Both the position numbers and the translations under genes were made by a program. Source: Aequitasia blattaphilus (GTDB lineage Bacteria > Bacillota > Clostridia > Lachnospirales > Lachnospiraceae). Taken from it: DNA of 64,000 bases. The first letter of the stretch is position 1, and the number at the start of each line of letters is the position of its first letter. The notes under the pieces are model-generated. The model ran no database searches, was not told the DNA's origin, and saw only the letters and a program-made list of their open reading frames with translations. Below are positions 1-64,000 of this stretch, piece after piece. The stretch is from NCBI RefSeq assembly GCF_024721305.1, contig NZ_JAMXOD010000009.1, forward strand, positions 54,735 to 118,734, read 5' to 3'.

Positions 1-1043
1 CTTGTAAATTGATTATAAGCTTTTATACATGGGTGTCGGAGTTTAGTCTGCAGCTTCCCATGGCCAGATTGATTCTGGGGCGTCCTCCTTTGTATTTGAT
101 TTTAAGCTATTACGGAATCCTGCTATTGATTTTTTTCTTTGTGAAAAAGAGAAAAGGAGTGGTTTTACTGGGCGTCTATTTTTTATTCATTCTACTGGTG
201 GGGACAAAATTTTATGAACCAGAATTCCAGGTTACCATGGTGGATGTAGGTCAGGGAGATGGGATTTTTATCCGGGAAAAGTTTGGAGGAAATATTTTTA
301 TTGATGGGGGCAGCAGCACAGAGGAAAAGGTAGGACAGTATCAAATGGAGCCTTTTCTAAAGTATAAGGGAGTAAGAAGCTTGGACTATGTTTTGATATC
401 TCATGGGGACAGTGATCATTACAGTGGTATTTTAGAAATGATTCAAAGAAAAAAATCATCCATTCCCATAAGGAATCTTGTTTTACCGGCTGGATATCGG
501 GAGGATGAGAGCTTACTTATGCTTGCAGAAGAAGGAGGGAAGGCAGGAATAAAAATATTGGAGATGGGAGAGGGAGATCGAATCCAGATTCGAAATCTTA
601 TTCTGACATGCTGGGCACCGGCTCAAGATAAAACAGGGAAAAGCAGTAATGAGGATTCCATGGTACTTTCCCTCAATTACAAAGAATTTTCCATGCTTTT
701 TACCGGGGATTTGGAAGGTCCCAACGAATTGCTGGTGGGGAAAAAGGTCAAAGGGAATTATGATGTATTAAAGGTGGCACATCATGGTTCGAAAAATGGA
801 ACCAGTGCAGACTTCTTAAAGAATGTAAAGCCGAAGGTGGCACTCATATCGGCAGGAGTAAGGAATACCTATGGGCATCCTCATAAGGAGGTCATAGAGC
901 GATTAAAAGAAACGGGATGCGAAATTTATTCAACGAAGGAGAGTGGTGCTGTGACGATTTTTATAAAAAACAAAGATTATCCCTTTCGGTTTTACATTTC
1001 CAAACATCTCAAGTATAATAAAGGCTATGAAAAGTATAATTGA
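1..1043 (+). CDS. comEC: ComEC/Rec2 competence protein, C-terminal part (5' end outside window)
   Basis: The reading frame is open to the window edge, so this is the 3' part of a longer gene; the TTG at 9 is not a convincing start. ComEC forms the membrane channel for single-stranded DNA during transformation, and its C-terminal domain is a metallo-beta-lactamase-like hydrolase. Counting from the TTG, residues 25-65 are hydrophobic (last membrane segments). The hydrolase domain follows with VDVGQGD (78-84), SHGDSDH (131-137, the HxHxDH-type metal motif with Gly-Asp in place of x-His), FTGDL (231-235), VAHHGS (256-261) and NTYGHPH (286-292). It overlaps holA by 17 nt, the same order seen in many Firmicutes. 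Confidence 0.9.
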   Translation, partial: CKLIISFYTWVSEFSLQLPMARLILGRPPLYLILSYYGILLLIFFFVKKRKGVVLLGVYFLFILLVGTKFYEPEFQVTMVDVGQGDGIFIREKFGGNIFIDGGSSTEEKVGQYQMEPFLKYKGVRSLDYVLISHGDSDHYSGILEMIQRKKSSIPIRNLVLPAGYREDESLLMLAEEGGKAGIKILEMGEGDRIQIRNLILTCWAPAQDKTGKSSNEDSMVLSLNYKEFSMLFTGDLEGPNELLVGKKVKGNYDVLKVAHHGSKNGTSADFLKNVKPKVALISAGVRNTYGHPHKEVIERLKETGCEIYSTKESGAVTIFIKNKDYPFRFYISKHLKYNKGYEKYN

Positions 1044-2007
1044 AGATATTAAAACAGGTGACTATAAAAGCGTGTATCTCTTCTATGGAGAAGAGAATTA
1101 CTTGAAGCAACAATATAAAAAAAAGCTGATTGAAGCATTGATACCCCAGGATGACACTGTCAACTTTGCTTCCTTTGAAGGAAAAGATGTAAAGGTTGAG
1201 GAGATTATGTCTCTGGGGGACACAATGCCTTTTTTTGCTGAGCGAAGATTAATTGTAGTGGAGAATTCAGGTTTCCTAAAACAGAAGTCAGAAGAATTGG
1301 CAAGCTACATACCAGAGATTCCTGAGTCTGCAGTTCTTTTGTTTGTAGAATCAGAAGTAGATAAAAGGGGAAAAGTATATAAAGCAATCACCAAAAAGGG
1401 AAGAGCAGTGGATATGAGTGCTCAGGATGAAAAGAGTTTGATTATGTGGCTTGCATCCTTAATCAAGGGAGAGAATAAGAAAGTAAAAGAAAGTACGCTT
1501 CGTTATTTTATTGGGAAAGCCGGTCACAATATGGATACCCTAAAAAGAGAGATGGACAAGGTGATTTCCTATGCTCTATATGAGGATGAAATTACACCTC
1601 AGGCAATAGATGCAGTCGTAACGAATCAGATTGAAAATCATATCTTTGATATGGTGGAAGCAGTTTCCCTTAAGAAACAGAAAGAAGCGCTGAGGCTTTA
1701 CTATGAGCTACTGGCCTTAAAGGAACCTCCAATGCGAATTCTATATATGCTGAGCCGTCAGTTTAAACAGCTCTTAGAAGTAAAAGGATTAAGAAAGCAA
1801 GGATATGATAAGGGGAAAATCGCAAAGGCAGCAGGAATTCATCCTTTTGTAGTGGGAAAACTTCTGAATCAGGTCAATCGTTTTCGAACCAAAGAGTTAA
1901 TTTCTATTCTGGAAGGTGCGCTTGAAAGTGAAAAGGCAGTTAAAGTAGGAGATTTAAAAGATACTCTGAGTGTAGAACTCTTTATTGTAAAGAATTCTGC
2001 CTCATGA
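1027..2007 (+). CDS. holA: DNA polymerase III subunit delta
   Basis: The 326-aa product has the family's usual length. The delta subunit of the clamp loader opens the sliding clamp ring and loads it on primed DNA. The N-terminal segment has the Walker-like region LFYGEENYLK (about residues 18-27) typical of HolA, followed by the helical AAA+ lid and a C-terminal collar domain (about 210-326). The start ATG lies inside the end of comEC, which implies translational coupling. A comEC-holA pair is conserved in Firmicutes. Identification rests on sequence pattern and context. Confidence 0.9.
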   Translation: MKSIIEDIKTGDYKSVYLFYGEENYLKQQYKKKLIEALIPQDDTVNFASFEGKDVKVEEIMSLGDTMPFFAERRLIVVENSGFLKQKSEELASYIPEIPESAVLLFVESEVDKRGKVYKAITKKGRAVDMSAQDEKSLIMWLASLIKGENKKVKESTLRYFIGKAGHNMDTLKREMDKVISYALYEDEITPQAIDAVVTNQIENHIFDMVEAVSLKKQKEALRLYYELLALKEPPMRILYMLSRQFKQLLEVKGLRKQGYDKGKIAKAAGIHPFVVGKLLNQVNRFRTKELISILEGALESEKAVKVGDLKDTLSVELFIVKNSAS

Positions 2008-2073
2008 TATACTTATTTGTCAGGTAGAAACTGTAATTTAGTCAGAAATGTTAATTGGGAAGGAAATAAAAAA

Positions 2074-3888
2074 GTGGCAGGAATCGAACAAAAAAACATA
2101 CGAAATTTTTGCATTATTGCACATATAGATCATGGAAAATCAACCTTGGCAGATCGTATTATAGAAAGAACGGGATTGCTTACCAGCAGAGAGATGCAGT
2201 CTCAAGTTTTAGACAACATGGATCTTGAGAGAGAGCGCGGTATTACAATTAAAGCACAAACGGTACGTACCGTTTATAAAGCAGAAGACGGAGAAGAATA
2301 TGTCTTTAACTTGATTGATACTCCAGGACATGTGGATTTCAATTATGAAGTATCAAGAAGCCTTGCGGCTTGTGATGGTGCCATCTTAGTGGTGGATGCG
2401 GCACAAGGAGTAGAAGCCCAGACTCTGGCCAATGTTTATTTGGCATTAGACCATGACCTTGATGTGGTACCGGTGATTAATAAAGTGGATTTACCCAGTG
2501 CCGAGCCAGAACGGGTGATTGAAGAAATTGAAGATGTAATCGGAATAGAGGCTCAGGATGCACCCCTGATTTCGGCGAAAACAGGACTGAATATTGACCA
2601 GGTATTGGAACAAATTGTGAAGAAAATTCCGGCACCATCAGGAGATCCAAGTGCACCTTTACAGGCTTTGATTTTTGATTCCTTGTATGACGCCTACAAA
2701 GGAGTAATCGTTTTTTGTAGAATTATGGAAGGAAATGTTAAAAAGGGAGATCCCATCCTTATGATGGCAACGGGAGCAAAGGCTGAGGTTGTGGAAGTAG
2801 GATATTTCGGAGCCGGACGGTTTATTCCTTGTGATGAATTAAGTGCTGGAACCGTTGGTTATATTACGGCAAGTCTTAAGAATGTTAAAGATACTCAAGT
2901 GGGAGATACCGTAACGAGTCCGGTAAGGCCATGCGAAGAGCCCTTGCCGGGATATAAAAAAGTAAATCCGATGGTATACTGTGGTTTATACCCGGCAGAC
3001 GGAGCTAAGTATCAGGACTTAAGAGATGCGCTGGAAAAGCTTCAGTTAAATGATGCGGCTCTTCAATACGAACCGGAGACATCGATTGCACTAGGTTTTG
3101 GTTTCCGATGTGGATTCCTGGGATTATTGCATTTGGAAATCATTCAGGAGAGACTGGAGAGGGAATACAACCTGGATCTTGTAACAACTGCACCGGGAGT
3201 TGTGTACCGAGTGTATAAATCGAATGGGGAAATGATTGAGCTGACAAACCCTTCAAACTTACCAGATCCATCAGAGATTGAATATATGGAAGAACCTGTG
3301 GTGAAAGCAGAGATTATGGTAACTTCTCCTTATATTGGCGCTATTATGGATTTGTGCCAGGAGAGAAGAGGCCAGTATGAGGGTATGGAATACATAGAGG
3401 AGACACGGGCGGTATTGCATTATCAGCTTCCGCTAAATGAAATCATTTATGACTTCTTTGATGCTTTAAAGTCTCGTTCAAAAGGCTATGCCTCTTTTGA
3501 TTATGAGATGAATGGTTACCAACGATCCGAGCTTGTGAAGCTGGATATATTGATTAATAAAGAAGAAGTGGATGCCCTTTCCTTCATCGTTCATGCTGGA
3601 ACAGCTTATGAGCGGGGAAGAAAGATGTGTGAAAAGCTAAAAGAGGAGATTCCAAGACAGCTTTTTGAAGTGCCGATTCAAGCAGCAATTGGAAGTAAGG
3701 TTATTGCAAGAGAAACTGTTCGTGCAATGCGAAAGGATGTGCTTGCAAAATGCTACGGTGGTGACATTTCAAGAAAGAGAAAACTCTTAGAAAAGCAAAA
3801 AGAAGGAAAGAAACGTATGAGGCAAGTAGGAAACGTAGAAATTCCTCAGAAAGCTTTCATGAGTGTCCTGAAATTGGATGATAAATAA
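2074..3888 (+). CDS. lepA: Elongation factor 4 (LepA)
   Basis: This is a ribosome-bound translational GTPase. I place the start at GTG 2074 because GGAAGGA lies 9 nt upstream and the product then begins [12 protein letters not shown], matching LepA N-termini, and has 604 aa, the usual length. The frame extends upstream to a TTG at 2017, which would add 19 atypical residues. G1 is AHIDHGKST (16-24), the switch 1 region has RGITIK, G3 is DTPGH and G4 is NKVD. The LepA-specific C-terminal domain is present and rich in Lys and Arg near the end ([16 protein letters not shown]). Confidence 0.95.
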
Positions 3889-4984
3889 GATGAAAAAACT
3901 AGGACTGTATATCCACATACCCTTTTGCATTAAGAAATGCAATTACTGCGACTTCCCATCTCAAAAAGGGACGCTCCAGGAGCAAAAGACTTATGTGACA
4001 AATTTGTTGAGGAAGCTTGATACGTATCGTGAAATGGCAAAAGATTATCAAGTGGATACAATTTTTATTGGAGGGGGGACCCCCTCCATTTTAGAACCGG
4101 GAGAAATAAAAAGACTGATGGAAAAGGTTTACAGCATCTTCTCTGTTGAGGCGGATGCCGAGATTTCCATAGAAATGAATCCTGGAACGGCAACAAAGGA
4201 AAAAGTAGGAGAGTATAAGCAGGCAGGAATCAACCGATTAAGTATCGGTTTGCAATCAGCCAAAGACGAAGAATTGAAAATCCTGGGACGGATTCACACT
4301 TTTGAGGATTTTCTACGAAGTTATGAAATGGTACGAAACGAAGGATTTTCAAATGTTAATGTGGATCTCATGTTTGGAATCCCCAAGCAGACCAGTGATA
4401 GCTTTGTAAGCACACTTAAAAAAACGGCCGCCTTAAATCCGGAGCATCTGTCTGTTTACAGCCTTATTATTGAAGAAGGAACTCCGTTTTTTCAATGGTA
4501 TCAACAAAAGGAAATGGTACTTCCAGACGAAGAGGAAGAAAGACAAATGTATAAAGGGGCACAGGAAATTCTCTGGAATTATGGATACAATCGCTATGAA
4601 ATATCGAATTATGCCAAAAACGGGTATGAATGCAGACATAACTTAAAATATTGGAATATGGATGAATATCTGGGAATAGGAAGAAGTGCCGCGTCCTTTC
4701 TTGACAAGGAACGATTCGTGGAAAATGAAAAGCGAGAGGTATTAACCAGAGAAAGTCTTATGGAAGAGTTTATGTTTTTAGGACTTCGCAAGATGGAAGG
4801 CATTCGGGAAATGGATTTCCAAAAGAGATTTGCCCAAAATGTGGATGAAATTTATCAAAATGAACTTCTGAAATTGGTGGACAATAAGCTTCTGATGCGA
4901 GAAGAGGGAAGGATTTTTTTGACGGAGAGAGGGATTGATATCAGCAACTATGTGATGCAGCATTTTATTTTTGACAAAGAATAG
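3878..4984 (+). CDS. hemW: Radical SAM protein HemW (oxygen-independent coproporphyrinogen III oxidase-like)
   Basis: Residues C17, C21 and C24 form the CX3CX2C motif ([12 protein letters not shown]) that binds the radical SAM 4Fe-4S cluster, and GGGTPS follows at about 66-71. HemW proteins are heme chaperones or carriers, and many are annotated as HemN-like oxidases. Lack of other heme genes nearby argues against assigning heme synthesis. Two starts are possible: ATG 3878, overlapping lepA by 11 nt, or ATG 3890, which gives [13 protein letters not shown]. Neither has a strong ribosome binding site. The lepA-hemW order is common in Firmicutes. Confidence 0.88.
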
Positions 4985-4993
4985 GAGGTTTCT

Positions 4994-5542
4994 ATGTTAG
5001 ATGCAATTAAAAACAGACGAAGTGTAAGAAAATACACAAATACACCAGTGGAAAAAGAAAAGCTTTTAGAGGTTATAAATGCAGCGCGGATGGCGCCTTC
5101 AGGACATAATATGCAGCCGTGGACATTTATTGTGATTGAAAATGAAGAGACGAAAAAAGCTCTTGCCTTTGCAGACCATGAGCAGTATTGGATGGAGGAG
5201 GCACCGGTATTAATTGCTTGTGTAGCCGATATTAGAAAATGGATTGGAGGAGAAAAGGTTTACGTCAATGAAACCAGTGATTTCTTTGCATTGAAACGTG
5301 TGATTCGTGATACCTCTATCGCAATTACCCATATTTTGTTGGAAGCAGAAAACCAAGGACTTTCCACTTGTTGGACAGGATGGTACCAGCAGCTAGACGT
5401 CAGACCCCTTTTAGACATACCGGAAGACCAGTATGTTGTAGGGATTGTAGCATTAGGATACGGTGCGGAACAACCAGAAGAAAGACCAAGAAAAAAGCTG
5501 GAAGAAATAATCCGATATGAAACCTGGGGAGAGGAACAATAG
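4994..5542 (+). CDS. Nitroreductase family protein
   Basis: The 182-aa protein begins MLDAIKNRRSVRKY, the classic FMN-contacting N-terminus of the NfsA/NfsB family, followed by MAPSGHNMQPW (FMN binding) and a GLSTCWTGW segment. Such enzymes reduce nitro groups, quinones or flavins with NAD(P)H; the physiological substrate cannot be read from the sequence. The start ATG is preceded by AGGAGG 8 nt upstream. It follows hemW by 9 nt, so it is probably co-transcribed. Confidence 0.88.
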   Translation: MLDAIKNRRSVRKYTNTPVEKEKLLEVINAARMAPSGHNMQPWTFIVIENEETKKALAFADHEQYWMEEAPVLIACVADIRKWIGGEKVYVNETSDFFALKRVIRDTSIAITHILLEAENQGLSTCWTGWYQQLDVRPLLDIPEDQYVVGIVALGYGAEQPEERPRKKLEEIIRYETWGEEQ

Positions 5543-5544
5543 TT

Positions 5545-6057
5545 TTATAGAAGTTTTTGCATAATCAAAGAATAAACTTCTTCGCTGTTTTTGTACCAAT
5601 TATCCGCAATTGTTTGCGCTTCTGCAATCGATGGAACGGAGACGTTTAAGTCAATCAGGGGAACGTTTCCTTCCATTACCCGCAGACGTACGGTGTATTC
5701 ATGATTCACATTCTCATAATAATCTGCTTTAATCTGAGATTCTATTTTCAAATCATATTTTTTTTCGGACAGATAAACATCAATATCTGCAATGATATCT
5801 CCAGATATTTCTTTTGAAAAATAGTGGAGTGTTTTTTCACCCTCCTCTGTTAAATGGTAAAGAGTACGATTGTGGGTGTTTTCCACACGAATAAAGCCGG
5901 AATTTTCTAGTTCCGACAAGGTTTGCTGCAGCTTAAAATATGTGGTGTAACCCTTGTCTAAGATGAAATCTGAAATCTGTGAGGTTGCCAAGGGGAAGTC
6001 CACCTTGTTTAACATGTATAATACGATTAATTTATAAAGCAAGTTTACGTCTGCCAT
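5545..6057 (-). CDS. DUF4364 family protein
   Basis: The 170-aa product begins MADVNLLYKLIVLYML and contains a winged-helix-like N-terminal half (about 1-90), including ISDFILDKGYTTYFKLQQTLSELENSG as spaced helices, with an alpha/beta C-terminal half. This matches the DUF4364 family of Clostridia. Its function is unknown; the winged-helix shape suggests a regulator (inference). It lies directly downstream of the YhcC-type gene with 1 nt between them, so the two form an operon. It converges on the nitroreductase gene with only 2 nt between the stops and no visible terminator. Confidence 0.82.
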   Translation of the reverse strand: MADVNLLYKLIVLYMLNKVDFPLATSQISDFILDKGYTTYFKLQQTLSELENSGFIRVENTHNRTLYHLTEEGEKTLHYFSKEISGDIIADIDVYLSEKKYDLKIESQIKADYYENVNHEYTVRLRVMEGNVPLIDLNVSVPSIAEAQTIADNWYKNSEEVYSLIMQKLL

Positions 6058-6058
6058 T

Positions 6059-6985
6059 TTATTTCAGCTCCTTTCCCTGCCAAATATCCTGTTCCTTCAA
6101 ATAGTGGTGAAGTCTGTTTAATACCAGTTTTTTGTTTGCTGTCCATTTTGGCTCGATGAGTAAGTTTTTTGGGCCGTCTCCTGTTAAACGGTGTATGACA
6201 ATATCAGGGTCTAAATGCCCGATGCAAAATCCGATGAAATCCAAATATTCCTCCAAGGATGGAATACAGAAAGGAGACTGCTCAAACAGTACGCCTAAAT
6301 CTGTCTGTTTTAAAATGTAGAGCAAAGAAATTTTTACCCCCCATATAGGAGACTGGTTAATGTATTGTAATGTTTCGTAAATCTCTTTCTGGCTTTCGCC
6401 GGGAAGTCCCAGTATCATGTGGACAACCACGGGAATTTTATGGATGTTCAATTGATTCAAAGCTTTATCGAAGGTTTGGTGGGAATAGCCTCTGCGAATA
6501 AAGTCAATACTTTTCTCGTGGATTGTCTGTAATCCTAGTTCGATCCAAACCGGCTTTATTTTATGAATGCGGCAAAGCACATCAATAATCTCATCCGGGA
6601 GACAGTCACCTCGGGTTGCAATTGATATCGCCTTAATGTCAGGATGGTTTGCAGCCTCCAGATAAAGAGATTCCAGTCTTTGAGGATTGCCATATGTATT
6701 GGTAAAGGCTTGGAAATAAGCAATATAAGAGGAACCTTTATATTTATCTCCAATCCGAAGTTTTTCTGCTTCAATTTGTTCTGTAATGGACAAAGAAGAA
6801 GAGGAAGTGAAATCCCCAGAGCCACCGCTGCTGCAGAATATACAGCCTCTTGTATCAAGAGAGCCATCACGGTTTGGACAAGTACAGCCTGTGTTTAAGG
6901 AGACTTTGTAGACTTTTTCTCCAAAGGTCTGCTTTAAATAATAGTCCAAAGAATGGTAAGGTTTATCGCCCCATGTTTTTTTCAT
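6059..6985 (-). CDS. TIGR01212-type (YhcC) radical SAM protein
   Basis: The 308-aa product has the cysteine-rich segment VSLNTGCTCPNRDG...GCIFC near residues 29-51, the spaced CxC...CxxC pattern of the YhcC subgroup of radical SAM enzymes. It is followed by the TNTYGNPQRL segment and LGLPGESQKEI. Its reaction is not established. The Shine-Dalgarno sequence GAAGGGAT sits about 9 nt before the ATG on the minus strand. It is transcribed away from rho, and DUF4364 follows in the same operon. Confidence 0.85.
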   Translation of the reverse strand: MKKTWGDKPYHSLDYYLKQTFGEKVYKVSLNTGCTCPNRDGSLDTRGCIFCSSGGSGDFTSSSSLSITEQIEAEKLRIGDKYKGSSYIAYFQAFTNTYGNPQRLESLYLEAANHPDIKAISIATRGDCLPDEIIDVLCRIHKIKPVWIELGLQTIHEKSIDFIRRGYSHQTFDKALNQLNIHKIPVVVHMILGLPGESQKEIYETLQYINQSPIWGVKISLLYILKQTDLGVLFEQSPFCIPSLEEYLDFIGFCIGHLDPDIVIHRLTGDGPKNLLIEPKWTANKKLVLNRLHHYLKEQDIWQGKELK

Positions 6986-7028
6986 AATTTGTTAATCCCT
7001 TCTGATAGGTATATTATCATATTTTTCA

Positions 7029-7057
7029 TTGTATTTCCAAGATTTTTGTAGTATACT
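7029..7057 (+). promoter_or_regulatory. Candidate sigma-A promoter for rho
   Basis: TTGTAT at 7029-7034 and TATACT at 7052-7057 are separated by 17 nt, close to the housekeeping consensus, and lie about 60-90 nt before the rho start. Confidence 0.6.
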
Positions 7058-7117
7058 TTGAGAAGTGTATTCATCCAGTCGTTTCTGACGAAAATTCCAA
7101 GGGATAAAAGATAAATA

Positions 7118-8488
7118 ATGAAAGAGAAAGGAAATAAAAACACAATGCGTGAAAAGTATGAGTCATTACCTCTTGCGACGCTAAAAGAATTGGCAAAGGC
7201 CAGAGGGATCAAGGGTATTTCAGCTCTAAAAAAGGCAGAACTCATTGAAGTAATGTTACAAGAAGACAAAAAGGCGGAAGTGGAGAAGGCAGAACAGGTT
7301 AAGACAGAGCCGGTTAAGACAGAGGCTGCAAAAACGGAAACAAAGGAATTTAAGGCTTTAGATAGTGGGGATAAGGCTTTTGGTATTTTAGAGGTGATGG
7401 CAGATGGTTTCGGTTTTATACGAAGCGATAATTATTTGCCGGGAGATGCGGATGTGTATGTGTCACCTTCCCAAATTCGTAAGTTTAATTTAAAGACTGG
7501 AGATATTTTAGAGGGACATACGAGAGTAAAAACCCAACAGGAAAAATTTAGCGCTTTATTATACCTGTCCAAAATAAACGGATTATCTCCTCGTGAAATA
7601 ATCGGGCGTGGAAATTTTGAGGATATGACTCCCATTTTCCCTAATAAGCGTCTGAAATTAGAGACCACAAAAGATAATAGGGCAATGAGGGTAATGGATT
7701 TGATTTCACCAATTGGTAAGGGACAAAGAGGGATGATTGTTTCTCCACCAAAGGCTGGAAAAACAACTCTTTTAAAACAGGTGGCCTTATCTGTGAGAGA
7801 AAACAATCCAGAAGTACACATGCTGATTCTGCTTATTGATGAGCGTCCTGAGGAAGTGACGGATATTAAAGAAGCCATTGAGGGAGAAAATGTAGAGGTA
7901 ATTTACTCGACTTTTGATGAATTGCCAGATCATCATAAGAGAGTTTCGGAAATGGTGATTGAACGGGCGAAGAGATTGGTAGAGCAAAAACAGGATGTAA
8001 TGATTTTACTGGACAGCATTACAAGACTTGCAAGAGCATACAATCTAACTGTTCCGCCGTCAGGGCGAACACTTTCAGGTGGATTGGATCCGGCAGCACT
8101 TCATATGCCAAAACGTTTCTTTGGTGCGGCACGAAATATGAGAGAAGGCGGCAGTCTTACAATCTTAGCAACGGCTCTTGTAGACACAGGAAGTAAAATG
8201 GATGATGTGGTTTATGAAGAATTCAAAGGAACAGGTAATATGGAGCTTGTGTTGGATCGTAAAATGTCAGAACGTAGAATCTTCCCGGCAATCGATATTT
8301 TAAAATCTGGTACCAGACGAGATGACTTACTCTTTGAGGGAGAAGAAAAAGCGGCGACGGATTACATGCGCCGTAATCTTAATGGGAATCGAAGTGATGA
8401 AGCAGTTGACAAGATTCTTTATATGTTCTCAAAAACAGAAAATAATGTAGAATTTATTCAATGGTTAAAAAAGACGAAATTCAACTAG
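7118..8488 (+). CDS. rho: Transcription termination factor Rho
   Basis: Rho is a hexameric RNA helicase that ends transcription. The order is: N-terminal SAP-like helices (about 15-47), an acidic/Lys-rich linker with repeated KTE units (about 50-80), a cold-shock-type RNA-binding domain (about 84-140), Walker A in PPKAGKTT (210-217) and Walker B in [15 protein letters not shown]. Length is 456 aa. A start at ATG 7145 ([13 protein letters not shown]) is also possible, with AAAGGAA 11 nt upstream; the ATG at 7118 has a weaker, more distant site. rpmE follows, as in many Firmicutes. Confidence 0.95.
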
Positions 8489-8514
8489 ACAAAGACATGC
8501 TTTTATGATATACT
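8486..8514 (+). promoter_or_regulatory. Candidate promoter for rpmE
   Basis: TAGACA (8486-8491), a 17-nt spacer and TATACT (8509-8514) with an upstream TG extension form a good sigma-A promoter that overlaps the rho stop codon, giving rpmE its own transcript. Confidence 0.65.
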
Positions 8515-8582
8515 AACAAAGCTGTTTAAAAGTGAAACAATCACGTGTATCGTGTGAAATAATAATTAAAAGAGGTGATACT

Positions 8583-8786
8583 ATGAGAGAAGGAATACAT
8601 CCAGATTACTATCAGGCAAAAGTGACCTGCAACTGTGGAAATGAATTTGTAACAGGTTCAACAAACAAAGAGATTCATGTGGAAATCTGTTCAAAGTGCC
8701 ATCCATTCTACACAGGACAACAAAAAGCTACAAAAGCTCGTGGACGAGTTGATCAGTTTAACAAGAGATACGGAATGGACAAATAA
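8583..8786 (+). CDS. rpmE: Ribosomal protein bL31
   Basis: The 67-aa product [13 protein letters not shown]... contains CNC near residue 16 and CSKCHPFY near 36-43, the zinc-binding cysteines of the C+ form of L31. The start is ATG 8583 because AGAGGTGAT lies just upstream; an in-frame upstream ATG (8532) would add 17 residues not found in this family. A terminator follows directly. It is part of the 50S subunit. Confidence 0.96.
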
Positions 8787-8798
8787 GTATGTTACGAG

Positions 8799-8832
8799 GG
8801 TTGAGGTTTTTATAAATCTCAACCTTTTGTTT
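8799..8832 (+). terminator. Intrinsic terminator after rpmE
   Basis: GGTTGAGGTTT pairs with AAATCTCAACC across a 4-nt loop (11-bp stem with one G-U pair), followed by TTTTGTTT. Confidence 0.8.
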
Positions 8833-8864
8833 CATACCAAGAAATTTGTAAAAGGTGTAATGAT

Positions 8865-9782
8865 ATGAAAAGAACATCCAACATTGGTGGACAGGCTGTT
8901 TTGGAAGGGATTATGATGCGCCACGGCAATGAGTATGCATTGGCGGTTCGTACACCTCAAGGAGAAATAGCAGTTGAAAAGCATGAATATCAAAATTTTT
9001 TCAAATCCAAAAAGTTAACGACGACTCCTTTTATAAGAGGAGTATTTAATTTTATAGAATCGATGATTATGGGAGTGAAAACTCTGATGATCTCAGCAAA
9101 TTATGCTATGGATGAAGATGAGGAAGAAGATAAGACAGAAAAGAGCGAGAAAAAAGAAAAGCTTATGATGACGATTACAACAATCGTATCCTTTGTTCTT
9201 GCAATTGGAATCTTTATGGTGCTTCCCTATTTGCTTATGAATTTGGTGAAACCATTCATTGCTTCCTATGCTATACGAACGATTATTGAAGGATTTCTTA
9301 GGATTGGCATTTTCGTATGTTATATTTTGCTGGTGTCTCGTATGGAGGACATTCAGAGAACTTTTATGTATCATGGAGCTGAGCATAAGTGCATTAATTG
9401 CATTGAAGATGGAAAAGAATTAACAGTAGAAAATGTAAGGGAATCATCCAGACAACATAAAAGATGTGGGACGAGCTTTATCTTTTTTGTTTTAATCATA
9501 AGTGTCATCTTATTGCTTTTAATTCCGGTGGAGTCTACCATCATGCGAATTGTCATTCGTCTTGCTCTTATGCCTGTGATAGCGGGAATATCTTACGAAC
9601 TATTAAAGCTGGCAGGAAGAAGCGAAAATCCAATAATCAATTTGGTAAGCAAGCCAGGGTTGGCGATACAGAAGCTGACGACAAAAGAGCCAGATGATTC
9701 TATGATTGAAGTGGCGATTCGTGCAGTGGAAGAAGTGTTTGATTGGAGAGAGTTTTTAGATGAAGGAAAACCAGTGTCTTAA
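8865..9782 (+). CDS. DUF1385 family membrane protein (YqhQ-like)
   Basis: The 305-aa protein begins MKRTSNIGGQAVLEGIMMR, the signature of DUF1385/YqhQ, and contains FMYHGAEHKCINC mid-protein and the SRQHKRCGTSF segment, both conserved in the family. Hydrophobic segments lie near residues 103-128, 138-155 and 205-240. A charged acidic/Lys stretch (DEDEEEDKTEKSEKKEK) precedes the first segment. Molecular function is not known. It overlaps prmC by 23 nt, an arrangement often seen upstream of prmC-prfA. Confidence 0.88.
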   Translation: MKRTSNIGGQAVLEGIMMRHGNEYALAVRTPQGEIAVEKHEYQNFFKSKKLTTTPFIRGVFNFIESMIMGVKTLMISANYAMDEDEEEDKTEKSEKKEKLMMTITTIVSFVLAIGIFMVLPYLLMNLVKPFIASYAIRTIIEGFLRIGIFVCYILLVSRMEDIQRTFMYHGAEHKCINCIEDGKELTVENVRESSRQHKRCGTSFIFFVLIISVILLLLIPVESTIMRIVIRLALMPVIAGISYELLKLAGRSENPIINLVSKPGLAIQKLTTKEPDDSMIEVAIRAVEEVFDWREFLDEGKPVS

Positions 9783-10620
9783 AGATGCATATGGCTGGGG
9801 GATGGATACCTTAAAAAAGGCCGGTGTTACAGAGTATGCAATAGATGCATTCTATTTACTGGAGTTTGTTACAGGAGTTTCCCGTGGAAACTATTATGCA
9901 AATCCGGAGGCAATGATAGGAGAAGAAGATTTACAAAAATATCAAAGCCTTATCCAAAAAAGAAGCAGAAAAATCCCGTTGCAGCATCTTACAATGGAAC
10001 AGGAATTTATGGGTCTAAAGTTTTATGTCAATGAAGATGTATTAATTCCAAGACAAGATAGTGAAACATTGGTGGAAGAAGCCCTCGGTGAAATAGAAAA
10101 TGAAAGCAAAGTCTTAGATATGTGTACAGGCTCAGGATGTCTTTTGCTCTCCCTTCTAAAACATACCAGGAAAAAGAACGTTGAAGGGACTGGTGTGGAT
10201 ATTTCACCAGATGCTCTAAGGGTTGCAAAAAGAAATGCAGAGAATTTAGGAGTGGATGCAGTTTTTTTTCAGAGTGATTTGTTCCAGCAGGTAGAAGGCA
10301 GATTCCAGATGATTCTGTCGAACCCGCCATATATCAGAAAAGAAGAAATCAACAGTTTGGAAGAAGAGGTAAAAATCCATGATCCAATGCTTGCATTGGA
10401 TGGCGGAGAAGATGGCTTGGATTTTTATCGCCGGATCATTGAAATGAGCCCGAACCATCTAACAGAAGAGGGGATTCTGATTTTTGAAATCGGTTATGAT
10501 CAGGCAGATGATGTGGTTCAGCTTTTAAAAATGAAAGATTTTCATGGAATTGTTGTGAAAAAAGATTTAACAGGTCTTGACCGGGTTGTAAAGGCTCGGT
10601 ACAATGGCAGTGATGAGTAA
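9760..10620 (+). CDS. prmC: Peptide chain release factor N5-glutamine methyltransferase
   Basis: PrmC methylates the Gln of the GGQ motif in release factors, using S-adenosylmethionine. The 286-aa product has the SAM-binding motif DMCTGSGC (120-127) and the catalytic NPPY (188-191). Its target gene prfA lies 19 nt downstream, which supports the assignment. The start overlaps the DUF1385 gene. Confidence 0.94.
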   Translation: MKENQCLKDAYGWGMDTLKKAGVTEYAIDAFYLLEFVTGVSRGNYYANPEAMIGEEDLQKYQSLIQKRSRKIPLQHLTMEQEFMGLKFYVNEDVLIPRQDSETLVEEALGEIENESKVLDMCTGSGCLLLSLLKHTRKKNVEGTGVDISPDALRVAKRNAENLGVDAVFFQSDLFQQVEGRFQMILSNPPYIRKEEINSLEEEVKIHDPMLALDGGEDGLDFYRRIIEMSPNHLTEEGILIFEIGYDQADDVVQLLKMKDFHGIVVKKDLTGLDRVVKARYNGSDE

Positions 10621-10639
10621 CAGGAGGAATTAGAGAAAT

Positions 10640-11713
10640 ATGTTTGATAAATTGGAAGATTTGCTCAGGAAGTATGATGAACTGATGAATGAGCTTTCTC
10701 AGCCGGAAGTAATTAATGATACCAAGCGCTATACGGCTCTTATGAAAGAAGAAAATGACTTGCGTCCTATTGTAGCAGCGTATAAAGAATACAAGGATTG
10801 TAAGACGAATATAGAAGACTCACTTGCCATGCTGGATGAAGAAAGCGATGATGAATTAAGAGAATTGGCAAAAATGGAATTGAATGATTCCAAGAGTCGT
10901 GTAGAAGAATTGGAGAAGGAGCTTAAGGTTCTTTTACTTCCCAAAGACCCAAATGATGATAAAAACGTTATGGTGGAAATTCGGGCAGGGGCAGGCGGAG
11001 ACGAAGCAGCTTTGTTTGCAGCCGAGGTTTACCGTATGTATGTACATTATGCGGAAAGCAGACGCTGGAAGACTGAGATGATGTCTTTAAATGAAAATGG
11101 AATTGGTGGATTTAAGGAATGTGTTTTTATGATTTCGGGGCAAGGAGCATATTCCAGACTGAAATATGAAAGCGGTGTTCATCGTGTGCAAAGGGTGCCA
11201 GAAACAGAAAGTGGTGGAAGAATACATACCTCTACCATTACGGTTGCTATTATGCCAGAAGCCGAAGAAGTAGACGTTGAAATTGATATGAATGATATTA
11301 AATTTGATGTATTCCGTGCCTCAGGAAATGGTGGACAGAGTGTAAATACTACTGACTCTGCGGTTCGATTAACGCATATGCCTTCTGGTATTGTAATCTC
11401 TTCTCAGGATGAAAAGTCTCAGTTAAAGAACAAAGATAAAGCGATGAAAATATTGAGAGCCAGACTTTATGAACTGGAGATTCAGAAGAAGCAAAGCGAA
11501 GAAGCGAAGGAAAGAAGAAGCCAGGTGGGAACAGGAGACCGTTCCGAGAAAATCAGAACGTATAACTTCCCTCAGGGAAGAGTAACGGATCATCGAATCA
11601 AACTTACTTTGCATAAACTGGAATCCATTCTAAACGGAGATTTGGATGAGATTATCGATAGCTTAATTGCAGCGGATCAGGCAGCAAAATTAGCAAATAT
11701 GAATCAGGACTAA
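10640..11713 (+). CDS. prfA: Peptide chain release factor 1
   Basis: RF1 recognises UAA and UAG and releases the finished peptide. The 357-aa product carries the GGQ motif at 231-233, in the context [15 protein letters not shown], plus RAGAGGDEA (115-124), which is characteristic of RF1. The tripeptide recognition region near 186-190 reads VPETE. A good ribosome binding site (CAGGAGGAA) lies upstream. It is likely an operon with DUF1385 and prmC. Confidence 0.95.
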
Positions 11714-11718
11714 ATATT

Positions 11719-11752
11719 GGGCTGTCGTAGATAAATGCGGCAGCTCATTTTC
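11719..11752 (+). terminator. Probable terminator after prfA
   Basis: GGGCTGTCG (11719-11727) can pair with CGGCAGCTC (11738-11746), with two G-U pairs, and is followed by ATTTTCC. Confidence 0.5.
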
Positions 11753-11771
11753 CATATAGAGGAGAAGAAAA

Positions 11772-13505
11772 TTGAAAGAAAATTTGAAAAAACTAATCGG
11801 GTATTATAAACCCTATAAAGCACTGTTTTTCAGTGATATGTTCTTTGCTATTATAGGGGCAGCAGTAACCTTGGTGATACCGCTTATTGTGCGCTATATT
11901 ACCAATGACGTGATACACTATTCTCATGACAAAGCATTGCATACGGTATTGATGCTGGGGCTTGCTATGCTGGGATTGGTATTGATAGAGATGTTTTGTA
12001 ATTTCTACATTGCTTACTTTGGACATATTATGGGTGCGAAGATTGAAGCAAACATGAGAAGAGATATCTTTGGACATTATACAAAGCTTACCTTTGCATT
12101 TTATGATAATCAAAAGGTTGGGTCTTTATTATCCAGAATCACCAGTGATTTGTTTGACATCAGTGAGTTACTGCACCATGGTCCAGAAGACCTTGTGATT
12201 TCAGTAATTAAAATTATTGGGTCTTTTATCATTTTACTGTTGGTCAATGTGAAGCTGGCTTTGGTTGCCTTTGCATTTATACCCATTATGGCAATTTATG
12301 CGTTTTACTACAATGGAAAGATGAAAAGTGCTTTTCGAAGAAACAGGGAACGTATTTCGGAAATTAACAGCCAGATAGAAGACAGTCTCTCCGGTATCCG
12401 TGTGGTCAAATCCTTTGCCAATGAAAAGGTAGAGATGAAAAAGTTCAAGGCAGGGAATGACCACTTTGTGGAAGCAAAGAAACTGAGCTACAAGTATATG
12501 GGGATTTATCACTCCGGCTTAGGGGCTATGAGTACCTTGATTACCGTAGCGGTTTTAGTGGTAGGTGTATTTTTCATGATACAAGGGCAAGTAGAAGTGA
12601 CAGACTTAATCACATTTTTACTCTACATCAATAACTTTACTGAGCCAGTGAAAAAGCTGGTAAACTTTACGGAACAATTTCAAAATGGATACTCTGGTTT
12701 TGAACGTTTCTTGGAAATACTGGCTATTGCACCAGATATCAAAGACAGAGAAGAAGCAGTCAGTGTGGAAATGTTAAAAGGAGAAATTGAATTTAAAGAT
12801 GTGTCTTTCCAATACGAAGAAAAAAATGAAAAGGTTCTTAGTCATATTAACCTTCAGGTAAAAGCGGGAGAATATGTTGCACTTGTTGGACCTTCCGGGG
12901 TAGGAAAAACAACCTTATGTAGTTTGATTCCCAGGTTTTATGAGGTGTCAAAAGGAAAGATACTTATTGATCATATGGATATTCGGGATATCAAGCTAAA
13001 GGATTTACGGGAAAACATTGGAATTGTTCAGCAGGACGTATATCTTTTTGCAGGAACGATTATGGATAATATACGTTATGGAAAATACGATGCGACAGAT
13101 GAGGAAGTCATTCGGGCAGCGAAAAATGCCAATGCCCATGAATTTATTATGAGCTTCCCGGAGGGGTACAATACAGATATAGGACAAAGAGGTGTGAAGT
13201 TGTCAGGTGGACAGAAACAACGCCTTTCAATCGCCCGGGTATTTTTGAAAAATCCATCCATTCTCATTTTTGATGAAGCAACTTCTGCATTGGATAATGA
13301 GAGTGAAAATGTAGTTCAAAAATCAATGGAAGGGTTGGCGGAGAACCGGACTACCTTTGTGATTGCCCATCGCCTCAGCACAATAAGAAATGCCAAGAAG
13401 ATTTTGGTTTTAACAGAAAGAGGCATTGTAGAAGAAGGAACTCATGAGGAATTACTCCAGGAAAATGGTGTATATGAGTCTTTATATCATAGGAATTTTA
13501 ATTAA
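11772..13505 (+). CDS. ABC exporter, fused membrane and ATPase domains
   Basis: The start is TTG 11772, with GAGGAGAAG about 5 nt upstream. Residues 1-315 hold six membrane helices of the type-1 exporter fold. The ATPase domain has Walker A GPSGVGKT (373-380), the Q-loop in IVQQDVYLF, signature LSGGQKQR (477-484), Walker B ILIFDEATSALD (497-508) and H533. The 577-aa length matches MsbA/LmrA-type half transporters that work as homo- or heterodimers. No partner half transporter is next to it, so a homodimer is the simpler reading. Substrate unknown. Confidence 0.9.
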   Translation: MKENLKKLIGYYKPYKALFFSDMFFAIIGAAVTLVIPLIVRYITNDVIHYSHDKALHTVLMLGLAMLGLVLIEMFCNFYIAYFGHIMGAKIEANMRRDIFGHYTKLTFAFYDNQKVGSLLSRITSDLFDISELLHHGPEDLVISVIKIIGSFIILLLVNVKLALVAFAFIPIMAIYAFYYNGKMKSAFRRNRERISEINSQIEDSLSGIRVVKSFANEKVEMKKFKAGNDHFVEAKKLSYKYMGIYHSGLGAMSTLITVAVLVVGVFFMIQGQVEVTDLITFLLYINNFTEPVKKLVNFTEQFQNGYSGFERFLEILAIAPDIKDREEAVSVEMLKGEIEFKDVSFQYEEKNEKVLSHINLQVKAGEYVALVGPSGVGKTTLCSLIPRFYEVSKGKILIDHMDIRDIKLKDLRENIGIVQQDVYLFAGTIMDNIRYGKYDATDEEVIRAAKNANAHEFIMSFPEGYNTDIGQRGVKLSGGQKQRLSIARVFLKNPSILIFDEATSALDNESENVVQKSMEGLAENRTTFVIAHRLSTIRNAKKILVLTERGIVEEGTHEELLQENGVYESLYHRNFN

Positions 13506-13543
13506 GATGTGGTACAATACTTTTTGGAAAGTGAGACAATATT

Positions 13544-14452
13544 ATGACAGATTTGAATTTTAAAAAAGCAACCTTAGAAGATAAAGATATAATTAGTCAC
13601 TATTTTAATCATCACACAGGAAGAAGCTGTGAAAGAACATTTGCAAACATCTATTTGTGGTCGAAATCCAGCCCGGTAACCTTTGCAATTATTGAAGATA
13701 CCTTGGTATTTAAACGAGAAGTAGAGGGTGATTTGGCATTTACTTATCCAGCGGGAAAAATAGAAAATATAGATAAAACAATTGGAATTCTGGAGCAATA
13801 TAGTGAAGAAAAAGGATTTCCTTTCAAAATGTATTTCGTAACAGAAAATCAGTTTGAAGAAATTGAAGAGGCGTATCCTGATAAATTTCAGATCGAATAT
13901 GTAAGAGATGTGGCGGATTACGTTTATGAACAGGAAAAGCTTGCAACTCTGGCAGGAAAGAAGCTTCATGGGAAAAGAAACCATATTAACAAGTTTCTTA
14001 AAGTGAATGAAGGACGATGGGCTTATGAACCCATGTCCAAAGAGAACTTGGAAGATTGTTTTCAAATGAATCTCAAGTGGTGTCAGCAAAAAGGCTGTTT
14101 TGAAGACGAAGAACAAACCGCTGAAATGATGGTGGCACAAAATGCCCTAAGATTATTTGAAGAGCTTGAACTCACGGGAGGCGTTATAAGACTGGATGGA
14201 GAGGTGATTGCCTATACCATCGGGGAGAGAGTGAGCTCAGATACCTTTGTGGTCCACATCGAAAAAGCCTTTGCTGATATAGATGGAGCATATCCGATGA
14301 TTAACCAGCAGTTTGTAATTCATGCCTGTGAAGGATATACCTATGTCAATCGGGAAGATGATGCGGGAGTAGAAGGTTTGAGAAAAGCAAAGCTATCTTA
14401 TTATCCGGCATTCTTGTTGCAAAAGGGAGAAGTTACGTTGAAGGAGAGATAA
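13544..14452 (+). CDS. DUF2156 (phosphatidylglycerol lysyltransferase-like) domain protein
   Basis: The 302-aa soluble protein matches the DUF2156 GNAT-like fold found in the C-terminal part of MprF, including the LHGKRNHINKF segment near 144 and the YVNREDDAGVEGLRKAK segment near the end. It lacks the MprF membrane domain, so aminoacyl transfer to lipid is not assured. It precedes an aminotransferase by 1 nt and may be co-transcribed with it. Actual substrate unknown. Confidence 0.75.
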   Translation: MTDLNFKKATLEDKDIISHYFNHHTGRSCERTFANIYLWSKSSPVTFAIIEDTLVFKREVEGDLAFTYPAGKIENIDKTIGILEQYSEEKGFPFKMYFVTENQFEEIEEAYPDKFQIEYVRDVADYVYEQEKLATLAGKKLHGKRNHINKFLKVNEGRWAYEPMSKENLEDCFQMNLKWCQQKGCFEDEEQTAEMMVAQNALRLFEELELTGGVIRLDGEVIAYTIGERVSSDTFVVHIEKAFADIDGAYPMINQQFVIHACEGYTYVNREDDAGVEGLRKAKLSYYPAFLLQKGEVTLKER

Positions 14453-14453
14453 A

Positions 14454-15644
14454 ATGATTGCAGAAAAAATGATGAAGATGGTAGAAGGAAGCTCAGCCAT
14501 AAGAGCAATGTTTGAAGAAGGAAACCGCCTTGCGAAAATACACGGAAGAGAAAATGTATTTGATTTCAGCCTGGGGAATCCAAATGTAGAAGCACCTAAG
14601 AGAGTCAATGAAAGTATAAAAGAGATTGTGGATGAGGTGCCTTCTTTGGAGCTGCACGGTTATAATAACAGCAATAGTGGATTTGAAGATGTCAGAGAAT
14701 GCGTTGCAAATTCCTTGAATCAGAAATTTGAGACACACTTCAATGCTTCGAATATTATTATGACGGTTGGAGCAGCTGGTGGATTAAATGTAATCTTAAA
14801 AGCAATCCTAAATCCGGGAGATGAGGTGATTGTGTTTGCTCCTTATTTTGGGGAGTATCGTTCTTACGTAAGCAATTATGATGGAGTAATTGTTGAGGTT
14901 TCTCCAAATCTTGAAAACTTCATGCCAAAACTGGATGAGTTCAAAGAGAAAATCACAAAGAAAACAAAGGCTGTTATAATCAATACTCCAAATAATCCGA
15001 CTGGTGTTGTGTATTCGGAGGATACGATAAAAGAAATCAGTAGAATTTTACTGGAAAAAGAACGTGAATATAACACATCAATTTGTCTTGTATCGGATGA
15101 ACCTTATCGGGAATTGGTGTATGGTGATATTGAGGTGCCTTTTCTGACCCAATATTATCATAATACAGTTGTTGGATATTCTTTCAGCAAATCCTTATCT
15201 CTTCCGGGAGAACGTATCGGGTATTTAGTGATTCCAGATGAAATGACAGACAGCGAGAATTTAAAGGTGGCAGCTGGAGTTGCAACGCGAATCTTAGGGT
15301 ATGTAAATGCTCCGAATATTCAACAGAAGCTGGTTATGAAATGCATCAATGAAAAAACGGATTTATCCTATTATGCAAAGAATAGAGATGCTTTATACAA
15401 AGGGCTTACAGAAGCTGGATTTGAATGTGTAAAGCCACAGGGGGCATTCTATCAGTTTATGAAGTCTCCTGTAGCAGATGAAAAAGAATTTGTTAAAAAG
15501 GCAAAAGAATATAATATCCTTATTGTTCCGGGAACGTCTTTTGGATGCCCGGGATACGTAAGAATAGCCTACTGTGTTGCCTATGAGACAATTCAAAATT
15601 CACTTCCGAAATTCAAGGAATTGGCAAAGGAATTTGGACTATGA
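14454..15644 (+). CDS. PLP-dependent aminotransferase (class I/II)
   Basis: The 396-aa fold type I protein has NTPNNPTG (177-184), SDEPYREL (214-221) and the Schiff-base lysine K246 in YSFSKSLSLPG. It resembles the aspartate/aromatic aminotransferase group; the amino acid handled cannot be fixed. The hisC-like gene starts within its stop codon (ATGA overlap), so the two are translationally coupled. Confidence 0.85.
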   Translation: MIAEKMMKMVEGSSAIRAMFEEGNRLAKIHGRENVFDFSLGNPNVEAPKRVNESIKEIVDEVPSLELHGYNNSNSGFEDVRECVANSLNQKFETHFNASNIIMTVGAAGGLNVILKAILNPGDEVIVFAPYFGEYRSYVSNYDGVIVEVSPNLENFMPKLDEFKEKITKKTKAVIINTPNNPTGVVYSEDTIKEISRILLEKEREYNTSICLVSDEPYRELVYGDIEVPFLTQYYHNTVVGYSFSKSLSLPGERIGYLVIPDEMTDSENLKVAAGVATRILGYVNAPNIQQKLVMKCINEKTDLSYYAKNRDALYKGLTEAGFECVKPQGAFYQFMKSPVADEKEFVKKAKEYNILIVPGTSFGCPGYVRIAYCVAYETIQNSLPKFKELAKEFGL

Positions 15645-16693
15645 AATCATTTGAAGCAAATATAAAAAAAGTGGTTCCTTATACACCGGGGGAGCAGCCA
15701 CAAAACAAGGTAATCAAGTTGAATACCAATGAAAATCCATATCCTCCTTCAAAAGAGGTGGAGAAGGTGCTGCATAATTTTGATGTGGATGTGCTTCGTC
15801 TTTACCCTGACCCAACCATAAAGGAACTGGTAGATACGATTGCAGATTATCACGGTGTAGACCCAGAACAGGTTTTTGCAGGAGTAGGCTCGGATGAGGT
15901 GTTAGCCCTTTCGTTTTTAACGTTTTTTCATGGGAAAAAGCCAATTCTTTTCCCGAAGGTGACGTATTCCTTCTATAAAGTCTGGGCGGATTTATATGAC
16001 ATTCCTTACAAATGCACGGAGTTAGATGAGAATTTCGTAATCGAAAAAGAAGATTTTTATGAGGATAATGGTGGCATTATTATACCGAATCCAAATGCAC
16101 CAACATCTCTTTATATGGAACTTTCAGAGATAGAAGATATTTTAAAGCATAATCAGGATGTGGTTGTCATTATTGATGAGGCCTATATTGATTATGCAAA
16201 AGAATCAGCGTTAAAGCTTTTGGATCGTTACGAGAATTTATTAGTGATACGCACGTTTTCAAAATCAAGGTCTATGGCAGGTATGCGAATTGGTTATGGG
16301 ATTGGAAGTAAAGTTTTAATTAAACATCTGAATAATACGAAGCATTCCTTTAATTCCTACACACTAAATGCAGTTTCGATTCAGTGTGGAAAGGCTTCAA
16401 TCGAAGATGATGCTTATTTTAAAGAGATGATTGCCCGTGTCATTGAAACGAGAGAACAAGTGAAAATAGAGTTGAAAAGTCTTGGGTTTACGGTTTTAGA
16501 TTCATCAACAAATTTTCTGTTTGTAAAACATAAAGAAGCAAATGCAAAGAAATTATTTGAAGCTTTAAAAGCAAAGGATATTTATGTGAGACACTGGATG
16601 GATGAGCCGGTATCTGATTATTTGAGGATTTCCATTGGAACCAATGAAGAGATGGAGAAGCTCATCAAGTTTATGAAAGAATATTTGAATTGA
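15641..16693 (+). CDS. hisC: HisC-like aminotransferase (histidinol-phosphate type)
   Basis: The 350-aa product has KLNTNENPYPPS (26-37), NPNAPTS (150-156) and the PLP lysine K208 in RTFSKSRSMAGMRIG. These are hallmarks of histidinol-phosphate aminotransferase, the step that converts imidazole acetol phosphate to histidinol phosphate. There are no other his genes nearby, so a broader role, for example in aromatic amino acids, is possible. It overlaps the preceding aminotransferase by 4 nt. Confidence 0.8.
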   Translation: MKSFEANIKKVVPYTPGEQPQNKVIKLNTNENPYPPSKEVEKVLHNFDVDVLRLYPDPTIKELVDTIADYHGVDPEQVFAGVGSDEVLALSFLTFFHGKKPILFPKVTYSFYKVWADLYDIPYKCTELDENFVIEKEDFYEDNGGIIIPNPNAPTSLYMELSEIEDILKHNQDVVVIIDEAYIDYAKESALKLLDRYENLLVIRTFSKSRSMAGMRIGYGIGSKVLIKHLNNTKHSFNSYTLNAVSIQCGKASIEDDAYFKEMIARVIETREQVKIELKSLGFTVLDSSTNFLFVKHKEANAKKLFEALKAKDIYVRHWMDEPVSDYLRISIGTNEEMEKLIKFMKEYLN

Positions 16694-16707
16694 AACGAGG
16701 AGACTAG

Positions 16708-17538
16708 ATGCTGGAAATCATGACAGTTATGAAGGGATTTGTTGTGGGAGCTTTTATGCTCGTTCCGGGAGTGAGTGGGGGGACCATGTGTATGGTCTTT
16801 AAGGTCTATGATCGTTTGATTGAATCCGTAAGCCGTTTTACGGATAATGTAAAAAAGAATTTTTTCTTTTTAATTCAATTTGTACTGGGAGCGGGAGTGG
16901 CATTTTTGTTATTGTCAAAAGTGGTGACAGGACTGAATATTGCTTTTCCAAAAGAAGTGGCTTTTTTCGTGATGGGAGCAATTGCAGCCGGTCTTCCGGT
17001 CATTTATAAAGAAGCGAAGGTTGAAAAACTCTCACCAAAGATACTTTTTTATGGTGCATTGGGATTGCTGATTGTGTTTCTGTTTACCAGACTGCCTAAG
17101 AACCTCTTTACGGTTACAGATTTGAATTTGGTTACCGTAATCATACAAATTTTTGCAGGAGTATTAGGAGCCTTGGGTTTGATTTTACCGGGGATATCTT
17201 TTTCAGCGATGCTCTATATGATGGGGGTATATAATTTTATCTATGGAGCCATAGGTGACCGGAATTTTTTAGTACTGATTCCTTTTGGCATTGGAATGCT
17301 TTTAGGCGTGATTCTATTAACACGAATATTGGAATTGGCAATGAAAAAGCATCCAACACCAACTTATCTGGTTATTATTGGATTTGTAATTGGCTCTATA
17401 GGTGATATAATAAAAGAAATGGATGGTTTGCCCAAAGGATCACAGTGGGTGGTTTGTATTGTAACTTTTATAGTTGGATTTGTCTCCATTTATCTAATGG
17501 GGAAATGGGAAGAAAGGAAAATGAAAAATGAGATATGA
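16708..17538 (+). CDS. DUF368 membrane protein
   Basis: The 276-aa polytopic protein contains VPGVSGGTMCMVF near the N-terminus and LILPGISFSAMLYMMG mid-protein, the paired glycine/proline motifs of the DUF368 family. Recent work links DUF368 proteins to undecaprenyl phosphate recycling at the membrane; that role here is inferred from family membership. About eight hydrophobic segments are visible. A second paralogue lies at 37595. Confidence 0.85.
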   Translation: MLEIMTVMKGFVVGAFMLVPGVSGGTMCMVFKVYDRLIESVSRFTDNVKKNFFFLIQFVLGAGVAFLLLSKVVTGLNIAFPKEVAFFVMGAIAAGLPVIYKEAKVEKLSPKILFYGALGLLIVFLFTRLPKNLFTVTDLNLVTVIIQIFAGVLGALGLILPGISFSAMLYMMGVYNFIYGAIGDRNFLVLIPFGIGMLLGVILLTRILELAMKKHPTPTYLVIIGFVIGSIGDIIKEMDGLPKGSQWVVCIVTFIVGFVSIYLMGKWEERKMKNEI

Positions 17539-18490
17539 TGTGTGCGCTCTGGGAGAGACGTTAATTGATTTTACTACTTATGGAGAAAGTGACCAAGGAA
17601 ATACAGTATTCGAGGCCTGCCCGGGAGGAGCGCCCTGTAACGTATTGACAATGTTGACAAAATTGGGAAGAGACACTGCTTTTATTGGAAAAGTAGGGAA
17701 AGACCAATTTGGGAAGACATTAATCGAGACGATTAAAAAGGTCGGTGTGGAGACCAAAGGTATTGTGGAAGACGAAAAAGTCAATACAACCCTTGCCTTT
17801 GTACATACCTTTCCTGACGGGGACAGAGATTTTTCATTTTATCGAAATCCAGGAGCAGATATGATGCTTACAAGTGAGGAAGTGGATTTTGATTTGATAA
17901 AAGATTCAAAAGTGTTTCATTTTGGAACTCTTTCGATGACTTCAGAACCAGTTTACGGTGCAACAATGGAGGCATTAAAAGTAGCGAAAGAAAACAATGT
18001 GCTTATTAGCTTCGACCCGAATCTGCGTCCTCCTCTATGGGATACTTTAGAACGGGCAAAAGAAATGATGGAGTTAGGATTTGCACAGTGTGATATCCTG
18101 AAAATATCAGACAATGAAATTCAATTTGTAACAGGAGTAGAGGATTACGACGAAGGCATTCGTATCATCCGTGAGAAATATAATATTCCGTTGGTTTTCC
18201 TGACGATGGGAAAGGATGGAAGCAGGGCCTATTATAAGGATATTCGAGTGGAAATGCCAGGATATAAGGTGGAAACAATTGAAACCACTGGTGCAGGAGA
18301 TACTTTTACAGCCTGTGGAATCGGTGGAGTCCTGGAACATGGCATTGAGAACTTGAACAAAGAGAATTTGGCTGAAATTATCGATTTTGCAAATGCAGCA
18401 GCGGCATGTACGACAACAAGAAAAGGTGCAATTTTATCGATGCCAGATATCGAAGAAGTAGAAGCATTAAGAAATAAAAGCCGTCAATAA
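17528..18490 (+). CDS. PfkB-family carbohydrate kinase (fructokinase-like)
   Basis: The 320-aa product begins MRYDVCALGETLIDF, has GGAPCNV near 33-39 and the catalytic GAGD at 255-258 in TTGAGDTFTACG, typical of PfkB sugar kinases. It resembles fructokinases (ATP + fructose to fructose 6-phosphate), but specificity cannot be settled. It overlaps the DUF368 gene by 11 nt. A GH32-like hydrolase is encoded 45 kb away in this window; a functional link would be speculative. Confidence 0.82.
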   Translation: MRYDVCALGETLIDFTTYGESDQGNTVFEACPGGAPCNVLTMLTKLGRDTAFIGKVGKDQFGKTLIETIKKVGVETKGIVEDEKVNTTLAFVHTFPDGDRDFSFYRNPGADMMLTSEEVDFDLIKDSKVFHFGTLSMTSEPVYGATMEALKVAKENNVLISFDPNLRPPLWDTLERAKEMMELGFAQCDILKISDNEIQFVTGVEDYDEGIRIIREKYNIPLVFLTMGKDGSRAYYKDIRVEMPGYKVETIETTGAGDTFTACGIGGVLEHGIENLNKENLAEIIDFANAAAACTTTRKGAILSMPDIEEVEALRNKSRQ

Positions 18491-18504
18491 AAGGAGCGAT
18501 CAAG

Positions 18505-18912
18505 ATGATTGTGGAAAACGAAGAAAAGCGAACAAAAATATGGAGAATTGTTTTTGGAATCTCCACAATTGCTGTTGTAATAGTAGCAGTAATGATTTTG
18601 GTTAAAATGTTTACAACAAATCCGATTAGCGGAAGCTGGCAAGCGGATGATGGCAGCATGGAAATGAATTTAAATAGCAGTAATGTGGCAAAAATCACTC
18701 TCTTAGATGGAGATGAAAAGGGAGAAAGTGTGGAGTTTCGCTATACATTGAGTCGTTCCGAAAAGAAAGTAAGTTTTCAGGAGATGGGAAAATCCTCAGA
18801 CAATGGACTCCTTAACATCCTATCCGGCACCTTTAATTACAATGTGGAAGGTGGAATGCTAACCTTGACAAATCCGGAGTACGGAGAACAATATATGTTT
18901 GAGAAGAAATAA
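18505..18912 (+). CDS. Membrane-anchored small protein, lipocalin-like C-terminal domain
   Basis: I do not recognise a named family. The 135-aa product has a basic N-terminus, one hydrophobic segment (about 11-35) and an extracellular-type domain beginning PISGSWQADDGSMEMNL, resembling small beta-rich domains that start with a GxW motif. The ribosome binding site AAGGAGCGATC precedes the ATG. A terminator-like hairpin follows the stop. Confidence 0.7.
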   Translation: MIVENEEKRTKIWRIVFGISTIAVVIVAVMILVKMFTTNPISGSWQADDGSMEMNLNSSNVAKITLLDGDEKGESVEFRYTLSRSEKKVSFQEMGKSSDNGLLNILSGTFNYNVEGGMLTLTNPEYGEQYMFEKK

Positions 18913-18932
18913 AGTGAAAAGAAGAAGGAAAG

Positions 18933-18970
18933 GAGCTGTTGCAAAATCTGTTTTTGTGACAGCCTCTTTC
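18933..18970 (+). terminator. Hairpin between 18912 and ispG
   Basis: GCTGTTGCAAAA can pair with TTTTTGTGACAGC, followed by CTCTTTC. It may terminate transcription or attenuate read-through into ispG; the T-rich tail is short, so strength is uncertain. Confidence 0.45.
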
Positions 18971-18987
18971 GTCATTGGAGGAAACGA

Positions 18988-20043
18988 ATGAAACGTGAAA
19001 ACACAAAGGTGGTATACATAGGAAATGTTCCGATTGGTGGTGGAAATCCGATTGCCATTCAATCGATGACCAATACAAAAACAGAAGATGTAAAAGGAAC
19101 AGTGGCACAGATTTTGGAGTTAGAAAAAGTGGGCTGTGATATTATTCGGGTTGCAGTCCCTACTATGGAAGCAGCCAAAGCAATTTCAGAAATAAAAAAG
19201 GAGATTCATATTCCATTGGTTGCAGACATTCATTTTGATTATAAGCTTGCCATTGCAGCAATGGAGTATGGTGCGGATAAAATTCGTATTAATCCCGGGA
19301 ATATTGGCAGCAAAGAACGAGTTGCAGAAGTAGTGGAAAAAGCAAAGGAAAAGAACATTCCCATTCGTGTGGGAGTAAATAGTGGTTCCTTGGAAAAGAA
19401 CCTATTGGAAAAGTATGGCAAAGTCTGCCCGGAAGCCCTTGTGGAAAGTGCCCTTGATAAAATTAATTTAATCAAAGGAATGGGGTATGATAATTTGGTG
19501 CTAAGTATCAAGTCGTCCGATGTATTGACTTGTGTTGAGGTTTACAAATTGGCTGCAGAAAGCGTGGACTGTCCTCTCCACGTAGGGATTACAGAGGCCG
19601 GAACCTTACTCTCAGGAAATATTAAATCCTCCATAGGTCTTGGACTCATATTGAACGAAGGAATTGGAGATACCATACGTGTTTCTTTGACAGGAGAGCC
19701 AAAAGAAGAAATAAAAAGTGCAAAGATTATTCTCAAGACACTGGGTCTTCGAAAAGGTGGAGTGGAAGTGGTATCTTGCCCCACTTGTGGACGGACGAGA
19801 ATTGATTTGATTGGCCTGGCAAATCAGGTTGAAGAGTTAGTGGAGGACATTCCACTTGACATTAAGGTGGCTGTTATGGGATGTGTGGTAAATGGCCCTG
19901 GAGAAGCAAAAGACGCAGATATAGGTGTGGCTGGTGGAATTGGTGAAGGCGTTCTGATTAAAAAAGGTGAGATTGTTAAAAAGGTAAAAGAGGATAAACT
20001 GTTAGAGACATTAAGATGGGAGCTTATGCACTGGAATGAGTAA
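18988..20043 (+). CDS. ispG: 4-hydroxy-3-methylbut-2-en-1-yl diphosphate synthase
   Basis: IspG (GcpE) makes HMBPP from MEcPP in the MEP isoprenoid pathway and holds a 4Fe-4S cluster. Cluster cysteines are C264 and C267 (SCPTCGRT) and C299 (VMGCVVNGPGE), with the final ligand a Glu. The 351-aa length is right for the bacterial type without the plant insertion. The ATG has GGAGGAAACG upstream. Its stop overlaps the polC start by 8 nt. Confidence 0.95.
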   Translation: MKRENTKVVYIGNVPIGGGNPIAIQSMTNTKTEDVKGTVAQILELEKVGCDIIRVAVPTMEAAKAISEIKKEIHIPLVADIHFDYKLAIAAMEYGADKIRINPGNIGSKERVAEVVEKAKEKNIPIRVGVNSGSLEKNLLEKYGKVCPEALVESALDKINLIKGMGYDNLVLSIKSSDVLTCVEVYKLAAESVDCPLHVGITEAGTLLSGNIKSSIGLGLILNEGIGDTIRVSLTGEPKEEIKSAKIILKTLGLRKGGVEVVSCPTCGRTRIDLIGLANQVEELVEDIPLDIKVAVMGCVVNGPGEAKDADIGVAGGIGEGVLIKKGEIVKKVKEDKLLETLRWELMHWNE

Positions 20044-23000
20044 AGCATTTTTTGACGTATTTACAAGTTTAAAACTAAATAGTGATTTGACGGCTCTTTT
20101 TTTAGAAGTTCAGGTCAACAAAGTAACCACAACATCACGACGGGATTGTGTAAAAATATACTTGGAAAGCAGCCATATATTACCGAAGGGGAAAGTTTAT
20201 CAAACAGAAGATGAAATAAAAAAGCAGCTCTTTCCAAAGGGAAATATTAAAATCTGTATCATTGAAAATTATTCCTTATCTGCGCTGTATACTACCAGTT
20301 ATATTATGGAGGAGTATTATGACAGCTTTTCAATAGAACTGGGACAAAAGAGTCTTGTGCTTAAGAATATGTTTCAAAACGCAAAAATCACCTTTGATGG
20401 AAGTGTTTTGATGCTGGAAGTGCCGGATAATATTGTTATGCGTGAAAAAGAAAAGGAACTTATCACGTATTTGAGATCCGTATATACAGAGCGGTTTTCC
20501 TTGCCGGTTGAGATTAAGACAACCTACAACAAAGAGGTGGAGTCGGTCAATAAAGATAACGACCGCCAAATCCAACAGGAAATTCGTGAGATTCTAAAAC
20601 AGTCTAAACCGAAGGAACCAGTGAAGCAAACACCTGGAAAAGCAACAGGGAGAGGTGGGAAAGGACAACAAGGCTTTAAACGTTCGAAAAACGATCCTAC
20701 CCTTGTCTGGGGACGGCCTTTTGATGAGGATTCTATTGATATTTCCCGAGTAGGGGATAATTCAGATGTGACAATCAGAGGAAAGGTCATCAGTGTAGAA
20801 ACCAGAGAAATATCTTTGGATCGAACGATTATCTCTTTTGCAATAACGGATTACACCGATACGATTATGTGTAAAATCTTTGCAAAAAGCGAGGATTTTC
20901 CGGATCTGATTGGTGAAATAAAAAAAGGAGCCTGCTTTAAGATAAAAGGTTTGGCGAGATATGATACGTATGCAAATGAAGTAGTAATATCCCTGGTTTT
21001 AGGAATGAAAATAATTGCTGATTTTGTCACACGAAGGGAAGATAAGGCAGTGGAGAAGAGAGTGGAGCTTCATTGCCATACCAAGATGAGTGATATGGAT
21101 GCGATTTCTTCTGCAAAGGATTTAGTAAAATTAGCACATGGATGGGGACATAAGGCAATTGCAATTACGGATCACGGTGTTGTACAGGCATTTCCTGAAG
21201 CCCACCATGTGATCGAAGATATCAGGAGGGAGAATAAAGAAGATCCTTTTAAGGTAATTTACGGTGTGGAAGGATATTTAGTAGATGATTTGAAGGATAT
21301 TGCAATCGGAGAAACGGGCCAGACGCTGGATGATACTTATGTTGTATTTGATCTTGAGACCACAGGATTCAGCAGTATTAAGGATAAGATTATTGAGATT
21401 GGAGCAGTGAAGATCCAAGGGGGCAAGATTGTGGATACCTTCAGCTCTTATGTGAATCCAAAGGTGCCGATTCCATATCGAATTACCCAGCTTACCTCGA
21501 TTACAGATCAGATGGTTTTGGAAGCCCCCCTTATTGAAGAAATTCTACCGAAGTTTTTAGATTTTATCGGAGAGAGTGTGCTAGTAGCCCATAATGCCTC
21601 CTTTGATGTTGGGTTTATCCAGCAAAATATGCGGTATATGGATATTTATCATAATTATCCATATTTGGATACCGTTGCCCTTGCCAGAATTTTACTGCCC
21701 CAGCTTTCAAAGTATAAGTTAAATGTTGTAGCCAAGGCTCTTGGAATTCCATTGGATAATCACCACAGAGCAATAGATGATGCCAATGCAACAGCGGAAA
21801 TTTTTGTACATTTTTTAGAGATGTTGAAAAAGCGGGAAGTCTTTACCTTGAAAGATCTAAATCGTATTGGAGCAAAAAACATTAATGCTGTCAAAAAGGA
21901 ACGTTATTATCACGTTATTATTTTGGCAAAGAACGAGATTGGAAGAGTGAATTTATATCGGCTTATTTCGAAATCCCATTTGGAATATTATTATCGGAAG
22001 CCAAGGATTCCAAAGAGTGAGTTATCCAATTTGCGGGAAGGCTTAATTGTTGGAAGTGCATGTGAAGCAGGAGAATTGATTCAGGCAATGCTCAGTAATA
22101 GTTCCTCGGAGAAAATCGCACGGATTGTAGATTACTATGATTATCTGGAGGTACAGCCCATTGGAAATAACTCCTTTATGATTAAGGAGGATCGTTTCTC
22201 AGAGATTCAAAATGAAGAGGATTTAAGAAATATCAATCGGAGGATTGTGGAGCTGGGAGAAAAGATGAATAAGCCAGTGGTTGCGACGTGTGATGTTCAT
22301 TTTATGGAGCCAAAGGATGAGGTTTACCGAAAGATTATTATGGCAGGAAAGGGATTTAGTGATGCAGATGACCAGCCTCCCCTTTATTTTCATACCACAG
22401 AGGAAATGCTGGAAGAGTTTGAGTATTTAGGCTCGAAAAAGGCGAAAGAGATTGTGGTGGATAATACAAATAAGATTGCAGATATGATAGAAGATATTTC
22501 GCCAATTCATCCGGACAAGTGTCCTCCGGTTATTGAAAACTCGGATGAAGACTTAAAGAGGATTTGCTATGAAAAGGCACACTCTATGTATGGGAATCCT
22601 TTGCCGCCAATTGTAGAAGAGCGATTGGAGAGAGAGCTTCATTCGATTATCTCAAATGGTTACGCAGTTATGTATATTATTGCACAAAAACTGGTTTGGA
22701 AATCGGTTGAAGACGGGTATTTGGTGGGCTCCAGAGGTTCTGTAGGTTCTTCCTTTGCAGCTACCATGGCAGGAATCACAGAGGTAAACCCTCTTTCCCC
22801 CCATTATTATTGTAAGAAATGTCATTACAGTGACTTTGATTCCGAAGAGGTAAAAGCCTTTGCAGGAGGCTGTGGGTGGGATATGGAGGATAAGAACTGT
22901 CCCAATTGTGGAGAACCATTGGTAAAGGATGGGTTTGATACTCCTTTTGAGACCTTCTTAGGATTTATGGGAGATAAGGAACCGGATATTGACTTGAACT

Positions 23001-24454
23001 TTTCCGGTGAATATCAAAGTACCGCACATAAGTATACAGAGGAAATCTTTGGAGAAGGGCAGACCTTCCGTGCCGGAACCATTGGAACCTTAGCGGAAAA
23101 GACCGCCTTTAGTTATGTGAAGAAATATTATGAAGAAAAAGGTATCAATAAGCGAAATGTGGAAATTGACCGTTTGGCCAAGGAGTGTGTAGGGATCCGA
23201 AGAAGTACAGGACAGCATCCAGGTGGAATTATTGTACTTCCCCATGGGAGAGATATTAATGAATTTACACCTGTGCAGCATCCGGCCAATGATATGAGTA
23301 CCGATACGATTACCACTCATTTTGATTATCACTCCATTGATAGTAATCTTCTAAAGCTTGATATCTTAGGACATGATGATCCAACAATGATTAAATCTTT
23401 AGAGAGTTATATTAATTCAGAGGCGATGGACAATGAATATAATGAAGAGACGAATCCCTTTCATGCAGTTGATATACCCTTGGATGATCCAGACGTAATG
23501 TCTTTGTTTCATCATACAAAGGCCTTGGGAATCCGACCGGAGGATATCAGTGGAACGAAGCTGGGATGTCTTGGGATTCCGGAATTTGGTACCGACTTTG
23601 TTATTCAGATGGTATTAGAAGCGAAACCGACAAATCTCTCGGATTTAATAAGAATTTCAGGCTTATCTCATGGAACAGACGTATGGCTTAATAATGCCCA
23701 GGACTTGATACGAAGTGGACAAGCCACAATTTCCACGGCGATATGTACAAGAGATGATATTATGACCTTCTTAATTAACCAAGGAATGGATCCCGCTCTT
23801 TCCTTTAATATTATGGAGAAGGTACGAAAGGGAAAAGGACTGACGCCGGATCAGGAAGAGGCAATGAAAGAGTCTAATATCCCACCATGGTATATCGAAT
23901 CCTGTAAAAAGATCAAATACATGTTTCCAAAAGCCCATGCAGCAGCTTACGTTATGATGGCCTATCGAATTGCCTATTGTAAAATTAATTATCCCCTGGC
24001 CTATTATGGATCTTATTTTGGAATCCGTGCAGATGCCTTTAATTATGAATTGATGTGCCAAGGAAAAGAACGTTTGAAATATTATATGGAAGACTATAAA
24101 GCAAGAAGCGACGAGCTGACAAAAAAAGAACAGGATACCTTGAAGGATATGCAGCTTGTACAAGAGATGTATGCAAGAGGGTATGAGTTTGAGCCAATCA
24201 ATATCTATCAGGCCAAAGCCAATCGATTTGTCATTGTGAATAATAAATTGATGCCGCCTCTCAGCAGTATTGAGGGAATGGGCGAAAAGGCTGCGGAAGC
24301 TGTGGAAGAAGCTTCGAAAGATGGAAAGTATTTATCAATAGATGATTTTAGAATAAGAACAAAGGTCAGCAAGACAGTTATTGAAACAATGGAAAATCTG
24401 GATTTGTTTGGAGATATTCCAAAATCAAATCAGATGTCGATTTTTGACTTATAA
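20036..24454 (+). CDS. polC: DNA polymerase III alpha subunit, PolC type
   Basis: The 1472-aa replicative polymerase of low-GC Gram-positives. Domains in order: N-terminal domains (1-230), OB fold (about 240-325), PHP domain beginning ELHCHTKMSDMDA (about 344-356) that is interrupted by the proofreading exonuclease with FDLETTGF (438-445), HNASFDVGF and HRAIDDANATAE, then the polymerase with the zinc-binding cysteines CKKC...CGWD...CPNC near 923-950 and VGSRGSVGSSFAA before them. The start overlaps ispG, an unusual neighbour pair. Confidence 0.97.
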   Translation: MSKAFFDVFTSLKLNSDLTALFLEVQVNKVTTTSRRDCVKIYLESSHILPKGKVYQTEDEIKKQLFPKGNIKICIIENYSLSALYTTSYIMEEYYDSFSIELGQKSLVLKNMFQNAKITFDGSVLMLEVPDNIVMREKEKELITYLRSVYTERFSLPVEIKTTYNKEVESVNKDNDRQIQQEIREILKQSKPKEPVKQTPGKATGRGGKGQQGFKRSKNDPTLVWGRPFDEDSIDISRVGDNSDVTIRGKVISVETREISLDRTIISFAITDYTDTIMCKIFAKSEDFPDLIGEIKKGACFKIKGLARYDTYANEVVISLVLGMKIIADFVTRREDKAVEKRVELHCHTKMSDMDAISSAKDLVKLAHGWGHKAIAITDHGVVQAFPEAHHVIEDIRRENKEDPFKVIYGVEGYLVDDLKDIAIGETGQTLDDTYVVFDLETTGFSSIKDKIIEIGAVKIQGGKIVDTFSSYVNPKVPIPYRITQLTSITDQMVLEAPLIEEILPKFLDFIGESVLVAHNASFDVGFIQQNMRYMDIYHNYPYLDTVALARILLPQLSKYKLNVVAKALGIPLDNHHRAIDDANATAEIFVHFLEMLKKREVFTLKDLNRIGAKNINAVKKERYYHVIILAKNEIGRVNLYRLISKSHLEYYYRKPRIPKSELSNLREGLIVGSACEAGELIQAMLSNSSSEKIARIVDYYDYLEVQPIGNNSFMIKEDRFSEIQNEEDLRNINRRIVELGEKMNKPVVATCDVHFMEPKDEVYRKIIMAGKGFSDADDQPPLYFHTTEEMLEEFEYLGSKKAKEIVVDNTNKIADMIEDISPIHPDKCPPVIENSDEDLKRICYEKAHSMYGNPLPPIVEERLERELHSIISNGYAVMYIIAQKLVWKSVEDGYLVGSRGSVGSSFAATMAGITEVNPLSPHYYCKKCHYSDFDSEEVKAFAGGCGWDMEDKNCPNCGEPLVKDGFDTPFETFLGFMGDKEPDIDLNFSGEYQSTAHKYTEEIFGEGQTFRAGTIGTLAEKTAFSYVKKYYEEKGINKRNVEIDRLAKECVGIRRSTGQHPGGIIVLPHGRDINEFTPVQHPANDMSTDTITTHFDYHSIDSNLLKLDILGHDDPTMIKSLESYINSEAMDNEYNEETNPFHAVDIPLDDPDVMSLFHHTKALGIRPEDISGTKLGCLGIPEFGTDFVIQMVLEAKPTNLSDLIRISGLSHGTDVWLNNAQDLIRSGQATISTAICTRDDIMTFLINQGMDPALSFNIMEKVRKGKGLTPDQEEAMKESNIPPWYIESCKKIKYMFPKAHAAAYVMMAYRIAYCKINYPLAYYGSYFGIRADAFNYELMCQGKERLKYYMEDYKARSDELTKKEQDTLKDMQLVQEMYARGYEFEPINIYQAKANRFVIVNNKLMPPLSSIEGMGEKAAEAVEEASKDGKYLSIDDFRIRTKVSKTVIETMENLDLFGDIPKSNQMSIFDL

Positions 24455-24490
24455 GGAGATGGATACGCAGCATTTGTTTTCAAATAGAAG

Positions 24491-24520
24491 TTGACAAAGA
24501 GTGAAAAATTAAGATATGCT
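24491..24520 (+). promoter_or_regulatory. Candidate promoter of the mgtE leader
   Basis: TTGACA (24491-24496), an 18-nt spacer and TATGCT (24515-24520). Transcription starting near 24527 would give a leader of about 205 nt before mgtE. Confidence 0.65.
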
Positions 24521-24534
24521 TAAAGAAGTTTAAT

Positions 24535-24630
24535 AAAAGGCAGGTGAAAGAATATGGAAGGTTCTCCGGAACGAAGTTGTAACTTTATAGTGTATAGACG
24601 GATGTCTGCTTCCCGTGGAGTGCCTTTGTA
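24535..24630 (+). promoter_or_regulatory. Structured leader of mgtE, possible riboswitch aptamer (class not recognised)
   Basis: The outer stem AAAGGCA (24536-24542) pairs with TGCCTTT (24621-24627). Inside it, GGAAG/CTTCC, GTTC/GAAC, an AAGTTGTAACTT hairpin and AGAC-GGAT-GTCT make a multi-branch fold. The 3' arm of the outer stem can instead pair with TACATAGGCA (24646-24655), and GACGGAT (24598-24604) can pair with the 5' arm of the downstream terminator. Such exclusive pairings are typical of metal-sensing leaders of mgtE genes. The M-box core sequence was not found. Confidence 0.5.
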
Positions 24631-24670
24631 TTCTTTTTTTTCCATTACATAGGCATCTTTGGTGTTGAGA

Positions 24671-24700
24671 AATCCGTCGGTTTTTGACGGATTTTTTTTG
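24671..24700 (+). terminator. Terminator inside the mgtE leader
   Basis: AATCCGTC and GACGGATT form an 8-bp stem followed by a run of eight T residues, 30-60 nt upstream of the mgtE start. A terminator in this position implies regulated read-through. Confidence 0.75.
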
Positions 24701-24731
24701 ATAGAAAAAACTCCGAAAAAGGAGGAAAAAA

Positions 24732-26063
24732 ATGACAAAGATTAATGTAATGGATTTGATAAAAAACAGAGAGTTCAGAGAGATTCATGATGAGTTAAAA
24801 GAAATGAATCCAGTAGACATTGCAGAACTGCTGGAGGATTTGGATGAAAAAGACCGTCCCTTGGTATTTCGTATGCTGGATAAGGAAAGAGGTGCAGAGG
24901 TCTTTTCTTATATGGATGATGAAGAAAGACAGGAGCTTGTAAAAAGCTTTACGGATCAGGAAATTACGTATATCTTAGACAGCATGTATACCGATGATGC
25001 AGTGGATTTTCTGGAAGAAATGCCAGCCAATGTTGTAACGAGACTTTTGGAAAGAGTCAGGACAGATACGAGAAGAGACGTAAATATGCTGCTGAAATAT
25101 CCAGAGGATAGTGCTGGAAGTATTATGACCGTAGAGTATGCAACATTAAAAAAGGAAATGACCGTAGGAGAAGCTCTCGATAAGATTCGTACCATAGGTA
25201 TTCATTCGGAAACGATTTATACGTGCTACGTAGTGGAAAATAAAAAACTGCTTGGTCTGGTAACGGCAAAGGATCTTATTACCCATGAAAGAGATGAGAA
25301 AATCATAGACTTGATGCTGGATCAGTTTGTTTCCATTCGAACAACAGACAACCGTGAAGATGCTGCAAAGATGTTTAGTAAATATGGACTGATTGTAATT
25401 CCGGTTCTAGATCCAGATGATTTGATGGTGGGGATTGTAACCTTTGATGATGCGATTGATGTATTACAGGAAGAGACAACAGAAGATATGCAGAAGATGG
25501 CAGCTATGGAGTTTAATGAGGAATCCTACTTGAAAAGCTCAGTATTTTCTCAGGCAAGACATCGGATTGTGTGGTTGTTAATTCTGATGTTCTCGGCCAG
25601 TATTACAGGAGCTATAATTACCCGTTATGAAGAAGCTTTTGCAGTGATTCCCCTTTTGGTTTCCTTTATTCCCATGTTAATGGATACCGGAGGAAACTGT
25701 GGTTCTCAAAGCTCCACGCTAATTATTAGGGGATTAGCCATTGATGAGCTGAATTTTTCAGATGCTTTTCAGATTTTATGGAAGGAATTCCGGGTGGCAA
25801 TATTAGTAGGAATTACTTTGGCATTAGCCAATGGATTGCGTATCTACTTGGTCTATAAGAATTTAAATATGGCAATTGTTGTTGCATTATCCTTGATTGC
25901 AACTATTATTGTTGCAAAGGTGGTGGGAAGTATGCTGCCGCTTTTGGCCAAGAAATGCAAGTTGGATCCTGCGATAATGGCGTCTCCGATTATTACAACG
26001 GTTGTGGATACTTGTTCGATTATAATTTATTTTAAAATTGCTACGATATTATTTAAGCTGTAG
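24732..26063 (+). CDS. mgtE: MgtE-type magnesium transporter
   Basis: MgtE is a homodimeric, Mg2+-gated Mg2+ channel. The 443-aa product has the N-terminal superhelical domain (about 20-125, with PVDIAELLEDLDE), two CBS domains (about 130-255, with YATLKKEMTVGEALDKI) and five membrane helices from about 285, including the conserved DTGGNCGSQSS of the pore. AGGAGG lies upstream of ATG 24732. Expression is probably controlled by the structured leader. Confidence 0.93.
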   Translation: MTKINVMDLIKNREFREIHDELKEMNPVDIAELLEDLDEKDRPLVFRMLDKERGAEVFSYMDDEERQELVKSFTDQEITYILDSMYTDDAVDFLEEMPANVVTRLLERVRTDTRRDVNMLLKYPEDSAGSIMTVEYATLKKEMTVGEALDKIRTIGIHSETIYTCYVVENKKLLGLVTAKDLITHERDEKIIDLMLDQFVSIRTTDNREDAAKMFSKYGLIVIPVLDPDDLMVGIVTFDDAIDVLQEETTEDMQKMAAMEFNEESYLKSSVFSQARHRIVWLLILMFSASITGAIITRYEEAFAVIPLLVSFIPMLMDTGGNCGSQSSTLIIRGLAIDELNFSDAFQILWKEFRVAILVGITLALANGLRIYLVYKNLNMAIVVALSLIATIIVAKVVGSMLPLLAKKCKLDPAIMASPIITTVVDTCSIIIYFKIATILFKL

Positions 26064-26081
26064 AAAAGGAAGGGAAAAAGA

Positions 26082-26558
26082 ATGCGAAGAAAAGACAGAG
26101 AAGTGAAGGATGAAAAGGAAATCAAAAGAATACTGGATTCACTTAAGATTTGCAGATTGGGGCTTTCAGGGAAAGAGGGAGTTTATATTGTTCCACTGAA
26201 CTACGGATATGAATACCAGGATGGGAGGCTGACTCTTTATTTTCATAGTGCAAAACTGGGGAAAAAGATTGAAATGCTGAAAGAAAATCCTGCTGTTGGA
26301 TTTGAGATGGATGGAGAAGGACAGTTGGTGGAAGGAGAAATTCCATGTAGCTATACTTATCGTTATGCTTCTATTATCGGAAATGGAAAAGGGGAAATTG
26401 TTGAAGATGAGGAAGAGAAGAAAGAAGGATTAAGAATTCTAATGGAAGCTCAAACTGGAAAAAAATTTCAATTGGAAGAATTTGAAAGCAAATATGTGAA
26501 AGCAATTTCAGTGATTAAGGTGGCAGTAGATTCCTTTAGCTGTAAGGAGAATAAATAG
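26082..26558 (+). CDS. Pyridoxamine 5'-phosphate oxidase-like flavoprotein (NimA family)
   Basis: The 158-aa product begins MRRKDREVKDEKEIKRIL, has the CRLGLSGKEGVYIVPLNYGYEY strands and YFHSAKLGKKIEML, as in split-barrel FMN proteins related to NimA. Members reduce nitroimidazoles or bind flavin or heme; the function here is not fixed. It lies 18 nt after mgtE, so it may share that transcript. Confidence 0.8.
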   Translation: MRRKDREVKDEKEIKRILDSLKICRLGLSGKEGVYIVPLNYGYEYQDGRLTLYFHSAKLGKKIEMLKENPAVGFEMDGEGQLVEGEIPCSYTYRYASIIGNGKGEIVEDEEEKKEGLRILMEAQTGKKFQLEEFESKYVKAISVIKVAVDSFSCKENK

Positions 26559-26576
26559 ATTTTTGCAAATTAATGC

Positions 26577-26605
26577 TTTAACTCGCGAAAGTATTGTGCT
26601 ATACT
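26577..26605 (+). promoter_or_regulatory. Candidate promoter of the paaK-ior operon
   Basis: TTTAAC (26577-26582), a 17-nt spacer and TATACT (26600-26605) with a TG extension, about 45 nt before the first ligase gene. Confidence 0.6.
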
Positions 26606-26650
26606 TGTTATGCATGTTTTTAACAGATTTTAAACAAGGAGGAAGAATGA

Positions 26651-27961
26651 ATGATTTGGGCAGATGAAGAAACATTACCAAGGCACGAGATGGAAGCATT
26701 GCAGTTAAAGAAGCTAAAGGAGACTGTCAATTATATCTATTCGAATGTCGGGCTTTATCAGAGCAAAATGGATGCTGCGGGTGTCAATCCGAAAGATATT
26801 CAATCTTTAGATGATTTGAGAAAGCTTCCCTTCACATATAAAGCAGATTTTCGTGACAATTATCCTACGGGACTTTTTGCAGTAGAGAAAAAGGACATTG
26901 TTCGCTTTCATGCCAGCAGTGGGACGACAGGGAAACCGACAATGGTAGGATATACAGCAAAAGACCTAGGGAATTGGTTGAACAACGTAGCCAGAGTGGC
27001 CTGTATGGGCGGTGCTACCAGCAAGGATGTAGCACAAATTGCTTTTGGGTATGGAACCTTTACTGGAGCATTAGGATTACACGGCGGTTTGGAGAAGCTG
27101 GGAGCGAGTGTAATACCCATGTCTTCAGGCAATACAAATAAGCAAATTATGTTTATGAAAGATTTAGGAACTACGTTGCTGGTGGCAACTCCTTCTTATG
27201 CACTTCATTTAGGAGAAGAGATTAAAAGCAGAGGGATGGATCCGGAAAAGGACTTGAATTTAAGGATTGGACTTTTTGGAGGAGAAGGTATGACAGAAGC
27301 CATGCGTGAGGAAATGCGTAAGGTTTGGGGAGAAGACTTCTTCTGTACTCAAAATTACGGAATGAGTGAGCTGTGTGGTCCCGGTGTGGCAGGAGAATGT
27401 GAAGCCTTAGTTGGGATGCATATAAACGAAGACTGGTTTATACCGGAAATTATTGATCCTGTAACCATGGAGGTGTTGCCTCCGGGAGAAAAGGGAGAGC
27501 TTGTCATTACTTGTCTGAACAAAGAGGCTTTGCCACTTGTACGCTATAGAACAGGTGATTTGACCCGGCTTTTTTACGAACCATGTTCTTGTGGAAGAAC
27601 GACAGTACGTATGGAGAATATTACAGGAAGAGCCGATGATATGCTTGTTATCAGAGGGGTGAATGTATTCCCAACTCAGATTGAGGAAGTTCTTTTTGAT
27701 ATACCGGAAATAGGACCTCACTACGAAATCCTGGTAGAGAGAGTGAATCATTTGGATGTTATGACGATATCTGTTGAGCTAGTGGATGATCGTTTGTTAG
27801 ACAGTTATAAACTCTTAAGTGAATTAGGAGATCGTATTAAGAATGGATTGAAAGCACAACTGGGACTGGCGACGAAGATAAAGCTTGTGGCACCTCAGTC
27901 ACTTCAAAGGTTTGAAGGAAAGGCGAAAAGAGTTACGGATTTAAGAAAGGATGGAATTTAG
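26651..27961 (+). CDS. paaK: Phenylacetate-CoA ligase-like enzyme (copy 1)
   Basis: The 436-aa AMP-forming ligase has HASSGTTGKPTMVGY (P-loop-like), YGMSELCGPGVAGEC, VRYRTGDL and VIRGVNVFPTQIEEVL, as in PaaK enzymes that join CoA to phenylacetate or related aryl acetates. AAGGAGGAAG precedes ATG 26651. It leads the operon with iorAB, so it likely handles the aryl-acetyl-CoA made by that enzyme, or works in reverse on aryl acetates. Copy 2 is at 30738. Confidence 0.9.
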   Translation: MIWADEETLPRHEMEALQLKKLKETVNYIYSNVGLYQSKMDAAGVNPKDIQSLDDLRKLPFTYKADFRDNYPTGLFAVEKKDIVRFHASSGTTGKPTMVGYTAKDLGNWLNNVARVACMGGATSKDVAQIAFGYGTFTGALGLHGGLEKLGASVIPMSSGNTNKQIMFMKDLGTTLLVATPSYALHLGEEIKSRGMDPEKDLNLRIGLFGGEGMTEAMREEMRKVWGEDFFCTQNYGMSELCGPGVAGECEALVGMHINEDWFIPEIIDPVTMEVLPPGEKGELVITCLNKEALPLVRYRTGDLTRLFYEPCSCGRTTVRMENITGRADDMLVIRGVNVFPTQIEEVLFDIPEIGPHYEILVERVNHLDVMTISVELVDDRLLDSYKLLSELGDRIKNGLKAQLGLATKIKLVAPQSLQRFEGKAKRVTDLRKDGI

Positions 27962-27964
27962 AGT

Positions 27965-29713
27965 ATGTCAAATGATAAGAAAATTATGCTGGGTAATGAG
28001 GCAATTGCCCGAGGGGTCTATGAAGCAGGAGTAAAGGTTTCCTCTGCATACCCTGGAACACCCAGTACCGAAATAAGCGAATATATGGTGCAGTATAAAG
28101 ATGATGTATATTGCGAATGGGCTCCAAATGAAAAGGTGGCAACAGAGGTGGCAATTGGAGCGTCTATTTCAGGAGTACGTTCTCTTGCCTGTATGAAGCA
28201 TGTAGGCTTCAACGTTGCAGCGGATCCTGCTTATACGATGTCTTACATTGGTGTAAATGGTGGAATGGTGATTGTCGTTGCAGATGACCCAGGTCTTTAC
28301 AGCTCACAGAACGAGCAAGATACCAGAATGGTGGCAAGAGCCGCGAAGATTCCGGTTATTGAACCTTCTGACAGCAAGGAAGCAAAAGAATTTATCAAAG
28401 AGGCTTATGAAATCAGTGAGAAATTTGATCGTCCTATTATTTTCCGTATTACAACGAGATTGGCCCACTCACAAGGACAAGTTCCGTTGGAGGAACGGAA
28501 AGAAGTGGAAGATAAGCCTTACGAAAAAAATGTGGCAAAAACAGTAATGATGCCGGGAAATGCCAAGAACCGTCACGTGGAAATTGAAAAGAGAATGGAA
28601 GAACTTGGGGAAGCTGCGAATACCCTTCCGATGAATAAAGTTGAATACAGGGATAAGAAAATTGGTGTGATTACCAGTGGAATTCCTTATGAATACGTGA
28701 GAGAAGCTCTTCCAGAAGCATCTACCTTAAAGCTGGGTATGGTTTATCCGTTGCCAAAGCAGATGATAATGGATTTCGCAAAAGAAGTAGAAACACTCTA
28801 TGTGATTGAGGAATTAGATCCCTTTATGGAAGAGCAGATTAAATCCTGGGGAATTGATGTTATTGGAAAAGATAAATTCACATTACTGGGAGAATATTCT
28901 GCCAATATGATACGGGAGAATATTTTAGGAGAAACCATTGAATTAAAGAGCGTGGTGCAGGTTCCAAACAGACCACCGATTCTTTGCCCAGGCTGTCCTC
29001 ATAGAAGCGTTTACCATGTTTTAAACAAGTTAAAGATTCACGCAGCAGGAGACATAGGCTGTTATACCTTAGGAGCAGTACCTCCTTTGAGTGTTGTAGA
29101 CACAACAGTCTGTATGGGAGCCAGCATTTCCACTCTTCACGGGATGGAAAAAGCAAGGGGCAAAGATTATGTCAAGAACTGGGTGGCAGTAATTGGTGAC
29201 TCTACCTTCCTGCATACAGGAGTGAATTCCCTTATGAACATGGTTTACAATAAGGCAACAGGAACCGTAATGATCCTGGATAACTCAACGACAGGAATGA
29301 CAGGACATCAAGAGCATGCAGCAACAGGGAAAACCTTACAAGGAGATCCCACCAATGCCGTTAATCTTATGGGACTGTGTCAGGCAATTGGGATTCAAAA
29401 TGTTCAAGAAATAAATGCTTTTGATTTAGAGAAACTAGAGGCAGCAGTAAAAGAAGAGACTGCAAAAGATGAGATTTCAGTTATCATTACAAAATCACCT
29501 TGCGTACTGTTGACCAAGGGAAAGAAGCCACACTATGAGCCAATTAGTGAGAAGTGCAAAAAATGTGGTATGTGTTTAAAACCAGGATGTCCTGCAATGA
29601 GTAAGAATGAGGATGGAACCATTGATATTGATGAAACCATGTGTACTGGATGTGGCCTATGCTACAATTTGTGTAAATTTGATGCCATAAAATTTGTAAA
29701 GGTGGGTGAATAG
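27965..29713 (+). CDS. iorA: Indolepyruvate:ferredoxin oxidoreductase, alpha subunit
   Basis: IorA oxidatively decarboxylates aryl pyruvates to aryl-acetyl-CoA, passing electrons to ferredoxin. The 582-aa product has the N-terminal GNEAIARGVYEAGV pyrimidine-binding domain, the TPP/metal region GDIGCYTLG and GDSTFLHTGVNSLMN, CPGCPHRSVYHVL, and two C-terminal 4Fe-4S motifs, CKKCGMCLKPGC and CTGCGLCYNLC. It lies 3 nt after copy 1 of the ligase and 2 nt before iorB. Confidence 0.94.
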   Translation: MSNDKKIMLGNEAIARGVYEAGVKVSSAYPGTPSTEISEYMVQYKDDVYCEWAPNEKVATEVAIGASISGVRSLACMKHVGFNVAADPAYTMSYIGVNGGMVIVVADDPGLYSSQNEQDTRMVARAAKIPVIEPSDSKEAKEFIKEAYEISEKFDRPIIFRITTRLAHSQGQVPLEERKEVEDKPYEKNVAKTVMMPGNAKNRHVEIEKRMEELGEAANTLPMNKVEYRDKKIGVITSGIPYEYVREALPEASTLKLGMVYPLPKQMIMDFAKEVETLYVIEELDPFMEEQIKSWGIDVIGKDKFTLLGEYSANMIRENILGETIELKSVVQVPNRPPILCPGCPHRSVYHVLNKLKIHAAGDIGCYTLGAVPPLSVVDTTVCMGASISTLHGMEKARGKDYVKNWVAVIGDSTFLHTGVNSLMNMVYNKATGTVMILDNSTTGMTGHQEHAATGKTLQGDPTNAVNLMGLCQAIGIQNVQEINAFDLEKLEAAVKEETAKDEISVIITKSPCVLLTKGKKPHYEPISEKCKKCGMCLKPGCPAMSKNEDGTIDIDETMCTGCGLCYNLCKFDAIKFVKVGE

Positions 29714-29715
29714 TA

Positions 29716-30285
29716 ATGGGGACAAAAAATATAATGATCGTTGGAGTTGGTGGTCAGGGAACCTTACTTACCAGCCGTATCTTAGGTGGACTTGCTTTAG
29801 AAGGTGGATATGATGTAAAGCTTTCAGAGGTGCATGGAATGGCACAAAGAGGCGGAAGTGTTGTAACCTTTGTACGCTATGGAGAAGAAGTAAACGAACC
29901 AATCGTAGAAGAAGGTGGAGCAGATATTATTATTGCCTTTGAAAAACTAGAGGCAATGCGTTACAAGCACTTCTTGAAGCCAGAAGGTGTTTTGATTGTA
30001 AATGACTGGAGAATTAATCCTATGCCGGTTGTAATAGGGGCAGCCACTTATCCAGAAAACATTATCGAAGAGCTGAAAAAAGATACGACTGTATATGAAG
30101 TCAACGCAACAGAACTTGCAAAGGAATTAGGAAATTCAAGAGTGTTTAACTTGATTGTTCTGGGTGTGGCAGCGAAAAGCATGGATTTCACAAAAGAGCA
30201 ATGGGAAAAAGTAATCCATGACACCGTTCCGCCAAAAACGGTTGACTTAAATATGAAAGCATTTGAGACTGGATATGAATTATAG
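29716..30285 (+). CDS. iorB: Indolepyruvate:ferredoxin oxidoreductase, beta subunit
   Basis: The 189-aa gamma-domain protein begins MGTKNIMIVGVGGQGTLLTSRILG and has KLSEVHGMAQRGGSVVTFVRYG, the signature of IorB. It completes the two-subunit enzyme with iorA. It starts 2 nt after the iorA stop, so they are translated together. Confidence 0.94.
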   Translation: MGTKNIMIVGVGGQGTLLTSRILGGLALEGGYDVKLSEVHGMAQRGGSVVTFVRYGEEVNEPIVEEGGADIIIAFEKLEAMRYKHFLKPEGVLIVNDWRINPMPVVIGAATYPENIIEELKKDTTVYEVNATELAKELGNSRVFNLIVLGVAAKSMDFTKEQWEKVIHDTVPPKTVDLNMKAFETGYEL

Positions 30286-30297
30286 GAGGGGAAGCTT

Positions 30298-30717
30298 ATG
30301 ATAAGACAGGTGTCAATTTTTGTAGAAAATAGACCGGGCTCTTTAAGAGAAATCACCCAGGTATTGGCAGATGCAAAGATTAACATTCGCGCATTTGCAG
30401 CTGTTGATACACCAGAGTTTGGAATACTGCGTACGATAGTAGATGAACCACAGGCGGCGAAAGAGTGTCTGACAAGCAAAGGATTTGTAGTACGGGTGCA
30501 AGAAGTAATTGGTGTTGAGCTGGTGGATGAAGAAGGAAACTTGGATACGATGCTTCGTATTCTATCCGAAGAAAATGTGAACATCAACTACATTTATTCC
30601 TTTGTAATCCGACAAGGGAGAGCGCCAATTATGGTTTTCCAGCCAGACAATGGAGAGAAGGCAGAGGCTATTTTAAGGGCAAATAATATAACGATGATAG
30701 AGGAAAAGGATTTATAA
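30298..30717 (+). CDS. Tandem ACT-domain protein (copy 1)
   Basis: The 139-aa product consists of two ACT domains (RQVSIFVENRPGSLREI... and VIGVELVDEEGNLDTMLRIL...). ACT domains bind small ligands, commonly amino acids. No enzyme domain is present, so it is probably an allosteric sensor or partner of the neighbouring ligase or of Ior (inference). AGGAGGGG precedes the ATG. A second member is at 32076. Confidence 0.85.
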   Translation: MIRQVSIFVENRPGSLREITQVLADAKINIRAFAAVDTPEFGILRTIVDEPQAAKECLTSKGFVVRVQEVIGVELVDEEGNLDTMLRILSEENVNINYIYSFVIRQGRAPIMVFQPDNGEKAEAILRANNITMIEEKDL

Positions 30718-30737
30718 GAGATTAAGGAGAAAGACAG

Positions 30738-32066
30738 ATGGCAATAGGAACCCTAGACACGTGGAAAGAGACAATTAGAGATAAAAAAATAGAATGTGCC
30801 AGTAAAGATGAGATGCATTCGATACAAAGTGAAAAACTGGTTAATCAAGTCAAGCATGTATATAAAAATGTAGAATTTTATCGTAATAAGATGACGGCTA
30901 TGGGCCTGGAGCCAGGAGATATTAAAAGCATAGATGATATTGTAAAGCTTCCTTTTACGACGAAAGAAGACATAAGAGACCAATATCCTTTTGGTTTGGT
31001 TGCCGTTCCACAGGATCAAATTGTCCGTGTTCAGGGAACTTCAGGTACGACTGGAAAATTAACACTGGCCTCTTACTCCGATTATGATGTAAAGGTCTGG
31101 GGCGAGTGTGTGGCAAGAGCCCTTACAATGGCTGGACTTGATTCTCAGGATCGTATTCATGTATGTTATGGATATGGTTTATTTACAGGAGGGCTGGGCA
31201 TTGACTTTGGAGCCCAGGCACTTGGAGCTATGGCAATTCCTATGTCGGCGGGAAATACCAAGAGACAGATGACTTGTATGGAGGATTTTGAGGCAACTGC
31301 ATTTGCTTGTACTCCGTCCTATGCATTACACCTGGCGGAATCAATGAAAGAAGCTGGTGTAGTAGACCGCATGAAGATAAAGGTTGGAATACATGGCGCA
31401 GAACCTTGGACAGAAGAGATGCGTAAAAAAATTGAGAATCTTTTAGGCATCAATTGCTTTGACATTTATGGATTGTGTGAAATTACCGGGCCAGGAGTTG
31501 CAATGGATTGTATTCATCATAAAGGTCTTCATGTGTACGAAGATCATTTTTATCCAGAGATTTTAGATGATCAGAATAATCCTTGTAAGGATAAGGAACA
31601 AGGAGAACTGGTTTTTACAACTCTGTCAAAAGAAGCAATGCCTTTGCTCCGTTACCGTACGAAGGATATCACCAGTATTGAAAGAGATGTTTGTGAGTGT
31701 GGAAGAACTCTTCCAAGAATTCAGAAATTTGCAGGAAGAAAAGACGATATGAAGGTAATTCGCGGAGTTAATGTCTTCCCTACCCAGGTGGAAACGGCTC
31801 TTCTTTCTATGGGTGGTGGTGTTGCACCTCATTATATGATGATTGTAGACCGGGAAAATAATTTAGATACTCTTACCGTAATGGTTGAAGTAGATGAAAG
31901 ATACTTCTCTGATGAGATTCGAAAACTGGATGCTTTAAAGCAGCGTGTTGGAAATACATTAAAGCAAGCTTTAGGTGTTCAGGTAAAAGTAAAGCTGGTT
32001 GAGCCAAAGACGATTGAAAGAAGCGAGGGTAAAGCCGTTCGTGTAATCGATAGACGAGAATTTTAA
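30738..32066 (+). CDS. paaK: Phenylacetate-CoA ligase-like enzyme (copy 2)
   Basis: The 442-aa paralogue of copy 1 shares KLPFT-KEDIRDQYP, the VQGTSGTTGKLTLASY P-loop-like region, YGLCEITGPGVAMDC, LRYRTKDIT and VIRGVNVFPTQVE. Divergence over the body suggests a different acid or an old duplication. It sits between the two ACT genes in the ior operon. AGGAGAAAG precedes ATG 30738. Confidence 0.9.
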   Translation: MAIGTLDTWKETIRDKKIECASKDEMHSIQSEKLVNQVKHVYKNVEFYRNKMTAMGLEPGDIKSIDDIVKLPFTTKEDIRDQYPFGLVAVPQDQIVRVQGTSGTTGKLTLASYSDYDVKVWGECVARALTMAGLDSQDRIHVCYGYGLFTGGLGIDFGAQALGAMAIPMSAGNTKRQMTCMEDFEATAFACTPSYALHLAESMKEAGVVDRMKIKVGIHGAEPWTEEMRKKIENLLGINCFDIYGLCEITGPGVAMDCIHHKGLHVYEDHFYPEILDDQNNPCKDKEQGELVFTTLSKEAMPLLRYRTKDITSIERDVCECGRTLPRIQKFAGRKDDMKVIRGVNVFPTQVETALLSMGGGVAPHYMMIVDRENNLDTLTVMVEVDERYFSDEIRKLDALKQRVGNTLKQALGVQVKVKLVEPKTIERSEGKAVRVIDRREF

Positions 32067-32075
32067 GGAGAGGGG

Positions 32076-32546
32076 ATGGATTCTATGAAAAACTATACAA
32101 TTAAACAATTATCTGTGTTTTTGGAAAATAGAAAAGGCAGATTGGATGAGGTATTGGCAATATTAGCAAAAAATGACATTGATATTGTGGCAATGTCATT
32201 AGCAGATACTTCCGAATTTGGAATGCTTCGTATGATTGTAAATGATCCGACGAAGGGAAGAAAGGTATTAAAAGAGGAATCAATTACAGCAGTGCTGACA
32301 GATGTAGTAGCACTGCGGGTATCTCATGAAACAGGTTCTTTAAGCAAGGCAATGCATCAAATCGTGGAAAAGGATGTGAATGTAGAGTATATGTATGCAT
32401 TTGCAAATGGACCAGATGCATCAGCAGTGATTAAAAGCGATGATCCAGATAAGGTGATAGAGATTCTGACAAAGAATGGTTTCGGTGTGTGGGAAGAAGG
32501 AGAAGCCTATAAGGCAAATCAATTTGTAAGCAACACGGAAGCATAG
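32076..32546 (+). CDS. Tandem ACT-domain protein (copy 2)
   Basis: The 156-aa product is a paralogue of the protein at 30298, beginning TIKQLSVFLENRKGRLDEVLAIL, with a second ACT domain near 70-140. ATG 32076 has AAGGAG 5 nt away; ATG 32085 is a possible later start. Genes run ligase-iorA-iorB-ACT-ligase-ACT, so each ligase is followed by an ACT protein, with iorAB inside. A terminator follows. Confidence 0.85.
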   Translation: MDSMKNYTIKQLSVFLENRKGRLDEVLAILAKNDIDIVAMSLADTSEFGMLRMIVNDPTKGRKVLKEESITAVLTDVVALRVSHETGSLSKAMHQIVEKDVNVEYMYAFANGPDASAVIKSDDPDKVIEILTKNGFGVWEEGEAYKANQFVSNTEA

Positions 32547-32557
32547 AAGTTTATAAC

Positions 32558-32590
32558 AAAAAAAGAGAAGTCCACGACTTCTCTTTTTTT
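32558..32590. terminator. Terminator at the end of the ior operon
   Basis: AAAAAAAGAGAAGT and ACTTCTCTTTTTTT pair as a 14-bp stem with a 5-nt loop. The T run on both strands makes it able to work in both directions, serving the operon and the oppositely oriented cold shock gene. Confidence 0.85.
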
Positions 32591-32682
32591 GATCTTCTTC
32601 TTGGTGTATTACCTTTATAACTTGATAAGTATTGTATCTTAACACATAAAAGGTACAACGCAATTTTCGATCAAGAGTTGAA

Positions 32683-32880
32683 TTAAAGTTTTGTTACGTT
32701 AACAGCCTGAGGTCCTTTTGCACCTTCTGTTACTTCATATTCAACTTCTTGTCCTTCTTCTAAAGACTTGAAGCCATCCATGTTAAGTCCAGAATAGTGT
32801 ACAAACACATCGTTTCCTGCATCATCAGAGATGAAGCCATAACCTTTTTGGTTGTTAAACCATTTTACAGTACCTTTCAT
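32683..32880 (-). CDS. Cold shock protein
   Basis: The 65-aa product begins [17 protein letters not shown] with the RNA-binding motifs KGYGFI and DVFVHY. It is an RNA chaperone of the CspA family. GGAGGTAGT precedes the ATG on the minus strand. A leader of about 60 nt with a small hairpin (CCTAC/GTAGG at 32918-32935) lies upstream, as in temperature-responsive csp messages. Confidence 0.94.
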
Positions 32881-32944
32881 TGTACTACCTCCATAAAAAT
32901 AAAAAATTTACGTTATCCCTACCACGTTCCGTAGGTTCCCTGTT

Positions 32945-32973
32945 AGGGTATCATAAACTTTTTTAAAAGTCAA
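32945..32973 (-). promoter_or_regulatory. Candidate promoter of the cold shock gene
   Basis: On the minus strand TTGACT (32968-32973), a 17-nt spacer and TACCCT (32945-32950), with a TG extension, lie about 65-90 nt upstream of the start codon. Confidence 0.55.
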
Positions 32974-32985
32974 ATAGAAATTTAG

Positions 32986-33014
32986 TTGACAATGCCCGAA
33001 AATAGGAGTATATG
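32986..33014 (+). promoter_or_regulatory. Candidate promoter of the Rrf2-cysK pair
   Basis: TTGACA (32986-32991), a 17-nt spacer and TATATG (33009-33014). Confidence 0.55.
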
Positions 33015-33025
33015 TAGTAATAACA

Positions 33026-33047
33026 TATAAAACGTATCGGTTTTATA
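33026..33047 (+). promoter_or_regulatory. Inverted repeat, candidate operator of the Rrf2 regulator
   Basis: TATAAAAC (33026-33033) and GTTTTATA (33040-33047) form a perfect 8-bp inverted repeat with a 6-nt centre, at the predicted transcription start. Its position fits autoregulation by the downstream Rrf2 protein. Confidence 0.5.
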
Positions 33048-33071
33048 ATAAACGAAAGGAGGGAGAGAGAA

Positions 33072-33515
33072 ATGAGTGTTTCGACAAAGGGAAGATATGG
33101 ACTGTATGGGATGGTGGATTTGTCTGTGTGTCCAAAGGACGTCCCGGTTCCTTTAGTAAGCATTGCCAAAAGACAAGGCATCTCATTAAACTATTTAGAG
33201 CAAGTGTTTGGAGCGCTTCGCAAGGCAGGTCTTGTGAAAAGTATAAAGGGTCCCAATGGCGGCTATTTACTCAATAGGCAGCCGGAAGAAATCTCCTGTA
33301 GGGAGGTTTTGGAAATATTAGAGGGGGACATTAGTACGGCGGGAAAGAAGCTTATTATAAAGGAAGGGAACATCTGTCAAGAAACAGTAAAGGAAGTTGT
33401 TTGGGACAAATTAGACAATTTAGTGCTGACATTTTTGGAGAATTTGACCTTGGCAGAGTTACGAGATGAGTTTAAGAAAAAAGAGTATGAATCAGAACCT
33501 ATGTATTACATTTAA
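33072..33515 (+). CDS. Rrf2-family regulator, CymR-like
   Basis: The 147-aa protein begins [18 protein letters not shown], the winged-helix start of Rrf2 proteins, with [21 protein letters not shown] and GPNGGYLL. The three clustered cysteines that hold the Fe-S cluster in IscR are absent. In B. subtilis CymR, an Rrf2 protein, forms a complex with CysK to sense cysteine status, and cysK is 11 nt downstream here, so a CymR-like role is favoured (inference). AAGGAGGG lies upstream. Confidence 0.85.
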
Positions 33516-33526
33516 GGAGGAAAATT

Positions 33527-34438
33527 ATGAGCAAAATATTCGAAAATGTGGAAGATTTAATAGGGAGAACACCTATTTTGCAACTGAATAATATCAAGTC
33601 CAACGTTTATGTGAAATTAGAACTGTTTAATCCGGCAGGAAGTGTAAAGGATCGAATTGCCCTTAATATGATTCAAGAAGCAGAAGAAAAAGGACTTATT
33701 CGAGAGGGAAGTACGATTATTGAGCCCACCAGTGGAAATACTGGAATTGGCCTTGCATCTATTGCAGCCGCACGAGGATATAAAGCCATTTTAACAATGC
33801 CTGAAACGATGTCGATAGAAAGAAGAAAGCTTTTAGCAGGATATGGAGCTCAGATTGTTCTTACAGATGGAAAAGCAGGAATGAGAGGTGCAATTGCAAA
33901 AGCCAATGAGCTGGCAGAAGAAATAGAGGGTGGCATTGTGCTGGGACAATTTTCGAATCCAGATAATCCGAAGGCTCATTATCGTACAACAGGACCAGAA
34001 ATATGGGAAGATATGGATGGAGAGGTGGATATTTTCGTTGCAGGAGTTGGAACAGGCGGTACCTTAACTGGTGTCGGTACATACCTGAAAGAAAAGAAAC
34101 CGGAAATCCAAATTGTTGCAGTAGAACCGGAAAGCTCACCGGTGTTATCAGGAGGAAATCCAGGGCCTCATGGAATTCAAGGAATTGGTGCGGGATTTAT
34201 CCCGGAAATATTAAACAGGGATGTTATTGATGATATTATTCAGGTTTCAAATGAACAAGCCTATGAAGGATCAAGGCTTTTGGCACACAAAGAGGGGGTT
34301 TTAACAGGAATTTCATCAGGAGCAGCTTTGTCAGCGGCGTTAGAATTATCGAATCGGGAAGAAAATAGAAATAAAAAGATTGTGGTTTTGCTTCCGGATA
34401 CGGGAGAAAGATATCTTTCCACACCATTATTTTCTTGA
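33527..34438 (+). CDS. cysK: Cysteine synthase A
   Basis: O-acetylserine sulfhydrylase makes cysteine from O-acetylserine and sulfide. The 303-aa product has the PLP lysine K41 in [14 protein letters not shown] (68-73) and [10 protein letters not shown] near 175. [10 protein letters not shown] near the C-terminus completes the phosphate-binding cup. AAGGAGG precedes the ATG. Pairing with the Rrf2 gene suggests joint control of sulfur metabolism. Confidence 0.93.
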
Positions 34439-34499
34439 CGAGATTGCCCATAAAGGGTAAAGTATATTTGTTACGAATAAGGAAGTAATGAGGTAAGAA

Positions 34500-36113
34500 A
34501 TGATTACATTAATGGGTAAAAAGGTATCGGACGGTATCGCAATAGGAAAATTATCTTTTTTTAAGAGATCGTCCAAAGAAGTTCGGCAAATATACGTAAA
34601 GGATGTTGAGAAGGAAATCAGCAGATTGATGAAAGCAAAAGAGCGTGCTTTGGTTGAGCTGAAGGAGCTGTATGAAAAGACAGCTGAGGATGTGGGAGAT
34701 GTAAATGCTACTGCATTTGAGATTCAACAGCAAATTTTACTGGATGATGATTTTAACACCTTCATCAACACAATTATACTGGAGAAAAAGTTAAATGCAG
34801 AGTATGCAGTTATGACTGGTGTGGAGCAGTTTATTGCTGAGGGATTAACCTCTGAAAAGGGATTTGTCAGCAGTCATAAGGTAGATGCAAGGGATTTGGC
34901 TTCTCGTTTGGTACGTATTTTGTCTACAAAGTGGAAGGAAATGCTTTTGGTGGATGATCCCTTCGTTTTAGCAACGGATGAGCTTTATCCCAGCGAAGCT
35001 GTTCAATTTGAACAGGATAAGGCTTTGGCATTTGTGACCCGCTATGGAACCATCAATTCACATACGGCAATTTTAGCTCGTACAAAAGGAATTCCTTCGA
35101 TTATAGGGCTGGGGGAAGCACTAAAAGATGAGTATGATGGAAAAACGATTATCGTAGATGGGTTTGAAGGAAAGATTTACATAGAGCCAGACTATACCAC
35201 TTTGCAGAAGATGCAAAATAAGAAGGACTCAAACTTGGCAGTTATTACCAGTTTAGAGCGCCTAAAAGGAAAAGAGAATATCACACAAAGTGGACGAAAA
35301 ATTGATGTCTGTGCAAATATCAGCAGCCGAGAGGATATTGAAGCAGTTTTGATGAGTGATGCTGGTGGGATTGGGCTTTTTCGTACGGAGTTTATGTTCC
35401 TTGCGAATGAGGCAAAGCCGCCAACGGAGGAGCAACAGTTTCAAGTCTATAAGATGGCAGCAGAAACCATGGGAAGTCAGCCAACTGTAATTCGTGTAGC
35501 GGATTTGGGCGGAGATAAGGACTTTGAAGCAGATGAGAAGGAAGAGACCTTTGGATATCGGGGGATTCGTTATCTTTTGGATAAAGAAGAAATGCTAACG
35601 ACACAACTTCGCGGGATTCTCCGGGCTTCTGATTTTGGAAATGTCTCGATACTTTTGCCAATGATTACAGCAGTTGAGGAAGTAGTGACTGTGAAAAAGC
35701 TGGTAAAAAAAATCATGAAGGATTTGGATGATGAGAAGATTTCTTATAACAGTGACATTCAAATCGGAGCAATGATTGAAACTCCTGCAGCCGTTATGAT
35801 TAGTGGTGAGCTTGCAAGAGAGCTGGATTTCTTTAGTATTGGTACAAATGATTTGACACAGTTTACCTTGGCAGTGGGCAGAGGAAACGAGAAGCTGCAA
35901 AGATACTTTAATCAAAAGCATCCGGCGCTGCTTAAAATGATTCGTATTGTAACCAACAATGTGCATTTGGAAGGCAAGAGAATCAGCGTCTGTGGAAATC
36001 TGGCGGCAGATTTGGAGATGACAGAGTTCTTTATTAAAATAGGTATTGACGAATTGTCTGTGGCACCTCATGAGGTTTTAGGGCTCCGGAAGAAGATTCG
36101 TGACATACAATAA
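34500..36113 (+). CDS. ptsI: Phosphoenolpyruvate-protein phosphotransferase (Enzyme I)
   Basis: Enzyme I moves phosphate from PEP to HPr in the PTS. The 537-aa product has the phosphorylated H188 in INSHTAILARTKGIPS, then the PEP-binding barrel with GIGLFRTEFMF, GYRGIRYL, IGAMIETPAA and SIGTNDLTQ. The usual partner gene for HPr is not adjacent. Length is slightly below the common 570-575 aa. Confidence 0.93.
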   Translation: MITLMGKKVSDGIAIGKLSFFKRSSKEVRQIYVKDVEKEISRLMKAKERALVELKELYEKTAEDVGDVNATAFEIQQQILLDDDFNTFINTIILEKKLNAEYAVMTGVEQFIAEGLTSEKGFVSSHKVDARDLASRLVRILSTKWKEMLLVDDPFVLATDELYPSEAVQFEQDKALAFVTRYGTINSHTAILARTKGIPSIIGLGEALKDEYDGKTIIVDGFEGKIYIEPDYTTLQKMQNKKDSNLAVITSLERLKGKENITQSGRKIDVCANISSREDIEAVLMSDAGGIGLFRTEFMFLANEAKPPTEEQQFQVYKMAAETMGSQPTVIRVADLGGDKDFEADEKEETFGYRGIRYLLDKEEMLTTQLRGILRASDFGNVSILLPMITAVEEVVTVKKLVKKIMKDLDDEKISYNSDIQIGAMIETPAAVMISGELARELDFFSIGTNDLTQFTLAVGRGNEKLQRYFNQKHPALLKMIRIVTNNVHLEGKRISVCGNLAADLEMTEFFIKIGIDELSVAPHEVLGLRKKIRDIQ

Positions 36114-36145
36114 ATTTATGAATGAGAGAGTTTAAGGAGGGAAAC

Positions 36146-37528
36146 ATGTTAGAGAAATTATTCAAGCTAAAGGAACATGGCACAGATGTGAAGACGGAGG
36201 TTATGGCCGGAATCACTACCTTTATGACAATGGCCTATATTCTTGCAGTTAATCCGAATATTTTAGGAGCGGCAGGAATGGATGCAGGTGCAGTTTTCAC
36301 TGCCACGGCGATTGCTTCAGCATTAGGTACTTTATTAATGGCTGTTTTTGCCAACTATCCTTTTGCACTGGCGCCAGGTATGGGACTGAATGCATACTTT
36401 GCTTACACTGTAGTTTTAGGAATGGGATATTCCTGGCAAACTGCTTTAACGGCTGTATTTGTGGAGGGTGTTATCTTTATCGTCCTTTCATTGACAAATG
36501 TCCGTGAAGCAATTTTTAATGCAATACCAAGAAATCTTAAGTCAGCTGTGTCGGTAGGAATCGGACTGTTTATTGCGTTTATTGGACTTCAAAATGCAAA
36601 CATTGTTGTTGGAGGAGCTACCTTGGTGGAGCTTTTCTCAATTGAAGGATACAACAATGCTAAAATGGTAGAAGCGGGAATGTCAGATGTAGGAATCACC
36701 GTTCTTCTTGCGATAGCTGGTGTTATCATTACATCAATATTGGTGGTAAAAAACGTAAAGGGAAACATTCTTTGGGGAATCTTAATTACCTGGATTTTAG
36801 GGATTATTTGTCAGGGAGTAGGAATTTATGTTCCAAACCCAGAAATTGGTTTTTATAACTTATTGCCAGATTTCAGCAATGGAATTTCTGTACCAAGTAT
36901 CGCACCTATTTTTGGTAAGCTTGATTTTTCCAATATATTTTCATTAAACTTCTTTGTTATTGTAATGGCATTTTTGTTTGTGGATTTATTTGATACAATA
37001 GGAACTCTAATTGGTGTATCTACGAAAGCTGGGATGTTGGATAAAGACGGAAAGCTTCCAAGAATTAAGGGTGCCTTGTTATCCGATGCAGTTGCAACTA
37101 CTGCAGGAGCAGTGTTGGGTACATCAACCGTTACGACTTTTGTAGAAAGTGCTTCCGGGGTGTCTGAAGGAGGAAGAACAGGTTTGACTGCTGTAACAAG
37201 TGCTATTCTATTTGGACTTGCACTATTGCTCTCACCTATTTTTCTGGCGATTCCATCGTTTGCAACAGCTCCTGCGCTGATTATTGTTGGATTCTATATG
37301 CTTACGAACATTGTAGAAATTGACTTCAAAGATTTATCTGAGGCAGTGCCTTGCTATATCTGTATTGCAGCAATGCCATTTTTCTACAGTATCTCAGAAG
37401 GTATTTCCATGGGAGTTATCTCTTATGTTGCATTAAACTTATTAAGTGGTAAGTTTAAAGAAAAGAAATTAAGTATACTCATGTATGTGCTGGCAGTTTT
37501 GTTCATACTGAAATATATATTCCTGTAA
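36146..37528 (+). CDS. NCS2-type purine (hypoxanthine/guanine) permease
   Basis: The 460-aa AzgA-like proton symporter starts at ATG 36146, because AAGGAGGG lies 5 nt upstream; an earlier in-frame start would add eight residues. MAYILAVNP near the N-terminus, ALAPGMGLNAYFAYT and TTFVESASGVSEGGRTGLTA are conserved NCS2/AzgA segments. About 12 helices. Likely substrates are hypoxanthine, guanine or adenine. A terminator follows. Confidence 0.88.
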   Translation: MLEKLFKLKEHGTDVKTEVMAGITTFMTMAYILAVNPNILGAAGMDAGAVFTATAIASALGTLLMAVFANYPFALAPGMGLNAYFAYTVVLGMGYSWQTALTAVFVEGVIFIVLSLTNVREAIFNAIPRNLKSAVSVGIGLFIAFIGLQNANIVVGGATLVELFSIEGYNNAKMVEAGMSDVGITVLLAIAGVIITSILVVKNVKGNILWGILITWILGIICQGVGIYVPNPEIGFYNLLPDFSNGISVPSIAPIFGKLDFSNIFSLNFFVIVMAFLFVDLFDTIGTLIGVSTKAGMLDKDGKLPRIKGALLSDAVATTAGAVLGTSTVTTFVESASGVSEGGRTGLTAVTSAILFGLALLLSPIFLAIPSFATAPALIIVGFYMLTNIVEIDFKDLSEAVPCYICIAAMPFFYSISEGISMGVISYVALNLLSGKFKEKKLSILMYVLAVLFILKYIFL

Positions 37529-37543
37529 AATGAAAACAAAACA

Positions 37544-37580
37544 AAGGGGGCTGCAGAGAAGAATGCAGTCCCCTTACTAT
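37544..37580 (+). terminator. Terminator after the purine permease
   Basis: AAGGGGGCTGCA pairs with TGCAGTCCCCTT around an 8-nt loop; the T tail is short (TTACTAT). Confidence 0.55.
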
Positions 37581-37594
37581 GAAAGGATAGAACA

Positions 37595-38431
37595 ATGAAT
37601 TTATTATTTGACGTATTAAGAGGAATGCCCATAGGGCTTTCGATGTTAATCCCTGGAGTATCAGGAGGAACAATGGCAGTTATTATGGGAATTTTTGACC
37701 GGCTGATTAATGCAGTGGGTTCTTTTTTCAAGGATCCTAAAAAAAGTCTTTTAACCATTATTCCCATTGGTATTGGTGCCTTGCTGGGGATTCTTGTTTT
37801 TATTAAGCCGATTCTTTATATGTTAGATGAAAAAAATGGTTTGAAGGAAGCGACTGTTTTTCTGTTTATGGGGGCAGTTATTGGAGGAATTCCCTCTGTA
37901 TTCCGTGAAACCACCATGGGGAAACGAAGAAATGTTCAAGGAAAAAGTATTCTTCTTTTTTTGATTGGTGCAGTTATTGTACTGGGAATTTCCCTTCTTC
38001 CAAAAGGAACCTTTTCAGTGGACACAGATAATGGGTTTATGAATGTTGTTATTTTTGCCCTATCAGGAATCATCTCCTCCATGGCTCTTGTTCTGCCGGG
38101 AATAAGCGGTTCTTACATTTTATTGCTGCTGGGTCTCTATGAGACGGTAATGAAGGCCATTGACAGCCGGAATATTATAAAGTTAATTCCCTTTGCAATC
38201 GGTGTTCTATTGGGTATAATATTGGTAGCGAAACTATTGCAATATTTGCTAAAGAAATACAGAGAAGGAACTTTTACAGTGATTCTTGGGTTTATCGTGG
38301 CCTCACTTGTTGAGCTTTATCCAGGTTTCCCTGGGGACATAAAAGGGATTGTGTTTACAGTTATCTTTTTCTTTGGCGGTTTGATTGCAATCCTTTACTT
38401 ATCAAAGTATGAGGAGAAGACGAGTTCTTAA
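37595..38431 (+). CDS. DUF368 membrane protein (second copy)
   Basis: The 278-aa polytopic protein contains MLIPGVSGGTMAVIMGIFDRLI and ALVLPGISGSYILLLLG, the DUF368 motifs, parallel to the protein at 16708. The two share segment order but differ in sequence, so they are old paralogues. Role in undecaprenyl phosphate handling is inferred from the family. It overlaps no neighbour; dsdA begins 13 nt after its stop. Confidence 0.85.
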   Translation: MNLLFDVLRGMPIGLSMLIPGVSGGTMAVIMGIFDRLINAVGSFFKDPKKSLLTIIPIGIGALLGILVFIKPILYMLDEKNGLKEATVFLFMGAVIGGIPSVFRETTMGKRRNVQGKSILLFLIGAVIVLGISLLPKGTFSVDTDNGFMNVVIFALSGIISSMALVLPGISGSYILLLLGLYETVMKAIDSRNIIKLIPFAIGVLLGIILVAKLLQYLLKKYREGTFTVILGFIVASLVELYPGFPGDIKGIVFTVIFFFGGLIAILYLSKYEEKTSS

Positions 38432-38444
38432 AATGGAGGTGTCC

Positions 38445-39755
38445 ATGAAAGAGTATACCAATTTACCATTCGTACAAGCATTGCAAAGAGAAGAAGAGAT
38501 TCTTTGGATTAACGAGAAGAAACAGGGGTTCAATGAGGAGCTGCTGGAAGTAAAAGCCAGTGATATTGAAGATGCAGAAGAGCGGTTGAATCGTTTTGCA
38601 CCCTTTATTCAAATGAGTTTTCCGGAAACGGAAGAAGCATTTGGAATCATTGAATCGAAGCTTCAAAAGATACCAAAAATGAAAGCATATCTCAATGAGA
38701 AATATGATGGAAAAATTGAAGGAGAGCTTTTGGTAAAGCTTGATAGTCATCTTCCGATTGCAGGATCGATTAAGGCAAGAGGAGGAATCTATGAGGTGCT
38801 GAAGCATACAGAAGACTTAGCACTGGAAGAGGGGCTATTAACTCTGGAAGAGAATTACGAAAAACTTGCCTCGAAGGAAATGAGGAAATTTTTCGGGCAG
38901 CATACCATTCAGGTTGGTTCTACGGGAAATCTTGGGTTAAGTATTGGAATATCCTCAGCAGCTATAGGATATAAGGTAATCGTTCATATGTCTTCAGATG
39001 CAAAACAATGGAAAAAAGATTTGCTGAGAAGCCACGGGGTTACTGTAAAGGAATACGAAGATGATTACAGCAAGGCAGTAGAAGAAGGCAGAAAAGAGTC
39101 TAATCAAGACCCTAAGAGCTATTTTATTGATGATGAGAACTCAAAAAATCTTTTTATGGGCTATGCTGTGGCGGCCAGACGTCTGGAAACCCAACTGATT
39201 GAAATGGGCCAGACCATTGATGAGGAGCACCCGTTATTTGTATACATCCCATGTGGAGTGGGTGGTGCACCGGGGGGTGTCACCTTTGGATTAAAAGAAA
39301 TCTTTCAGGACAACGTTCATTGCTTTTTCGTAGAGCCTACGCAAGCTCCCTGTATGACACTTGGAATGGGAACGGGACTTCACAATGCCATCAGTGTAAA
39401 GGACATAGGATTAACGGGAATAACGGATGCAGACGGTCTTGCTGTTGGACGTCCTTCTGGTTTTGTGGGCCGGGTAATGGAGCCACTTCTTAGTGGAATC
39501 TTTACGTTAAAGGACGATAAGCTTTATCAATACATGAAAGCTTTATACGAAAGGGAAAAGGTATTTATTGAGCCAAGTGCAGCAGCAGCCTTTGAAGGAG
39601 TTGTTGGGCTATTGAATTCCCCAGAAGGAAAAGAATACATCAGAAACAATGGCTTAGAGAATAAAATGGCGAAAGGGATACATATTCCCTGGGCAACTGG
39701 AGGCCGTTTGGTACCGGATTCCATCCGCAAAGAATATTTGAGCAGAGGTTTATAA
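38445..39755 (+). CDS. dsdA: D-serine ammonia-lyase
   Basis: This PLP enzyme turns D-serine into pyruvate and ammonia. The start is ATG 38445, preceded by GGAGGTG; an upstream frame extension reaches 38385 within the DUF368 gene. The 436-aa product has PLP lysine K110 in AGSIKARGG, STGNLG (159-164) and IPCGVGGAPGGVTFG. The whole length agrees with DsdA. A convergent asparaginase gene follows. Confidence 0.92.
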   Translation: MKEYTNLPFVQALQREEEILWINEKKQGFNEELLEVKASDIEDAEERLNRFAPFIQMSFPETEEAFGIIESKLQKIPKMKAYLNEKYDGKIEGELLVKLDSHLPIAGSIKARGGIYEVLKHTEDLALEEGLLTLEENYEKLASKEMRKFFGQHTIQVGSTGNLGLSIGISSAAIGYKVIVHMSSDAKQWKKDLLRSHGVTVKEYEDDYSKAVEEGRKESNQDPKSYFIDDENSKNLFMGYAVAARRLETQLIEMGQTIDEEHPLFVYIPCGVGGAPGGVTFGLKEIFQDNVHCFFVEPTQAPCMTLGMGTGLHNAISVKDIGLTGITDADGLAVGRPSGFVGRVMEPLLSGIFTLKDDKLYQYMKALYEREKVFIEPSAAAAFEGVVGLLNSPEGKEYIRNNGLENKMAKGIHIPWATGGRLVPDSIRKEYLSRGL

Positions 39756-39758
39756 GAC

Positions 39759-39787
39759 AAAGGAAGGTGTGGGCACACCTTCCTTTT
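39759..39787. terminator. Shared terminator between dsdA and the asparaginase gene
   Basis: AAAGGAAGGTGTG pairs with CACACCTTCCTTTT around a 2-nt loop. T-rich ends on both strands fit bidirectional termination for the two convergent genes. Its end overlaps the asparaginase stop codon. Confidence 0.8.
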
Positions 39788-40784
39788 ATTCTCCCCTGTC
39801 GTGATTAATCACAGTATAAAACATCTTTTCAATCCGTTCATGGTCTGTGGTTTGTCCAAGAATCCACATGGTTTTTACGACAATGGCCTCAGTTGTCATA
39901 TTTCCTGCTTCCAATACACCGGGAATCTGAGAGAATTTTTTGCCTACTTCATAGCGGGAAAGATCGAGTCCTTCCTCTGGAACCTGTGTGGTGATTAAAA
40001 GAATCTTTCCGGCCTGTACCCACTCTTTTATGGCTTGATAAAAATCATCCTTTTCATACTCGGGAATTCCACCAATACCAAAAGTTTCAATTACAAGGGC
40101 ATCATAATGGGATTTAAGCACCTGAAAGATTTCTGGACTGAGTCCAGGTGTCAGGCGCAGAACAAAAACCTTATTATTTAGCTTTGTATAAATTCTTGGT
40201 TTATGAGGAACCTCTTGCTTGGCCATAGAAGAGAAAATAATCTCGTCCTCTAAGAAGGTGGCAATAGGAGGAAGGTTCATACTTTCGAAAGCATTGTAGC
40301 TCTTTGTTCTTTGTTTTCTTACCCGGGTTCCGCAAATCACTTTGTTGTGAAACACAATGGATACGTGAGAAGCCTTTTCATGTATGGCGTACAAGACACT
40401 TTGGTAGATATTAAGTCTGGCATCCGTAAAGGGGTTGGAGATGGGCTTTTGAGACCCGGTGAGTACAATGGGTTTTTGGCTGTCTTGAATCAAGTAAGAG
40501 AGTGCCGCGGCGGTATATGCCATGGTATCCGTTCCATGTAAAACAACAAATCCATCATAGGAATCATACTCTTCTGTGATTTTTTTGGCAATAAGAAGCC
40601 AGTGATCAGGAGCCATATTACTACTGTCAATATTTAAAAGCTGAATCACTTCAATCTTACACAAAGAATTTACTTCTGGTACTTTTTCTAAAATATAATC
40701 CCCGGGAAGCTTAGGGCTTAGTCCCTTTTCAGTTGCTAAAGATGCAATCGTCCCACCGGTTGCAAGTAATAAAATTTTCTTCAT
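39786..40784 (-). CDS. ansA: L-asparaginase (type I)
   Basis: The 332-aa enzyme begins MKKILLLATGGTIAS, with the nucleophile T12, and has VVLHGTDTMAYTAAAL, the second Thr motif. It hydrolyses asparagine to aspartate and ammonia. No signal peptide, so it is cytoplasmic. GAGAGGAAAA precedes the ATG. It is divergent from the PHP phosphatase gene. Confidence 0.92.
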   Translation of the reverse strand: MKKILLLATGGTIASLATEKGLSPKLPGDYILEKVPEVNSLCKIEVIQLLNIDSSNMAPDHWLLIAKKITEEYDSYDGFVVLHGTDTMAYTAAALSYLIQDSQKPIVLTGSQKPISNPFTDARLNIYQSVLYAIHEKASHVSIVFHNKVICGTRVRKQRTKSYNAFESMNLPPIATFLEDEIIFSSMAKQEVPHKPRIYTKLNNKVFVLRLTPGLSPEIFQVLKSHYDALVIETFGIGGIPEYEKDDFYQAIKEWVQAGKILLITTQVPEEGLDLSRYEVGKKFSQIPGVLEAGNMTTEAIVVKTMWILGQTTDHERIEKMFYTVINHDRGE

Positions 40785-40888
40785 GGTTTTTTCCTCTCAA
40801 AATGGTATATTTTCATCCTAACATAAAAAAAGTAGAAAAGAAATTCCAAATGGTCTATAATTGAATCGAACAAGAAGGAGAAAAGGAA

Positions 40889-41602
40889 ATGAAAATTGAA
40901 ATTGACACCCATACCCATACTTTGGTAAGTGGGCATGCATATAGCACGATGAATGAAATGGCTGTGGCAGCCAGGGAAAAAGGCCTCAAAGGAATTGCTC
41001 TTACGGAGCATGCACCGTTACTTCCAGGAAGTCCTCATTTTTATTATTTTCAAAACTTAAAGGTGGTTCCCCGGGAAAAATGTGGAATCCGCCTGTTTTT
41101 AGGAGTGGAGCTAAACATTTTAAATCAAAAAGGGGAAGTGGATTTAGCGCCAGAAATTCTGGAAATTTTAGATCTTCGTATCGCTTCTATACACGTACCT
41201 TGCTATGAAGGAGAAAGGACAGTAGACGCAATTACAGAGGCGTATTTAAGGGCAATGGAAAACCCCAATATTGACATCATTGGACATCCAGATGATGGGA
41301 GATTTCCAATTAATTATTATAGATTGGTGCAGGGAGCCGTTGCAACAGGGACTATTTTAGAAGTCAATAACACATCTCTGAGTCCAGAAAGCTTTCGTCA
41401 AAATGGCAGGGAAAACATATTGAATCTACTTCAGGAGTGTAAGGCACAAGGGGCTTTTATTGCCCTAGGAACAGATGCCCATGTGGACACAGCCATTGGA
41501 GAATATCCATACGTAATGGAGCTTTTAAAAGAGTCGGATTTTCCAGAGGAATTAGTTGTCAATACTTCGATTGAGAAATTAGAGAAGTATATAAAGAAGT
41601 AG
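40889..41602 (+). CDS. PHP-domain phosphatase (YcdX-like)
   Basis: The 237-aa product begins MKIEIDTHTHTLVSGHAYSTM, with DTHTHT as the metal motif, plus TEHAP, GHPDDGRF and LGTDAHVDTAIG. These match the YcdX group of PHP hydrolases, which bind three metal ions. Substrate unknown. AGAAGGAGAAAAGG lies before the ATG. Confidence 0.86.
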   Translation: MKIEIDTHTHTLVSGHAYSTMNEMAVAAREKGLKGIALTEHAPLLPGSPHFYYFQNLKVVPREKCGIRLFLGVELNILNQKGEVDLAPEILEILDLRIASIHVPCYEGERTVDAITEAYLRAMENPNIDIIGHPDDGRFPINYYRLVQGAVATGTILEVNNTSLSPESFRQNGRENILNLLQECKAQGAFIALGTDAHVDTAIGEYPYVMELLKESDFPEELVVNTSIEKLEKYIKK

Positions 41603-41669
41603 ACTTTATAGATTTAGTGTGTTAAAATGTAGAAGTAAAATTCAGGTAGACAAAGGGGACACTAAGAAT

Positions 41670-41960
41670 ATGAGTAAAAACGTTAGAACAGAAGCTGTTG
41701 ATTACTTATTTGAAGCAATTCTCTCATTAAAAGATAAAGAGGAATGTTACACGTTTTTTGAGGATATCTGTACAATAAACGAGCTTTTATCTTTATCACA
41801 GCGCTTTGAAGTTGCGAAAATGCTAAGAGAGCATAAGACCTACTTGGAAATTGCGGAAAAGACGGGAGCCTCAACGGCAACCATCAGTAGAGTAAACCGG
41901 TCATTAAACTATGGAAATGATGGTTATGACATGGTTTTCCAGCGTATTGATAAGGAATAA
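41670..41960 (+). CDS. YerC/YecD TrpR-related DNA-binding protein
   Basis: The 96-aa product MSKNVRTEAVDYLFEAIL... contains a TrpR-type helix-turn-helix with YLEIAEKTGASTATISRVNRSL at about 57-78. The start is ATG 41670, since AAGGGGAC lies about 11 nt upstream; a GTG start at 41619 would add 17 residues unlike the family. The target and ligand of YerC proteins are unclear; the tryptophan role is not shown. Confidence 0.85.
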   Translation: MSKNVRTEAVDYLFEAILSLKDKEECYTFFEDICTINELLSLSQRFEVAKMLREHKTYLEIAEKTGASTATISRVNRSLNYGNDGYDMVFQRIDKE

Positions 41961-41988
41961 AAAAACGTCGCGGACTGCGACGTTTTTT
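41960..41988. terminator. Bidirectional terminator
   Basis: AAAAACGTCGC and GCGACGTTTTTT pair across a 5-nt loop between the YerC-like gene and the convergent DUF1836 gene. Confidence 0.85.
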
Positions 41989-41998
41989 GTTGGAGATT

Positions 41999-42601
41999 TT
42001 ATTCCTCATCCTCATTTAGAGAATCAATTAGTTTTTCAATAAAATACTTTTTAATATAAACATCAAAAGACAAAGAACAGATTAGATTGAAGTAGGTCAG
42101 ATATTCTGCTTCGTTTTCTTCAAGGTTCAAGTTTTTGGTGTTTTTTGATACCCTTACATATGCTGACTTCAGCTCATCTGGAAGAGCATGCATTTGATCC
42201 ATACAGATGTCAATTACATTTTCGTAAATTTCCGTAAGAGAAGTATCGGAGTTTTCATCAAAATACTTTTCTGTTAAAGGATTTAAAAGAGTTTCAATAT
42301 CCTTTATAGACAAAATATTTTTAAAGTAATAAATAAAGGTGAGCACCAGCATATGATCTTTCGAGTATTTCTTTTTCACAGGTGGTGGAAGCAGGTTGTT
42401 TTTTGCATAGTTATTAATCATTGTTTTCGTTAGAATCTTATCCTCCTCATGGCGTTTTGAAGAGGAAAGATGGGTATCCATAAATGTGGTCACCTGATCC
42501 ATATATAAATCAATGTCCGGGATGTTCTCCGATTTTACATAATTAATTTCTTTTAAGTCTTGAAGGATGGACAAAAACATTTTCTTGGTATCCTTTTCCA
42601 T
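41999..42601 (-). CDS. DUF1836 protein
   Basis: The 200-aa product has the DUF1836 pattern LTKTMINNYAKNNLLPPPVKKKYSKDHMLVLTFI, with a MerR-like helix-turn-helix start. The start ATG at 42601 has AAGGAGGC just upstream on the minus strand; a longer frame to 42640 lacks a good site. It is a putative regulator, target unknown. Confidence 0.8.
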   Translation of the reverse strand: MEKDTKKMFLSILQDLKEINYVKSENIPDIDLYMDQVTTFMDTHLSSSKRHEEDKILTKTMINNYAKNNLLPPPVKKKYSKDHMLVLTFIYYFKNILSIKDIETLLNPLTEKYFDENSDTSLTEIYENVIDICMDQMHALPDELKSAYVRVSKNTKNLNLEENEAEYLTYFNLICSLSFDVYIKKYFIEKLIDSLNEDEE

Positions 42602-42695
42602 AGAGTGCCTCCTTACTAAATTCTCAATTCCCTTTGACAAGTAGTCATTATACCATTATTTCCCCTTCAATTAAAGAGAAATGACGAGACTTTTA

Positions 42696-42724
42696 TTGCG
42701 TATTGGATGAAAAATCACTATAAT
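42696..42724 (+). promoter_or_regulatory. Candidate promoter for DUF3783-pcrA
   Basis: TTGCGT (42696-42701), a 17-nt spacer and TATAAT (42719-42724). Confidence 0.65.
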
Positions 42725-42759
42725 GATAGTCAGTGCAATAAAAATGGGAGGTCAAATGT

Positions 42760-43146
42760 ATGAAACCAAGGGTACTGTTGTTCAATTTGAAAGAGACAGA
42801 AAAAGGAAAGAACCTGGAACGAATTTTCACATTCTTGAAATATCAAGTTTTTTATCCAGTAAAGGATGATTACGATTATACTTTAGGGGAGCTGTCAGGA
42901 CTGGATGAAATTCAAAAGGAGAGAATTTATACAGGGGAAGACTTTCAAGAGGAGTTGATGGTTCTTTACACGGAAACAGAAGACCAACTTAACCAGGCAC
43001 TTTTCTTTATGCGGGAAGAAAAAGTTACTGTGGATTTAAAAGCAATGATTACTCCAACCAACCGAAAATGGAAGATTTTAGATCTCTACAAAGAGATTAA
43101 AGAAGAGCATGAATATATGAAAAAAATGAAAGAAGAAGGAAAATAG
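42760..43146 (+). CDS. DUF3783 protein
   Basis: The 128-aa product matches the DUF3783 family of Clostridia: KPRVLLFNL at the start, then a small alpha/beta domain with ELMVLYTETEDQLNQAL and a Lys/Glu-rich C-terminal helix. Function unknown. It lies 2 nt before pcrA and probably shares its transcript. GGGAGGTC precedes the ATG. Confidence 0.75.
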   Translation: MKPRVLLFNLKETEKGKNLERIFTFLKYQVFYPVKDDYDYTLGELSGLDEIQKERIYTGEDFQEELMVLYTETEDQLNQALFFMREEKVTVDLKAMITPTNRKWKILDLYKEIKEEHEYMKKMKEEGK

Positions 43147-43148
43147 AT

Positions 43149-45371
43149 TTGAGTATATATGATACATTAAATGAAAATCAAAGAGAAGCGGTATTTCACA
43201 CAGAAGGCCCCCTTCTAATTCTGGCCGGTGCAGGTTCAGGAAAGACCAGAGTACTAACACACCGAGTAGCCTATTTGATTGAACAAGGGGTGATGCCTTA
43301 CCATATACTGGCAATTACCTTTACCAATAAAGCGGCAGAGGAAATGAAGGAAAGAGTAGATGATATTGTAGGTGAAAATGGAGGAAGTATATGGGTGAGT
43401 ACTTTTCACTCTATGTGTGTGCGGATCTTAAGGAGACATATTGACCGTATTGGCTTTGACACCAACTTCACTATTTATGATACAGATGATCAGAAGACCC
43501 TTATGAAGGAGGTTATCCGCCTTTTAAATATTGATACGAAAGTGTTTAAAGAGCGTATGCTTTTAAGCATTGTTTCCAGTGCTAAAAATGAGATGGTCAG
43601 TCCAGACGAATTTGAGCAAAGGATGGAAGGTGACTTCCAAAAGAAACGAATTGCCAAGGTCTATCGGGAGTATGAAAAGCAGTTGAAGAAAAATAATGCA
43701 TTGGACTTTGACGATTTGCTTCTTAAAACAGTGGAGCTGTTGCAAAGGGATGAGGAAGTACGAAGCTATTACCAAGATCGGTTCCGTTATATCATGGTGG
43801 ATGAATATCAGGATACCAATACGGTTCAGTTTGAATTGATTCGCATCCTGTCAGATAAATACCGAAATCTATGTGTAGTAGGTGATGATGATCAATCGAT
43901 TTATAAATTCCGTGGTGCTAATATTCAAAACATTTTGAGTTTTGAGGATGTGTATAAAGATGCAAGAGTGATTAAGCTGGAGCAAAACTATCGCTCCACT
44001 CAGACGATATTAGATGCAGCCAATGCGGTGATTCAAAATAATAAGGGCAGAAAAGAGAAAGCTCTTTGGACAGATAACGGGCAAGGGGACGTCATTGCAA
44101 TGAAGACCTTCGAGTCTGCTTATGAAGAAGCGGAATATGTTGTGGGAGACATTTCCCAGAAGGTTCGGGAAGGGAAAGAAGAGTATAAGGATAATGCCAT
44201 CCTTTATCGTACCAATGCACAGTCCAGACTTTTTGAAGAAAAATTTGTCACTGCCGGCATTCCCTATAAGATTGTAGGGGGAGTAAACTTCTATTCCAGA
44301 AGAGAAATCAAAGATATTTTAGCTTATTTAAAAACCATTGATAATGGAAAGGATGATATTGCAGTACGAAGAGTGATTAATGTCCCCAAAAGAGGAATAG
44401 GACTTACCAGTGTAAACCGGGTACAGAATTATGCACAAGATAAAGATATCAGCTTTTATGATGCACTTTTAGGAGCAGACTTCATCCCGGACATTGGGCG
44501 GGGATTATCAAAGCTGGAGTCCTTTGTGGCTCTTATTGAGTATTTAAAAGGAGCAAAAGAAAAGCTAGGCCTTTTCGATTTTGTCAAAGAGATTCTGTCC
44601 AAAACAGAATATATTGAAAGCCTGGAACAAGAAGATCCAGAGGTTGCTCAGACGCGTATGGAAAATATTGATGAATTCATCAGTAAGGTGGCGGCCTATG
44701 AAGAGAATGCTATTGCTTCCGGAGAGCAGGCGAGTCTGTCTGGATTTTTAGAGGAAGTTGCCTTAGTAGCAGATATTGATTCTCTGGATGAAAGTCAGGA
44801 TTATGTGATTCTTATGACTCTTCACAGTGCCAAAGGATTGGAGTTCCCAAGTGTTTATCTGACAGGGATGGAGGATGGACTTTTCCCAAGTTATATGACC
44901 ATTGTGGCAGATGACAAGGATGAATTGGAAGAAGAGAGACGCCTTTGCTACGTAGGAATTACCAGGGCAAAGCAGCATTTAACTTTGACGAATGCAAAGC
45001 GCCGTATGATCAGAGGCGAAACCCAGTACAATAAAACCTCTCGTTTCTTAAAAGAAATTCCCCGTTATCTTATTGCCAAGGGAGCGGTGTTTGAAAGAGA
45101 GAAACCAGACCGGGATGGCTTTGGGTTCAAACCGAAAACGGGATTTCGGGAAAATCCTTTTAAGGAGCGGAAACCCATCAAGCAGTTTAATGTAAATGAC
45201 AGTAGTGGTCCAGGATATGATGTGGGTGACCGGGTGCTGCACACCAAGTTTGGTGTGGGAACGGTTACCAATATTACGGCAGGAGGACGAGACTACGAAG
45301 TAACCGTGAATTTTGACACTGCAGGAGTCAAGAAGATGTTTGCGACTTTTGCAAAATTACAGAAGCAGTAA
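43149..45371 (+). CDS. pcrA: UvrD/PcrA family DNA helicase
   Basis: The 740-aa superfamily 1A helicase has Walker A GAGSGKT (27-33), DEYQDTN, GDDDQSIYKFRGA and LMTLHSAKGLEFPS. PcrA moves 3'-to-5' in repair, replication restart and plasmid replication. It starts at TTG 43149 with AGAAGGAAA upstream. The C-terminal tail has the Tudor-like FGVGTVTNI segment that contacts RNA polymerase in PcrA. Confidence 0.94.
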   Translation: MSIYDTLNENQREAVFHTEGPLLILAGAGSGKTRVLTHRVAYLIEQGVMPYHILAITFTNKAAEEMKERVDDIVGENGGSIWVSTFHSMCVRILRRHIDRIGFDTNFTIYDTDDQKTLMKEVIRLLNIDTKVFKERMLLSIVSSAKNEMVSPDEFEQRMEGDFQKKRIAKVYREYEKQLKKNNALDFDDLLLKTVELLQRDEEVRSYYQDRFRYIMVDEYQDTNTVQFELIRILSDKYRNLCVVGDDDQSIYKFRGANIQNILSFEDVYKDARVIKLEQNYRSTQTILDAANAVIQNNKGRKEKALWTDNGQGDVIAMKTFESAYEEAEYVVGDISQKVREGKEEYKDNAILYRTNAQSRLFEEKFVTAGIPYKIVGGVNFYSRREIKDILAYLKTIDNGKDDIAVRRVINVPKRGIGLTSVNRVQNYAQDKDISFYDALLGADFIPDIGRGLSKLESFVALIEYLKGAKEKLGLFDFVKEILSKTEYIESLEQEDPEVAQTRMENIDEFISKVAAYEENAIASGEQASLSGFLEEVALVADIDSLDESQDYVILMTLHSAKGLEFPSVYLTGMEDGLFPSYMTIVADDKDELEEERRLCYVGITRAKQHLTLTNAKRRMIRGETQYNKTSRFLKEIPRYLIAKGAVFEREKPDRDGFGFKPKTGFRENPFKERKPIKQFNVNDSSGPGYDVGDRVLHTKFGVGTVTNITAGGRDYEVTVNFDTAGVKKMFATFAKLQKQ

Positions 45372-45460
45372 TTGAGGTGTGAAAATTCTATAAATTTCTA
45401 GTATTTGTATACTGATAATGCTATAATAAAAATTAGTAAATAAAGAAAGGACGTGGGAGC

Positions 45461-45721
45461 ATGAGTAAATTAGAAGATATTATCACAGCAACCAAGTTAA
45501 GCGAACTGGTAAATAAGAAGGACGACGAAAAAGTTGGAAAAAGAATTCTTTGGATCTTGGCAATCGTAGGTGCAGTAGTAGCAATTGCAGGAATTGCTTA
45601 TGCAGTATACACATTCTTCGCTCCGGACTATCTAGAGGATTTCGAAGAGGATTTTGATGATGACTTTGACGATGACTTCTTCAAAGATGATGAGCCGGAA
45701 ACAGTTGCAGTAACAGAATAG
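45461..45721 (+). CDS. Small membrane protein with acidic C-terminal tail
   Basis: The 86-aa product has a basic N-terminal part, one hydrophobic segment (about 29-53) and a tail of Asp, Glu and Phe (EDFEEDFDDDFDDDFF). I do not recognise a named family beyond a similar small protein in Clostridia. GAAAGGACGTGGG precedes the ATG. Its own promoter is likely, with TATAAT near 45421. A terminator-like hairpin follows. Confidence 0.7.
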   Translation: MSKLEDIITATKLSELVNKKDDEKVGKRILWILAIVGAVVAIAGIAYAVYTFFAPDYLEDFEEDFDDDFDDDFFKDDEPETVAVTE

Positions 45722-45736
45722 TTTTTTTGAATATTT

Positions 45737-45772
45737 AAAGGGGCTGTTGAGTAAGATAACGGTCCCCTTTTT
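45737..45772 (+). terminator. Terminator after the small acidic-tail membrane protein
   Basis: AAAGGGG and CCCCTTTTT frame a partly paired GCTGTT/AACGG stem, followed by T residues. Confidence 0.6.
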
Positions 45773-45820
45773 AATGCACTCCAAAAAGGTGGATATAGAA
45801 TAGAAGGATAAGAGGTTAGG

Positions 45821-47188
45821 ATGAAAAAGAAAGAAATATACAATGGAATTGTAGAGAGTGTAGAGTTTCCAAATAAGGGAAGGGTAATCGTTGAAGGGGA
45901 AGAGAAACCCGTATTGGTTAAAAATGTACTGAAGGATCAAGAAGTGGAATTCCGTGTTCTAAAAATGCGGAAAGGAAAGGCAGAGGGTCGCCTTCTGCAG
46001 GTTACAAAAAACAGTCCCATAGAAATAGAGCCTCAATGTCAGCACTTTAATAGTTGTGGAGGGTGTTCTTACCAAAACCTTCCTTATGAGGAGCAGCTGA
46101 AGCTAAAAGAAAGCCAGGTAAAGGAGCTTCTGGATCCGGTCATTCGAGGTGAATATCTTTTTGAAGGAATTAAGGGGAGTCCCAGAGAAAGGGAATACCG
46201 AAATAAAATGGAATTTTCTTTTGGAGATGAAATCAAAGATGGACCTTTGTCTTTAGGAATGCATAAGCGAGGCAGCTTCCACGATATTGTGAATGTAGAT
46301 GCCTGTCAGATTGTTGATGAGGATTTTAGGAAAATTCTTACAGCAACCAGGGAATATTTCACAGAGGAGAAAGTTCCTTTCTATCATCGCATGAAGCATA
46401 CGGGATATCTCCGTCATTTATTGGTACGAAAAGGAATTAAAACGGGAGATATTCTGGTGGACTTGATTACCACGAGCCAGATTAACCGACAGGAAGATGC
46501 CTGGAAGGAGGTTCTCCTTAGTCTTGAGCTGAAAGGAAATTTAGTGGGAGTTTTGCATACGATTAATGACAGTGTGGCAGATGTGGTAAAGGATGAAGGA
46601 ACCACAATTCTACAGGGTCAGGATTATTTTTATGAAGAGCTGTTAGGTTTGAATTTTAAAATCACTCCCTTTTCTTTTTTTCAAACGAATTCTCTGGGAG
46701 CTGAGGTGCTTTACGATGTCACCAGGGAGTATATTGGGGATACTCAGGGAAAGGTGATTTTCGATCTTTACAGTGGAACTGGAACCATTGCCCAGATTCT
46801 TTCTCCTGTTGCGGAAAAGGTGGTAGGAGTGGAGATTGTGGAAGAGGCGGTAGAGGCGGCGAAGGAAAATGGAGTTTTAAACAAGTTGACAAACTGTGAT
46901 TTTTGGGCAGGGGATGTGCTAAAGGTTATTGATGAACTGGAAGACAAGCCAGATTTGATTATCCTTGATCCACCCAGAGATGGGATTCATCCAAAGGCGA
47001 TTGGAAAGATTATTAACTTTGGGGTGGATAAGATGGTGTATGTGAGCTGTAAGCCTACGAGTCTTGCAAGGGATTTGGTGGCGCTGCAGGCAGGAGGATA
47101 TCAGGTGGAGAAGGTTCAGTGTGTGGATATGTTTCCTGGGACGGTGCATGTGGAGACGGTATGCTTGATGTCTAAGGTCTCAGAATAA
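45821..47188 (+). CDS. rlmD: 23S rRNA (uracil-C5)-methyltransferase
   Basis: The 455-aa product has an N-terminal TRAM domain (about 3-58), 4Fe-4S cysteines C73, C79 and C82 with a fourth near 162, then the SAM-binding FDLYSGTGTIAQ, DPPRDGIHP and the catalytic cysteine in YVSCKPTSLARDL. It is the TrmA/RumA family; the exact uridine target (position 1939 or others) cannot be told from the sequence. Gram-positive bacteria often carry paralogues. Confidence 0.88.
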   Translation: MKKKEIYNGIVESVEFPNKGRVIVEGEEKPVLVKNVLKDQEVEFRVLKMRKGKAEGRLLQVTKNSPIEIEPQCQHFNSCGGCSYQNLPYEEQLKLKESQVKELLDPVIRGEYLFEGIKGSPREREYRNKMEFSFGDEIKDGPLSLGMHKRGSFHDIVNVDACQIVDEDFRKILTATREYFTEEKVPFYHRMKHTGYLRHLLVRKGIKTGDILVDLITTSQINRQEDAWKEVLLSLELKGNLVGVLHTINDSVADVVKDEGTTILQGQDYFYEELLGLNFKITPFSFFQTNSLGAEVLYDVTREYIGDTQGKVIFDLYSGTGTIAQILSPVAEKVVGVEIVEEAVEAAKENGVLNKLTNCDFWAGDVLKVIDELEDKPDLIILDPPRDGIHPKAIGKIINFGVDKMVYVSCKPTSLARDLVALQAGGYQVEKVQCVDMFPGTVHVETVCLMSKVSE

Positions 47189-47300
47189 GGTGTGAGAAAA
47201 GCCTTGTTTCAAGGGATTTGTGAGGATTGATGGTTTTTGCAAGCGATGAGGAAATGGACAGAATATCGCTTCATGGAAACATATCAAAATCGAGAAAAGG

Positions 47301-47354
47301 TATAGTTTAGACTTTGATTTGGATGTCGGCAAAATTGAGTAGGCGATTTGGATG
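47301..47354 (+). repeat. Cassette repeat A
   Basis: The most divergent copy of the ~53-bp repeat. It keeps the TATAGTTTAG start, GGATGTCGG and a TTTGGATG end. Confidence 0.65.
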
Positions 47355-47393
47355 TTATGAAATTTTGCCTGACAGGTCAGTCGGATTTTAGAT

Positions 47394-47446
47394 TATAGTT
47401 TAGGCTGTGGATTGGATGTCGGGAAATTGAATTAGTGATATGGATG
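47394..47446 (+). repeat. Cassette repeat B
   Basis: TATAGTTTAGGCTGTGGAT at the start and GATATGGATG at the end. Its 40-nt core (47407-47446) matches copy E at 36 of 40 positions. Confidence 0.8.
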
Positions 47447-47477
47447 TTGTTGAGATAAATAGATATTTAGGATTAAT

Positions 47478-47594
47478 ATGAGCACATTTACTATAAAAGA
47501 ATATGATGAAGCACCTGCACCACAAGAGGCAACATTTCTAGATTTGGTTTATATCTATTGCATCTTTCGCAAGGATTTATTACTGCAAACATGA
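47478..47594 (+). pseudogene. 38-codon ORF, possible remnant between repeats
   Basis: ATG 47478 opens a 38-codon frame (MSTFTIKEYDEAPAPQEA...) ending at TGA 47592-47594. It begins 31 nt after repeat B, the same place where cassette genes start after copies C to E. The N-terminal TIKEYDEA resembles the start of small acetyltransferases, so it may be a truncated cassette gene. No clear ribosome binding site. It may be no gene at all. Confidence 0.35.
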
Positions 47595-47607
47595 AAGTGA
47601 GAATTTT

Positions 47608-48249
47608 ATGAGTACAAAAAAGCTAAATATCAAAGTAATTGTAATGTCCTATATCTTCTTTCTTTTAGGTTGGACTATCCGTGTCACTTGCATCAGTCTT
47701 TCGGGTTTAAATGAATATGCTGCATGGGCAATGGGATTTCTCATTCATTTTGTGTGGTGGTTCTTATTTGCATTGTTCATGGTTAGAAGATACAGCGGAG
47801 AGCTTCTTGTTTCATTAAAAGACATGATAAAAACTAAACCAAACATGAAAGTATTACTGCCTCTTTTGCTATTTGCCGTTGCATATAATGCAGCTGTGTT
47901 TTTTAATCAGGGTACTGGTTTTCATTTAGAGATGAAATTATATGACTTAATTATTACAATCCTGACGGTGGGGATTTTTGAAGAGGCTGTGTTTCGAGGC
48001 TGGTTCTTAAACGCAATAGCACGCTTTACCACTGAGCGTAAGGCAAATTTGATTTCTTCGGTCATGTTTGTGTTTATTCACTACCCGTCATGGATTTTTC
48101 ATGGGTACGATACGGTAACAATTATAACCACAAGTATTTTGATGTATGGTCTCAGCTTAACATTTGGCTGGATATTTAGGAAAAATCGTTCCATTTGGCC
48201 AGGGGCAATCTTCCATTCGTTCTGGGACATGCTGTCATTTATCATGTAA
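47608..48249 (+). CDS. CPBP family intramembrane metalloprotease (cassette 1)
   Basis: The 213-aa polytopic protein has the CPBP motifs EEAVFRGW (125-132), FIHYPSW (H158) and GAIFHSFWD (H203), with the Glu-Glu and His residues expected to hold zinc. CPBP proteins include CAAX prenyl proteases and bacteriocin self-immunity proteins, so the exact job is open. Gene is on its own between repeats B and C, with no co-transcribed neighbour. Confidence 0.82.
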   Translation: MSTKKLNIKVIVMSYIFFLLGWTIRVTCISLSGLNEYAAWAMGFLIHFVWWFLFALFMVRRYSGELLVSLKDMIKTKPNMKVLLPLLLFAVAYNAAVFFNQGTGFHLEMKLYDLIITILTVGIFEEAVFRGWFLNAIARFTTERKANLISSVMFVFIHYPSWIFHGYDTVTIITTSILMYGLSLTFGWIFRKNRSIWPGAIFHSFWDMLSFIM

Positions 48250-48341
48250 AAACAAAAGTGTGGTAGGATGATATACAACGGCAAGTTGCCGGATGGCAAG
48301 CTGAAGTGGGAAGATTGGAATGAAGAGGTTTTAGTTTATCG

Positions 48342-48394
48342 GATAGTTTGGACCGTGGATTGGATGTTGGGGGATTGAGTGAGCGATATGGATA
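48342..48394 (+). repeat. Cassette repeat C
   Basis: Starts GATAGTTTGGACC. Its 40-nt core (48355-48394) matches copy E at 37 of 40 positions. It lies between the CPBP gene and the SAP/DUF6434 gene. Confidence 0.82.
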
Positions 48395-48430
48395 ACAAGA
48401 GAAACTTGAAAGGAAAAAAGTGAGTAAACT

Positions 48431-49003
48431 ATGGCCGAAAGACCTGCTTTAGACAAAACATTATGCGGAAAAACATTTCGTGATTTCTATTATTTAAAAG
48501 ATGAGTTGGTAGATTTTTGTAGAAAAAATGGACTTCCTGTTTCAGGGGGGAAGATAGAAATAACAGATAGAATTGCCTGTTTTCTTGATACGGGTGAAAT
48601 ACCAGCAGCTTCAAAAACAAAGAGAAAAGTAGTAACGGAATCTGATATTACCGAGAATTCAAAAATAGAAACTGATTTTGTTTGTTCGGAAAAACACAGA
48701 TCGTTTTTTAAAAAACATATTGGAAATGGATTTTCTTTTAATGTAGCTTTTCAAAAATGGCTGAAAAGTAATACGGGAAGAACGTATAAAGAAGCAATTG
48801 CTGCTTATCATCAAATCCTTAAAGATAAGAAAGAAGGAAAAACAAACATTGATAAGCAGTTTGAGTATAACACCTATATCCGAGCTTTTTTTACAGATAA
48901 CCGAGGGAAAACTTTAGAGCAAGCGATTACATGTTGGAAATATAAAAAACAATTACAGGGTCATAACCGCTATGAACAGTCTGACCTAGTTGCTATGGAT
49001 TGA
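48431..49003 (+). CDS. SAP domain and DUF6434 protein (cassette 2)
   Basis: The 190-aa soluble protein has a SAP-type helix-extended-helix region (about 18-57, FRDFYYLKDELVDFCRKNG and ITDRIACFLDTG) and a C-terminal domain with FSFNVAFQKWLKSNTGRTYKEAIAAYH and FFTDNRGKTLEQAI, which fits DUF6434. SAP domains often bind DNA. It lies between repeats C and D. Function unknown. Confidence 0.78.
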   Translation: MAERPALDKTLCGKTFRDFYYLKDELVDFCRKNGLPVSGGKIEITDRIACFLDTGEIPAASKTKRKVVTESDITENSKIETDFVCSEKHRSFFKKHIGNGFSFNVAFQKWLKSNTGRTYKEAIAAYHQILKDKKEGKTNIDKQFEYNTYIRAFFTDNRGKTLEQAITCWKYKKQLQGHNRYEQSDLVAMD

Positions 49004-49042
49004 TAAATTCCAGTTTATACCCCATATCAACCGCAAAATAGC

Positions 49043-49096
49043 CATATTTTAGGCTGTGGATTGGATGTTGGGATTTTTGAGTGGGCGAGATGGATG
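49043..49096 (+). repeat. Cassette repeat D
   Basis: Starts CATATTTTAGGCTGTGGAT and ends with GAGATGGATG; the core (49056-49096) has one extra base relative to B, C and E. An AAGGAG ribosome binding site follows within 8 nt. Confidence 0.82.
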
Positions 49097-49114
49097 ACAA
49101 GGAGAATAATTAAC

Positions 49115-49780
49115 ATGGCAAAAAGAAAACAAATTGCTTCTTTAATAATAGGTTTTTTAGGTGCTATTATAGGATTGCTTTGCGTTTGGGCATTCAATCA
49201 ATATTTACTCATAACACTGCCGTTGGCGTTGCGAATGATAACGATGATTATCGTATACTGGCTAATAGTATTAGTGCCAACTATATTAATGATTAATAAT
49301 AAAGATACGCTAACTGATTATGGCTTTAACAAAAATAAAGTTGAATTGCAGATTATCTTAGGAGTATCTATTGGTATCGCCATGTCCTTAATACTCACTT
49401 TACTTCCGCATTTATTGGGTTTAGGTAAGAATGTCGACAACGGCAAGCGATATACACAGTTGTGGCAATTTTGTTATGAGTTTGTTTACTGTATTATAGC
49501 GGTTGGTTTCGTTGAGGAGTTTGTATTTCGAGGGTTTGTTTTTGAGAAAATAAAGCGTATTACCAATAAAAATACTATGGCGGTTATTGTTTCGTCTCTG
49601 CTTTTTGGAGTATTTCATTTTTTGAGCGGAAATATTGTGCAGATGATACTAACCGGTTTTATAGGCGCGTTTTTCTGTTTATGCAAATTGAAAATCAAAA
49701 ATTGTTCAATGCTATCATTGGTAATCGCACACGGAATATATGATGCGCTAATTACCGTTTGGGCATCGGTGTTATTATAA
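49115..49780 (+). CDS. CPBP family intramembrane metalloprotease (cassette 3)
   Basis: The 221-aa polytopic protein has EEFVFRGF (E134, E135), GVFHFLSG (H168) and IAHGIYDAL (H206), the CPBP zinc motifs. The start is ATG 49115, with AAGGAG at 49099-49104; a frame upstream to 49061 would translate the repeat itself and is rejected. It is not a close copy of the first CPBP. It stands alone between repeats D and E. Confidence 0.82.
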   Translation: MAKRKQIASLIIGFLGAIIGLLCVWAFNQYLLITLPLALRMITMIIVYWLIVLVPTILMINNKDTLTDYGFNKNKVELQIILGVSIGIAMSLILTLLPHLLGLGKNVDNGKRYTQLWQFCYEFVYCIIAVGFVEEFVFRGFVFEKIKRITNKNTMAVIVSSLLFGVFHFLSGNIVQMILTGFIGAFFCLCKLKIKNCSMLSLVIAHGIYDALITVWASVLL

Positions 49781-49807
49781 AGTTAGTTGACGATTCGGCT
49801 GTCGCAC

Positions 49808-49860
49808 GATAGTTTAAGCTGTGGATTGGATGTTGGGGAATTGAGTTAGCGATATGGATG
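49808..49860 (+). repeat. Cassette repeat E
   Basis: Starts GATAGTTTAAGCTGTGGAT and ends GATATGGATG (core 49821-49860). It is followed at once by ACAGGAGG and the GNAT gene. Confidence 0.82.
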
Positions 49861-49875
49861 ACAGGAGGAAAACCA

Positions 49876-50382
49876 ATGGATTGCATCATAAGAGAATGGA
49901 GAATTGAGGATAAAGTCGATTTGGCGAAAGTGCTAAATAATAAACATATTTTAGATAATTTGCGTGACGGACTACCATACCCATATACGGTAGATGATGC
50001 AGAGGAATATATTATTGCGATGTTGTCAGCCGACAAAACAAAAACCTTTGCGTTTGCAATAACCTTAAATGATGTAGTTATAGGCAGTATTGGTGCGTTT
50101 CGCTGTGATAATATTCATTTCAGAACTGCCGAAATGGGATATTATATAGGAGAGGAACAATGGGGAAAAGGTTACGGCACAAGTGCTGTGACATGGGTCT
50201 GCAACTATCTATTTGAACACACCGATATTATCAGAATTTTTGCGGAACCGTTTGCTTATAATATTGCCTCATGCCGTATTCTCGAAAAATCAGGATTTCA
50301 ATTTGAGGGGACTTTACATAGCAATGCGGTTAAAAACGGACAAGTCATAGACATGAAAATGTATGCATTAGTAAAAGTATAA
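49876..50382 (+). CDS. GNAT N-acetyltransferase (cassette 4)
   Basis: The 168-aa product begins MDCIIREWRIEDKVDL and has the GNAT acetyl-CoA motif EEQWGKGYGTSAV and the ENIASCRILEKSGF-type segment (NIASCRILEKSGFQFEG), matching the RimJ/RimL group that acetylates amino groups. The start is ATG 49876, 7 nt after AGGAGG; an earlier ATG at 49858 lies in the repeat. Target unknown. Confidence 0.88.
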   Translation: MDCIIREWRIEDKVDLAKVLNNKHILDNLRDGLPYPYTVDDAEEYIIAMLSADKTKTFAFAITLNDVVIGSIGAFRCDNIHFRTAEMGYYIGEEQWGKGYGTSAVTWVCNYLFEHTDIIRIFAEPFAYNIASCRILEKSGFQFEGTLHSNAVKNGQVIDMKMYALVKV

Positions 50383-50399
50383 GGAGTTAGGGGGAGGTT

Positions 50400-51026
50400 A
50401 TGATTCTTGATAACTTAAAAGCATTAAAAGATGATATGGTCAGCAAGAAGTGGACAATCTGTAGCTTCATCTTTAACTATAAAGAAATTGAATACATAGT
50501 ACTTGTAAAGAGGTTTGTGGGAGCAGAAAAAAGGATTAGCGATTATGCTTTAGTCAAATTACACTTTATGAAGTCTGCTGACCTAAAAGACGATTTAGAA
50601 GTAGAAGCAAATAGTAATGGTTTGCTCATTGATTCAAAAAAATTACGTCAATACTTCGGAATAGAGTATCAAGAAAATCTTGGTGACGTTCTTCGTCAAT
50701 TCACAGAACGTTTAGGAAATGAGATTCCACCATCTGTTCCTGATTCTGACAGTGTTTCACAAATTGAAAAAAAGGCAATGGTTCAATCTTTAAGTAAAAG
50801 TGATTCGGAAGATCCAAATAAAATCTATTGTACAAAAGTAAAAAGAAACCCAAATCAAGGGCAACGAAGTGAGTTTAATTCTGATAAAACGAAATTGCTG
50901 AGAGAATCTTTATTCGAACACTTTCGTAACAACTCAGAGATTAGTTTTTGTTATTCTTTGGACGCTGAAAAGGAAAATAATGATGCTGCTATTTTAAGAA
51001 ACTTTGCAAATAACAATTCCATGTAG
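50400..51026 (+). CDS. DUF6037-like protein of unknown function
   Basis: The 208-aa product begins MILDNLKALKDDMVSKKWTIC and contains YIVLVKRFVGAEKR, which recalls DUF6037. The N-terminal two thirds look folded; residues about 110-165 are rich in Ser, Asp and Lys. GGGGGAGG precedes the ATG, and it follows the GNAT gene by 17 nt without a repeat. It ends near the edge of the recombinase module (stop 51026) and may be intact or shortened. Confidence 0.6.
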   Translation: MILDNLKALKDDMVSKKWTICSFIFNYKEIEYIVLVKRFVGAEKRISDYALVKLHFMKSADLKDDLEVEANSNGLLIDSKKLRQYFGIEYQENLGDVLRQFTERLGNEIPPSVPDSDSVSQIEKKAMVQSLSKSDSEDPNKIYCTKVKRNPNQGQRSEFNSDKTKLLRESLFEHFRNNSEISFCYSLDAEKENNDAAILRNFANNNSM

Positions 51027-51040
51027 AAATGCAATAATAC

Positions 51041-51068
51041 CCCCTGCCAACCACAAGGTCAGCAGGGG
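51041..51068 (-). terminator. Hairpin at the end of the recombinase module
   Basis: CCCCTGC (51041-51047) and GCAGGGG (51062-51068) pair around 14 nt. On the minus strand it lies just after the last recombinase stop, followed by TATTATT, so it can act as a terminator or mark the module edge. Confidence 0.5.
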
Positions 51069-51086
51069 TTCATGCTACCTATGCCC

Positions 51087-52652
51087 TTATCCCTCAATCT
51101 CCACATTCCCCCCCGACTTGAACTCCACCGAGAACCTATCCGAGGAAACTGTAATCTTCCCAATCAGCCGCCTTACCAGCTTCTCATCAAATTCAGTTAC
51201 CTCAGTCGGCTGGGATGCCACAAAATCCTGCAAATCGGTAATCCGGCTCAGCTTTTCATCCCGTGCGACAGTGTCGGATTCAGCCTTGTTTTTCAGTTCA
51301 CGCAGGCGGAATATCTCATCGGAAACGGTGTCATATTCCTCTTTTTTATGTGCTTTTTTAAGAAGTTCGTGCTGCAGCTCATTCAGCCGTTCATCAATGC
51401 CCTCTGCCGAAGCGGCATCAGATTGCCGTACCGCAGCGGCGATATTCTGCTGAAGGGTCTTGATAAGGTTTTCTTTATCGCCAAGTGTTTGGTTAATCGC
51501 TTTCAGCACGATTTCCTCTAACAGCAGCTCGTTTACGGTGCGTGAGCGGCAGACATGACCGGTGCTTTCAAGTCGGCTGATGCACCGCCAGACGATGGAC
51601 TTACAGCCGCGGTTATTCCAATGGATTCGGCGGTACATCTCCCCGCATTCGCCGCAGAAAACGATCTGGGCAAAACAGTGATTGCTGCTGTAACTGCGTT
51701 TCTTTCCGCTTGGGCTAGTATGCACTACCCGCCTGCGGATGAGTTCTTCCTGCACCAGCATATAGAGTTCTTTGGGAATAATGGCAGGGTGGTTATCCTC
51801 AATATAATATTGCGGTACAGTGCCGTTATTCTTAATTCGCTTTTTGCTCAGAAAATCAATGGTATAAGTCTTTTGCAGGAGAGCATCTCCCATGTATTTT
51901 TCATTGCGCAGGATTTTATTAATCGTGCTTGTGTGCCATTTAGGCTTTCCGGCACCGGTAAGGATGCCGTCTGCTTCCAGTCCTGCCGCAATCTTATCCA
52001 TGCTCGATCCCTCAAGGTACTCACGATAAATCCGCTTTACGATTTCAGCGCCCTCGGGTTCGATGACAAGATTGCCGTCCGCATCCTTGGTGTAACCGAG
52101 AAAGCGTTTGTGGTTGATTTGCACTTTTCCCTGTTGGTAACGGTACTGAAGCCCCATTTTGATGTTCTGGCTTAAACTTTGGCTTTCCTGTTGTGCAAGG
52201 CTCGCCATAATCGTGAGCATCACCTCGCCCTTGGAGTCCATTGTATTTATGTTTTCCTTCTCGAAGAAAACGGGGATATTCTTATCCTTCAGCTGCCGGA
52301 TGTATTTCAGACAGTCGAGCGTATTACGGGCAAAGCGAGAGATGGATTTTGTAATAATCATATCAATGTTTCCCGCTTCGCACTCATCAATCATGCGGTT
52401 GAACTCACTTCTCTTCCTCGTGTCGGTGCCGCTGATACCATCGTCTGCGAACACGCCAGCCATCACCCATTCGGGATTTTTGCTGATGTATTCGGTGTAA
52501 TGGGCAATCTGTGCTTCATAGCTTGTAGCCTGCTCTTCGCTGTCAGTACTGACTCGGCAGTACGCTGCGACACGCAGTTTAGGCTTTTCTTCCTGCGGTC
52601 TGGCGGTATTTCCGATTTGTCGTCTGGCAGGAATGACCATAACATTTCCCAC
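51087..52652 (-). CDS. Large serine recombinase (third of three)
   Basis: The 521-aa product has the resolvase-type catalytic domain with S35 in [13 protein letters not shown], the recombinase domain with [26 protein letters not shown], a zinc-ribbon with [10 protein letters not shown] and [12 protein letters not shown], and a coiled coil (about 395-470). The start is GTG 52652, directly after the stop of the middle gene, with GAGGTGAA upstream. It catalyses site-specific integration or excision. Coding GC looks higher than in the neighbouring core genes. Confidence 0.92.
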
Positions 52653-53057
52653 TTAATTCACCTCGCTTCCGATTAAACTGTAAAGATATTCCGCTTGCTT
52701 AAAAGGGTTATCAAAATGCTCCCTCACAGGCTTTACGCTAAACTGCGTGGGAATGACAATCTCTTTTTCCTTTGATACTTTATCAAGCCTGCCAAGCTTA
52801 GTGGCTCGTTTTATGAGTTCCTCCTGCGTCTTATCAAATAGATCTGCATCAATGATGGCGGGATAAAAGCTGTCGCCAAGGTAGCGGCGGTTAGTTAAAA
52901 TTCGCTTTGCTGTGCCGTGGTATGTTTTAAGCCCCGCTTCTTTTGCGGCACCCGCAAGGCTTAATCCCGATAAGTAATGCCTATAAAGATTTCTGATTTT
53001 CTCTGCGGAAGCTCTATCAATGACCGTCATGCCGTTTTCTGTTTTGTAGCCTAACAT
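52653..53057 (-). CDS. Recombinase-domain protein without catalytic domain (middle of three)
   Basis: The 134-aa product MLGYKTENGMTVIDRASAEKIRNLY... matches the second (DNA-binding) half of large serine recombinases, with ILTNRRYLGDSFYPAIIDADLF, but has no N-terminal Ser domain. It lies between two full recombinases with a 3-nt gap on one side and none on the other. A catalytically inert partner is a common member of such trios. It is unlikely to be a decayed gene, as its frame is intact. Confidence 0.85.
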   Translation of the reverse strand: MLGYKTENGMTVIDRASAEKIRNLYRHYLSGLSLAGAAKEAGLKTYHGTAKRILTNRRYLGDSFYPAIIDADLFDKTQEELIKRATKLGRLDKVSKEKEIVIPTQFSVKPVREHFDNPFKQAEYLYSLIGSEVN

Positions 53058-53060
53058 AAT

Positions 53061-54614
53061 TCACATCTTTTCCCGCAGTACCAAGCCGCATTTTAATTCA
53101 AAGCCGACGTCCTGTCTTGAATAAACGATAATGCGGCTTACGTGCCTGCTGAATAATTCTTCGTCAAAGCATAAAAGCATATTTGCTTTTTCCGCAAAGC
53201 GAAGCAGACTGTTTAACTCGCTGACTTTGGCATTGTCGTCAGTCGCACTGCCAGCTAACATTTGGGTCTCTCTGCGGTAATTCTCAGCCTGCATAAGAAG
53301 TTCGTTGTTTTCCTTTGTGTAAACAATCTTGTCGATATAGCCGCTTGTCATTAGCCTTGTCAGCGTTTCTCGCTGCTCTTTGTTTTTAAGAAGCAGGGTC
53401 TGAATTTCGTGGGTGCGATGAAGATTATTGTCTGTTCCATTTGACTTAAATTCCTCAAGCAGTGGCTTTAAAATCAGCTTATGGGCAAATATCAGCTTGT
53501 TCATCATGGTGATAAAAGCAAACTGCAAATCGTCATCTCGGATATACTTCATGGAGCATTTTTCTTTATCCTCGATATGGGTATTACAGCACCATGCCGC
53601 ATAACTTTGTTCTTTTTGGTAATGCGTTCTGCGCTTGAAGGTGCTGTGACACTCGCCGCAGATGATTTTACCCGAAAATGCGTACCGTCTTTGATATTTG
53701 CCGCTGCCGGAGACGATGTTTTTCTCAGCGGCACGTGTTTCAAGCAAAGCCGCCGCAGTTTCAAAGTCCTCTTTGCTGATGATTGCTTCATGATGGTCAG
53801 CTACCATGTACTGATCACGCTCGCCGTTATTGGTGCGGCGCTTAAAACGACTGTCGGTATAGGATTTTTGAAAAATCACATCGCCGGTATATTTTTCATT
53901 CTTCAGCATTCCGTTAATGGTGGAAGCTGTCCATTTACCGCCTTTCTTGGTAGGCACACCGTCAGCATTAAGAGCATCAGCAATCGCTTTTGTGCCTTTA
54001 CCGATTAGGACTTCAGCAAAAATCCTCTTAACAACACCGGCTTGCTCCGTGTTTACAATCATCTCTTCGCCGTTCCAATCGTATCCGTAAGGCGGATAGC
54101 TGATTTTGTAGGTACCGTTTTGAAAGCGGTTCTTAATCGACCACTTGTTATTAAGAGAAATGGAAGAGGACTCATCCTGCGACATACTGCTTAGTATCGC
54201 AAGGAAAAGTTCACTTTCCATAGAGCCTGTGTTGATGTTCTCCTTCTCAAATAGGACGGGAATATCAAGATCTAGCAGTTTTCGCACCAGTTCCAGGCAG
54301 TCGGTGGTGTTGCGTGAAAATCGGCTGATGGATTTCGTTATCACAAAATCTATTTTCCTATTCTCACAGTCTTTCATCATTTGCATCAGTGCCGTGCGGT
54401 TTTCAGCCGATGCTCCACTAATCCCCTCGTCAAAATATAGACCGGCAAATTCCCAGTCGTTACGAGCAGCGATATAGTTTTCGTAGTGTGATTTTTGCGC
54501 TTCAAGGCTTTCTAACTGGGCTTCGCTGTCTGTGCTGACACGGCAGTAAGCGGCAACACGCAGTTTCTTTTTGCTCTGGCTTTCTACAGCATCAATTTTT
54601 GTTATCCTTTTCAA
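53061..54614 (-). CDS. Large serine recombinase (first of three)
   Basis: The 517-aa product has catalytic S27 in [13 protein letters not shown], the recombinase domain with PYGYDWNGEEMIVNTEQAGVVKRIF, zinc-binding CGECHSTFKRR and CCNTHIEDKEKC, and a helical C-terminal part. It leads the three-gene operon. The target site of this enzyme class is usually a short attachment site; it could not be assigned here. Confidence 0.92.
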   Translation of the reverse strand: MKRITKIDAVESQSKKKLRVAAYCRVSTDSEAQLESLEAQKSHYENYIAARNDWEFAGLYFDEGISGASAENRTALMQMMKDCENRKIDFVITKSISRFSRNTTDCLELVRKLLDLDIPVLFEKENINTGSMESELFLAILSSMSQDESSSISLNNKWSIKNRFQNGTYKISYPPYGYDWNGEEMIVNTEQAGVVKRIFAEVLIGKGTKAIADALNADGVPTKKGGKWTASTINGMLKNEKYTGDVIFQKSYTDSRFKRRTNNGERDQYMVADHHEAIISKEDFETAAALLETRAAEKNIVSGSGKYQRRYAFSGKIICGECHSTFKRRTHYQKEQSYAAWCCNTHIEDKEKCSMKYIRDDDLQFAFITMMNKLIFAHKLILKPLLEEFKSNGTDNNLHRTHEIQTLLLKNKEQRETLTRLMTSGYIDKIVYTKENNELLMQAENYRRETQMLAGSATDDNAKVSELNSLLRFAEKANMLLCFDEELFSRHVSRIIVYSRQDVGFELKCGLVLREKM

Positions 54615-54666
54615 GGTCTCACCTCGCTTTCCGTAGGTAACATATTCGCTCTAAAAGCAGATAATA

Positions 54667-54846
54667 TCAAGTCAATTTGGGCATTATCTCAGCCAAAAAC
54701 GGAGAGAAATCCTGCCGATTTAATTCGGTTATTTTGTTGTATTCACACAAAGAAATAAGCCCTTCATCAAGCATGGTTTTGATGATGATCTGCCCACGGT
54801 GATAATCAAACTCGGCTTGCTCCTGCGCCTTACTAATCTCGTACAT
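54667..54846 (-). CDS. SHOCT-like short protein linked to the recombinases
   Basis: ATG at 54846 opens a 59-codon frame, MYEISKAQEQAEFDYHRGQI..., whose MLDEGLISLCEYNKI segment matches the SHOCT-type helical motif found beside serine recombinases in Clostridia. The stop TGA is at 54667-54669. It is shorter than 60 residues. CTCGGACTGGAGGATATT lies before the ATG, with GGAGG as a ribosome binding site. Role unknown; perhaps DNA binding. Confidence 0.75.
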   Translation of the reverse strand: MYEISKAQEQAEFDYHRGQIIIKTMLDEGLISLCEYNKITELNRQDFSPFLAEIMPKLT

Positions 54847-54946
54847 TTTAATATCCTCCAGTCCGAGGGATTTCCCTCAAACTCCAAAGGACAGAAAAGT
54901 TTCATTTGAGTACCCAATCTGAATGAAATACATTCAGATGAAAAAA

Positions 54947-54985
54947 ATAATGCCCACAGAAGTTTAAAACCTCTGTGGGCATTAT
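54947..54985. terminator. Perfect 14-bp hairpin
   Basis: ATAATGCCCACAGA (54947-54960) and TCTGTGGGCATTAT (54972-54985) pair fully around an 11-nt loop. It lies upstream of the SHOCT gene on the minus strand. Confidence 0.6.
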
Positions 54986-54992
54986 CTTAGTT

Positions 54993-55035
54993 ACAAAAAA
55001 AGAAGCTGCGCACTAATTACTATTTAGTGCGACAG
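54993..55035 (-). terminator. Minus-strand terminator, probably end of a lost gene
   Basis: CGCACTAA (55009-55016) and TTAGTGCG (55024-55031) extend with GCTG/CAGC through one bulge. On the minus strand it is followed by TTCTTTTTTT, the form of an intrinsic terminator. No complete gene ends into it from the right. Confidence 0.65.
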
Positions 55036-55185
55036 CCCCTCTTATTGCAAATACGATAACCGTGATGCGCCGTTTTCGGCGGGACAATAGCACAATCGAA
55101 CATAAGAAGAATCCCAGTGTCTATATTTCCCATTGAACCAGCCCCTGTTGCCGTGATAACCTTACGGTGAAAGGTGGGATGGAAG

Positions 55186-55827
55186 ATGAATTTTTTTACA
55201 AGGATTTCTGGGAAGATATTAGATTTGATCAAGCTGAATCTGCTTTTTATCGTAAGCTGTATTCCGATTATTACAATAGGGGCGAGCACGACGGCTCTCT
55301 ATTATAATCTACTGAAAATGGTGCGAGACGAAGAATCCTATTTGTTCCGCGACTATAAGAAATCATTTAAGGAGAACTTCCTACAGGCAACAACAGTATG
55401 GATGGTTCTACTTCTTGCGCTTATTATTATATACAATAATCTGGGATTTGTAGGAAAGATTACCGGATACGGATCGATAATCGGATATATGCTCCTTGCG
55501 CTTTTGGCGGGAGTGGCAGTAGTTATTTTATATGTGTTTCCATTGATTGCACGGTACCAAAACACCTCAAGACAGATGATACGAAATGCTTTCGTATTAG
55601 CGTTTACGAACTTAAAAACCACTGTGCTGATTGTCTTAAGTTGTGTGATGGCACCTTTACTTGTGATTGCAGATTATAAACTATTCCCGTATTATATTTT
55701 ATATATGATTCTTATTGGAGTTTCAGGACCTGCGTATTTGTCTTCCATTTTGTTTCGGAAAATGTTTGACAGATTAGAGGGAGAGGATGGAATACCTCAT
55801 GAGAGAAAGAGTAAAGAACCGGTTTAG
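55186..55827 (+). CDS. DUF624 (YesL-like) membrane protein
   Basis: The product begins MNFFTRISGKILDLIKLNLLFIVSCIPIITIGAS, matching DUF624/YesL, with about six membrane segments. The start is ATG 55186, with AGGTGGG upstream; a GTG at 55174 would add four residues. YesL genes sit beside YesM/YesN two-component genes for plant-polysaccharide use, as here. It overlaps the sensor kinase gene by about 40 nt. Biochemical role unknown. Confidence 0.85.
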   Translation: MNFFTRISGKILDLIKLNLLFIVSCIPIITIGASTTALYYNLLKMVRDEESYLFRDYKKSFKENFLQATTVWMVLLLALIIIYNNLGFVGKITGYGSIIGYMLLALLAGVAVVILYVFPLIARYQNTSRQMIRNAFVLAFTNLKTTVLIVLSCVMAPLLVIADYKLFPYYILYMILIGVSGPAYLSSILFRKMFDRLEGEDGIPHERKSKEPV

Positions 55828-57556
55828 AGACCTGAAAATTTTTTATAAAGTGCTTCTTGCATGCCTAAGCATGACCATATTGATCTCATTGGTATCCGGT
55901 GGGATTACTTATTTTATTGCCTCAAAAATCGTGCTGAATAAAACCATTGAACAAACCCAGGAGACCATCCATCAGCTTGTAGACAATTACGATGCCTTTA
56001 TGGAACTGATGAATTACAGGGTGAATACGATTGCGTTTAACGAAACCGTGCAAGAGGAACTTCGGGAAGAAGAGGATGAGGAGACGAAAAGTCTGCAAAC
56101 AGAGAGTTATTACAGTAGAGCGAGAAGGGTAAACCGTCTTCTGGTACAGATGTTTTATAGCATCCAGATGGAGGACATTGAGATTTATGGTGAAGGCAAC
56201 CGGGTCTATTTTTGTTCTGCCAATGATACGGATAAGCCATTCTTAGAAAATGAAGATAAATTAATAGAAAGTGCGCGAAATGAAAAGGGCGGAATCGTTT
56301 ATTATAATGATTTAGAGGAAAGCGGATGTATCCAGGTTGTGAAGCAGATTAAAGATAACTTGACGATGACACCCCTTGGTGTGCTTCGCATAGGAGTACG
56401 TACATCTGCGCTGGAGCGCATTCAAAAAGACATCAATTTTGGTTCGGAAGGAAAGGTACTCCTATTAGATCAAAACAATGAAATCATACTGGGAGATCAC
56501 ATAGAGCTTTCCAAGCAGGCGGAAGAGCTTTTTACGGATTGGTACGGAAACTTCCAATACGAAGAGAATAACGAGACTTATCAGATTGTGTATGCAATAT
56601 CCGAAGACACAGGGTGGAAAACCGTCGGTATTTTTCCGAGAGAAGTTATTACCAATTCCACATCTCCGGTGCAGCTGGCAACGATTGCATCCGTAACCAC
56701 CGGGATTATTTTAAGCATTATTTTATCCATTCTTATGTCACGTATGATGTCAAATCCGATTCGGAAAACGGTAGGGGCATTAAAGGATGTGTCAAAGGGA
56801 GACTTTTCCGTACGATTAGAAGATGCAAGAAAAGATGAATATGGGGAGCTCAATCAGGAGTTTAACCATACCATTGAACAAATGGAAAACCTGCTGGATG
56901 AAATCAGTGAAAGCAGGCTTCTTAATAAGGAGATGGAGTTTAAGGCGCTGCAGGCTCAGATCAATCCTCATTTCCTATACAATGCTTTAGATACGGTGAG
57001 CTGGATGGCAAGGGCAAAAGGAGAAGAGGATATCAGCGACTTGGTGACGGCAGTGAGTAAGCTGCTTCGGATTAGCATCAGCAACAAAGAAGAGATGTTT
57101 ACGATTGAAAAGGAATTGCTATACGTAAAGGATTATCTCTATATTCAAAAGACACGATATAAAAACAGGTTTGAGGTGCAGTATACCATCGATAATCGGA
57201 TACTGTCTCATAAGGTTCCAAAGCTTACGCTGCAACCGATTGTGGAAAATGCCATTGTACACAGCGTTGAAATGAGCAGTAAGAAGACGATGCTTCATAT
57301 CTCCGGATATATGGAGGGTGAGGATATTTATCTGGAAATCGAAGATACCGGAATCGGTATGGAGAAAGAGACACTGGATCATTTATTAAAACCCAGCAAA
57401 GAGAAGGTGAATCTTAAAACAACTCATACAGGACTGGGACTTTACGCCGTGGATCAGCGTTTGAAATATTTGTTCGGCGATGATTATGGAATTACGGCAA
57501 CCTCAGTTTTGGGTGAAGGTACAACGATAAAAGTTAGAATAAAGGGAGAGGCTTAG
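55787..57556 (+). CDS. Sensor histidine kinase (YesM/LytS type)
   Basis: The 589-aa product has membrane helices at about 20-45 and 298-318 around an extracellular sensor, a HAMP domain (about 320-372), the His-kinase domain with H395 in INPHFLYNALD, VENAIVHS (486-493) and EDTGIGM (519-525). The family phosphorylates its partner regulator upon sensing sugars or related signals. ATG 55787 or 55799 is the start. It is coupled to the response regulator, 0 nt apart. Confidence 0.92.
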   Translation: MEYLMRERVKNRFRDLKIFYKVLLACLSMTILISLVSGGITYFIASKIVLNKTIEQTQETIHQLVDNYDAFMELMNYRVNTIAFNETVQEELREEEDEETKSLQTESYYSRARRVNRLLVQMFYSIQMEDIEIYGEGNRVYFCSANDTDKPFLENEDKLIESARNEKGGIVYYNDLEESGCIQVVKQIKDNLTMTPLGVLRIGVRTSALERIQKDINFGSEGKVLLLDQNNEIILGDHIELSKQAEELFTDWYGNFQYEENNETYQIVYAISEDTGWKTVGIFPREVITNSTSPVQLATIASVTTGIILSIILSILMSRMMSNPIRKTVGALKDVSKGDFSVRLEDARKDEYGELNQEFNHTIEQMENLLDEISESRLLNKEMEFKALQAQINPHFLYNALDTVSWMARAKGEEDISDLVTAVSKLLRISISNKEEMFTIEKELLYVKDYLYIQKTRYKNRFEVQYTIDNRILSHKVPKLTLQPIVENAIVHSVEMSSKKTMLHISGYMEGEDIYLEIEDTGIGMEKETLDHLLKPSKEKVNLKTTHTGLGLYAVDQRLKYLFGDDYGITATSVLGEGTTIKVRIKGEA

Positions 57557-59158
57557 ATGGAGTTAAAGGTTCTTATTTTAGACGACGAGGAGATTATACT
57601 GGAGGGATTGTGTTCTTTTCCTTGGGAAAGATACGGATGTAAGGTAAGCGGTAAGGCGACAAACGGTCTGGCGGGTCTGGAGGAAATAAAGAAGCAGGAA
57701 CCGGACTTAATCGTTAGCGACATTAAGATGCCGGAAATGGACGGGCTTGCATTTGCAAAAGAAGCGAGAGCTCTGTTGCCTGATGTGGAAATTGTATTTT
57801 TGACGGGATATGATAATTTTGAGTTTGCACGAAAAGCGATTAAAATCTCTGCGGCAGAATATTTATTAAAACCGGTGGATATGAAAGAAATGCATCATGT
57901 GGTGGAGAAAATCACGACGAAGATCTATGGAACAAGGCAAAAGATTAGTGACTATAAGGAATTGCGTAAAAAGTATAAGGAAGCCCTGCCGGTTGTAAAG
58001 AATAAGGTTATTTCCGATTTGATTCATGGAAGGTATAGCGATTATTCTAATATAAAGCGACGCCTTTCTTCTTTTAACATTTATCTGCGGCAGTTTGCTG
58101 TCCTTTACGGACGGCCTCATACGATAAACCGTGATGTACAGATGGATTTGGACGAAGATTTGTTTAACTTCGTTATCTGCAATGTATGCGAGGAGATTTT
58201 AGAAAAGTATGGTGCGAAAGTCTATTACGAAATAGGTGCCATGGGTTACTGTTTCTTAGTATCCTTTTCCCAGGTGATTGATTCTGTGGATTGTGAGAAG
58301 AAGTGCATTGATGCATGTGAGGAAATGAAGGAGTCCTTGAAGGAAGTCCTGCAGATGGACATTTCTTTCGGTGTCAGCAATTCGTCCTTAGATGTCAGTC
58401 TTTTGAGCGAGGCCTATTCCCAGGCAGTAGATGCATGTGAGCGGTGTGCATATCTGGGAGAAGAGTCTGAGGTTTTGGCATATGCAGACGTAGTGGATTT
58501 AAAGCGTTCTTCCTGGCAGTTAAACGACGGGGAAAAGAATCGTATTTTATCGGAGCTAGTGCGGGGAAATGTTGAAACGGCTAAGATGTTTATTTCCCAG
58601 GTATTTATGCGATGTGATGAAATAGAGGCCTCAAAATTTTCGGCTATGGAACTGCTCATGACTTGTTACCGTTATTTAAATAATGGGATTACAGCGGCGG
58701 AGGAAAAGAAGGAGCGATATTCGATTCTCTCGGAAAGCTTAAAGAAGATTCACAACAGTTATACAAAGAACGGAGCTGTGGATGTTTTAAAGAATGCGCT
58801 GATGTACTTTTCAAATCTAAACAGCGGTGCAACCATCAATCGAAATGAACACATGGCAGGGCGGATTTACGAATACGTAGAGCATAACTATATAGAGGAT
58901 TTATCTCTCGATTTTTTAGCAGATCAGTTTAAGATGAGCAAGACTTATATCAACCGTCTTTTGAAAAATTATTGCGGGAAAAGCTTTCTGGAGGTATTGG
59001 TTGATATGCGGATGAAAAAGGCGGAGCAGCTCTTAGTCTCAGGCGAAATGAAGGTATATGAGATTGCCAAGAGTGTTGGATATCACGATCAAAGTTACTT
59101 TATCAGAGTGTTTAAGAAATATTACGGTGTGACTCCCAATGCCTATAAAAAAATATAA
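57557..59158 (+). CDS. Response regulator with AraC-type DNA-binding domain (YesN type)
   Basis: The 533-aa product has a receiver domain with D55 in VSDIKMPEMDG and Lys in LLKPVD, a middle region (about 130-420) and a C-terminal AraC double helix-turn-helix (about 430-533, with LADQFKMSKTYINRLLK and AKSVGYHDQSYFIRVFKK). It would activate the downstream transporter and hydrolase genes. Confidence 0.93.
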   Translation: MELKVLILDDEEIILEGLCSFPWERYGCKVSGKATNGLAGLEEIKKQEPDLIVSDIKMPEMDGLAFAKEARALLPDVEIVFLTGYDNFEFARKAIKISAAEYLLKPVDMKEMHHVVEKITTKIYGTRQKISDYKELRKKYKEALPVVKNKVISDLIHGRYSDYSNIKRRLSSFNIYLRQFAVLYGRPHTINRDVQMDLDEDLFNFVICNVCEEILEKYGAKVYYEIGAMGYCFLVSFSQVIDSVDCEKKCIDACEEMKESLKEVLQMDISFGVSNSSLDVSLLSEAYSQAVDACERCAYLGEESEVLAYADVVDLKRSSWQLNDGEKNRILSELVRGNVETAKMFISQVFMRCDEIEASKFSAMELLMTCYRYLNNGITAAEEKKERYSILSESLKKIHNSYTKNGAVDVLKNALMYFSNLNSGATINRNEHMAGRIYEYVEHNYIEDLSLDFLADQFKMSKTYINRLLKNYCGKSFLEVLVDMRMKKAEQLLVSGEMKVYEIAKSVGYHDQSYFIRVFKKYYGVTPNAYKKI

Positions 59159-59162
59159 AAGG

Positions 59163-59203
59163 GTAAAAAAGGACACGGAAAAAATTGAGGTGTTCTTTTT
59201 TTA
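59163..59203 (+). terminator. Probable terminator after the response regulator
   Basis: AAGGACAC pairs with GTGTTCTT (with a G-U pair), followed by TTTTTT. Confidence 0.6.
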
Positions 59204-59251
59204 TAGAAACAGTGTTCATATGTACACTTTTTATTCTTTTTTTGGATATTT

Positions 59252-59275
59252 ATGCAATGAATGGGTCGATATAAT
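59252..59275 (+). promoter_or_regulatory. Candidate -10 region for the sugar ABC operon
   Basis: TATAAT at 59270-59275, with a poor -35 (TATTTA about 17 nt upstream). Weak -35 fits an operon that needs the AraC-type activator. Confidence 0.45.
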
Positions 59276-59325
59276 GAATTCAACTTACAAATAGTTAATT
59301 CTGACAAAAGAACAGGAGGAAAGAA

Positions 59326-60624
59326 ATGAGAAAGAAAAGATTATTGGCGGTACTGCTGACACTGGTTATGACGGCATCCATGATACTCACAGGATGTAGC
59401 GGAAATAGCACAGGAGATGAAGGCGGAAGTAAAAAGGGTGAACGAAAGAGAATATCGGTACTCCTAAGAGCGAGTGAGTCTCATCCGAAGTATATTATGC
59501 TGAAAAAGCTTTTAACAGAGTTTAGTGAGGAAAATGGATTGGACGAACCGGAGTTTGAACTTGTAGTTTCAGACGCGGATTACGTAACGAAATTACAGCT
59601 TTATATCAACAGTAATTCTCTGCCGGACATCTATGGAGGTGCAAACGGTGCCCTTTCAAAAGCAGCAAAGGATATTGATGGCATCGTCAATATAGGAGAG
59701 GAACTGGAACGTGTGGGAATGAAGGACACGATGAACGAAGCGGTATACGATTTCTTTGTAGACAATGAAGATGGAGAAGTATATTTATTTCCGGAATGCT
59801 TGAACTGTGAATTCTTCTTCTATCGGAAAGATATTTTCGAAAAATACAATCTGGAAACTCCTACAACATGGGATGAGTTTCTTGCAGTATGTGAAACATT
59901 GAAAAGCAACAATGAAGTACCTTTAATCGTTGCAGGTCAGGAAAACTGGCAGTTGATGCGTTATCTTTCTTTTGCACCATGGAGAGTGACAAAAGATGGG
60001 TTTATCACAGGGTATATGAGTGGTGAAGAAACATTTGGAGAAAATGAATCTGCACAGACTGGAGTGGAACTTTTAAATGAGCTTGGAACCAAAGGGTATT
60101 TTCAAGGCGGATTCTTAAGCACGGATTATACAGCAAGTAAGGATTTGTTCTTCGGAGGAACGGGGGCTATGTATTACAGTGGATCTGGACAGATTCAAGA
60201 TGCAAGCGCTAAATACGACAGCGGTGAGTTGGGATTCTTCCCGGTACCGGATGTAGATGGAATGGAAAACATGGACACAAATGTACCAATCCATGGTGGA
60301 TTCGGTACGGCATTTAACAAAGGAACTTATGACGAAACAATGCAGTCATTTTTCGAATACATGTGTAAAAATTACACAAGAGTATGCTACGAGGATGCGA
60401 AGGTATTTTCACCCTTTAACGAGGAAATCCCAGAAGGATTAGATGCTTTATTCTATGATTTGCAGCCATTGTTTGAAACTGCTTCCGATGCATGGGTTTC
60501 ATGGGATGACAAACTGGATTCAGCAACACTAACCAGCATCGTAGACGAACAGCAGAAGTTGGCACAAGGAACCGTTAACCTGGAAGATTTTGAGAAGACG
60601 GTAGATGGCTTTATCACGAAGTAA
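59326..60624 (+). CDS. Lipoprotein sugar-binding protein of an ABC transporter
   Basis: The 432-aa product has a signal peptide ending in LTGC with the lipidated C24, then a family 1 extracellular binding fold. CAGGAGGAAAG precedes the ATG. It would capture an oligosaccharide for the two permeases that follow. A fructan or sucrose-type ligand is suggested only by the GH32-like gene. No ATP-binding gene follows. Confidence 0.88.
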   Translation: MRKKRLLAVLLTLVMTASMILTGCSGNSTGDEGGSKKGERKRISVLLRASESHPKYIMLKKLLTEFSEENGLDEPEFELVVSDADYVTKLQLYINSNSLPDIYGGANGALSKAAKDIDGIVNIGEELERVGMKDTMNEAVYDFFVDNEDGEVYLFPECLNCEFFFYRKDIFEKYNLETPTTWDEFLAVCETLKSNNEVPLIVAGQENWQLMRYLSFAPWRVTKDGFITGYMSGEETFGENESAQTGVELLNELGTKGYFQGGFLSTDYTASKDLFFGGTGAMYYSGSGQIQDASAKYDSGELGFFPVPDVDGMENMDTNVPIHGGFGTAFNKGTYDETMQSFFEYMCKNYTRVCYEDAKVFSPFNEEIPEGLDALFYDLQPLFETASDAWVSWDDKLDSATLTSIVDEQQKLAQGTVNLEDFEKTVDGFITK

Positions 60625-60644
60625 AGAATGAAAGAGGGAAGATT

Positions 60645-61532
60645 ATGCAAAAAGCATTTGGACGAAAAAAAGTTTTGGCAATGTTTTTGACACCGGCTCT
60701 CGTTGTTTACATCGCATTTGTTGTGGTCTCGGTTGTATGGGCAGCGTATTACAGCTTTTTTGACTGGAGCGGAGTGGGTGAGAAGACATTTATCGGTATC
60801 CAAAATTACATACAGCTTTTCACTAAAGACCCTATTTTCTGGAAAACAGTATTACATACGATTATATACACGATTATCTGTGTAGCAATACAAGTATTTG
60901 GCGGACTTCTGTTTGCAGTTTTTCTCACAAGGATAAATAAGGGAAGAGCAATCTTACAAACTTTATATTATGTACCGGTTGTCATATCATCGGTTGCAAT
61001 CTGTCAAATATTCAGTAAGCTATTTTCGGTGACGCCAACAGGAGTTGTTAATGCGGTTCTAAGTAACTTAAGCTCTAAATTTGCAATGTTTGAATGGATC
61101 TCAAACGCAGATGTATCCCTTTACCTTGCGGCATTTGTGGAAGGATATAAGTATCTTGGACTCTACATGGTTATTTTCTACGCGGCATTAATCGGAGTCC
61201 CAAAAGAGCTGGAAGAAGCGGCGATTGTGGATGGGGCAAATGTGGTGCAGCAGTACTGGAAGGTAAAGATTCCTTATATCAAACCGGTGATTATTGCAAA
61301 CTGTGTATTGGTTTTAAATGGTTCCCTTCGTTCCTTTGATATTTCTTACTTACTGACAAAAGGGGGACCGGGAAATGCATCGGAGCTTATGTCCACATAT
61401 ATGTATAAGCAGGCATTTTCCAGTATGAAATATGGATATGGAAGCGCGATTGCAATCGCAATCGTCATTATATGTCTTCTAATTGGGTTTGTATTCAGGC
61501 GATTCACGGAAAGGGGCGACGAAAATGAATAA
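60645..61532 (+). CDS. Sugar ABC transporter permease 1 (MalF-like)
   Basis: The 295-aa polytopic protein has about six helices and the EAA loop ELEEAAIVDGANVVQQYWKVKIP, which docks the ATPase. It is the first of two paired permeases. GAGGGAAG precedes ATG 60645. It overlaps the second permease by 8 nt. Confidence 0.92.
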   Translation: MQKAFGRKKVLAMFLTPALVVYIAFVVVSVVWAAYYSFFDWSGVGEKTFIGIQNYIQLFTKDPIFWKTVLHTIIYTIICVAIQVFGGLLFAVFLTRINKGRAILQTLYYVPVVISSVAICQIFSKLFSVTPTGVVNAVLSNLSSKFAMFEWISNADVSLYLAAFVEGYKYLGLYMVIFYAALIGVPKELEEAAIVDGANVVQQYWKVKIPYIKPVIIANCVLVLNGSLRSFDISYLLTKGGPGNASELMSTYMYKQAFSSMKYGYGSAIAIAIVIICLLIGFVFRRFTERGDENE

Positions 61533-62367
61533 GAAAGGAAAAAAGACGCTCTTTACCGGAATCAAGATTATTATTGCAGGACTTTTATTAGTCCTGCAGG
61601 TATACCCAATCTTTTATGTGGTTACTTCGAGTATGAAGACGACGGAAGATTTTCAACAGCTGGCATCCTATGCACTACCTTCGACACTTAATTTTGATAA
61701 TTACATCAAGGTATTTACAACCAGTTCGATGTCAACGTATTTTAAGAACAGTGTCATTATCACAATTGGCGTTTTGGTGCCATTATTGATTATTAGTTTA
61801 ATGGCAGGGTTTGCCTTAAGCAAAATCAAGTTTAAAGGGAACAAAAAATTATTTAGCTTCTTGATGCTGGGGCTTATGCTTCCTTTCCAGGTTGCATTAA
61901 TTCCACTGTTTACCATATTCAATCAATTAGGAATATTAAATACGTATCCGGCAGTTATCCTGCCTCAGATTGCGTTTTCCCTATCCTATTCCATCCAGCT
62001 GTTTTACTCCTTCAGTAAGTTCTTGCCGGATGAAATGATTGAGGCGGCCATCATAGACGGCTGTTCCCCTTTTAAGACGTTTGTAAAGATTATTATTCCC
62101 ATGTCCACCAATTCTATTTTAACAGTGGCAACCATGCAGGGTGTTTTCACATGGAATGACTTTATCAATGCATATACATTTACAAAATCGACAGCGATGA
62201 AAACGGTAACCCTTGGTTTAAATGACTTCGTCGGGTTTATGGGCACGACAGACTGGGGCGCAACCTTTGCGGCGATTACCGTGACAGTATTACCTACATT
62301 TATATTTTATTTTATTACAAGCAAGAGTATGTTAAGCGGCCTTACGGCCGGATCCGTTAAGGGATAG
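61525..62367 (+). CDS. Sugar ABC transporter permease 2 (MalG-like)
   Basis: The 280-aa product has the EAA loop MIEAAIIDGCSPFKTFVKIIIP and six helices. ATG 61525 is chosen because AAAGGGGCGACG lies upstream and the protein then begins MNKKGKK; a frame to 61483 runs inside the preceding gene. The pair needs a separate ATPase, probably a shared MsmK-type protein elsewhere. Confidence 0.92.
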   Translation: MNKKGKKTLFTGIKIIIAGLLLVLQVYPIFYVVTSSMKTTEDFQQLASYALPSTLNFDNYIKVFTTSSMSTYFKNSVIITIGVLVPLLIISLMAGFALSKIKFKGNKKLFSFLMLGLMLPFQVALIPLFTIFNQLGILNTYPAVILPQIAFSLSYSIQLFYSFSKFLPDEMIEAAIIDGCSPFKTFVKIIIPMSTNSILTVATMQGVFTWNDFINAYTFTKSTAMKTVTLGLNDFVGFMGTTDWGATFAAITVTVLPTFIFYFITSKSMLSGLTAGSVKG

Positions 62368-62382
62368 AAAGCGAGGATTATT

Positions 62383-63774
62383 ATGAAATTATTTTATCAG
62401 TTTCCCGAAACTTGGTTTGGCGATTGTATGCCATTTGGACATGGGGACGAGTTCTTCTTGTATCACCAAAGAGATACCAGAAAACCAGGACCTTTTGGAG
62501 AACCATTTGGATGGGATTTGGCAACAACATCCGATTTCGTAAACTACAAGGATTGCGGAGTTGCAGTCCCAAGAGGAACGGATGAGGAACAGGATCAGTT
62601 TATTTTTGCCGGCAGTGTATTTGAAGCAGAGGGTAAATTCCATATTTTCTACACCGGATACAACAGAGATTTTCCAAAGCAGGGGAAGGCATCCCAGGTA
62701 TTAATGCACGCAACCTCAGACGACTTATACAACTGGGTTAAGACAGATGATAAGCTAACCTTTGTACCGCAAGAAGGGTATGACCCGGATGATTGGAGAG
62801 ATCCATTTGTGGTATGGGATGATGAAAGACAAGAGTACCTTTTAATATTAGGCGGAAGAAAGAGGGGACCGAAAACGAAGCAAAGCGGAAGAACGGTTAA
62901 ATTCACATCGAAGGATTTGCAAAACTGGGAGTTTAAAGGTGATTTTTGGGCACCGGGACTGTATACGATGCATGAAATGCCGGACTTATTCAAAATCGGA
63001 GACTGGTGGTATCACATCGTAACGGAATACAGTGACCGTTCGAAAATGATTTACCGCATGAGCAAGAGTCTTGATGGCCCATGGATTGCACCAAAGGACG
63101 ATGCTTTTGACGGACGTGCCTATTATGCAGGAAGAAGCTTTGAACTGAAAGGACAAAGAGTTCTTTTTGGATGGGTACCCACAAAAGAAGATGATGATGA
63201 CAAGAACAACTTCGAATGGGGTGGTACTTTCGTGCCTCATGAGATTTATCAACGAGAAGATGGATCTCTCGGTGTAAAGATTCCAGATACTATTGTAGAA
63301 GCATTTGAGGAAAAGAGAAGTATTGACGATACCGTTATTGAAGCACCAGCAGATGGCAGAGAGAGCCAGGCATTTGCAAAAGACTTAGGAGACGTCTATT
63401 ACTTTGAGGCAGATGTCACCTTTTCCAAAGGAACCAGATCATTTGGAATTCGAATGATGGAAAATCCGGAGACAGAACAATCTTATCAATATATTTTCCA
63501 AGTAATGGAAAACAGATTCGTATTTGAAAAGAATCCAAACTGGCCGTGGCCAAGCTGCATGAATATCGGACTGGAGAGACCAATTGATTTAGAGACAGAG
63601 AAAACTTATCATATCCAGTTAATCGTAGATGATACTATTTCAGTTCTCTACGTGGATGGTGTTGCGATGTGCTCCCGGATGTATGAAGAATTAGGAAACC
63701 AGCTATCACTCTTTGTAACAGATGGAAAAATGGAAGTAAAAAATATTAAGGTTTCGAATACTTTAAAACAATAA
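62383..63774 (+). CDS. GH32-like glycoside hydrolase with altered first catalytic motif
   Basis: The 463-aa product has a five-bladed propeller-like N-terminal part (about 10-300) with WRDP (138-141) and HEMPDLF (E198), which match the RDP and ECP motifs of GH32, and a C-terminal beta domain (about 330-463). The usual WMNDPNG is replaced by GDCMPF (13-18), with D14 in the nucleophile place, as seen in a GH32-like side group. No signal peptide, so it acts in the cytoplasm on imported sugar. AAGCGAGG precedes the ATG. Confidence 0.82.
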   Translation: MKLFYQFPETWFGDCMPFGHGDEFFLYHQRDTRKPGPFGEPFGWDLATTSDFVNYKDCGVAVPRGTDEEQDQFIFAGSVFEAEGKFHIFYTGYNRDFPKQGKASQVLMHATSDDLYNWVKTDDKLTFVPQEGYDPDDWRDPFVVWDDERQEYLLILGGRKRGPKTKQSGRTVKFTSKDLQNWEFKGDFWAPGLYTMHEMPDLFKIGDWWYHIVTEYSDRSKMIYRMSKSLDGPWIAPKDDAFDGRAYYAGRSFELKGQRVLFGWVPTKEDDDDKNNFEWGGTFVPHEIYQREDGSLGVKIPDTIVEAFEEKRSIDDTVIEAPADGRESQAFAKDLGDVYYFEADVTFSKGTRSFGIRMMENPETEQSYQYIFQVMENRFVFEKNPNWPWPSCMNIGLERPIDLETEKTYHIQLIVDDTISVLYVDGVAMCSRMYEELGNQLSLFVTDGKMEVKNIKVSNTLKQ

Positions 63775-63777
63775 TAC

Positions 63778-63822
63778 AAAACCACAAGCTAACAAAAGAG
63801 AAAAATGTTAGCTTGTGGTTTT
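63778..63822 (+). terminator. Terminator after the GH32-like gene
   Basis: AAAACCACAAGCTAACA and TGTTAGCTTGTGGTTTT pair as a perfect 17-bp stem with an 11-nt loop. Confidence 0.9.
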
Positions 63823-63831
63823 ACAATTATT

Positions 63832-63900
63832 GGCTCTATGTCAAGTGTTGGGGTGGGATGCTAACGCATCCTGCTCTGGCTCAGGCATAGAGCCGTTTTT
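63832..63900 (+). other. Compact nested hairpin element
   Basis: GGCTCTATG (63832-63840) pairs with CATAGAGCC (63886-63894), enclosing a smaller stem GGATGC/GCATCC (63856-63871), and GTTTTT follows. It may be a second terminator, a small RNA or an insertion-sequence end. Confidence 0.5.
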
Positions 63901-64000
63901 AATGTTTCATGGGCATATGCCTATTTTTAGATACACAAATAAAACCTACCACCAAATGTGATTGAATCTTAGTCACAATGTAATATTCGGTTGCGAAATC

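Follow-up and report, generated by a model that had tools for sequence, protein, structure and literature searches.

A probable cargo slot of serine recombinase elements behind an rlmD-type gene in Aequitasia blattaphilus

The repeat array studied here, in a 64,000-nucleotide stretch of Aequitasia blattaphilus DNA (the window), is probably where an integrated element carries its cargo, in a slot at one of its ends, judging from sequence comparison; the family to which this element would belong is equipped with a serine recombinase triplet and targets the 3′ ends of rlmD-type methyltransferase genes. The layout seen consists of a unit in the methyltransferase 3′ end (unit 0), some 157 bp, usually two to four 28-bp units resembling unit 0, cargo, and a recombinase triplet oriented towards the units. 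Four modules, each a unit pair with a gene, appear to be stacked in the window, and besides the triplet little of the element seems to be left.

A preliminary description of this DNA had reported five imperfect copies of a repeat of about 53 bp, starting at 47301, 47394, 48342, 49043 and 49808. A repeat search recovered all five (A to E), although each copy resolved into a tandem pair of 28-bp units. Core matches given as 36-37 of 40 positions were slightly lower when counted from these starts, at 35/40 for B-E and 34/40 for C-E, while the other 40-base comparisons gave 32 (B-D), 31 (B-C and A-B), 30 (D-E), 29 (A-D), 27 (C-D), 26 (A-E) and 24 (A-C). The best match of any of the five cores in 50 Markov shuffles of the window was 24-27/40, a level exceeded by most core pairs and not by A-C, A-E or C-D taken singly. 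Identity among B-E was about 0.2 as far as ATAGTTT, stepped up to 0.8-0.95 precisely there and dropped about 50 bases later, and the left joints of these modules coincided exactly with the start of a unit. Searches of the organism's own genome found repeat matches only inside the array of the window, and a dispersed intergenic repeat was rejected on these grounds.

The device is anchored by an rlmD/rumA-type 23S rRNA (uracil-5-)-methyltransferase gene (45821..47188, plus strand; Pfam tRNA_U5-meth_tr). Its 3′ end, at the codons for HVETV, holds unit 0 (47147..47174, plus strand), a unit-like sequence proposed as the right half of an attachment site and ranked first by a PWM built with 90 units and second with ten seed units. 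The array starts 155 bp past this matching unit, with all pairs and module genes on the plus strand. Pair A (47302..47358; units 47302-47329 and 47331-47358, PWM 28.4 and 23.3 bits) has no gene of its own. Pair B (47395..47450; units 47395-47422 and 47423-47450, 32.0 and 18.7 bits) leads a CPBP/Rce1-like protease gene (47608..48249; PF02517), and pair C (48343..48398; units 48343-48370 and 48371-48398, 25.7 and 18.1 bits) a SAP + DUF6434 gene (48431..49003; PF18953, PF20026). Pair D (49044..49100; units 49044-49071 and 49073-49100, 26.2 and 21.2 bits) is followed by a second CPBP/Rce1-like protease gene (49115..49780; PF02517), and pair E (49809..49864; units 49809-49836 and 49837-49864, 26.0 and 23.1 bits) by a GNAT acetyltransferase gene (49873..50382; PF13302). 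The four gene families named previously were thus borne out by Pfam, and the claim that each gene begins shortly after a repeat held for three of the four, the start codons lying 157, 32, 14 and 8 nt past pairs B, C, D and E.

Beyond the array lies a DUF6037 gene (50400..51026, plus strand; PF19503) and then, 1.2 kb past the last pair, three serine recombinase genes at 51087-54614; the earlier statement that no integrase is present here was therefore wrong. The three are adjacent and all on the minus strand: an array-proximal large serine recombinase (LSR) gene (51087..52652; Pfam Resolvase, Recombinase and Zn_ribbon; phrog_95 integrase), a short middle member with the Recombinase domain only (52653..53057; PF07508), and a second LSR gene as third member (53061..54614; Pfam Resolvase, Recombinase and Zn_ribbon). 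They do not end at rlmD, although an attachment-type site is present in its 3′ end. A 59-aa gene follows on the minus strand (54667..54846); its translation is, by eye, like the end of a small triplet-adjoining gene in G272, whose protein matches phrog_2996.

The likeness of the rlmD end to the units was ranked against all other positions of the gene. As the main PWM had been grown by iteration and had absorbed rlmD ends, making the comparison circular, the test was repeated with non-coding units and then with the ten seeds only. The rlmD end scored highest within the gene in 7/7 cases with the 90 units (non-coding units only). First ranks fell to 11 of 18 genes with the ten seeds (24 loci entered, 18 giving a gene that fitted the filter), at about 1,400 positions per gene, and the end was within the top three in 16 of the 18. 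It ranked low in two, 58th in G001 and 63rd in L153, which counts against the cargo-slot reading.

An inverted half-site ahead of some displaced copies of unit 0 completes a dyad centred on CA, which resembles what an LSR attachment site would look like. The dyad scored above 0 bits in 16/69 displaced copies, 0/9 rlmD sites and 0/303 background positions, the displaced class having been set by a regular expression that probably takes in some true methyltransferase genes; the 53/69 displaced copies not above 0 bits at this offset count against a cargo slot. In the window no dyad was found at that offset before C, D or E, that before B was weak (-9.2 bits), and a PWM scan saw no second attachment site at 50-56 kb. 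In a relative, G040, two such sites with a 26-bp repeat in common flank a 55-kb prophage; in viral contig L111 the recombinase triplet ends 147 bp ahead of the dyad, and in L079-L081 the integrase gene ends over unit 0.

The device recurs with constant spacing in many genera and several families. Other clostridial genomes repeat the layout: the 3′ end of a methyltransferase gene or a displaced copy of it, an interval of about 157 bp, two to four units as a rule, and then differing cargo. Unit 0 was found upstream in 26 of the 30 loci fetched with a repeat model and in 9/11 from other families of the class, and its distance to the array was 140-190 bp in 43 of the 45 arrays with unit 0 (median 157). 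The first cargo gene differs between many genomes sharing the device, and eight aligned blocks showed similarity up to the last units and divergence after them. Two relatives, G061 and G040, have units followed by the triplet with no cargo between, and a genome of the same genus, G001, has rlmD without an array; the locus thus varies among relatives. Two genera (G082 and G104) share a 905-bp stretch of units and gene at 95.9% identity, while their rlmD orthologues are 66-67% identical; where G104 has a single pair G082 has two, and the shared stretch stops inside the start of the next gene, which counts against the cargo-slot reading. L111 repeats the order unit pair, gene, unit pair, gene. 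The preliminary view of cassettes with a shared boundary element therefore stood as regards a boundary with varying gene content across genomes, but the locus does have recombinases, and its repeat is part of a device linked to rlmD-type 3′ ends.

The enzymes beside arrays are mostly serine recombinases. In one search an array lay beside 7/7 LSRs at least 69% identical to the window's and beside 0/12 more distant ones, and a recombinase tree, with long branches and with different triplet positions combined, also grouped the clade with the array. Arrays found by other routes (G313, V105, V129 and G389, some of them fragments) adjoin recombinases 59-65% identical to the window's, and thus the 69% divide is not sharp. 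At L085 a tyrosine-type integrase, recognised by eye, follows the array.

Most first cargo genes have the same orientation as the units and often begin within 60 nt of them. Pfam matched 12 of 20 first cargo proteins examined from a set of 49, one just below the curated cut-off. A defence reading of the cargo was set aside, PADLOC having matched one of the ten given to it from the 49, a type I methyltransferase. No unit was found at the right ends of cargo in six loci inspected. DUF6434 was tried as a marker of module mobility and rejected: homologue loci elsewhere had no units in 24/24 cases (some flanks being short), which counts against independently moving cassettes.

We propose that strand exchange by the recombinase would take place at CA, within the His codon for HVETV, and that the element would supply a replacement 3′ end, leaving rlmD whole. 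The downstream units would be candidate binding half-sites for the same recombinase family, and new cargo would be inserted next to the last unit. This cargo-slot reading draws on the linkage to unit 0, the spacing, the rank of unit 0, the dyad and the L111 triplet position, together with the G040 prophage sites, the association of recombinase clade and array, cargo-free G061 and G040, the divergence in eight blocks and the G082/G104 identity. Weighed against it were the window without a second site, the missing dyad at C-E, cargo right ends without units, DUF6434 loci without units and the arrays beside recombinases of 59-65% identity. It gives a rule for finding cargo, namely to search past the last unit, and the locus makes the role of serine-integrase triplets testable.

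A bolder version, which we put forward tentatively and regard as rather doubtful, is that serine recombinases have their own equivalent of the integron: half-site units in tandem would form a capture platform at which the triplet inserts single-gene modules, each with a leading unit pair, giving phage-like rlmD elements with an exchangeable cargo array. Least certain of all is that the recombinases themselves might exchange single modules at unit pairs. If they use the units, serine recombinases would own a gene-cassette platform, in Clostridia.

It is unlikely, though worth weighing, that the unit pairs are inert remnants of element ends, with modules stacked by homologous recombination or slippage between repeats and no recombinase acting on the downstream units. 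The B, C and E pairs are 31-35/40 alike, a block was doubled in tandem together with its cargo in G377 (L069), and unequal exchange could also give the two pairs of G082 against one in G104. However, the copies are short and imperfect, the spacing is constant across many genera and several families, and the left joints of modules B-E fall exactly at a unit start. We consider it improbable that the units are operators or leaders controlling each cargo gene, unit 0 resembling them only through one protein binding both. The co-orientation and proximity of first cargo genes agree with such control, but no fold beyond chance was found, promoter-like sites were not enriched (11 observed against 13.4 expected in shuffles), and G061 and G040 have units but no cargo; an RNA leader was rejected on the missing fold and the lack of any Rfam match (E up to 1) across 46800-50600. 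A regulatory role could exist alongside one in recombination.

Integron arrays are likewise made up of single genes unrelated to one another, with a repeat of one family bounding each. A classical array of this type with its integrase elsewhere is very improbable: single genes do sit between shared sites, but here the repeat stands ahead of each gene and looks like a serine-recombinase site, attC-like folding of the ten strands of the five copies did not exceed chance (z -1.08 to 1.28), Pfam found no IntI-type tyrosine integrase among the nine proteins of 45.8-54.6 kb, where recombinase domains are serine only, and the enzymes adjoining arrays elsewhere are mostly of that type, L085 being the one locus with a tyrosine-type integrase.

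The putative cargo slot resembles, in its logic, SCCmec and the Enterococcus cassette chromosome (ECC), which the excerpted account describes as inserted at the rlmH 3′ end by CcrAB serine recombinases, with att sites of about 50 bp, inverted repeats in attR, highly variable cargo and several tandem att copies (PMC6222049). As far as that excerpt goes, the window shares an rRNA methyltransferase 3′ end as proposed target, large serine recombinases (Pfam), variable cargo and tandem att-like copies. It differs in having an rlmD/rumA-type target, a triplet of recombinases, single-gene modules each led by units, and a tandem set of 28-bp units located some 157 bp into the element. Of SCC/ECC-type att features, G040 shows the 26-bp repeat at both sites and 16/69 displaced copies show the dyad; at 50-56 kb of the window no second site was seen.

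The rumA/rlmD 3′ end is itself a known landing site, used, according to the portions available, by single-serine-integrase ICEs in streptococci and by CTn5 in Clostridioides difficile (PMC4701971, PMC4320837). Target gene family and serine recombinases are common to these elements and the window, and the integrase gene ending over unit 0 in L079-L081 matches the arrangement reported there; the window differs in having a triplet, and those portions mention neither tandem units nor unit-led cargo for these ICEs. Nor do literature excerpts on this 3′ end describe att-like units in tandem or single-gene modules led by units. Streptococcal ICE triplets, in the part of the survey covering them, are three adjacent co-oriented genes at the end of the element, separated in some cases from the target by one or several genes, the target being hsdM, mutT or traG (PMC4701971); the window shows the same three-gene arrangement with an rlmD-type 3′ end as target.

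A phage or plasmid origin sought through DNA similarity was set aside, the matches being at gene level and two phage records having no units above 8 bits. Three viral matches to the first pattern (L028-L030) were set aside as fortuitous hits within a single gene, by eye a nuclease. A scan of viral sequences for another form of the unit returned one contig, L129.

A repeat search of the window bore out the positions given in the preliminary description for five imperfect repeat copies, each of which consists of two 28-bp units in the same direction, starting at 47302 and 47331 (pair A), 47395 and 47423 (pair B), 48343 and 48371 (pair C), 49044 and 49073 (pair D), and 49809 and 49837 (pair E). 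Over 40 bases, the copies matched one another at 24-35 positions (B-E 35, C-E 34, A-B 31, A-C 24), and when the window was Markov-shuffled 50 times the best-matching place for any of the cores agreed at 24-27. Among B-E, identity set in exactly at base 1 of the first unit and ended past the second, with only some likeness beyond the units near ribosome-binding sites. The genes described for the array, a CPBP protease, SAP/DUF6434, a second CPBP protease and GNAT, were recovered with Pfam, which also placed a DUF6037 gene next after the GNAT gene. A search of the 3.2-Mb genome holding the window (own genome) found repeat matches confined to this array. In the module (unit pair plus gene) of pair B, 157 nt separate pair and gene (47451-47607) as against 8-32 nt in those of C-E, and this gap is possibly a remnant of another gene.

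The array is preceded by rlmD (45821-47188), the 3' end of which, at the HVETV codons, resembles a unit; this stretch, termed unit 0 and proposed as the right half of an attachment site, starts 155 bp before the start of pair A. The claim that no integrase is present did not hold, as Pfam identified three adjacent serine recombinase genes (the triplet) on the minus strand at 51087-54614, 1.2 kb past the last unit. The outer two carry Resolvase, Recombinase and zinc-ribbon domains; the middle one is short and has Recombinase only. A 59-aa gene comes next after the triplet, and a protein resembling it by eye adjoins the triplet in one of the other genomes compared, G272. In a position weight matrix (PWM) scan up to position 56 kb, a second attachment site scoring above 10 bits was not seen, and thus the window element looks like a remnant.

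The likeness of unit 0 to the units was assessed by PWM. With 90 non-coding units, the rlmD 3' end was top-ranked of ~1,400 places in all seven genes; those units had been gathered by an iteration that had taken in rlmD ends, and the ranking was therefore redone with ten seed units, which put the rlmD end first in 11 of 18 genes and in the top three in 16, the failures being locus L153 (rank 63) and G001 (rank 58), a genome of the same genus in which rlmD is present and the array absent.

Outside the own genome, pattern matches lay directly 3' of an rlmD-type gene or of a piece of the methyltransferase 3' end away from its gene (a displaced copy) in G002 (of the same genus as the window), G355, G272, G397 and Sporosarcina limicola, which is not a clostridium. 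On a contig of the latter (L025, NZ_JADBEL010000020.1), the device occurs outside Clostridia, as a displaced unit 0 plus two units that come after an HNH-like gene (by eye). A repeat model made from ten copies, on sequence only, matched 32 of 398 family genomes (E 0.01, own included), and unit 0 lay upstream on the same strand in 26 of the 30 loci fetched with such matches; the four without it were L038 (an inner copy of the window itself), L047 (an inner pair of G313), L060 and L067. Class-wide, 11 of 291 genomes matched (E 0.001, own included), with unit 0 in nine of the 11 loci fetched outside the own genome and absent from L195 and L198. Start-to-start spacing from unit 0 to the array was 140-190 bp in 43 of 45 arrays (median 157), which show spacing and not linkage, since they were chosen by repeat model, pattern or unit 0. 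Some anchors are paralogous methyltransferase genes, that of G104 being 33% identical to the window protein. The rlmD-type gene of G313 (contig C40, 46263-47765) was matched as two adjacent pieces and may be interrupted.

With the array-nearest recombinase as query, 200 family genomes gave 19 matches in 16 genomes. All seven recombinases at least 69% identical to that of the window (own, G082, G056 and G149 among them) had unit 0 and tandem units on the 3' side and read towards the units, while none of the 12 at 65% identity or less had that arrangement, the 3' flanks among these being just 1,435 and 536 bp in L134 and L142. From its coordinates, the L134 triplet precedes a unit array by ~3.9 kb, in the other layout, and a site resembling unit 0, but no array, is present in L136, L138, L143 and L144. 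The 69% divide is not sharp, because arrays found by other routes (G313, V105, V129 and G389) adjoin recombinases that are 59-65% identical to that of the window over the portion compared. A tree built from 33 recombinase rows grouped the window with eight other array-bearing rows in a clade with support of 100/100, which L132 (array present) and L134 joined at 98/99; long branches in the rest of the tree are unsure. At L085 of G392 (2818-4349), a minus-strand 441-aa frame, tyrosine integrase-like by eye, lies past a unit pair at an rlmD-type gene.

In two genomes, G061 and G040, there is no cargo: rlmD with unit 0 is followed by three units and, ~60 bp further on, by the recombinase. The same slot holds cargo in the window, G272, G056, G082, G223, G149 and G026. 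Alignment of eight blocks, taken from six genomes and a viral contig and including that of the window, holds from unit 0 up to the last units, past which the sequences diverge. The first cargo genes vary: Pfam families were assigned to 12 of 20 scanned (of 49), including GNAT, carbon-nitrogen hydrolase, alpha/beta hydrolase, RES, trypsin-like, Panacea and DUFs, and PADLOC matched one of ten first cargo proteins, as a type I methyltransferase. Put at its most cautious, the array is the cargo slot of elements that carry a recombinase triplet and target rlmD, and its repeats are similar to the right half of these elements' attachment site.

In some displaced copies an inverted unit precedes unit 0 (e.g. 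GACATC..CTCAAGC), giving a dyad centred on the CA of the His codon; positive scores at the dyad offset were obtained for 16 of 69 displaced copies, 0/9 rlmD-classed sites and 0/303 background places. G040 has 55 kb from rlmD to a displaced copy, with a 26-bp repeat common to both ends; the six proteins of this stretch that were scanned with PHROGs proved to be tape measure, head, portal, terminase, endolysin and DNA polymerase. In a scan of viral sequences, 41 contigs had unit 0, some with downstream units too. On one viral contig (L111), the triplet ends 147 bp before a unit 0 with inverted half, followed by two units, a gene, two units and a gene, and the likeness of the second pair to the first block is restricted to the units. 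Single serine recombinase genes terminate over unit 0 in L079-L081, as reported for the integrase genes of rumA ICEs (PMC4701971). One block subfamily (L032, L072, L073, L075 and L111) has an inverted unit ~90 bp past unit 0, before the first unit. In G272, a minus-strand open frame (L037, 3280-3588) starts with the HVETV end and continues into another protein; with an inverted half-site and a fragment of a recombinase beside it, it has the look of another element end arranged in tandem.

Given their likeness to unit 0 and their association with a single recombinase clade, the units are most simply read as putative recombinase binding sites. The logic is that of SCC/ECC (PMC6222049); the target, triplet and tandem units differ, however, and the array is thus not filed as a member. 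Titles and abstract openings, drawn from few subscription journals or preprints, contained no description of such units.

G082 and G104 are 95.9% identical over a 905-bp stretch that starts in the units and includes a trypsin-like gene, as compared with 82% for the preceding block, 66% and 67% for the two main pieces of the rlmD orthologues, and 71-73% for paralogues. G313 and G149 have in common a module with transporter-like genes, presumably of arsenic type, 89% identical over 2,774 bp, the rlmD comparison being limited to 84 bp. Single modules may be exchanged at the units, either by the recombinases or by homologous recombination. Genes first after the units in one genome sit deeper in another in two cases: a gene we take to be TfoX-like (5 nt past the units in G377, 808 nt in G104; 70% identical) and that of a 398-aa protein (25 nt in G235, ~7 kb in G104; 95% identical). 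This order would fit entry of new cargo beside the units. Against such entry, however, a unit was absent from cargo right ends in the six loci examined, the G082/G104 stretch ends within the start of the next gene, and units were absent at 24 of 24 loci with DUF6434 genes elsewhere.

In L069 of G377 (oriented 2229-3402 and 5985-7145), a whole block and its cargo are duplicated in tandem, with near-identical first genes. A two-gene pair, toxin-antitoxin-like by eye, is common to L032 (1610-2301) and L071 (11582-12213), in two genomes and near elements of this kind, with identities of 82% and 91%.
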